A DNA stretch of 34,357 bases, taken from positions 1-34,357 of the forward strand of contig JAOTUO010000003.1 in assembly GCA_029863845.1 (NCBI GenBank), given 5' to 3'. The position numbers and the translations under genes were made by a program. The notes under the pieces were generated by a model, which was given only the letters and a program-made list of their open reading frames with translations, was not told the DNA's origin and made no database searches. The stretch comes from Myxococcales bacterium. Its GTDB lineage: Bacteria > Myxococcota_A > UBA9160 > SMWR01. Positions 1-34,357 of this stretch are shown here, in pieces (the stretch's first letter is position 1; the number at the start of each line of letters is the position of its first letter).

Positions 1-110
1 TCATGACTCTGTGCGACGTAGCGAGCCGCGCCTCCCCAGGCCTGCCACACCGACCACGCCGCGCCGAAACCGTCGGGGCAGCCCGCGTGGTAGAAACAGC
101 GCCGCTTCAC
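1..110 (-). CDS. DHH-family phosphoesterase/phosphohydrolase, N-terminal fragment (truncated by window edge)
   Basis: Reverse-strand translation from GTG at 110: VKRRCFYHAGCPDGFGAAWSVWQAWGGAARYVAQSH..., resembling the N-terminal 'YHxxCxDGFGAAW' motif of DHH phosphoesterases. Open at the left edge, absent from the ORF track. Confidence 0.7.
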   Translation of the reverse strand, partial: MKRRCFYHAGCPDGFGAAWSVWQAWGGAARYVAQSH

Positions 111-171
111 GGCTGGGAGCTTAGCCCATCGATTCGCGTCCGCGGGCGCGGAGTCTGACGCAAGCGGGTGC

Positions 172-1668
172 GTGGGGTACGCTCGCGCGCCTCTGGAGAC
201 CCCGATCGTGCTCGACCTCCCGGGACGCAGCGTCCTCGCCTGTCGTGAACTCCCGTGGCCGGCCGGTCCGCTTGCCGCATTCGAGCGACTGCGCGAAGAC
301 CCCTACCCCTGGCTGCTGGACAGCGCGCTCAGCGGCGGGCGCATCGGACGTTTCTCCTTCGCCGGCGCCGATCCCTACGCCGTGCTGCGCGCCCGAGGAA
401 CGCGCGTCGAGATCGAGTGTCGCCGCGCCGTCCGCCCGGGTCTTCGGCCGGGGCGGACGGCCGCGGACGGCGATCCGCTGGAGTGGCTGCGGTCGCTGCT
501 GCCGCCCCGCCCGTCGGCCGCGTGCGACGTTCCCTTCCCGTTCGCGGGCGGCGCCGTCGGCTACCTGGGCTACGAGCTCGCCGAGTGCATCGAACCGGTC
601 GGCCTGCGCGGTCGCGACGATCTCGGCCTGCCCGACCTGGTGCTCCTGTTCGTGGACCGGCTGCTCGCCTTCGACCACGGGCAGGGGCGGCTCTGCGCGA
701 TTGGACTCGGCTTCGGCGAAAACGAGCGCCTTGCGCGCGCAGCCGCTGCCCGGGCCTCGGAGGGGCTGTGCCGTCGGATCCTGGCGCCGCCGCTCTCGCG
801 CCGGGTTTCGCGGGCGCGGCGCGCGGCGGAGCCGCGATGCGGAGCGGCCCCGCTCGATGTCGTCGACCGGAGCACGTACCTCAAGGCCGTCGATCGCGCG
901 AAGGAGGAGATCGAAGCCGGCAACGCGTACCAGGTCTGCCTCACCCACCGCATCGGCCGGGAGGCGCACGCCGACCCCTGGAGCCTCTACCGGCGCGTGC
1001 GCCGGTCGAACCCGGCGCCCTTCGCGAGCTACTTCGAGTTGCCCGAGGTCGCCATCGTAGGCAGCTCGCCGGAGCGCTTCTTGCGCCTGGTTGCGGACCG
1101 CCGCGTCGAGAGCCGTCCGATCAAGGGCACGAGACCTCGCGGCCGACACGAGGCCGAAGACGCGCTGCTGCGGCGCGAGCTCGAGCTCTCGGGGAAGGAT
1201 CGGGCGGAGAACGTGATGATCGTCGACCTCGTACGCAACGACCTCGGGCGCGTGTGCGAGACGGGCAGCGTGGAGGTGTCGGAGCTCTTCGCGGTCGAGG
1301 CCTATGCCTCGGTGTTTCAGATGGTATCGACGATCCGCGGGCGGCTGCGCGCCGACCGCGACGTCGTGGACCTCCTGCGCGCGACCTTTCCGCCAGGTTC
1401 AATGACCGGGGCCCCCAAGCTGGCCGCGATGCGGATCCTGGACGGGCTCGAGCCGGTGCGACGCGGCGTCTACTCCGGCGCGATCGGGTACCTCGACGCG
1501 CGTGGGGGAGCCGATCTCTGCGTCGTCATCCGCACGATCCTGCTGGCCGGAGGCCGCGCCTACGTGCACACGGGCGGCGGAGTCGTCGCCGACTCCGATC
1601 CCGTCGCCGAGTGGCGCGAGACACTGGACAAGGCGCGCCCGCTGCTGGCGGCGTTGACCGCGGGCTGA
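172..1668 (+). CDS. pabB: Aminodeoxychorismate synthase component I / anthranilate synthase component I family
   Basis: Chorismate-binding motifs PIKGTRPRG, ENVMIVDLVRNDLGRVC, FPPGSMTGAPKLAAMRILDGLE, YSGAIGYL, IRTILL, GGGVVADSDPVAEWRET. GTG start. Confidence 0.88.
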   Translation: MGYARAPLETPIVLDLPGRSVLACRELPWPAGPLAAFERLREDPYPWLLDSALSGGRIGRFSFAGADPYAVLRARGTRVEIECRRAVRPGLRPGRTAADGDPLEWLRSLLPPRPSAACDVPFPFAGGAVGYLGYELAECIEPVGLRGRDDLGLPDLVLLFVDRLLAFDHGQGRLCAIGLGFGENERLARAAAARASEGLCRRILAPPLSRRVSRARRAAEPRCGAAPLDVVDRSTYLKAVDRAKEEIEAGNAYQVCLTHRIGREAHADPWSLYRRVRRSNPAPFASYFELPEVAIVGSSPERFLRLVADRRVESRPIKGTRPRGRHEAEDALLRRELELSGKDRAENVMIVDLVRNDLGRVCETGSVEVSELFAVEAYASVFQMVSTIRGRLRADRDVVDLLRATFPPGSMTGAPKLAAMRILDGLEPVRRGVYSGAIGYLDARGGADLCVVIRTILLAGGRAYVHTGGGVVADSDPVAEWRETLDKARPLLAALTAG

Positions 1669-1689
1669 ACGGCGCTGCCGCCGGGCCGG

Positions 1690-2463
1690 TCACGCCACCT
1701 GGCCGCCGTCGATCGAGAAGGCGGCGCCGTTGACGTAACGGGCTTCGTCGGACGCGAGGTAGGCGATCGCCGCGGCGATCTCCCACGGCTCGGCGAGGCG
1801 CGGCACGAGCTGCATGCGCTGCAGCAGGAACGGGTCGGGATCCTCGGGCGGAAGGAAGCCCTGGGCGAGCGGCGTGTCGACGCCGCCGGGGCAGACGCAG
1901 TTGACGCGCAGGTCGCGGCGACCGTACTCGACGGCGAGCGCCTTCGTGAGCATCACGACCCCGCCCTTCGAGGCGGCATAGGCCGACGTGTACGCGATGC
2001 CCATGAGCCCGGCCGCGGAGGCGGTGTTGACGATGTTGCCCTTCGTCTCCAGCAGGTGGGGAATCGCCGCCTGGCACGTGAAGAAGGTGCCCGAGAGGTT
2101 GATCGCGATCACGCGCTGCCACTGCTCGATCCCGATCTCCGTCGCGTGCGCGCTGATCCCCACGCCGGCCACGTTGCACAGCACGTCGAGGCGGCCGAAG
2201 GCCTCCAGCGCGGCGGCGACGGCGGACCGACAGGCCGCGGGATCCGCCACGTCGCAGACCCGGGCGACGGCTTCGCCGCCCGCCGTCTGGATCGCGGCGG
2301 CGGTCTCCTTGACGCCCGCTGCGTTCACGTCGGCGCACAGCACGCGCGCGCCCTCCGCAGCGAGCCGTTCGGCCGCGGCCCGGCCGATGCCCGAAGCGGC
2401 TCCCGTCACGAGCGCGGCCTTGCCGGCGAAGCGCCCACCCCCGTTCCCGTCGTCGTATCGCAT
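1690..2463 (-). CDS. SDR family oxidoreductase
   Basis: Rossmann motif ALVTGAASGIGRA, CNVAG, YAASKGG, C-terminal NGAAFSIDGG. Confidence 0.92.
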   Translation of the reverse strand: MRYDDGNGGGRFAGKAALVTGAASGIGRAAAERLAAEGARVLCADVNAAGVKETAAAIQTAGGEAVARVCDVADPAACRSAVAAALEAFGRLDVLCNVAGVGISAHATEIGIEQWQRVIAINLSGTFFTCQAAIPHLLETKGNIVNTASAAGLMGIAYTSAYAASKGGVVMLTKALAVEYGRRDLRVNCVCPGGVDTPLAQGFLPPEDPDPFLLQRMQLVPRLAEPWEIAAAIAYLASDEARYVNGAAFSIDGGQVA

Positions 2464-2547
2464 GGCGGCAGTCTACCGGAACCGGCCCACCGAGCGACTG
2501 CGTTATGCTCCCGCCGTCGCGGATCTGTTGGAGATGAAGGAGAACCC

Positions 2548-3690
2548 GTGGGTCCCCTCGCAGGCGTGAAGATGATCGAGTTCGCGGGCATCGGGCCCGG
2601 ACCCTTCGCGGCCATGATGCTCGCGGACATGGGGGCCGAGATCCTGCGGATCGACCGGTCGCAGAACGCGATCGGGCTCGACCCCGCGAATCCATCGCTC
2701 GACCTGCTGGCGCGCGGTCGCCGCAGCGTCGCCGTCGACCTCAAGCAGCCGGCGGCTCTCGCCGCCGTGCTGCGCCTGGTCGATCGGGCCGATGCCCTGC
2801 TCGAGGGATTCCGACCGGGCGTGATGGAGCGGCTGGGGCTGGGGCCCGACGTCTGCCTCGAACGCAACCCGCGCCTCGTCTACGGGCGCATGACCGGCTG
2901 GGGGCAGGAGGGGCCGCTCGCCCAGGCCGCCGGCCACGACATCAACTACATCGCGCTGGCGGGCGCCCTCGAATCGATCGGACGCCGCGGCGAGGCGCCG
3001 ATGCCCCCGCTCAACCTGGTCGGGGACTTCGGCGGCGGCGGGATGCTGCTGGCCTTCGGCATCGTGTGCGCGCTGTTCGAGCGCGAGCAATCGGGTCTCG
3101 GCCAGGTCGTCGACGCAGCCATGGTGGACGGGGCGGCGGTGCTCATGACGATCTTCCACGGCGCGCTGCAGAGCGGATGGTGGAAGCCCGAGCGCGGCAC
3201 GAACATGCTGGACACCGGCTCCCACTTCTACGACGTCTACGAGACCCGTGACGGCGGCTATGTCTCGATCGGCTCGATCGAGCCGCAGTTCTACGCGGAG
3301 CTGCTGGAAAAGACGGGTCTGGCCGGCGAAGACCTGCCGCCCCAGATGAGCCGCTCGCATTGGGCCGGCATGAAGGAGCGCCTGGCGGCGATCTTCAAGG
3401 AGAAGACGCGCGACGAGTGGTGCGAGATCATGGAGGGGAGCGAAGTCTGCTTCGCCCCCGTGCTCTCGATGACCGAGTGCCAGGAGCACCCGCACATCCG
3501 CGCGCGCGGGACCTTCGTCGAGGTTGCCGGCGCGAGCCAGCCGGCGCCGGCTCCCCGCTTCGGCCGCTCGAAGCCGCAGATCTCGCGTCCGCCCCCTCAC
3601 GCCGGACAGCACAGCGACGAGGCGCTCGCCGACTGGGGCTTCAGCGGCCAGGAGATCGCCGCGCTACGCGAGGCGAAGGCAGTCGCGTAG
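2548..3690 (+). CDS. CaiB/BaiF-family CoA-transferase / alpha-methylacyl-CoA racemase-like
   Basis: GTG start in frame with the 2056..3690 ORF; VGPLAGVKMIEFAGIGPGPFAAMMLADMGAEILRIDR, LLEGFRPGVMERLGLGPDVC, GRMTGWGQEGPLAQAAGHDINYIALAGAL. Confidence 0.92.
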   Translation: MGPLAGVKMIEFAGIGPGPFAAMMLADMGAEILRIDRSQNAIGLDPANPSLDLLARGRRSVAVDLKQPAALAAVLRLVDRADALLEGFRPGVMERLGLGPDVCLERNPRLVYGRMTGWGQEGPLAQAAGHDINYIALAGALESIGRRGEAPMPPLNLVGDFGGGGMLLAFGIVCALFEREQSGLGQVVDAAMVDGAAVLMTIFHGALQSGWWKPERGTNMLDTGSHFYDVYETRDGGYVSIGSIEPQFYAELLEKTGLAGEDLPPQMSRSHWAGMKERLAAIFKEKTRDEWCEIMEGSEVCFAPVLSMTECQEHPHIRARGTFVEVAGASQPAPAPRFGRSKPQISRPPPHAGQHSDEALADWGFSGQEIAALREAKAVA

Positions 3691-3866
3691 CAGGCCGACG
3701 CTGACCCCGATGCCGACGCCGACCGGCGGGGTTGCGCACGGGCTGCGCGAGACCTGCGCGCGCTTCGCCGCAGTCGTCACCAACCGTTGGCGGCGGTCAC
3801 TCACCAGAGAAGGAGCACGCCCGCGAAACGGCGCGAGTGCGTTGCGGTGGGCGAGCGGGTTCACGA

Positions 3867-5243
3867 ATGCGCACCTACGAGGCACCTCGCAAGCTCGATA
3901 GCGCGCGACGCTGCCAGGCGTCCCCAGCCGCGGCGCCCTGTGTCTGGGCCGTCGGCGGAGGCAAGGGCGGCGTCGGCAAGACGGTGGTGACGGCCAATCT
4001 GGCCATCGCCCTCGCCGCCCGCGGTCCGCGCTGCATCGTCGTCGATGCCGACCTCGGCGGCGCGAATCTCCACACGGTGCTGGGCGTGCCGAACCCCCCG
4101 CGCACCCTCTCGCACTTCCTGAGCGGCGAGGTGGCGAGCCTCGAAGACGTGGTCAGTCGCACCTCGATCCCCGGGGTCTCGCTGATCAGCGGGGCGCACG
4201 GCATGCTCGACGCCGCGAATCCCCACCACTCGCAGAAGCAGAAGCTGCTGCGCCACGTTCGGCGCCTCGGCGTCGCCCACGTGCTGCTGGACCTCGGGGC
4301 CGGCAGCGCCTACAACGTTCTCGACCTCTTCCTGGCGGCACGGCGCGGGATCCTCGTGGTCGTGCCCGAGCCCACCTCGATCGAGAACGCGTACCACTTC
4401 CTGAAGGCCGCCTTCTACCGATCGCTGCGCGCGGTGGCCCGCGATCCGTCGGTCCGGCCGGTGCTCGAGCACGTGCTGGCCGGGAAAACGAGACGGCGAA
4501 TGCAGTCGCCCCGCGAGCTGATCGCGGCCGTGTCGGAGATCGACCGCGGGGTCGGGCGGCAGCTCGCGGAGCGAGCCCGGGCCTTCCGGCCGATGCTGAT
4601 CGTCAACCAGGTCGACAAGCTCGAGCACCACAAGGTCGGATTGGAGGTTGCGGCCGCCTGCGATCTCTACCTGGGCACCCCGATCGACTATCTGGGCGCC
4701 CTCGAGCTGGATGCCAGCGTTCCCGTGGCGGTGAGCCGGCGGCAGCCCGTGCTCCAGCTCTTCCCGGGCTGCTCCTTCGCGAAGAGCCTCGGAACGATCG
4801 CCGATCGCCTGGTGGAGGCGGAGTTCGTCGTGCGCCACGCGTCGGCGCGGGAGCGAGCCGAGGCGCGCGACGGGCCGCCGCTCGCGACCCACGGACTGCT
4901 GGCCTGGGAGGAGCCCGCCGGGCGGGCGGTCCGGGCGGCCCGTCCGTCCCGCCCTGCGACCGTCGACCCGCGCCCGGCGCTGCCGCCGCTGGACATCTCG
5001 CAACCGGGTGGCTACCTGCGACAGTGTCGCGAGCACCTGGGGATTCCGCTGGCGGAGCTCAGCCACCGCACCCGGATCCGCCGCCTCGACCGCATCGAGG
5101 ACGAGCGCTTCGACGAGCTGCCGCCCGAGCCCTACCTGGGGGCCTACGTGCTGCAGTACGCCCAGGCCCTCGGCATCGGCGAGGCCGAGGCCCTGGCCGC
5201 GAGCTTCCTCGAACGCAGCCGCCGCATCGCTCCCCCGCACTGA
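3867..5243 (+). CDS. ParA/MinD-type P-loop ATPase with C-terminal RodZ-like helix-turn-helix domain
   Basis: VWAVGGGKGGVGKTVVTANLAIALAARG deviant Walker A, VDADLGGANLHTVLG; C-terminal GGYLRQCREHLGIPLAELSHRTRIRRLDRIEDERFDELPPEPYLGAYVLQYAQALGI resembles HTH_25/RodZ N-domain. Internal ATG (MRTYEAP) chosen over the ORF-track start. Confidence 0.85.
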   Translation: MRTYEAPRKLDSARRCQASPAAAPCVWAVGGGKGGVGKTVVTANLAIALAARGPRCIVVDADLGGANLHTVLGVPNPPRTLSHFLSGEVASLEDVVSRTSIPGVSLISGAHGMLDAANPHHSQKQKLLRHVRRLGVAHVLLDLGAGSAYNVLDLFLAARRGILVVVPEPTSIENAYHFLKAAFYRSLRAVARDPSVRPVLEHVLAGKTRRRMQSPRELIAAVSEIDRGVGRQLAERARAFRPMLIVNQVDKLEHHKVGLEVAAACDLYLGTPIDYLGALELDASVPVAVSRRQPVLQLFPGCSFAKSLGTIADRLVEAEFVVRHASARERAEARDGPPLATHGLLAWEEPAGRAVRAARPSRPATVDPRPALPPLDISQPGGYLRQCREHLGIPLAELSHRTRIRRLDRIEDERFDELPPEPYLGAYVLQYAQALGIGEAEALAASFLERSRRIAPPH

Positions 5244-5270
5244 GCGCGATCCCCCGACGAAGAGCCTCGC

Positions 5271-6506
5271 CTACGCCCGGGAAAGCCGCCGTGTCGCCCC
5301 GGTGTCCGGCGTCAACGCGACACCCGCCTGGACCAGGGCCATGAGCCGCTCGCGGGTGAGGGCGCCCACGAGGCGCCCCTCCGCCACGACCGGGAGCTGA
5401 TTCACGTTGTGATCCGCCATGCGCCGAAACGCGGTCCAGCCACTCTCGACGGGGGCGAGCACCGCGAGGCTCGCGGCCGGCAGCATGACCGCATCGACGC
5501 GGGTATGTGCGCGCGCTTCCGGTGGGATTCCCGCGAGCTCGCGCAGCGTGACGAGCCCGAGCAGCCGCCCCTCCCGGTCCACCACGTAGAAGGTTCGCAG
5601 CCCGGTGCGCAGCACCAGCTCGGCGACGAGGTCGGCGATGCTCTCCGATCCCGAGACGCAGGCGTCGCGGACGGACTCCATCGCGTCCCTCGCGAGCACC
5701 CGCGCGAGCATCCTCTCGATCAGCATCTGCCCGACGGTGGCGCGCGCCGCCGTCAGCAGGAACCACCCGATGAACACGAACCAGAGCCCACCCACGATCT
5801 GACCGCCGAAGAGCGCGGCCACCGCGCCCGTGGCCATCAGGAAGTACGCGAAGATCGAACCGGAGGCGGCGGCGATCCGGGTCGCCTGGGCGAAGTCGCC
5901 CGTGAGGCCCCACACCGCGCCGCGCAGGACGCGGCCGCCGTCCAGGGGGAAGCCCGGGACGACGTTGAACGCCGCCAGGATCAGGTTGATCCGCCCGAGC
6001 CAACCGAGCACGGCCCCGGCGACGCCGCCCCAACCCGCGGCGTCGTTCAGGGGGGCCGCGGCGGCGCTGAACCCGAGCCCCAGCCCCACGCTCACCAGGG
6101 GCCCCGCCACGGCGATCAGCACCTCGTCGCGCGGGCGCCGGGGCTCCGAGTCGAGCCGCGCCATGCCCCCGAACACGAACAGCGTGATCGAACGGACGCG
6201 CACGCCGAGGCGCTGCGCCGTGAGACTGTGGCCGAGCTCGTGCAAGACGATCGAGGCGAAGAAGAGGGGGCTCGTCACGAGTGCCGCGCCCCAGGACGCG
6301 ACGCTGCTCCACTCCGGGTGCGCGTTCCCGAACTGGCTGCCCAGCGAGAACGTGATCAGCATGAAGATCAGAAGCCAGCTGTGGTCGATCGCCAGCTCGA
6401 TTCCGCGGATGCGCCCCACCGACCACGCGGTTCCGCCGAAGACACCGCGGGGTTGGCTCTGCGCGGACTCGCGCGCGCGGTCGCGGTTCGGTTCGGGCGT
6501 CGCCAT
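5271..6506 (-). CDS. Site-2-protease-like M50 zinc metalloprotease with C-terminal CBS domains
   Basis: HELGHSLTAQRLGV zinc motif, NVVPGFPLDGGRVLRGAVWGLTGD second motif, multiple hydrophobic segments, CBS-like repeats (FYVVDREGRLLGLVTLREL; NQLPVVAEGRLVGALTRERLM). Confidence 0.9.
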   Translation of the reverse strand: MATPEPNRDRARESAQSQPRGVFGGTAWSVGRIRGIELAIDHSWLLIFMLITFSLGSQFGNAHPEWSSVASWGAALVTSPLFFASIVLHELGHSLTAQRLGVRVRSITLFVFGGMARLDSEPRRPRDEVLIAVAGPLVSVGLGLGFSAAAAPLNDAAGWGGVAGAVLGWLGRINLILAAFNVVPGFPLDGGRVLRGAVWGLTGDFAQATRIAAASGSIFAYFLMATGAVAALFGGQIVGGLWFVFIGWFLLTAARATVGQMLIERMLARVLARDAMESVRDACVSGSESIADLVAELVLRTGLRTFYVVDREGRLLGLVTLRELAGIPPEARAHTRVDAVMLPAASLAVLAPVESGWTAFRRMADHNVNQLPVVAEGRLVGALTRERLMALVQAGVALTPDTGATRRLSRA

Positions 6507-6568
6507 GGAGTTCCCTCGTAGGCCGGGCGTCTCAGTCTATCACCCGCGGCGAGGCGCCTCGAATCGCG

Positions 6569-7903
6569 CTACGCAATCGGCGCCCAGCGCAGCGGTGCGA
6601 CGGCCACCTCACCGGCGGTGAGGGTGGCGGCCCAAGGCCAGCCGGCGGTCGTGATGAACCAGGCGTCGCTCTCCGGGTCGTGGATGTACGCCGGCGCGTG
6701 CGTGCGCAGCCGCGCCACGAGGTTGGGCGTGCGGTCGCGTCCGCGGTAGGTCCCGAAGCGGTAGGGGTTGTCGGCGTGCACGACGAGCGTCTCCTCGTAG
6801 GATTCCCGCCCGGGCCAGACGTGCAGGAGCAGCAGCAGCCCCGGCCAGAAGCAGGAGCCGTTGTTGTACGTGAACGAGAGGTAGTAGCGGCCCGCCCGGT
6901 TCAGCACGACCGGGGACTCCATCGAGGCGAAGGGGGAATTGCGCTCGCTTCCCCACGACGAATCCAGGGCCGCCCCGATGTACTGCCAGCGCTCGAGATC
7001 GAAGCTCTGGTAGGTGTCGATGCGCGAGAAGTAGCGACCGCGCGCCGTCGCGTAGAGCAGCCACTGACCGTCGGCGACCTCGACGACGGCCGGGTCGCGG
7101 AAGAAGCGGTGGAAGGGCGCGGACATCACCACCCGGGGATTCCCCCAGTGGATCCCGTCCGCGGAATCCATGCGCGACAGTCGGTGGGGCGACCAGAAGA
7201 GCGCGTAGCCCTCGCCGGCGGCGTTCGGTTCCACGACCTCCGGCGCCCAGGCCAGCTCACCGAAGTCGGCCACCGGCGCCTCCTCGCGCATCTCGACGTC
7301 GGGCGGAAAGGTCTCGCTCACGCCGACGCCGAAATAGCGCTCGGCGCCGAAGTCGCCGTCGGTCCGGCTCGTGATGCCGATCAGCCTCCAGCGTCCCGCA
7401 CTGTCGCGATAGACGTCGTGGTCATTCACGTAGCGACCGTGTCGGCTCGGCCGGAACAGCGGGCGCCAGCCGCCGGCGATTTCCGGTCGCTGCAGCGGCG
7501 GCGGCGCCGCGCCTCCGGGCGCCGCTTCGGCGGACGCCTCACCGATCAGTCGCTCGTCGCCGCCGCCCGCCTTCGGCCGCGCCCACACGCGGAAGGCGTC
7601 TCCGGCCCCGCGGACCAGGCAGGAGCCGTAGCGGGTCCGGCCGACGTTTTGCCAGACTTCGCCCGTCCGCCGCTCGATGCGGTAGGCCTCGCGTTCCGGA
7701 TCGGCGATCCAGCCGAGGTGCAGCCAGCCGGGCCCGGCGGCGACCTTCACGCCGTGCAGCGCCTGCCACGAACGGACTGCGTCTCGCGAGACCGAGCCGT
7801 AGAAGTCTACCCGCAGCGGAAACTCGAGGACGGCTCGCGTCACGGCCTCGGCGACGAGCCACAGGGCGAGCAGCGCGAGGGGGAGCGCCCAGAGCAGGTC
7901 CAC
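6569..7903 (-). CDS. Membrane-anchored five-bladed beta-propeller glycoside-hydrolase-like protein (GH43/GH32/GH117-like fold)
   Basis: N-terminal hydrophobic segment MDLLWALPLALLALWLVAEAV; propeller-type motifs YVNDHDVYRDSAGRWRLIGITS, ELAWAPEVVEPNAAGEGYALFWSPH, FRDPAVVEVADGQWLLYATARG, SPVVLNRAGRYYLSFTYNNG. Confidence 0.6.
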   Translation of the reverse strand: MDLLWALPLALLALWLVAEAVTRAVLEFPLRVDFYGSVSRDAVRSWQALHGVKVAAGPGWLHLGWIADPEREAYRIERRTGEVWQNVGRTRYGSCLVRGAGDAFRVWARPKAGGGDERLIGEASAEAAPGGAAPPPLQRPEIAGGWRPLFRPSRHGRYVNDHDVYRDSAGRWRLIGITSRTDGDFGAERYFGVGVSETFPPDVEMREEAPVADFGELAWAPEVVEPNAAGEGYALFWSPHRLSRMDSADGIHWGNPRVVMSAPFHRFFRDPAVVEVADGQWLLYATARGRYFSRIDTYQSFDLERWQYIGAALDSSWGSERNSPFASMESPVVLNRAGRYYLSFTYNNGSCFWPGLLLLLHVWPGRESYEETLVVHADNPYRFGTYRGRDRTPNLVARLRTHAPAYIHDPESDAWFITTAGWPWAATLTAGEVAVAPLRWAPIA

Positions 7904-7910
7904 CGGTGGC

Positions 7911-8999
7911 TTATCCGCCCAGGATCTCGGACACCGCCACCTCGCGCCCTTCGGCGTCGCTGCGCGCGGCGGCGAGGGCGAAGGCGAGTGTCTTGCGCGC
8001 TTCGGCCGCGCTCTGCTCGGGCGCGCGTCCCTCGATCAGCGCGTCGACGAAATCGCGTCCGCCGCGTCGGAACGACTCCGCCCAGTCCGCGGGGAGGTCG
8101 TGGAAGGCACGTGTCTCGCCCTCGCGATAGAGCACGACGGACGGCTCCTCGAGGAGCTTTCCCGTGCAGCGATTCACCCAGACGATGCCCTCGCTACCGT
8201 GGATCTCGAGGCGGTCGTCGCTCGCGTAGTAGTCCGAGCGCACGCGCATGCCCAAGGAGGCGATCACCTCCCAGGACCCGAAGCGGGGCGGGTCGCCGGC
8301 GTACTTCCACGAGATCAGCGCCGGTCCGTCGATGCGATCCCGGTCTCCGAGCCGCGTCCAGTGGATGAAGGCGTGTACCCGCTCGACCTCGGACGGGACG
8401 AACCAGCGGGCCATCTGGAAGCAGTGATAGCCGTGGTCGAAGGTCGTGAGGCCACCGCCGCAGAGCGTCGGGTCCATGCGCCATGCCTGGCTCTCCGGAC
8501 CGACCGTCCAGCCGTCCGCGAAGCGCCCGACGGCCGTCTTGACCCGCACCGAGAGCGGCGTTCCGATCTCGCCGGCATCGACCAGCGCCTTGGCCCGTCG
8601 GTGCGGCGGGTAGTGGCCGAAGTTCTCGAAGACCCGCAGCACCCGCCCGCTGCGGGCGGCCGCGCGGGCGACGCGGTCGAGCTCCTCGAGGGTGCGGGTC
8701 GGGGGCTTCTGGAGCGAGACGTGCTTGCCGGCCTCGAGCGCGCCGACGGCGTGAGCTGCGTGCAGGTGGTGGGGCGTCAGGATCTCGACCGCGTCCACCT
8801 CGGGATCGGCGAACAGCTTCTCCGCGTCGGTGTAGACGCGCCGCGCGCCCCACGCCTGGGCGCGGGCTCGCGCCCGCGACTCGTCGCGGTCGCAGACCGC
8901 GACGATCTCGGCGCGCGGGTGATCGAGGTAGCCGAGGCACTGGAGATCGGCGATGCGGCCGCAGCCCAGCCAACCCAGGCGAATCGTTTCCGGCGCCAT
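7911..8999 (-). CDS. Gfo/Idh/MocA family oxidoreductase
   Basis: IRLGWLGCGRIADLQCLGYLDHPRAEIVAVCDRD, DPEVDAVEILTPHHLHAAHAVGALEAGKHVSLQKPPTRTLEE. Confidence 0.92.
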   Translation of the reverse strand: MAPETIRLGWLGCGRIADLQCLGYLDHPRAEIVAVCDRDESRARARAQAWGARRVYTDAEKLFADPEVDAVEILTPHHLHAAHAVGALEAGKHVSLQKPPTRTLEELDRVARAAARSGRVLRVFENFGHYPPHRRAKALVDAGEIGTPLSVRVKTAVGRFADGWTVGPESQAWRMDPTLCGGGLTTFDHGYHCFQMARWFVPSEVERVHAFIHWTRLGDRDRIDGPALISWKYAGDPPRFGSWEVIASLGMRVRSDYYASDDRLEIHGSEGIVWVNRCTGKLLEEPSVVLYREGETRAFHDLPADWAESFRRGGRDFVDALIEGRAPEQSAAEARKTLAFALAAARSDAEGREVAVSEILGG

Positions 9000-9026
9000 C
9001 CGCCTCCTCCGCGGCCGCCCGGGCTG

Positions 9027-9209
9027 GCCCAGCCGGGCCTCGCACTCGCTGATCGCTCGCGCTCGGGCTCCGGCCTTCGCTCGCCTCCGGCTCGCTGCGC
9101 GTCGGCCGACTCTCGAGTCGGCCTCCTAGCCCAGCCGGGCCTCGCACTCGCTGATCGCTCGCGCTCGGGCTCCGGCCTTCGCTCGCCTCCGGCTCGCTGC
9201 GCGTCGGCC
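9027..9209. repeat. Intergenic direct repeat, two 81-bp copies (9027-9107 and 9129-9209) at 102-bp spacing
   Basis: Both copies read gcccagccgggcctcgcactcgctgatcgctcgcgctcgggctccggccttcgctcgcctccggctcgctgcgcgtcggcc by eye; each is followed, after an unequal spacer, by tcggcctcctagc. Confidence 0.9.
9105..9122. other. Stem-loop in the spacer between the two 81-bp copies
   Basis: GCCGACT-CTCG-AGTCGGC: 7-bp perfect stem, 4-nt loop; no T-tract. Confidence 0.55.
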
Positions 9210-9249
9210 CGTAAGGCCGAAGGCCGCGCGAGTCGGAAAGATCGGCCTC

Positions 9250-10077
9250 CTAGCTCATCTCGGTCCCGCCGGCGACGTTGAGCGCGACGCCCGTCACGTT
9301 GTCGGCGCGCGCGAGGTAGAGCGCCGCCTCCGCGATGTCGTCGGGAGTCTGCTCCCGACCCAGCGGCGTATTCTGGCGCACGTACTCCTCGAACGCCTCG
9401 CGCCCGGCGGGCTTGCCGACGAGCCCGCTGATCCCGACGGAGAGGTGATCGATCCACATCGCCGTCGCCAGCAGACCCGGGCAGATGGCGTTCACGCGGA
9501 TCGACGCCCCGCCGAGCTCCTGGGCCATCACCTGGGTGAGGCCGATCACGGCGAACTTCGAGGCGCAGTAGGCGCCGAGGCCCGCATAGCCGCGCTTCCC
9601 GGCAATGGAGGAGATGTTGACGATCGCGCCGCCCCCGCCTTCGCGAAGGGCGGGGATCGCGGCGCGGGACCCGAGGAAGACCCCCTTCACGTTGACGGCG
9701 AAGAGCCGATCCCAGTCCTTTTCGTCGTAGCTCTCGATCGCGCCCATCTGGACGAGGCCGGCGTTGTTCACGAGGACGTCGAGTCCGCCGAAGCGCTCCC
9801 GCGCCGCATCCACCAGGTTCCGGCAGGAGTCGGCGTCGCTGACGTCCGCCTCCACGGCGAGGGCCGCTCCGCCCCGGCTGCGAATGCCGTCCGCGACCAT
9901 CTGGAGGTCGTCCTTGGACGCGAGTCGGTACGACCAGGCCCCGGAGGCCCCCGCCGCCAACGATCCCAGGTCGGCGACGACCACGCGCGCGCCCTCGCGG
10001 CCGAACGCCTCGGCGATGCCCCGACCGATACCCCGCGCCGCGCCCGTCACGATGACGGTTCGATCCTTCAGCTCCAT
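9250..10077 (-). CDS. SDR family oxidoreductase
   Basis: TVIVTGAARGIGRGIAEAFGREGARVVVADLG, VNNAGLVQMG, YCASKFAVIGLTQ, GVALNVAGGTEM. Confidence 0.92.
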   Translation of the reverse strand: MELKDRTVIVTGAARGIGRGIAEAFGREGARVVVADLGSLAAGASGAWSYRLASKDDLQMVADGIRSRGGAALAVEADVSDADSCRNLVDAARERFGGLDVLVNNAGLVQMGAIESYDEKDWDRLFAVNVKGVFLGSRAAIPALREGGGGAIVNISSIAGKRGYAGLGAYCASKFAVIGLTQVMAQELGGASIRVNAICPGLLATAMWIDHLSVGISGLVGKPAGREAFEEYVRQNTPLGREQTPDDIAEAALYLARADNVTGVALNVAGGTEMS

Positions 10078-10149
10078 GGATGCCTCCTGATGATTGCCCC
10101 CATCCTACACCGAGACGGTGATCTCCGGCGGGGCCTCCGCCGCCGCCGC

Positions 10150-11655
10150 TCAGCGTTCGCGAGCCTCCGCGAGGCGCTGCGCGATCCGGGTGGCCATCGC
10201 CATGATCGTGACCTGCGGGTTCACGCGGGTCGAGGTCGGAAACACGCTCGCGTCCGCGACCCACACTCCCGACGCGCCGTACAGGCGGCCCGTCGGGTCG
10301 ACGGCGGACCGCGCCGGGTCGCTCCCCATGCGGGCGGTGCCCATGGGATGGAACGCCATCAGGTCGAGGTCGGAGGCGCGGACCGCGAGGTGCTCGAGCG
10401 CCTCGGCCTCTGCCATCGAGCGCAGCACGGGCCGCTGGCGGACGCCGGGATGGACCTCGCGGGCGCCGGCGGCGAAGAACACCCGCGCCACGATCGCGAT
10501 GCCGCGCAGCAGACGCCGCGCGTCGTCGCGGTTCATCCGGTACCAGGCCAGCGGGCGGCCGCCCAGCGAGAGGACGCGCCCGCTGGAGGTGTCGCTGATG
10601 AGCGCGCCGAACGAGGCGAGGCGATCGTAAGCGGCCATGCGTTCCTTGTGCACACGCCCGACCCCGGGGACGGCCGGCGCCTGCAGCTCCGGCGGCAGCC
10701 ACATCCCCTGCAGGAAGATGCCCTCCGACTCGAACTCGTGGATGTGGTAGCTCTGGGGAACGCCGGCCCAGGCGCGCACCGGCTCGTCGAAGCGGGCGAG
10801 CACGCGGGTCGCGGGATGGATGCGCAGATGGCGGCCGACGGCGGATCTGCGCCGGGCGAGGCCGCTGCGCGCCAGGAGGACCGGGGTGAGCAGCGCGCCG
10901 GCTGCGACGACGACGCGGGGTGCGCGCACCTCGAACGTCCCCGCCGCTCGCCCGCGCGCGTCGCGTCGCGTCGCGAGCACGCCGCGCACGCGCCGCCCGT
11001 CCATGGCGATCCGATCGACGCGGCAGCGGGCGTAGAGACGCGCGCCGGCGGCTCGCGCCCGCGGCACGTAGGAGACGTTCGTCGACTGCTTGGCGTCGCG
11101 CGGGCACCCGAAGATGCAGACCCCGGTCCCGCGGCAGCCGACCGCGTTGCGCGGGATCGCCTCGCCGCGCAGGCCCAGCGCCTCGGCGCCCCGCCGGATC
11201 CGCTCGTCCCCGGGCCCCCGCAGCGACTCGGGAACCGGAGCGACGCCGATCGCGCTCTCGACGCGTTCGTACTCGACCGCCAGACCCCGATCCACGAGAT
11301 CCGGGATCCCGAACTCGCGCTCCCAGCGGGACAGCACCTCCTGCGGAGCCCGCCAACAGGTTCCCGAGTTGATGACCGTCGTGCCGCCGACGGCGCAGCC
11401 GAGCGGAATCGGGATGTAGGTGTTGCCGATCGTGCCCGTGAGGCCCCGCTGGCGGTAGAGCCGGCGCACCTGCGCGAGGGCGTCCGCCGTGAAGTCGCGA
11501 CGGCCGACGTCTTCGCCCTCCTCGAGCAGCACGACGTCGAGGCCGGCCTCCGCCAGCTCCGCGGCAACGACGGCGCCCCCGGCTCCGGTCCCCACGACCA
11601 CCACCTCCGCGCTATCGCGGAGGATCTCCGGGTCGCGCGCTGCGCTCGCGGTCAC
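10150..11655 (-). CDS. GMC family oxidoreductase
   Basis: VVVVGTGAGGAVVAAELAEAGLDVVLLEEGED, PLGCAVGGTTVINSGTCWR, C-terminal AFHPMGTARMGSDPARSAVDPTGRLYGASGVWVADASVFPTSTRVNPQVTIMAMA. GTG start at 11655 overlaps the upstream stop (GTGA). Confidence 0.9.
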   Translation of the reverse strand: MTASAARDPEILRDSAEVVVVGTGAGGAVVAAELAEAGLDVVLLEEGEDVGRRDFTADALAQVRRLYRQRGLTGTIGNTYIPIPLGCAVGGTTVINSGTCWRAPQEVLSRWEREFGIPDLVDRGLAVEYERVESAIGVAPVPESLRGPGDERIRRGAEALGLRGEAIPRNAVGCRGTGVCIFGCPRDAKQSTNVSYVPRARAAGARLYARCRVDRIAMDGRRVRGVLATRRDARGRAAGTFEVRAPRVVVAAGALLTPVLLARSGLARRRSAVGRHLRIHPATRVLARFDEPVRAWAGVPQSYHIHEFESEGIFLQGMWLPPELQAPAVPGVGRVHKERMAAYDRLASFGALISDTSSGRVLSLGGRPLAWYRMNRDDARRLLRGIAIVARVFFAAGAREVHPGVRQRPVLRSMAEAEALEHLAVRASDLDLMAFHPMGTARMGSDPARSAVDPTGRLYGASGVWVADASVFPTSTRVNPQVTIMAMATRIAQRLAEARER

Positions 11656-12074
11656 GGCGTCTCTCGCGGCGCCGGCAGGTCGTCGATCGGCACCCGGGCC
11701 AGTGGGTGCGGATAGCCGAGCCGGGCGTGGATCTCGGGCTGCCCGTAGAACTGCGAGAGGACGATCATCTTGAGCGCGTGCAGTGCCTGCCGCCGGGGCC
11801 AGAACCGCGACGCCTCCCACGCCGCCAGTACCCGCTCGCGTTTCTCGAGCGGGAGCCGCGAGAAGCGCCGCCGCCCGAGACGCGGCAGGAGCAGCGGATA
11901 CAGCTCGATCCCGTAGAGCAGCAACCGGAAGGCCGTGCCGGCGCCGGCGCCGCGAACGAACTCCTCGACCCGCTCCGCCAGCGGAAACGTCGGCGCTCCC
12001 TCCGGAAACGCGCCTCCCTCCGGAACCAGCGTCTCGAGCACGGCGTCGAGCACGCGGCGCCCCCCCCCGCTCAT
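11652..12074 (-). CDS. Gluconate 2-dehydrogenase subunit 3-like small subunit paired with the GMC oxidoreductase
   Basis: MSGGGRRVLDAVLETLVPEGGAFPEGAP...LPLEKRERVLAAWEASRFWPRRQALHALKMIVLSQFYGQPEIHARLGYPHP; 4-bp overlaps on both sides. Confidence 0.7.
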   Translation of the reverse strand: MSGGGRRVLDAVLETLVPEGGAFPEGAPTFPLAERVEEFVRGAGAGTAFRLLLYGIELYPLLLPRLGRRRFSRLPLEKRERVLAAWEASRFWPRRQALHALKMIVLSQFYGQPEIHARLGYPHPLARVPIDDLPAPRETP

Positions 12075-13072
12075 CGCGCCGCCTCGCTGCTCGGGCCCGC
12101 TCGGCCGTCGAGCGGCCCCGAGAGCCAGTGCAGCACGTTGAGCAGCAACCGGGGGTTCTGGGCGGCCGCGGGTGCGTTCATCCCGACCGGCTCGCCCTCC
12201 GCGCTGGTCTGGACGCCGAAGAGCCCCGCCTCCGCGAACACCGCGACGCGCCCGCGGCCGAAGGTCAGCGCCGCCCCCTGGAGCCAGCCGGCTGCGGAGC
12301 CGCGCGGCGTGTCGGGCCGGAAGTCCCAGGCCACGTTCGGGAACAGCGAGACCGCCGTGGAACCGAAGACGAGCAGTGGCGCCGCGTCCTTCCCGCTGCG
12401 AAAGGCGTGCCCCCCGAAGGTCGCGACCGCGTCGACTCGCTCGTCCGCGCCGCGGCCGTCCGTGACGGGATGGGAGGCGATCCCGCCGTCCGCGCGGCGA
12501 AACACCGTCACCTGCGAGACCGCTGCGGCGGCATCGCCGACGGAGCGCTCGACCTCCTCGTCGATGACGAAGCCGTTGTCGAAGCCGACGCCGAAAACCG
12601 CCGCGAGGGCGGCGGCCGCTCCCGCGAAGGGCATGTGGTCGGCGGCGAGCAGCAGGCCGCCGCCGTCGTCGACCCAGTCCCGAACGGCGCCGATCTCGTC
12701 GGGGGTGAAGGCCGACGGCGTGGGGAGCGACCAGTCGGTCGCCATCGGGGGCGGCTTCACGCGGTTGCGCTCGTGGAGCGCGTTGACAACCACGAGGATG
12801 CGCGCGGGCGCCAGGGAAGTGCGGGAGAAGGGTGCGGTCGAGGACTGAACGCGGTAGCCGTCGAGTCGCGCGATCTTCGCGAGTGGCCGGTAGCGCTGCT
12901 CCAGCGTGTGGGTGTTGAAGTGGGCGGCGTCGACCAGGATCAGCGGCCCGCCGTAGTAGGGGAAGCTGGGCTCCGCGATCGGCGGCGGGAACCACACCTC
13001 CTCGGGGGCCGGACCGGCGTCGCAGGCCAGCCACAAGACACCCAGGAGGGCGAGGCGAACGGCCGACTTCAT
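12071..13072 (-). CDS. Secreted protein or lipoprotein with DUF4350-like domain
   Basis: MKSAVRLALLGVLWLACDAGP signal-like leader; DUF4350-like ILVVVNALHE...FTPDEIGAVRDWVDDGGGLLLAADHMPF. ATGA overlap with the downstream small subunit. Confidence 0.6.
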   Translation of the reverse strand: MKSAVRLALLGVLWLACDAGPAPEEVWFPPPIAEPSFPYYGGPLILVDAAHFNTHTLEQRYRPLAKIARLDGYRVQSSTAPFSRTSLAPARILVVVNALHERNRVKPPPMATDWSLPTPSAFTPDEIGAVRDWVDDGGGLLLAADHMPFAGAAAALAAVFGVGFDNGFVIDEEVERSVGDAAAAVSQVTVFRRADGGIASHPVTDGRGADERVDAVATFGGHAFRSGKDAAPLLVFGSTAVSLFPNVAWDFRPDTPRGSAAGWLQGAALTFGRGRVAVFAEAGLFGVQTSAEGEPVGMNAPAAAQNPRLLLNVLHWLSGPLDGRAGPSSEAAR

Positions 13073-13155
13073 GTGCCGATGCGCCCCCTCTCGTGAGCCG
13101 GCCCGAACCTCGCCGGAGCGAGGACGATAGCGCGCGCTACCGTGTGCAGGGCGAC

Positions 13156-14439
13156 ATGGACCCCAGCGACGATTCGTTACCGCTTCTCGAAGAGCCGGCG
13201 CGCCGCACACCCGTCCGGTACGAGACCGAGGTGCTGGTGGTGGGAGGTGGATCGGCAGGGGTCGCCGCGGCCGTCGCGGCCGCGCGCAACGGCGCCGACG
13301 TCCTGCTCGTCGAGCGGTACGGCTACCTCGGGGGGCTGGCCACCGGCGGACTCATCATCCTCCTGCTCACGCTGGACGACGGTCGCGGCCGTCAGGTCGT
13401 GGGCGGCCTCTGCCAGGAGGTGACCGACCGCCTGGCGCGCCGCGGGGAGGCCTACTTTCCGCCGCGCGCGGAGTGGGGAAGCAGCGACGAGGAGCGGGTT
13501 CGGCGCGACTTCCGCTGGGGTCTGCTGTGGGGACACGGGCCACACCGGGTGCGCTACTCCGTCGCCTTCGACCCCGAGGGCATGAAGTTTGCGCTGAGCG
13601 AGATGCTGGAGGAATCGGCGGCGAGGCTGCTCTTCCACGCCTGGGCCTGCGATGCGATCGTCGAGGACGGCCGCCTGGCGGGGGTGACCTTTCAGGGGAA
13701 GTCGGGGCGCTTCGCCGTGCGCGCCCGGGCGGTGATCGACGCGACGGGCGACGGCGATGTCTTTGCGGGCGCCGGCTGCGGCCACGAGCGCGAGGATGTC
13801 CTGCCCTGGCTCTGGTTCACGATGGGCGGCGTGGACGACGTGAGCGCGGCAATCGACGCCGGCGCCGGCTGCTTCCGCGCGATCGGCGAGGGCAAGGTCT
13901 TGTTTCCCTGGGGTGCCACCGACAAGGTCTCGCGCCGGATCGACGCCACCTCGCCCGAGGACCTCACCTACGCGGAGATCGAATGCCGCAAGCGCGTGAT
14001 GGCGGAGGTCGAGCGCGTGCGCCGCGAGCTTCCCGGCTTCTCGAAGGCGCACCTGTGCCGGATCGCCGATCAGCTGGGCATCACCGAGAGCCGGCGCCTG
14101 CACGGGCGCCGCGTGCTGGGGCGGCAGGACATGGACCGTGCGCTCGACGACGCCGTGGCGGTGACCGGTCACTGGACCCGGTACGGCGCGGTCTACCACA
14201 TTCCCTACGGCTGCCTGCTGGCGAAAGAGCTGCCGAACCTGCTGGTGGCGGGCCGCTGCATTTCGGTGGATCACCGCGTGCACCACGCCACCAAGGAGAT
14301 CCCCGCCTGCATGGCGACCGGCGAGGCGGCGGGGACCGCTGCAGCGCTCGCGGTTCGGGCGGGCATCGACCCCGCCGACCTCGACGTGCGCGGACTGCGC
14401 GCGCGGCTCGAGGAGAAGGGGGCGATCGTGGTGCTCTAG
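13156..14439 (+). CDS. FAD-dependent oxidoreductase (FAD_oxidored-type)
   Basis: YETEVLVVGGGSAGVAAAVAAARNGADVLLVERYGYLGGLATGGLI; ARAVIDATGDGDVFAGAGC; ESRRLHGRRVL; CISVDHRVHHATKEIPACMATGEAAGTAAALA. Confidence 0.85.
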   Translation: MDPSDDSLPLLEEPARRTPVRYETEVLVVGGGSAGVAAAVAAARNGADVLLVERYGYLGGLATGGLIILLLTLDDGRGRQVVGGLCQEVTDRLARRGEAYFPPRAEWGSSDEERVRRDFRWGLLWGHGPHRVRYSVAFDPEGMKFALSEMLEESAARLLFHAWACDAIVEDGRLAGVTFQGKSGRFAVRARAVIDATGDGDVFAGAGCGHEREDVLPWLWFTMGGVDDVSAAIDAGAGCFRAIGEGKVLFPWGATDKVSRRIDATSPEDLTYAEIECRKRVMAEVERVRRELPGFSKAHLCRIADQLGITESRRLHGRRVLGRQDMDRALDDAVAVTGHWTRYGAVYHIPYGCLLAKELPNLLVAGRCISVDHRVHHATKEIPACMATGEAAGTAAALAVRAGIDPADLDVRGLRARLEEKGAIVVL

Positions 14440-14453
14440 GGGGGCGGCTGCGC

Positions 14454-15251
14454 ATGCAGTACGCTCTCTGCGTGCTCACCGGGGGTCGCATCGACACGTT
14501 TCTGCGCACCGCCGTTGCGCTGCTCGTGCTTCCGGCGGCGGTGGTCTTCTACAGCGCCGTCGTCCTGGTGATCGCCCTCGCCGGCGCCTCGACGGCGACC
14601 CAGCATGGGTTCTTCGTCTCCTTCGCCCGGACCTGCCTCCGGGTCGGAGGCACGCGGCTCGAGGTGCGCGGCGTCGAGCACGTCGAGAAGGGCCGGCCCT
14701 GCGTCGTCGTCTCGAACCACGCGAGCGATTGGGATCCGGTCTGCATTCTCGCCGCGTTGCCAAGCTTGTTCATCCGCTTCGTCGCCAAGCAGCAGATCAT
14801 GCGCATCCCGATCTTCGGGCATGCGCTGCGGCTCTCGGGAAACCTGCGGGTGGTGCGGACGCGGACGGCGGCGGACGTGGACCGCATCCGCGAGGGGATG
14901 GACCGGCGCGTCCCGGACGTCTCCATGCTCTTCTTCGCCGAAGGCACCCGCTCGCGCGACGGAAGCCTGCTGCCGTTCAAGATGGGGGCGTTTGCCGCCG
15001 CCCTCGCGTTCGGCCTCCCGGTCCTGCCGGTCGCGCACGCGGGCACCGACGCGATCTGGCCCAAGGGCCGGCTGCGTCTGCGGCGCGGGGTCGTGGCCGT
15101 CGAGGTGGGGGAGCCGATTCCGACCGACGGGCTCGGGTTCGAGGATCGCGCGGCCCTTCGCGACCGGACCCGCGCGGCGGTGGCGGTCCTGCGGTCGCGC
15201 GCGGGTCGGCGCCTGCGCGAGCAGGGCTGCGACCCCGGAGGGTTCGACTGA
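14454..15251 (+). CDS. plsC: 1-acyl-sn-glycerol-3-phosphate acyltransferase (PlsC family)
   Basis: SNHASDWDP (HX4D motif), FFAEGTRSRDGSLLPFKMGAFAAALAFGLPVLPVAHAGT; N-terminal TM segment. Confidence 0.85.
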   Translation: MQYALCVLTGGRIDTFLRTAVALLVLPAAVVFYSAVVLVIALAGASTATQHGFFVSFARTCLRVGGTRLEVRGVEHVEKGRPCVVVSNHASDWDPVCILAALPSLFIRFVAKQQIMRIPIFGHALRLSGNLRVVRTRTAADVDRIREGMDRRVPDVSMLFFAEGTRSRDGSLLPFKMGAFAAALAFGLPVLPVAHAGTDAIWPKGRLRLRRGVVAVEVGEPIPTDGLGFEDRAALRDRTRAAVAVLRSRAGRRLREQGCDPGGFD

Positions 15252-16033
15252 GCGTCCTGGCACGCCGACTCCACCTCGGCCGGGCCGCGCCGTGGCGCGC
15301 GGCGCTGGCGGCGCCGGCGCTGCTGCTCGCCTGTGGCGATCCGAACACCTCGTCGCTCGGCTTTGCTGCGTCCGGGGCCCCTGCCCCCCGCGGTGCGTAC
15401 CAGGCCGAGCGCCGGCGCATGGTCACGCATCAGATCGAGGCGCGCGGTGTTGCGGATGAGCGCGTTCTGGCGGCCATGCGCAAGGTGCCGCGCCACGAGT
15501 TCGTGCCGCCGAGCCGGCGCGAGTCGGCGTACGAGGATCGGCCCCTTCCCATCGGGAGCAGTCAGACGATCAGCCAACCGTACGTCGTGGCCGTGATGAC
15601 GGAGCTGGCAAAGGTCGACGCGAAGTCGCGCGTCCTCGAGGTCGGGACGGGCTCGGGCTATCAGGCGGCGGTGCTGGCCGAGCTGGTGGCGGAGGTCTAC
15701 ACGATCGAGATCATCGAGTCGCTTGCGACCGGGGCCGCACGGACCCTCGAGCACCTCGGCTACGGGTCGGTCCGAGTGCGACACGGCGACGGCTACCGCG
15801 GCTGGCCCGAGGCGGCTCCCTTCGACGCGATCCTCGTGACGGCTGCGGCGCCGATCGTTCCACCGGCGCTCCTGGAGCAGCTGGTGGTCGGCGGCCGCCT
15901 CGTGATTCCGGTGGGCGACGGCATCCAGCAGCTCGAGGTCCACACGCGAACGTCGACCGGCAGCCGCGTCGAACGCGTGTTCCCCGTCCGCTTCGTCCCC
16001 ATGACGGGCGAGGTGCGCCAGTCGCCGCGCTGA
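15248..16033 (+). CDS. pcm: Protein-L-isoaspartate O-methyltransferase with putative lipoprotein/signal leader; proposed CTG start
   Basis: MVTHQIEARGVADERVLAAMRKVPRHEFVPP, GSSQTISQPYVVAVMTELA, VLEVGTGSGYQAAVLAELV; leader SVLARRLHLGRAAPWRAALAAPALLLACGDPN. GGAGG at 15237-15241 precedes CTG 15248 in a CTGA overlap with the plsC stop. A start at ATG 15419 is also possible. Confidence 0.8.
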   Translation: MSVLARRLHLGRAAPWRAALAAPALLLACGDPNTSSLGFAASGAPAPRGAYQAERRRMVTHQIEARGVADERVLAAMRKVPRHEFVPPSRRESAYEDRPLPIGSSQTISQPYVVAVMTELAKVDAKSRVLEVGTGSGYQAAVLAELVAEVYTIEIIESLATGAARTLEHLGYGSVRVRHGDGYRGWPEAAPFDAILVTAAAPIVPPALLEQLVVGGRLVIPVGDGIQQLEVHTRTSTGSRVERVFPVRFVPMTGEVRQSPR

Positions 16034-16094
16034 GCGCTGCCCAGCACGCGTCGGCGCGGATCGGGCGCCGGGTTTCACGCGGCGGGGGAGGGGG

Positions 16095-16118
16095 CGCGTC
16101 CGGCCGCAGCCGGACGCG
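16095..16118. terminator. Strong stem-loop downstream of pcm (terminator-like, no T-tract)
   Basis: CGCGTCCGGC-CGCA-GCCGGACGCG: 10-bp perfect stem, 4-nt loop. Confidence 0.45.
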
Positions 16119-16259
16119 GGCTCGAGCCGTCAACCTCCCACCCCCCAGCAACGATCCGGGCGGTTGTCCCTCGAGAGCCTGACTATGCCAGAGCCCCCGG
16201 AGCTGTGGAGTGATGCGGATCACCAACGCAACGGCCGCGCCGCGCCGGGAAGGTCCCGG

Positions 16260-16295
16260 TTGACAGCGCACTTTATTTCGACAATACTGTCGAAA
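16260..16295 (+). promoter_or_regulatory. Sigma70-like promoter overlapped by a palindromic TetR-type operator
   Basis: TTGACA at 16260-16265, 17-bp spacer, AATACT at 16283-16288; perfect inverted repeat TTTCGACA-ATAC-TGTCGAAA at 16276-16295, upstream of the TetR ATG at 16318. Confidence 0.75.
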
Positions 16296-16317
16296 ACGAC
16301 GGGCCCGGAGAGGAAGG

Positions 16318-16899
16318 ATGCCCAAGCTCGTGGACGCCGCCGCACAGCGGCGGGAGATCCGGCGCGCCGCCCAGCGCGTGTTCGCGCGCTGTGGCGTTGC
16401 GGGCACCGGCCTGGCCCACGTGGCCGACGCGGCGGGCATGGGCCGCTCGAGCCTGTACCACTACTACCCCGACAAGCAAGCGCTGCTTCGCGACCTGGTG
16501 CGCGACCTCCTCGCCGAAGAGGAGCGCCTCTTCGACGCGGCGATCGACGGCGAAGGGAGTGCGCTCGCGCGCATCGATCGGCTCACCGCGCAGCTCGCGG
16601 GCGTCTTCGACGGGTGGGCGACGGCGGGCCGCCTGCTCACCGAGCTGCGCACGCAGTGGGCGGGCCTGTTCCGGCCCTTCTTCCGCCGCGCGCGCCGCCG
16701 CCTGGCCGAGCTCGTCGCGGAGGGGCAGCGCGCCGGAGAGATCGACGCCACCCTCGATCCCGGGCTCGCCGCCGCCGTCGCCATCGGCGCCGTCGACGGG
16801 CTGCTGCTGCAGGTGCTCGTCGACCCGCGCGCCTTCGGCGATTCCGGAGCTCTGAGCGACGCGCTGGTGCGGGTGGTGCACAAGGCGCTCGCCCCGTGA
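16318..16899 (+). CDS. TetR/AcrR family transcriptional regulator
   Basis: AAQRREIRRAAQRVFARCGVAGTGLAHVADAAGMGRSSLYHYYPDKQALLRDLV: canonical TetR HTH. Confidence 0.93.
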   Translation: MPKLVDAAAQRREIRRAAQRVFARCGVAGTGLAHVADAAGMGRSSLYHYYPDKQALLRDLVRDLLAEEERLFDAAIDGEGSALARIDRLTAQLAGVFDGWATAGRLLTELRTQWAGLFRPFFRRARRRLAELVAEGQRAGEIDATLDPGLAAAVAIGAVDGLLLQVLVDPRAFGDSGALSDALVRVVHKALAP

Positions 16900-17555
16900 G
16901 TTCGCTGGCCCTCATGCGCTGGCTCGAGTCCGCGCCCCACCGCTACGACGCGGGCATGCGCTGGCTGACGCTGGGGCGGGTTTCCCGCGTGCACGCGGCC
17001 GTCGCCGAGGCCGCGGCGGCGAAGCCCGAAGTCCGGATCCTGGAGATCGGCTGCGGAACCGGTGCGATCACCGCCCTCCTCGTCGAGCGGGGCGCGCGCG
17101 TCACGGCGCTCGACCAGAACCCGGAGATGCTCGAGCAGGCTCGCGCCCGCCTCGCGGCCGCGCCGCCCGGGGCGGTCACCTGGATCGAGCGCACGGCGTC
17201 CGAGATCGACGCGCTGCCCGCCGCGGGCTTCGACGCGGCCGTCGCCGGCCTGTGTCTGTCGGAGATGTCCGCCGGCGAGCGCGCGTTCGTGCTGCGCGAG
17301 CTGGCCCTCCGCCTGCGTCCGGGGGGAGCGCTCGTGGCGGCGGACGAGGTCCAACCGCGCTCCACCGGGCAGCGGCTGCTGCACGCGCTGCTGCGCGGGC
17401 CCCAGGCCGCCCTGGCCTGGTTGATCGCGGGCTCCACCTCGCACCCGATCCGCGATCTCGCCGGGGAGGTCGCCGCCGCGGGCTTCGAGGTCCGGAGCGA
17501 GCGGCGCTGGCTGCTCGGTCGTCTGGCGGTCGTCGTTGCGGAGCGCCCGCGATGA
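16896..17555 (+). CDS. Class I SAM-dependent methyltransferase, candidate corrinoid-protein-associated methyltransferase (CpaM-like)
   Basis: VRILEIGCGTGAITALLVERGARVTALDQNPEML SAM motif. GTG start in a GTGA overlap with the tetR stop; ends in an ATGA overlap with the corrinoid/ferredoxin gene. The CpaM link is context plus recall of a family name. Confidence 0.85.
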   Translation: MSSLALMRWLESAPHRYDAGMRWLTLGRVSRVHAAVAEAAAAKPEVRILEIGCGTGAITALLVERGARVTALDQNPEMLEQARARLAAAPPGAVTWIERTASEIDALPAAGFDAAVAGLCLSEMSAGERAFVLRELALRLRPGGALVAADEVQPRSTGQRLLHALLRGPQAALAWLIAGSTSHPIRDLAGEVAAAGFEVRSERRWLLGRLAVVVAERPR

Positions 17556-18655
17556 GGGTCCGCGACGTCGCGCTCGAGATCCTGCAGACGGCGTTTCGGC
17601 TGATTCCGTGGCCCACGGAGCCGGGGCTGCGCCCGGTGGGCGAGCCCGGGCCCTTCAGTCCGGTGCTCGTCACCGGGAACTACGACCTCACCGTGCGGCG
17701 CGTGCTGCGCGCGCTCCGCGGCGTGGACGCGTGGCTCGTGGTGGCCCCGGCGGGCGGCATCAACGTCTGGTGCGCGGCCGCTGGAGGCCACCTCTCGACC
17801 CACCAGGTGGTGACCGCCCTCAAGACCTCGGGCGTCGAGGATCGCGTTCGTCACCGCCGGGCGATCCTCCCGCAGCTCGCCGCCACGGGGGTGGAGGCGC
17901 GCGAGGTGTCGCGGCGCTGCCGGTGGCGGGTGCGCTTCGGGCCCGTCTACGCGAAGGACATTCCCGGCTACCTCGCCGGTGGCGAGCGCAAGACCGACGC
18001 CATGCGTCACGTTCGCTTCGGTCTCGTCGAGCGGCTCGAGATGGCGGCCGCCTGGGCCGCGCCGACAGCGATCGTAACGGGCGCCGTCGGGGCGCTGCTG
18101 CGGCCGTCCTTCGCCCCGCCGCTGGTCGCCCTGTCGCTGCTGCTGGCCGTCGCGCTGTTCTTCGTGTACGACCGGCTGCCCGGGCCCCGGCGTCTGCTCT
18201 TCGGCGGGGCGGCGCTCGCGGTCTCGCTGGCGGCGGTTGCACTCGCCGGGGGCGGCCTCCTGGCGTTCGCGATGGCGGCGGTCGCGGTCGTACTGCTCGT
18301 GGCGGTGCTGACCTTCGACTACCCGGGGACGACGCCCATCGAAGGCGCGAGCTTCTTCGAGCAGCGCCACTGGCGCATCACCCTCGACCGCGAGCGCTGC
18401 AAGGGCGTGTACTCCTGCTGGGAGGTGTGTCCCGAGGCCTGCTACGAGAAGCGCGAGGGGGTCCGCCAGGTCGACCTGGCCCACGACCAGCGCTGCGTTC
18501 GCTGCGGGGCCTGCGTCGTGCAGTGCCCGATGGACGCCCTGTCCTTCGAGGACGAGCAGGGCCGCCGCGTGGAACCGGCGACGATTCGCCGCTACAAGCT
18601 CAATATGATGGGACGTCGCGCGGTGGAGGCGGACGGCGAGCGCCCCCCGGCTTGA
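17552..18655 (+). CDS. HgcAB-like fusion: corrinoid-binding domain + about four TM helices + ferredoxin domain
   Basis: GGINVWCAAAGGHLSTHQVVTALKTSGVEDRVRHRRAILPQLAATGVEAREVSRRCRWRVRFGPVYAKDIPGYLAGG resembles the HgcA corrinoid domain and cap helix (N-[VI]-W-C-A-A-G-K in HgcA). Hydrophobic segments at about codons 165-265, then CKGVYSCWEVCP...CVRCGACVVQCP. Confidence 0.8.
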   Translation: MRVRDVALEILQTAFRLIPWPTEPGLRPVGEPGPFSPVLVTGNYDLTVRRVLRALRGVDAWLVVAPAGGINVWCAAAGGHLSTHQVVTALKTSGVEDRVRHRRAILPQLAATGVEAREVSRRCRWRVRFGPVYAKDIPGYLAGGERKTDAMRHVRFGLVERLEMAAAWAAPTAIVTGAVGALLRPSFAPPLVALSLLLAVALFFVYDRLPGPRRLLFGGAALAVSLAAVALAGGGLLAFAMAAVAVVLLVAVLTFDYPGTTPIEGASFFEQRHWRITLDRERCKGVYSCWEVCPEACYEKREGVRQVDLAHDQRCVRCGACVVQCPMDALSFEDEQGRRVEPATIRRYKLNMMGRRAVEADGERPPA

Positions 18656-18701
18656 GCCGGGCGCTCGCCGCACCCCCGCCGCAGCGATCGGGAAAACGGC
18701 C

Positions 18702-20051
18702 GTGAAAGCGCCGCGCCGACAGACGCGGGTGCCCTCGGGACGGCTGGAGCGGCTCCTCCGCATCGGGTGGATGGCCGGCGAGTTCGCCGCCGGCGGCCTG
18801 GCGGCGGGCACCCGGCGGCTGGCCGGGTCGGCACCCGCGAATGCGGCCAGCGTCTTTCTCTCGGGAGCCCGCGGGGCGAGGCTCGCGCGCCGGCTCGCGC
18901 GCATGCGCGGGGCCGCCATGAAGCTGGGACAGCTGCTCTCGCTCGAAGGCGCGGACCTCCTCCCCCCGGAGTTCGCCGATGCCCTGGCCGTCCTGCGAGC
19001 CAGCGCGGACGCGATGCCGGTCTCCCAGGTGCGACGCATCCTGGGCCGCGAGTACGGCACGGGCTGGGAGTCGCGCTTCCGGGAATTCGACTTCGAGCCG
19101 ATCGCCTCGGCTTCGATCGGCCAGGTGCACGCCGCCGTCACCTCCGACGGCCGCGCCCTCGCCCTCAAGGTCCAGTATCCCGGCGTCGCCCGCAGCATCG
19201 ACAGCGACGTGAACAACCTGGCCAGCCTGCTGCGCCTGACGCGGATCGTGCCGGTGGAGCTCGACGTCACGCAGCTCATTCGCGAGGCGAAGCGTCAGCT
19301 CCGCCAGGAGGCCGACTACCGGCTCGAGGCCGAGCACCTGCGCCGATACCGCCGGCTGGTGGCGGACGATCCCGGCGTGAGTGTTCCCCGCGTGCACGAC
19401 GACTACACGACGACGCGGATCCTGGCGATGGACCGCGCCGACGGGCGCCCGATCGAAGACCTGCGCGGCCCGGAGCACCGGCAGAGCCTGAGGGACGACG
19501 CGGGGCTGCGACTGCAGCGGCTCGTGTTCCGCGAGCTCTTCGAGTTCGCCTTCATGCAGACCGACCCGAACTTCGCCAACTACCTCATCGAGCCCGATAC
19601 AAATCGCATCGTGCTGCTGGACTTCGGCTCGGCGCGCGAGTTCCACGCGGAGTTCGTGGAGCGCTACGCCCGGATCTGCCGCGGCATGATCTCGGCGGAT
19701 CTCGAAGAGGTGAGGCGCATCGCCGTCGAGATCGGGTACCTGGCCGGCGACGAGCGGGAGGACCGCGCCCGGGCCGTCGCCGAGCTGATCCTGCTGGTCG
19801 GGGAGCCTCTTCGGCACGAAGGTGTGTATGATTTCGGAGCCTCGGGCCTGGCGGCCCGCGCCCGGGAAGCCGGCTTCGACCTGGCGTTCCGCCGCGGCTT
19901 CCTGCGCGCCCCGCCGCCCGAGACCATCTTCCTGCACCGCAAGCTCGCGGGCACCTTCCTGCTGTGCGCCCGCATCCGCGCGCGCATCGACACGCGCGCC
20001 CTGATCGTCCCCTACCTGGACGCCGTGCTCGGCCCTTCCGGCCGCGCCTGA
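18702..20051 (+). CDS. ABC1/ADCK/UbiB-family protein kinase-like protein
   Basis: AAMKLGQLLSLEGADLLPPEFADAL (KxGQ-type motif), ASIGQVHAA, LALKVQYPGVARSIDSDVNNL, EADYRLEAEHL, LLDFGSAREF. GTG start 46 bp after the HgcAB-like gene. Confidence 0.9.
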   Translation: MKAPRRQTRVPSGRLERLLRIGWMAGEFAAGGLAAGTRRLAGSAPANAASVFLSGARGARLARRLARMRGAAMKLGQLLSLEGADLLPPEFADALAVLRASADAMPVSQVRRILGREYGTGWESRFREFDFEPIASASIGQVHAAVTSDGRALALKVQYPGVARSIDSDVNNLASLLRLTRIVPVELDVTQLIREAKRQLRQEADYRLEAEHLRRYRRLVADDPGVSVPRVHDDYTTTRILAMDRADGRPIEDLRGPEHRQSLRDDAGLRLQRLVFRELFEFAFMQTDPNFANYLIEPDTNRIVLLDFGSAREFHAEFVERYARICRGMISADLEEVRRIAVEIGYLAGDEREDRARAVAELILLVGEPLRHEGVYDFGASGLAARAREAGFDLAFRRGFLRAPPPETIFLHRKLAGTFLLCARIRARIDTRALIVPYLDAVLGPSGRA

Positions 20052-21080
20052 TCAGTGCCGGTGCCGGTGGTGCAGGTCGGGCCAGTGCGGGTGGGCGTGC
20101 GCGAACGGCGCGTGGCGATGCCGGTGCGTGTGGCGCGTCGAAGCGGGCAGGTCGGAGTGCGCGTGGCCGTGGTGGCCGTCGTCGTGGCGGTGGCTGTGGA
20201 TGTGCACGGCCGCCTCGTGGGTGTGCTCGTGGCCGTGCTGCGAACGAAACAGGAGCAGCACCGAGAGCGCCAGGAGGGCGCCCGCGGCGGCGTGGACGGG
20301 CGCCGGCGTCTCGCCCAGCACCGCGAAGGAGAGCGCCGCTCCGAAGAAGGGCGCGCTCGCGAACAGCCCCTGGGCCCGTGTCGCCCCGAGCTGCTGCGCC
20401 GAGGCGATGTAGAGCGAGATGCTCGCGCCGTAGCAGATCGCTCCCACGGCGAGCGCTGCGCCCGCGGTCGGCCACGACGCCTGGACCGGCGCGAGCGCGG
20501 CGCCGATGCAGAGATTCGTCGTTCCGGCCGCGACCCCCTTGACCAGGGTACTCGTCGCAGGCGTGATGCCGTCGATGAGCGCCGTGAGGTGGTTGTCGAA
20601 GCCCCAGCATACGCAGGCCGCCGCCACGAGCAGGCCGCTGGCGACGCCGGGCCAGCCGGCTTCGCCGGAGAGCAGCGCCCCGGCGGCGACGATGCCCGTC
20701 ACGCCGATCCAGCCCGCGCGGTGGAGCGGCTCCCGGAACACAAAGGCGCCGAGAGCGGCCGTCGCCGCCATCTCGAGGTTCAGGATCAGGGATACCGACG
20801 CAGCGGCCGCCGTGCGGAGCCCCATCAGCAGGAGCACCGGGCCGAGGACGCCGCCGAAGAACACGGCTCCGGCGAGGCGGGCGCGGTTGCGAGCGTCGAG
20901 CCGAACCCGGAGCGCGCGCCGGCGCTCGAGCGCGACGGGCAGCGCCACGCCGAGGGCCGCGCCGAGATAGAGCAGGCCGGCCAGCTGAAACGGCGTGAGA
21001 TCGGCCAGCAGGACCTTGCTCGCCGGCGTGGACGCCCCGAACAGGAGGGCCGAAACCAGGCCCAGCACCAGGCCGTTCAT
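20052..21080 (-). CDS. EamA/DMT-family transporter with histidine-rich C-terminal tail
   Basis: MNGLVLGLVSALLFGASTPASKVLLADLTPFQLAGLLYLGAALG...two EamA-like halves; last 61 residues contain 23 His. Confidence 0.88.
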   Translation of the reverse strand: MNGLVLGLVSALLFGASTPASKVLLADLTPFQLAGLLYLGAALGVALPVALERRRALRVRLDARNRARLAGAVFFGGVLGPVLLLMGLRTAAAASVSLILNLEMAATAALGAFVFREPLHRAGWIGVTGIVAAGALLSGEAGWPGVASGLLVAAACVCWGFDNHLTALIDGITPATSTLVKGVAAGTTNLCIGAALAPVQASWPTAGAALAVGAICYGASISLYIASAQQLGATRAQGLFASAPFFGAALSFAVLGETPAPVHAAAGALLALSVLLLFRSQHGHEHTHEAAVHIHSHRHDDGHHGHAHSDLPASTRHTHRHRHAPFAHAHPHWPDLHHRHRH

Positions 21081-21187
21081 CGCGTTCCCCTCAGGCCTTG
21101 GCCCGTGAATATGCGGTGGCGCTCGCCGTGGCGCACACACGCGGCGGGCACCTCGGGTAGGCTCGCGGAGAGGAGGCTCACGGGACC

Positions 21188-22858
21188 ATGGACGACGACG
21201 TCGCGATTGCGCGCTCCGTCACGCCGCTGCCCATCGGCGACGTGGCGGCCGGGCTCGGTCTGGCTGCGGAAGACCTGCATCTCTACGGGCGCGAGATGGC
21301 CAAGGTCGACCTCTCGGTGCTCGAGCGACCGCGCTCGCGCCCGGGCGAGCCGCGGCTGGTGCTGGTCTCCGCCATCACGCCCACGCCCGCCGGCGAGGGA
21401 AAGACCACGACCAGCATCGGACTCGCCCAGGCCATGGCGAAGCTGGGCGAGTCGGTCTGCCTGGCGCTGCGAGAGCCGTCGCTCGGGCCGTGTATGGGCG
21501 TGAAGGGAGGAGCAACGGGGGGCGGCTACAGCCAGATCGTTCCGGCGGACCGCATCAACCTGCACTTCACCGGGGACTTCCACGCGATCACCTCGGCCCA
21601 CAATCTGCTGGCGGCGCTGCTCGACAACCACCTCTACTTCGGAAACGCGCTGCGCATCGACCCCCGGCGCATCCTCTGGCGGCGCGTGCTCGACATGAAC
21701 GACCGCGCGCTCCGCAACGCGATCGTCGGCCTCGGCGGCGCGAAGGAGGGGGTTCCGCGCGAGACGGGCTTCGACATCACCGCGGCTTCGGAGGTCATGG
21801 CGATGCTGTGCCTGGCGACCGGCGCCGAGGATCTCCGGGCCCGCATCGAGCGCACGCTGCTCGCCTTCACCTACGACGGCGAGCCGGTGACCGCCGAGGC
21901 GCTCTCGGCCACGGGCGCGATGCTCGCCCTCCTGCGCGACGCGCTGCTTCCCAACCTGGTGCAGACGCTGGAGGGAACGCCCGCCCTGGTGCACGGCGGC
22001 CCCTTCGCGAACATCGCTCACGGCTGCAGCAGCGTGCTGGCCACGCGCATGGCGCTGCATCTCGCGGACTGGGCCGTCACCGAGGCCGGCTTCGGGTTCG
22101 ACCTCGGCGCGGAGAAGTTCTTCGACATCAAGTGCCGGAGCGCGGGCCTCGACACGGCTGCGGTCGTGCTCGTGGCCACCGTGCGCGCGCTCAAGCTCCA
22201 CGGGGGCGCCCCGCGGCGCGCGCTCGCCGCGCCCGACGCCGACGCCGTGCGCCGCGGCCTGCCCAATCTGGAGAAGCACGTGGAGAACATCCGTCATTTC
22301 GGCGAGTCGCCGGTGGTCGCGCTCAACCGCTTCGCGGGCGACGAGGAGGCGGAGATCGAGATCGTGCGCCGGCGCTGCGACGAACTGGGGGTTCCCTTCG
22401 CCGTCTCCGACCACCACGCCCGCGGTGGCGAGGGCGCCCTCGACCTCGCGCGGACGCTCTTCGTGCATACCGAGAGGCGCAGCCGTCCCTTCCGGCCCCT
22501 CTACGACTGGAGCGATCCCGTTCCCGAGAAGGTCCTGGCGGTGGCTCGCAGCATGTACGGCGCCGGCGACGTCCACTTCGCGAGGGCGGCGAAGCGCGAC
22601 CTCGAGGACGTCGAGCGCCTGGGCTACGCGGGTCTCCCCGTATGCATCGCCAAGACGCCCAACTCGCTTTCGGACGACCCGAGCCTGCGGGGGCGCCCGG
22701 AGGGCTTCGACCTGACCGTGCGCCGGGTGCTGGTCAACGCCGGGGCCGGGTTCCTCGTGGTGCTGACCGGCGACATCCTGCGCATGCCGGGGCTGCCGCG
22801 CCGGCCGCTGGCGGAGTCGATCGATCTCGACGACGGCGTCGTCGTCGGGCTGCGCTGA
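21188..22858 (+). CDS. fhs: Formate--tetrahydrofolate ligase
   Basis: ITPTPAGEGKTTTSIGLAQAMAKLGE, REPSLGPCMGVKGGATGGGYSQIVPADRINLHFTGDFHAITSAHNLLAALLDNH. Confidence 0.97.
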   Translation: MDDDVAIARSVTPLPIGDVAAGLGLAAEDLHLYGREMAKVDLSVLERPRSRPGEPRLVLVSAITPTPAGEGKTTTSIGLAQAMAKLGESVCLALREPSLGPCMGVKGGATGGGYSQIVPADRINLHFTGDFHAITSAHNLLAALLDNHLYFGNALRIDPRRILWRRVLDMNDRALRNAIVGLGGAKEGVPRETGFDITAASEVMAMLCLATGAEDLRARIERTLLAFTYDGEPVTAEALSATGAMLALLRDALLPNLVQTLEGTPALVHGGPFANIAHGCSSVLATRMALHLADWAVTEAGFGFDLGAEKFFDIKCRSAGLDTAAVVLVATVRALKLHGGAPRRALAAPDADAVRRGLPNLEKHVENIRHFGESPVVALNRFAGDEEAEIEIVRRRCDELGVPFAVSDHHARGGEGALDLARTLFVHTERRSRPFRPLYDWSDPVPEKVLAVARSMYGAGDVHFARAAKRDLEDVERLGYAGLPVCIAKTPNSLSDDPSLRGRPEGFDLTVRRVLVNAGAGFLVVLTGDILRMPGLPRRPLAESIDLDDGVVVGLR

Positions 22859-22963
22859 GGCAGCGGACGTGGAAATCCGCCGCTCGGGGGAGAGCGCTGG
22901 CACGCGCGCCGCGGCCTCGCGGCCCGCCCGAAGTCCCTGACCGGATCCCCGCGCCGCGCCGGC

Positions 22964-24154
22964 TCAGCGGCGGTCGGCGCAGCGCGCGGCGGCGCTTCCG
23001 ATCCGCACCATCCGCACGTCGCCGAAGGGCGTCCCCGTTCCGCTGTTCAGCACCATCGCCACGGACAAGTTGCGGTCGGGGTCCGCCCACCCTCCCGACC
23101 CGCCGAAGCCGAAGTGACCGAAGCCGCGGGGCACCTTGACGCGCAGGGTGGGGACGCGGTGGTAGCCGAGTCGCCAGTGCATGGGGAAGGGGATCACGCG
23201 GCCGATGCCCCGGTTCTGCACCTCGGCGGCGCGGCGAAGCGTCGCCCGCGAGATCAGGCGCTGGCCCTGCCACTCGCCCCCGTTGGCGAGGGTGGCGTAG
23301 AGCTTCGCCAGGGATCGCGCCGTGAACATGCCGTTGGCCGACGGGATCGGGACGGCGGCGAAGCCCTCCGAGTTGAAGTCGACCTCGTCCATGCCCCGCG
23401 GAACCATGGCCGAGGCGGCCTCGGACAGGTTGATGGGCAGCCGCGTCAGGCGCAGGGCGCGGTGTAGGGGCAGCCCGATGCGGGCGATCCGCCGCTCCGA
23501 GGGAGCCCAGCGCGAGATCGCCGCAGGGATCAGCTGGGCTCTTCGGTGCATCTGGTCCCCGGGCAGCCCGATGTGGAGCCCGTCGAGCTCGAGCGGCTGC
23601 GCGATCTCGGTCTGCAGCAGCTCGGTGAACGAGCCGCCCGCGACCCGCTGGATCAGCTCGCCCACGAGCCAGCCGAAGGTGAGGGCGTGGTAGCCGTGTG
23701 CCTCTCCCGGCGCGTGGGCGGGAATGCTGTCGGCGAGCGCCTCGACCATGTAGTCCCATTCGAGCATCCGGCGGCCGTGGTCGACGAGGGACCGGATCCC
23801 GTACAGGCCGGCCTCGTGACACAGGATGTGGCGGAGGGTGATCCCTTCCTTCCCGCACTGCGCGAACTCGGGCCAGTGGTTCACGACGGGGTCGTCGTAG
23901 TCGAGCAGACCGCGATCGACCATCAAATGGAGCAGCGTGGAGGTCACGCCCTTCGTCGTGGAGTAGGACAGGGCGAGCGTATCGGGCTCCCAGGGGCGCC
24001 CGGACTCGTCCCGGCTACCGCCCCACAGGTCCACCACCACCTCGCCCCGGTGATAGACGCATACGGCCGCCCCGCCGGGGCGGGAGCGCGGGATCTGCCG
24101 ACCGAGCAGCTTGGCGACAGCCCAGAAGTCCGGGTGCACGTATCCTTGCAGCAT
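22964..24154 (-). CDS. Serine hydrolase, beta-lactamase/EstB-like
   Basis: LSYSTTKGVTSTLLHLMVDRG (SxxK), GEAHGYHALTFGWLVGEL (YxA-type), HFGFGGSGGWADPDRNLSVAMVLN. Confidence 0.9.
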   Translation of the reverse strand: MLQGYVHPDFWAVAKLLGRQIPRSRPGGAAVCVYHRGEVVVDLWGGSRDESGRPWEPDTLALSYSTTKGVTSTLLHLMVDRGLLDYDDPVVNHWPEFAQCGKEGITLRHILCHEAGLYGIRSLVDHGRRMLEWDYMVEALADSIPAHAPGEAHGYHALTFGWLVGELIQRVAGGSFTELLQTEIAQPLELDGLHIGLPGDQMHRRAQLIPAAISRWAPSERRIARIGLPLHRALRLTRLPINLSEAASAMVPRGMDEVDFNSEGFAAVPIPSANGMFTARSLAKLYATLANGGEWQGQRLISRATLRRAAEVQNRGIGRVIPFPMHWRLGYHRVPTLRVKVPRGFGHFGFGGSGGWADPDRNLSVAMVLNSGTGTPFGDVRMVRIGSAAARCADRR

Positions 24155-24241
24155 GGGACGGCCTGGAGTCCCCCCCTTCCCCGCATCGGAGTGTAGCGCC
24201 CACGACGGCGGATCGCGTACCCGCGGCGCGGGCGATCCGGG

Positions 24242-24961
24242 CTAGGAGCCCACCACCTTCTTGCGCGCGGCTCGCAGGACCGGCATGCGCAGGCTCGACC
24301 CCCTGGCGAGCCGACGCAGGTCGTTCGGCGCGACGAAGTCGAGCATCCGGATCGCGAGGGGCACCGGCGTCCGGGGGTTGCGGACCAACGCGAGCGCCAC
24401 CTCCGGCCGCTGCGCCCACTCGCGCCGGTCGACGATCGCCTTCAGGAGGTCCGGCGCCAGCGTCGCCATCCGGGCGATGGTCGCAACCTCGTCGAGCTTG
24501 AGACCCGGGTTCTGGAGGACGTACTGTTGGAGCGAGTGGTTGGTTCCCCGCATGATCTGCATGCGTTCGTCGCGGTTGCCGTGGCGGGCCCGATGGATCA
24601 TCTGGGCGGGGTTGTCCCCCGCCTCGTGCGGACCGGCGCCCGCCGGCGCGGCGTCCGTCGCGATCGAGTGCGCGGCGGTTCCGGCGGGGGCGCCGCCCGC
24701 CGCGCGCGCGGACGCGACGACGGCGGCGAGCTCGGGGTCGTCTGCGGCGAAGGCGATCGCCACGCCGACGCCGGGCACCGTCTGCACGACCTGCCCCGGC
24801 AGGGAGACGCTCGCCTCCGCGGTCGCGATCTCGAGCTCGACCGCCGCGTAGAGCTCCAGGCCCGGCGGCGCTTCGACGCGGACGAGGAACCCGCCCGCGG
24901 CGAACTGCTCGCTGTCGGCGACCAGATCCGCGGGACAGTCGTACCGGACTCGAAAGCGCAC
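24242..24961 (-). CDS. PilZ-like domain protein with C-terminal helical-repeat-like region
   Basis: MRFRVRYDCPADLVADSEQFAAGGFLVRVEAPPGLELYAAVELEIATAEASVSLPGQVVQTVPGVGVAIAF fits a PilZ-like barrel; C-terminal RHGNRDERMQIMRGTNHSLQQYVLQNPGLKLDEVATIARMATLAPDLLKAIVDRREWAQRPEVALALVRNPRTP. Confidence 0.6.
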   Translation of the reverse strand: MRFRVRYDCPADLVADSEQFAAGGFLVRVEAPPGLELYAAVELEIATAEASVSLPGQVVQTVPGVGVAIAFAADDPELAAVVASARAAGGAPAGTAAHSIATDAAPAGAGPHEAGDNPAQMIHRARHGNRDERMQIMRGTNHSLQQYVLQNPGLKLDEVATIARMATLAPDLLKAIVDRREWAQRPEVALALVRNPRTPVPLAIRMLDFVAPNDLRRLARGSSLRMPVLRAARKKVVGS

Positions 24962-25310
24962 GGGGACGTCAGGCCTGCGATCCGAGCCGTGGGCGTGGTG
25001 GTAGGGGAGGGCGCTGCCGTGCGAGCCCGTCGCAGATCGCCGAGTGGAGGAACGCGAGATTCCCGGCGAGATACGCTGCCACCGGTCCCACGCTATCTCG
25101 GACCCGATGCGCGTGCACGGAGCGGCGCCCGCGTCGTACCCCCCGAGCCGGAGCGAAGCCGGCTTGGGGTTTCTTGCCCCAGGGTGTCCGGGGTGCGTGG
25201 CGGGCTGTCCCAGGCCGATCCCCGCCGCCGGCGGTCGAGGCGCGCACCCGATCCGCTAACGCCCCGTGGCGCAGCGGCTTTTCGTCGCTTCGGGCGGCCG
25301 TGCCCCAGTC

Positions 25311-25325
25311 TGGCACAGAGCTTGC
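25311..25325 (+). promoter_or_regulatory. Sigma54 (RpoN) -24/-12 promoter
   Basis: TGGCAC-AGAGC-TTGC matches TGGCAC-N5-TTGC. Located about 245 bp upstream of the ATG of the cytochrome cluster, in an apparently non-coding interval. Confidence 0.65.
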
Positions 25326-25569
25326 GATGCCACCCCGGGGACCCGAGGGTCCGAGCCGACCCATCGGGCGCGTGACCGTCGCTCCGCTGCGACCGGACAC
25401 GAGGGCCTCGAGGTTCTCGGGGCGCTGCTCGTGACGTGGGGCCCGGGGTGCGCGTGCGCGGCTCGAGGGGAGAGACCTGCATCGACCGGGCGCGCTCCCC
25501 CCAGCGCAGCGAGCCTGCGCGCGGCAGCCCATAGTGACAGGGCTCCAGCGTAGCGGGAGGAGACGGTTC

Positions 25570-27735
25570 ATGTCGCATCGGCCAAGGATCGCATTCCCGC
25601 TCGTCGTGCTCGCCTTGCTCGCCGGCGCATCCGTTGCCGCCGCCGCGATCGAGGAGCCCGTCTACACCGAGGACGACTACCAGGAGTTCGACAACGCCGA
25701 CTGCCTGGGCTGTCACGAGGACGAAGAGCTGGAGGCGGACACCGAACGCGGCGAAGGGCTCGAGCTCTACGTGGACGAAGCGATCCTGCGGCACTCGGTT
25801 CACAAGGAGCAGAACTGCACCGGCTGTCACCGGGGCGCGCAGGACTTCGAGGACTCCCCCCACAACGAGGGCGAGCCGCTCGCGCTGAACTGCGCGGGCT
25901 CCGAGTGCCACACCGACGTCGTGTCGGAGTACGACAAGAGCATCCACGGGAAATGGCACGCGAAGGGAGACGAGGAAGCCGCGACCTGCAAGGACTGCCA
26001 CGGCAACCACGCAATCCTGCCTTCTTCGGATCGAAAGTCCAGAACCAACAAGTTCAACCTCCACAAGACCTGCGCCGAGTGTCACGAGAGCGAAGTCGTC
26101 CTCGATTCCCGCCCCATCGATTACGACGCGGCGGTGTCCGACTTCGTCGACTCGATCCACGGGAAGGCGCTGCTGGTGGACGGACTGATCGTGGCTCCGA
26201 CCTGCAATGACTGCCACGGCGTCCACAACATCCTGTCCAAGGAAGACCCGGATTCCAGGGTCAGCAGAGAGATGGTGCCGAAGACCTGCGGCGAGTGTCA
26301 CGTCCTGGTGGAGGGCGTCTTCAACGCGAGCGTCCACGGAATGACCCTCAACTCCCACGACGTCAGCGCCCCGGTCTGCACCACCTGCCATCCCTCGCAC
26401 GTCTCCGAGCTGCCCTCGGGTCTGGAGTTCCGCCTGCACGCGGACCGGATGTGCGGCGATTGTCACGCAGAGCAGCTCGCCGGCTACCGCGACACCTTCC
26501 ACGGCAAGGCGATTGCGCTGGGTCGCCAGGACGTCGCGGCCTGTTACGACTGCCACGGCCACCACGACATCGCCGAGACCCACGATCCAGTCTCGTACAT
26601 CAGCGACGAACGACGGGTGGAGACCTGCAAGAAGTGTCACCCGGCCGCCAACGCGAACTTCGCCCGCTACATGGTCCACGCCAACCACTCCGACCGGGAA
26701 GCCTATCCCCAGCTCTACTACGTCTTCTGGGGCATGACCTGGCTTCTGATCGGAACCTTCGCCTTCTTCGCACTGCACACTCTCCTGTGGCTCTATCGCT
26801 CCATGGCTCTCTACATGAGCGATTCGAGGGAGTGGCGCGACGTGAAGAACCAGGTCCGGGAAGACACCGAAGAGTTCACCCGCTTCACGCCGCTGGACCG
26901 CTTCCTGCACGGCCTGGTCATCGTCAGCTTCCTGCTTCTGGTCATGACGGGAATGCCGCTCAAGTTCTACTACACGGACTGGGCCAAGGTGCTGCTCGGC
27001 GTCATGGGCGGCCAGGCCGTCGCGGCCGTCCTCCACCGCGTGGGAGCCCTGGTCACGATCTTCTACTTCACGGTCCACGTCAGCGCCGTTCTCTACGCGC
27101 TCTTCCAGGGGCGGCGGCGCTTCTTGAATTCGGAGACCGGAAGAATCGACCTCAAGAAGATCGGCGCGGCGCTCACCGGCCCGGATTCTCCGATGCCCGG
27201 CATCCAGGACTTCAAGGACGTCATCGCCCACAACAAGTGGTTCTTCGGGATGGGACCCAAGCCGCAGTTCGACCGCTGGACCTACTGGGAGAAGTTCGAC
27301 TACATGGCGGTCTTCTGGGGCGTGGCGATGATCGGTGCGAGCGGACTGATCATGTGGTTCCCCGAATTCTTCACCCTGCTCCTGCCGGGCTGGTCGATCA
27401 ATGTGGCTCACATCATCCATTCCGACGAGGCGCTGCTGGCGGCCGGCTTCATCTTCACCTTCCATTTCTTCAACGTGCACTTCCGACCCGACAAGTTCCC
27501 GATGGATCCCGTGATGTTCTCCGGCCGAATGTCCAAGTCGGAGCTGATGCACGAGCGCGGGAAGCTGTACGAGCGCTGGGTCGCCGACGGGACACTGGAC
27601 CAGCACCGTGCGGGTCACGAGTGGGATGCCTGGAAGAAGATCGCGCTGCCCGCCGGCTTCATCGCGTTCCTGATCGGCGTCGGCCTGATGATCCTGATCT
27701 ACGTCGCCATGGCGAGCCGCCTTACCGGAGAGTAG
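25570..27735 (+). CDS. Multiheme c-type cytochrome fused to a membrane cytochrome b domain (CbcL-like architecture)
   Basis: Signal peptide MSHRPRIAFPLVVLALLAGASVAAAA; ten CXXCH motifs (CLGCH, CTGCH, CKDCH, CAECH, CNDCH, CGECH, CTTCH, CGDCH, CYDCH, CKKCH) and one CX4CH (CAGSECH); C-terminal TM region with paired His (FLHGLVIVSFLLLVMTG, HRVGALVTIFYFTVHVSA, FTFHFFNVHF). Confidence 0.92.
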   Translation: MSHRPRIAFPLVVLALLAGASVAAAAIEEPVYTEDDYQEFDNADCLGCHEDEELEADTERGEGLELYVDEAILRHSVHKEQNCTGCHRGAQDFEDSPHNEGEPLALNCAGSECHTDVVSEYDKSIHGKWHAKGDEEAATCKDCHGNHAILPSSDRKSRTNKFNLHKTCAECHESEVVLDSRPIDYDAAVSDFVDSIHGKALLVDGLIVAPTCNDCHGVHNILSKEDPDSRVSREMVPKTCGECHVLVEGVFNASVHGMTLNSHDVSAPVCTTCHPSHVSELPSGLEFRLHADRMCGDCHAEQLAGYRDTFHGKAIALGRQDVAACYDCHGHHDIAETHDPVSYISDERRVETCKKCHPAANANFARYMVHANHSDREAYPQLYYVFWGMTWLLIGTFAFFALHTLLWLYRSMALYMSDSREWRDVKNQVREDTEEFTRFTPLDRFLHGLVIVSFLLLVMTGMPLKFYYTDWAKVLLGVMGGQAVAAVLHRVGALVTIFYFTVHVSAVLYALFQGRRRFLNSETGRIDLKKIGAALTGPDSPMPGIQDFKDVIAHNKWFFGMGPKPQFDRWTYWEKFDYMAVFWGVAMIGASGLIMWFPEFFTLLLPGWSINVAHIIHSDEALLAAGFIFTFHFFNVHFRPDKFPMDPVMFSGRMSKSELMHERGKLYERWVADGTLDQHRAGHEWDAWKKIALPAGFIAFLIGVGLMILIYVAMASRLTGE

Positions 27736-27740
27736 TCGCC

Positions 27741-29687
27741 ATGTCGGGCATCGCAGCGCGCAGCAGCACGAGCTTCCTCGAGCCGCGAGTCGCTCTGGCG
27801 GTCTCCGTCCTGCTGCTGCTGGGATGGGTGGGCTTCGCAAAGGCCGCCCAAGCGGATCTCGAAGACGCAGCTCCCGAGGAGGAGATCGAGGCCGAGTCCT
27901 GCGGAGACTGTCACGACGAAGGTCGCGAGGACGCGCCGATCGTCACCCCGGACTTGATCGAGAGCTCCGTACACGAGGACCTGGAGTGTGAAGACTGTCA
28001 CGCCGACGCAGAGGTCGACCTACACGAGCAGCAACTCGATCTCGTCGCGTGCGAAGACTGCCACGAGGACGAAGCGGAGGTCTACGTAAAACACGGAAGG
28101 CTGGCGGTCGGAACGGACGTAGACCTCCCCAGCTGTTCCGACTGCCACGGCACGCACGAAATCCTCGTATCCGACGACGAGGCTTCGCGGGTCCATCCCC
28201 TGAATCTGCCCGATACGTGCGGAAGCTGCCACGAGGACTATGCCCTCACACTGAACCACAAATTCCTCCCGAAGCATCCGGTCGAGACGTACAGGGAGAG
28301 CGTGCACGGCAAGGCGACCTCTGGCGGTCGCTACAAGGCCGCGACCTGCAACGATTGTCATTCCACCGACAATACGGCGCACCGGATCCTCTCTCCGGGT
28401 GATCCGGAATCCACGATCAATCACTTCGCCATTCCCCGGACATGCGGTCGGTGCCACGAAGCCATCGAAAAAGACTACTGGGACGGAATTCATGGGCAGC
28501 TGACTGCGAGGGGGGAGACCGAGTCGCCCGTGTGCACCCACTGTCACGGCGAGCACCGGATCATTTCGCCCGACGATCCGCGCTCGCCCGTCAGCCCCAG
28601 CCACGTGGCGGAGGCGACCTGCGCCCCCTGCCACGAGTCGGCCACACTCAACGAGAAATACGGGATTCCGGCGGGACGCCTGGCTTCCTTCATCGATTCC
28701 TATCACGGATTGAAGAGCAAGGCGGGTGACGTCTCGGTTGCGAATTGCGCCTCGTGTCATGGTGCACACCGGATACTGCCGCATACGGATGAAACCTCGT
28801 CGATCTATGTCGACAATTTGCAGCAGACCTGCGGCGAATGTCATCCGGGCATTTCCGAAGAAATGGCTCAGTCGAAGATCCACGAAATCGGCTGGACGCG
28901 TATGAGCGGCTGGCCCGACTTCTTTGCGGTCATGTACATGATCATGATCACGGTCACCCTCTTCGGGATGCTCCTCTACATCGCTATGGACTTCCGACGG
29001 CAGCTCGGGAAGGTGCTGCGCGCAGAGCAGGTCCGACGCATGACGCGATGGGAGCTCTTGCAGCACACCGGGCTGATGATCGCGTTCCTCGTCATGGTCG
29101 TTACGGGCTTCGCGCTTCGGTTCTCGGACGCGTGGTGGGCGACGCTGCTGTTCGGCAGGGAAGGCGGGTTCCCGCTGCGCAACACGATTCACCGGGCCAC
29201 GGGGGTGATTCTGGTACTGCTGTCGCTGGCGCACCTCTTCTACCTGCGCGGCACCCGAGGACGCGAATTCCTCAGGGATGTCTTTCCTTCGCTGAGCGAT
29301 CTCGTTCAGCTTCGTCAGATGCTCCGGTACAACCTGGGGCTTTCGGACGAGAGGCCGCGCTTTGGCAGGTTCGGCTTCGGTGAGAAGTTCGAGTACTGGG
29401 CGCTGGTGTGGGGAATGGTCATCATGACCGTGACCGGCACGATGCTGTGGTTCGACAACTACTTCGTGAGGATCGTGCCCAAGGGCGTGCTCGACGTGAT
29501 GTTGGTGATCCACTATTACGAGGCGTGGCTGGCGACCATCTCGATCCTGATCTGGCACATGTATTCGACGATCTTCAATCCGGCCGTGTATCCGATGAAT
29601 CCTTCCTGGCTCACCGGCAAGATGCCGGTCGAGCAGTACCGGCATGAGCACCTGGGTGACGAAGTGGACGCCGGATGGCACCTGTGA
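27741..29687 (+). CDS. Second multiheme c-type cytochrome / cytochrome b fusion, paralogous architecture
   Basis: Eleven CXXCH motifs (CGDCH, CEDCH, CEDCH, CSDCH, CGSCH, CNDCH, CGRCH, CTHCH, CAPCH, CASCH, CGECH); C-terminal TM domain LLQHTGLMIAFLVMVVTGFALRF, IHRATGVILVLLSLAHLFYL, IHYYEAWLATISILIWHMYSTIFNPAVYPMNP. Starts 6 bp after the first gene. Confidence 0.92.
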   Translation: MSGIAARSSTSFLEPRVALAVSVLLLLGWVGFAKAAQADLEDAAPEEEIEAESCGDCHDEGREDAPIVTPDLIESSVHEDLECEDCHADAEVDLHEQQLDLVACEDCHEDEAEVYVKHGRLAVGTDVDLPSCSDCHGTHEILVSDDEASRVHPLNLPDTCGSCHEDYALTLNHKFLPKHPVETYRESVHGKATSGGRYKAATCNDCHSTDNTAHRILSPGDPESTINHFAIPRTCGRCHEAIEKDYWDGIHGQLTARGETESPVCTHCHGEHRIISPDDPRSPVSPSHVAEATCAPCHESATLNEKYGIPAGRLASFIDSYHGLKSKAGDVSVANCASCHGAHRILPHTDETSSIYVDNLQQTCGECHPGISEEMAQSKIHEIGWTRMSGWPDFFAVMYMIMITVTLFGMLLYIAMDFRRQLGKVLRAEQVRRMTRWELLQHTGLMIAFLVMVVTGFALRFSDAWWATLLFGREGGFPLRNTIHRATGVILVLLSLAHLFYLRGTRGREFLRDVFPSLSDLVQLRQMLRYNLGLSDERPRFGRFGFGEKFEYWALVWGMVIMTVTGTMLWFDNYFVRIVPKGVLDVMLVIHYYEAWLATISILIWHMYSTIFNPAVYPMNPSWLTGKMPVEQYRHEHLGDEVDAGWHL

Positions 29688-30081
29688 CCGGGACGCTGGC
29701 ACGCGACCTCGAATAGCCGAGGCCAACGAGGTGTCCGCGAGCAGCCGTGTCCCACGCGCGGCCGAGGACCTACACCGGAACAGCAGTCTGCGGGCTCCCT
29801 GGGATGAGGGGTGGCTCGCTCGGGGCGAGCGCCCGACGCAGTCGCGGACTGTGTCGATTCGCCCGCCGGACTGTAGAGGCACACCCCAGGCAGCGCCCCT
29901 GCGGTGCAGGCCCGGCAGCCTGCGCGCACCGTCCCGTAGCACTGTGTTTTCAGGCAGTTAGAGATTCGATGCGATGGGTACGAGCGGTGGTATGGCTCTT
30001 GCAATACGCGAAGGACGGCTGGCGGCGGGCGATGGCGCTCGTCCGTGCGGGCCGGTGCGGGTCTTCCACGAGGCACGCCTC

Positions 30082-30204
30082 ATGGTTGCCATCTTCGTCG
30101 TCCTGTTGATCCTCGGGCTGGTCGCCATCGACGCGGCTCTCCAGCTGAGAAAGCGGCGTCGGGAGCAGCGGGCGATTTCGCCCGATCTCTCTCGAGACCG
30201 CTAG
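30082..30204 (+). CDS. Small single-TM protein (40 aa)
   Basis: MVAIFVVLLILGLVAIDAALQLRKRRREQRAISPDLSRDR: one hydrophobic helix then a basic tail; cgagg Shine-Dalgarno-like sequence just upstream. Longer in-frame start at 29974 judged less likely. Confidence 0.5.
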   Translation: MVAIFVVLLILGLVAIDAALQLRKRRREQRAISPDLSRDR

Positions 30205-30262
30205 CCGGGCCCGCAAGCGTCCCCGCCGTCCGCGAGCCGGGCGGGAGTACGACACGTCCCGG

Positions 30263-30287
30263 CCGCTCCCGTCGACGACGGGAGCGG
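30263..30287. other. Long perfect stem-loop upstream of the ferredoxin gene
   Basis: CCGCTCCCGTC-GAC-GACGGGAGCGG: 11-bp perfect stem, 3-nt loop; no T-tract. Confidence 0.6.
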
Positions 30288-30354
30288 ACGCGTCCATGCG
30301 TACGTGCGGAGCCGCATCGCAGGCCTGTGACGGACGCGGGAGGAGGCGAGTGCG

Positions 30355-31176
30355 ATGGCCCTGGGCATCTTGACCGACATCACCCGGTGCGTCGGCTGCA
30401 GAGCCTGTGTCTACGCCTGCAAGGAGATCAACGATCTGCCGAGGGACGAGGCGCGCCATCTCAACTCCGAGACCTGGACGTGCGTCGAAGAGCGGGCCGG
30501 ATTGAACGTCCGCAGGCAGTGCATGCACTGCCTGGATCCGGCCTGCGTCTCCGTCTGCCCGGTGGGCGCTCTCCGGAAGACCTCGGAGGGGCCGGTCGTG
30601 TACGACGAGTCCGCCTGCATGGGTTGCCGCTACTGCATGCTGGCCTGCCCGTACCGGGTGCCCAAGTACGAGTGGCAGAGCGCCCTGCCCCGCATGCAGA
30701 AGTGCATCATGTGCTTCCACCAACGGGTCGAGCAGGGCCAGCAGCCCGCCTGCACCGAGGCCTGCCCGGCTCAGGCCACCATGTTCGGCGAGCGGAACGA
30801 CCTGATCCGCGAGGCACGCGCGCGCATCCGGCGGAGCCCGGAGCGCTACGTGGACCACATCTATGGACTGAAGGAGGCAGGCGGAACCTCCGTCCTCTAC
30901 CTCTCCAGCCTGCCTTTCGAGCGGCTGGGTTTCCCGATGAAGCTGGACGTCGAGGCCTACCCGCGGCTGATCTGGAACATCCTGTCGACCATCCCCAACG
31001 TCGTGCTCACCGGTGGAGTGTTCATGTTCGGGCTCTGGTGGCTCATCAACCGCCGCGAGACGCTGAGCGGCACGCCCAGATCGCCGGCGGACGCCCAGAG
31101 CATCGCATCGTCGTCGCAGGACGAAGGCCCGGAGCCCGGAGCGGGTGGAGACCGCACGCGCGCCGAAGAGGAGTGA
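30355..31176 (+). CDS. HybA/NrfC/PsrB-like ferredoxin subunit with four Cys motifs and a C-terminal TM helix
   Basis: CVGCRACVYACK, CMHCLDPACVSVCP, CMGCRYCMLACP, CIMCFHQ...CTEACP; C-terminal NVVLTGGVFMFGLWWLINRRE. No Tat leader; in-frame stop TGA at 30328. Confidence 0.9.
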   Translation: MALGILTDITRCVGCRACVYACKEINDLPRDEARHLNSETWTCVEERAGLNVRRQCMHCLDPACVSVCPVGALRKTSEGPVVYDESACMGCRYCMLACPYRVPKYEWQSALPRMQKCIMCFHQRVEQGQQPACTEACPAQATMFGERNDLIREARARIRRSPERYVDHIYGLKEAGGTSVLYLSSLPFERLGFPMKLDVEAYPRLIWNILSTIPNVVLTGGVFMFGLWWLINRRETLSGTPRSPADAQSIASSSQDEGPEPGAGGDRTRAEEE

Positions 31177-31181
31177 CGACC

Positions 31182-32801
31182 ATGAAGCGGCTCTGGTCTG
31201 TCCTGAGCTTCTGGAGGGTGCTGGCCGCCGCGGTCGCGGGCATCGGGATCTGGGCCACGGTGGTCCGCTTCACCCAGGGACTGGGAGCGGCCACGAACCT
31301 GTCGGATCAGTTCCCCTGGGGCCTCTGGATCGGCTTCGACCTGCTGGTGGGAGTGGCGCTGGCCGCCGGCGGATTCACCATCACCGCGACGGTCTACATC
31401 TTCAATCTAGAGCGCTTCAGGCCCATCGTCCGTCCTACGGTGCTGACGGCATTCCTCGGGTACCTGCTGGTCATCTTCGCCCTGCTGTTCGACCTGGGCC
31501 GTCCCTACCGGATCTGGCATCCGCTGATCATGTGGAATACCCGCTCGGCGCTGTTCGAGGTGGCCTGGTGCGTAATGCTCTACACGACGGTCCTGGCCCT
31601 CGAGTTCAGCCCCATGCTGCTGGAGCGCCTGAGGTTGGAGAAGCCCGCGCGGATCATCCGGGGGCTTTCGGTTCCGCTCGTCATCGTGGGGGTGCTGCTT
31701 TCCACCCTGCATCAGTCCTCGTTGGGCACGCTGTTCGTGATCGTCCCCGAGAAGATGCACGGCCTCTGGTACACGCCCATGCTGCCCGTGGCCTTCTTCG
31801 TGAGCGCCATCGCCGCCGGCCTGAGCATGGTCATCGTGGAGTCCTTCATCAGCGCGCGAGCTTTCGGCCGGCGGCTCGAACACGATCTACTGGAGGACGT
31901 GGGTCGGGCGATCGTGGTGGTGCTGGCGCTCTACTCGATCATCAAGCTACAGGATCTGCTCATCCGGGGGGTCGCTGATCTCCTCTTCGTGCGGTCTCCC
32001 GAGTCGCTCCTGTTCCAGGTAGAGCTGGTCTTCGGGGTCGTGCTGCCCATGATCATGTTCTCCGTGCCCATGGTGCGGCGAAACCGTGGCGGTCTGTTCG
32101 TCGCAGCCCTACTGGTCGTTGTGGGACTCATCCTGAATCGGCTCAACGTGTGCATCACCGGCATGCAGGGTGCCATGGGGCAGGACTATTTCCTGGAGCC
32201 CGGCATGGAAACGGCTTATTTCCCCTCCCTGCTGGAGCTGTCCGTGACGGGATTCCTGGTGGTCATGGGCTGCGTGGGCTTCACGCTGGCCGCCAGGTTC
32301 CTGGAGGTCTTCCCGGAATCCCCTGGTCTGGATGGCGATTACGAGGCGGCGCGGATCGAAGTGCAGACCCATCCGTGGGTGCGCTGGGTCTCCAGGGGCG
32401 TACTCGTAGCCCTGGCGATCGTGTTGGTCGAGGGTGCCGTCACCTTCGACTTCAGCAGCTTCGGTGGGGAGCGCGCCGGGCCCGCGATGCTCATGTCCGC
32501 ACCGACGAACCGGCTGGTGCTTCGGCTACCGCCGGACATGTCGTACCCACCGGGCGAAGAGAGTCCCGGCGTGGTCGAGTTCAGCCATGCGATGCACGTC
32601 GATGCGGAAGAGCCCGACTGTGCCGCGTGTCACCGAGAGGCCTTTCCGCTGGTGCGGCGGGCGGGCATGATCGTGCCGCGGATGACCTGGTCGGGCGAGC
32701 AGCTTCACGAGCAGGGCTGGTGCGGAATGTGCCATGACGGAGACGAGTCCTTTTCCGTCGAGGACGAGGAAGAGTGCGGCAGCTGCCACTTCGAGCCATG
32801 A
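31182..32801 (+). CDS. NrfD/PsrC/HybB-like membrane subunit fused to a C-terminal triheme cytochrome c7-type domain
   Basis: HybB-like FPWGLWIGFDLLVGVALAAGGFTITATVYIF, LGRPYRIWHPLIMWNTRSALFEVAWCVMLY, STLHQSSLGTLFVIVPEKMHGLWYTPMLPVAFFVSA, NRLNVCITGM; C-terminal FSHAMHVDAEEPDCAACHREAF...GWCGMCHDGDESFSVEDEEECGSCHFEP. Confidence 0.9.
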   Translation: MKRLWSVLSFWRVLAAAVAGIGIWATVVRFTQGLGAATNLSDQFPWGLWIGFDLLVGVALAAGGFTITATVYIFNLERFRPIVRPTVLTAFLGYLLVIFALLFDLGRPYRIWHPLIMWNTRSALFEVAWCVMLYTTVLALEFSPMLLERLRLEKPARIIRGLSVPLVIVGVLLSTLHQSSLGTLFVIVPEKMHGLWYTPMLPVAFFVSAIAAGLSMVIVESFISARAFGRRLEHDLLEDVGRAIVVVLALYSIIKLQDLLIRGVADLLFVRSPESLLFQVELVFGVVLPMIMFSVPMVRRNRGGLFVAALLVVVGLILNRLNVCITGMQGAMGQDYFLEPGMETAYFPSLLELSVTGFLVVMGCVGFTLAARFLEVFPESPGLDGDYEAARIEVQTHPWVRWVSRGVLVALAIVLVEGAVTFDFSSFGGERAGPAMLMSAPTNRLVLRLPPDMSYPPGEESPGVVEFSHAMHVDAEEPDCAACHREAFPLVRRAGMIVPRMTWSGEQLHEQGWCGMCHDGDESFSVEDEEECGSCHFEP

Positions 32802-34357
32802 GCGCGGTCATCCAGATCTCGAACGTACTGCTCGTTGCAGCACGGCTGGGTCGCATCATCCTCGCGGTCGTTGCGGCGGTCGTGGGGCTCGGCGTCGCGC
32901 CGTCGTCCTCTCTCGGAGAGCTGCCGCCGGAACCTGGCGATGGCCACGTCACCCGTCGCGATGAGCAGACGGCATCCGTGGCGCGTGACGACGTGCGGCG
33001 GCGCGCGCCGATCACCGCGGATGACCGCGTGACCACCGACGAAGGCAGGGTCGTCGACATCGCCGTGCTGGCCAATGACCGCGATCCCGACGGCGGTGTC
33101 CTGAGGGTGGTGGGCGTAACGAAGGCCGTGAACGGCTGGGTGCTGGTCAACGGAGATCACACGCTCCGGTACCAGCCCAACACCGGGTTCACCGGCCTGG
33201 ACGGCTTCGCCTACACGGTTGCTGACGAGCACGGAGGGAAGGCGACTGCGACGGTTCGCGTCGAGGTGAACGACGTCGCCGACGCCCCGGTCGCCGAGAA
33301 TCAGGTCGTCGAGACGGACGAGGACACGCCGCTGGCGATTGCGTTGGTGGCGAGCGACGCGGATGGCGATCGGCTGACGTTCACGATCGAGAGAGCACCG
33401 GAGCACGGCTCGCTGATCGGAATGCCTCCCGACTGGTCCTACGTCCCGGATGCCGAATACAGCGGGCCGGACAGATTCGTGTTCGCGGTGGACGATGGGC
33501 ACGGCGGGAGCGACACCGGCACGGTGTCGATCACGATCGATGCCGTCGATGACGTGCCCGAGGCAGTGGACGACGAGGCGGTGACGCGCGAAGGCATGGT
33601 CGTCGACATCGCCGTGCTGGCCAACGACCGCGACCCCGATGGCGGTGTCCTGAGAGTGGTGGGCGTAACAAAGGCCGTGAACGGCTGGGTGCTGGTCAAC
33701 GGAGATCACACGCTCCGGTACCAGCCCAACACCGGGTTCACCGGCCGGGACGGCTTCGCCTACACGGTGGATGACGGCCACGGCGGGAAGGCGACTGCGA
33801 GCGTCAGCGTCGAGGTGAACGACGTCGCCGACGCCCCGGTCGCCGAGAACCAGGCCGTCGCAACGGATGAGGACACGGCGCTGACGATTGCGTTGGTGGC
33901 GAGCGACGCGGATGGCGATCGGCTGACATTCACGATCGAGAGACCCCCGGCGCACGGCTCGCTGATCGGAGCGCCTCCGGACTTGTCCTACGTCCCGGAG
34001 GCCGACTACAGCGGGCCGGACAGATTCGTCTTCGCGGTGGACGATGGGCACGGCGGGAGCGACACGGGGACGGTGTCGATCGCGATCGATGCCGTCGATG
34101 ACGCGCCCGAGGCGGTGGACGACGAGGCGGTGACGAGAGAAGGCATGGTCGTCGACATCGCCGTGCTGGCGAATGACCGCGATCCCGACGGCGGTGTCCT
34201 GAGGGTGGTGGGCGTCACCCAGGCCGTGAACGGTTGGGTGGTGGTCAACGGCGATCACACGCTTCGATACCAGCCCAACACCGGGTTCACCGGCCTGGAC
34301 GGCTTCGCCTACAGGATTGCTGACGTCGATGGCGGGATGGACACGGCGGCGGTCGGC
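32798..34357 (+). CDS. Cadherin/Ig-like (Big_9/VCBS-type) tandem-repeat surface protein, truncated by window edge
   Basis: Open frame of 520 codons with no stop, starting in an ATGA overlap with the previous gene. Repeated VVDIAVLANDRDPDGGVLRVVGVTKAVNGWVLVNGDHTLRYQPNTGFTGLDGFAYTVAD and TDEDTPLAIALVASDADGDRLTFTIERAPEHGSLIG...YSGPDRFVFAVDDGHGGSDTGTVSI. Absent from the ORF track. Confidence 0.92.
   Translation, partial: MSAVIQISNVLLVAARLGRIILAVVAAVVGLGVAPSSSLGELPPEPGDGHVTRRDEQTASVARDDVRRRAPITADDRVTTDEGRVVDIAVLANDRDPDGGVLRVVGVTKAVNGWVLVNGDHTLRYQPNTGFTGLDGFAYTVADEHGGKATATVRVEVNDVADAPVAENQVVETDEDTPLAIALVASDADGDRLTFTIERAPEHGSLIGMPPDWSYVPDAEYSGPDRFVFAVDDGHGGSDTGTVSITIDAVDDVPEAVDDEAVTREGMVVDIAVLANDRDPDGGVLRVVGVTKAVNGWVLVNGDHTLRYQPNTGFTGRDGFAYTVDDGHGGKATASVSVEVNDVADAPVAENQAVATDEDTALTIALVASDADGDRLTFTIERPPAHGSLIGAPPDLSYVPEADYSGPDRFVFAVDDGHGGSDTGTVSIAIDAVDDAPEAVDDEAVTREGMVVDIAVLANDRDPDGGVLRVVGVTQAVNGWVVVNGDHTLRYQPNTGFTGLDGFAYRIADVDGGMDTAAVG
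33050..34357 (+). repeat. In-frame tandem DNA repeat, 549-bp period (183 aa)
   Basis: The sequence gtcgtcgacatcgccgtgctgg occurs at 33050, 33599 and 34148, exactly 549 bp apart; long near-identical stretches between units by eye. Confidence 0.92.

Follow-up and report, generated by a model that had tools for sequence, protein, structure and literature searches.

The stretch of DNA analysed here (the window; contig C412 in its entirety, 34,357 bp, from the genome labelled G000) ends within a gene for an exported, five-domain Ig/cadherin-like repeat protein that directly follows the gene for the NrfD-type membrane subunit of a multihaem redox cluster, and the same order is found in a genome of another genus of the same family (G004). 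We give an even chance to the reading that the protein is a Sec-exported, soluble rod of five Ca2+-binding-type beta-sandwich domains which, without redox activity of its own, assists an Hmc/Cbc-type quinol:cytochrome complex, where Hmc/Cbc-type denotes a working likeness and not membership, as HmcB and HmcC score below their cut-offs and the likeness to CbcL is one of layout only. The observations behind this reading are direct: the N-terminus is of the export type, there are five domains and no haem site, the gene comes after hmcC-c7, and it occurs in two genera.

Table 1. Features of the redox cluster and of the repeat gene at the 3' end of the window (window positions).
Feature	Position	Strand	Basis
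Membrane multihaem cytochrome (cyt1), 10 CxxCH + one CX4CH, fused b561/FdnI-type domain, CbcL-like layout	25570–27735	+	Motif count, family matches
Membrane multihaem cytochrome (cyt2), 11 CxxCH, fused b561/FdnI-type domain, CbcL-like layout	27741–29687	+	Motif count, family matches
HmcB/HybA-like iron-sulphur subunit, one C-terminal membrane segment	30355–31176	+	Pfam/NCBIfam
HmcC/HybB-like NrfD membrane subunit fused to periplasmic triheme c7 (3 CxxCH)	31182–32801	+	Pfam/NCBIfam; start also possible at in-frame GTG 31173
Exported five-domain Ig/cadherin-like (tandem-95/Big_9) repeat protein	32798–34357	+	Translation, Pfam/NCBIfam, G004 homologue with stop
N-terminal export signal (hydrophobic, residues about 4–35)	32798–32914	+	Hydropathy, structure model; cleavage site inferred
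Domain A1, 93 aa	33005–33283	+	Repeat alignment, structure model
Domain B1, 90 aa	33284–33553	+	Repeat alignment
Domain A2, 93 aa	33554–33832	+	Repeat alignment
Domain B2, 90 aa	33833–34102	+	Repeat alignment
Domain A3, 85 aa, cut a few residues short by the contig end	34103–34357	+	Repeat alignment

The redox cluster occupies the last nine kilobases of the window on the + strand (Table 1). In both cytochromes the haem part is followed by Ni_hydr_CYTB matches and about 4–6 hydrophobic segments, which gives the CbcL-type layout of an N-terminal multihaem part and a C-terminal b-type membrane domain of ~six helices; the comparison is of layout only and involved no sequence test against CbcL. Cytochromes of the CbcL/MtrH/MtoC type, from Geobacter and others, likewise combine a big N-terminal multihaem part with a b-type, FdnI-like membrane part (PMC6295460, PMC9129911). 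Unlike these, the cytochromes of the window are two in tandem with 11 haem motifs each (one of them the CX4CH motif, at residue 108 of cyt1) and come with no detected MtrB-type porin: no MtrB/PioB-type outer-membrane porin scored over its cut-off in G000 or G004, so extracellular electron transfer is no more than a possibility. The tandem cyt1-cyt2 pair is kept in G004 and in G016; the corresponding contig of G014 begins inside cyt1.

The two subunits encoded next resemble the Hmc complex (HmcA-F) of sulphate reducers, HybA-HybB and NrfD-type systems, in which an HmcB/HybA-like Fe-S protein is likewise followed by an HmcC/HybB-like NrfD protein. HmcB and HmcC are their best NCBIfam families yet fall below the equivalog cut-offs (252.9 bits versus 420 for HmcB, 355.6 versus 550 for HmcC). 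The locus further differs from the Hmc complex in that its HmcC carries a fused triheme c7 and in that two b/c cytochromes stand in place of a separate HmcA-type subunit, and it includes a repeat protein as an addition. Between cyt1-cyt2 and the hmcB-hmcC-repeat gene series lies a gap of 667 bp (29688–30354; about 560 bp at the same place in G004), so the cluster probably consists of two transcription units.

The ATG of the repeat gene at 32798 overlaps the TGA of the NrfD-triheme ORF at 32799–32801 (ATGA), and its frame is open for 520 codons up to the contig end at base 34357, both as an earlier sequence-only reading of the window had described. From this overlap we infer translational coupling of HmcC-triheme and the repeat gene. 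The co-translation with the redox genes proposed by the sequence-only reading can therefore stand for HmcC, while the 667-bp gap upstream of hmcB leaves the two b/c cytochromes out of it. The G004 repeat gene also has the ATGA overlap, with two more candidate starts at most 40 nt away that make the start ambiguous across a contig gap. A gene-calling artefact was ruled out, as the frame is open and its codon usage coding-like. The G000 assembly is fragmented (467 contigs, 4.1 Mb), and DNA and protein searches found the missing 3' part of the gene on no other G000 contig. The contig end breaks the ORF within a 549-nt repeat; such repeats often interrupt short-read assemblies, which is probably why C412 stops here.

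The protein consists of a hydrophobic N-terminus, a short linker and then domains in the order A-B-A-B-A. The G004 counterpart of the export signal ends in SLFLGFAVPESGHA, with cleavage probably falling before the Q that follows, and in a full-length structure model made without an alignment (pLDDT 34) helix 3–31 is the sole part above 70. The A-B unit has a 549-nt period with copies 90–93% identical, and B domains are ~30% identical to A domains. Pfam identifies five Big_9/Cadherin domains (E 3.7e-107, far above chance), the families matched overall being tandem-95, Big_9, Cadherin_4 and Cadherin_5 (NF012211, PF17963, PF17803, PF17892). Both NF012211 tandem-95 (282.6 bits, cut-off 90) and PF17963 Big_9 (351.9 bits, cut-off 23.6) are matched over five stretches, and the protein belongs to each. 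Indeed, the earlier recognition of a cadherin/Ig-like repeat protein in a redox locus was correct, the upstream redox genes being real and the arrangement being kept in G004. An additional Pfam match, to eRF1_1, is spurious, no single stretch of it passing alone. A PDB sequence search gave no match. Modelling of domain A from the window's own repeats yielded a beta-sandwich (pLDDT 88 for the best of five models, the other four being poor), with which Foldseek retrieved PDB entries of Ig/cadherin-type fold and modules of bacterial adhesins such as SraP, Rib and FrhA; sequence identity was low in every case. Each G000 domain contains one putative Ca2+ motif, NDRDPDG in the three A domains and DADGD in the two B domains, and the pI is about 4.1. 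As far as it is sequenced in G000, the protein contains no haem motif (CxxCH), cysteine, RTX repeat, LPxTG or C-terminal membrane segment; with no CxxCH, a haem-binding repeat protein is ruled out.

The length of the protein can be judged from its G004 homologue (contig C48), whose 3' end is complete and which is 65% identical over residues 39–519, aligning without gaps over all five domains. The homologue stops directly after domain 5, 7 residues further on than the truncated G000 sequence. The full-length G000 protein thus probably has about 527 aa and a mature mass of about 50 kDa; the piece of the gene missing from the G000 assembly could hold a different number of repeats. Domain A3 diverges from A1 and A2 at its end, as expected of a terminal copy. 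A protein of this length is probably no giant adhesin, contrary to its description as large. The term surface-type fares no better: the complete G004 C-terminus has no outer-membrane anchor, membrane segment, sortase, RTX/T1SS, LPxTG or other C-terminal signal. Of the features that the sequence-only reading had proposed to look for, haem motifs were not found in the partial G000 protein, and sorting or T1SS signals neither there nor in the G004 C-terminus. NF045619 scores 47 bits, below its cut-off of 180. A large T1SS/RTX adhesin of the Bap/LapF/RTX type was rejected, as the G004 protein ends after domain 5 without a secretion or anchor domain; the C-terminus in G000 lies off the contig.

In G004 the locus spans two contigs. 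C326 carries the end of cyt1, cyt2, HmcB and HmcC-triheme (85, 72, 78 and 77–78% identical to G000, respectively) and ends 68 nt past the HmcC-triheme stop, and the first bases of C48 already lie within the repeat gene's signal peptide; the join is made from contig ends that do not overlap. By a simple estimate, two properly oriented contig ends would be placed there by accident with a probability of about 1e-4. Past the repeat gene, C48 encodes a short membrane protein, part of which looks like a coiled coil, termed HmcD-like from its N-terminal motif and position and not from a family model; the motif matches the protein directly 3' of HmcC in two other genomes (G051 contig C1, G016 contig C179), and the protein may add to the likeness to the Hmc complex. 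hmcB and hmcC are contiguous, and the HmcD-like gene after the repeat gene is seen in G004 alone, across the contig gap. As it lies between hmcC and the HmcD-like gene, the repeat gene of G004 is inside the electron-transfer locus and not beside it, and retention of the arrangement in a second genus indicates that it is not an annotation accident. The linkage is supported by two genomes, with the downstream side absent from G000, where we found no HmcD-like gene, regulator orthologue or second HmcC. Downstream of the HmcD-like gene, C48 carries a convergent sigma54 response regulator and a histidine kinase and then overlaps by 200 bp (1 mismatch) with contig C122, which holds a second HmcB-HmcC pair. 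The kinase and sigma54 regulator, situated between two HmcB-HmcC modules (L042/L019, C48/C122) and convergent with the repeat operon, are a candidate dedicated regulator.

As an accessory, the repeat protein would be produced along with HmcC and would act either within the periplasm or immediately outside the cell, where Ca2+ bound at the NDRDPDG and DADGD sites would stiffen the rod. The rod might then hold or space the periplasmic haem domains of neighbouring cytochromes with respect to one another, to the cell wall or to some partner further downstream. The position of the repeat gene after hmcC-c7, and in G004 before the hmcD-like gene, would favour such a role. Against it, the HmcC-c7 clusters of G051, G127 and G247 lack the repeat gene, suggesting that the machinery generally runs without it and that it is dispensable; moreover, adhesins often contain Big_9/tandem-95 repeats, and sequence cannot tell the periplasm from the outside.

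An adhesin, secreted or at the surface, by which the cell is fixed to a partner cell or to an electron acceptor or donor outside it was the hypothesis of the sequence-only reading, and we consider it somewhat unlikely. The repeat families are the same as in tandem-95/Big_9 and bacterial cadherin-like adhesins, of which such repeats are typical, and adhesion domains occur alongside multihaem electron-transfer cytochromes in syntrophic bacteria, namely the partners of ANME (PMC10553843) and a Prosthecochloris/Desulfuromonas mixture (PMC7762298). The tandem-95 adhesin of the latter, however, has 2417 aa or more, whereas the protein considered here has about 527 aa in only five domains, sits within a redox locus, and lacks a C-terminal anchor or secretion signal, a ligand-binding head domain and RTX repeats; the lack of an over-threshold porin in either genome also argues against an adhesin. 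That the protein attaches the cell to a mineral, an electrode or another cell is thus possible but unsupported, and none of its features points to the outside of the cell over the periplasm.

A more specific form of the accessory reading, in which the cadherin-like five-bead rod is a dedicated structural subunit determining how far the complex's periplasmic haem domains reach or where they sit, appears unlikely. We found no description in the literature of a non-redox scaffold of such a kind for this class of complexes, and what is reported for cadherin/tandem-95 proteins encoded with such operons is general co-occurrence only. Little is known about how multihaem inner-membrane complexes are placed relative to the wall, the outer membrane or partner cells. 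If dedicated, an Ig/cadherin-like protein inside such an operon would offer a simple handle on whether a structural spacer or an adhesin is required for electron transfer; if a bystander, it would be an ordinary repeat protein at an unusual site.

How far the linkage extends bears on the bystander case, in which the repeat gene was inserted 3' of hmcC in an ancestor of the two genera and is co-transcribed yet functionally unrelated. Conservation of the linkage, which the sequence-only reading had set beforehand as its refutation test, holds inside the family and fails beyond it: the repeat gene follows HmcC-triheme in both HmcB-HmcC-c7 clusters of the window organism's family (G000, G004) and is missing from all three out-of-family HmcC-c7 clusters, whose HmcC-triheme is 50–56% identical (G051, G127, G247), so the association is confined to one family. 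The family's genus g11 (G014, G016) has cyt1-cyt2 at about 70–78% identity, followed by a four-haem cytochrome; the contigs concerned carry neither HmcC-triheme nor the repeat gene, HmcB-HmcC being lacking in both clusters. Among 377 genomes of the phylum there was no further close full-length relative of the repeat protein, and viral contigs held no relatives. This absence from every HmcC-c7 cluster outside the family and from the g11 clusters, together with a linkage backed by two genomes only, would fit a bystander. We nevertheless find a bystander quite improbable, as the G004 gene lies between hmcC and the hmcD-like gene, inside the unit and not at its edge, and as frame, domain number and order are intact at about 35% protein divergence.

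The repeats themselves (33041–34353 in the window) are homogenised within each genome by concerted evolution. Copies of A are 79–85% identical within G000, 67–83% within G004 and 68–73% between the genomes, and copies of B are 88% identical within G000, 81% within G004 and 58–68% between them. That the copies are homogenised yet their number and A-B-A-B-A order are unchanged hints that length matters, two genomes being few. A further and quite improbable explanation, a periplasm-spanning measuring rod that sets the distance from the inner-membrane complex to an outer-membrane partner, draws on exactly five domains kept ungapped between genera at only 65% identity despite this homogenisation, which suggests selection on length, and on a length of roughly 20 nm, at about 4 nm per domain, which is close to how wide a Gram-negative periplasm is, but neither end has a membrane anchor or cell-wall-binding domain, the domain lengths are generic figures and two genomes are few.

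In the three out-of-family clusters the gene that follows HmcC-triheme is, by names taken from reading the translations, archaemetzincin-like (G051), GcvH-like (G127) or uvrB (G247). The archaemetzincin-like ORF of G051 (L027, about 10250–10945) carries the zinc motif HELGHVFGLGHCxxxxCVM. GcvH (lipoyl-domain)-like proteins adjoin HmcC in both G051 (L037, about 10180–10880) and G127 (L049, 10848–11603), the GcvH-like part in G051 being fused to an HmcD-like membrane N-terminus.
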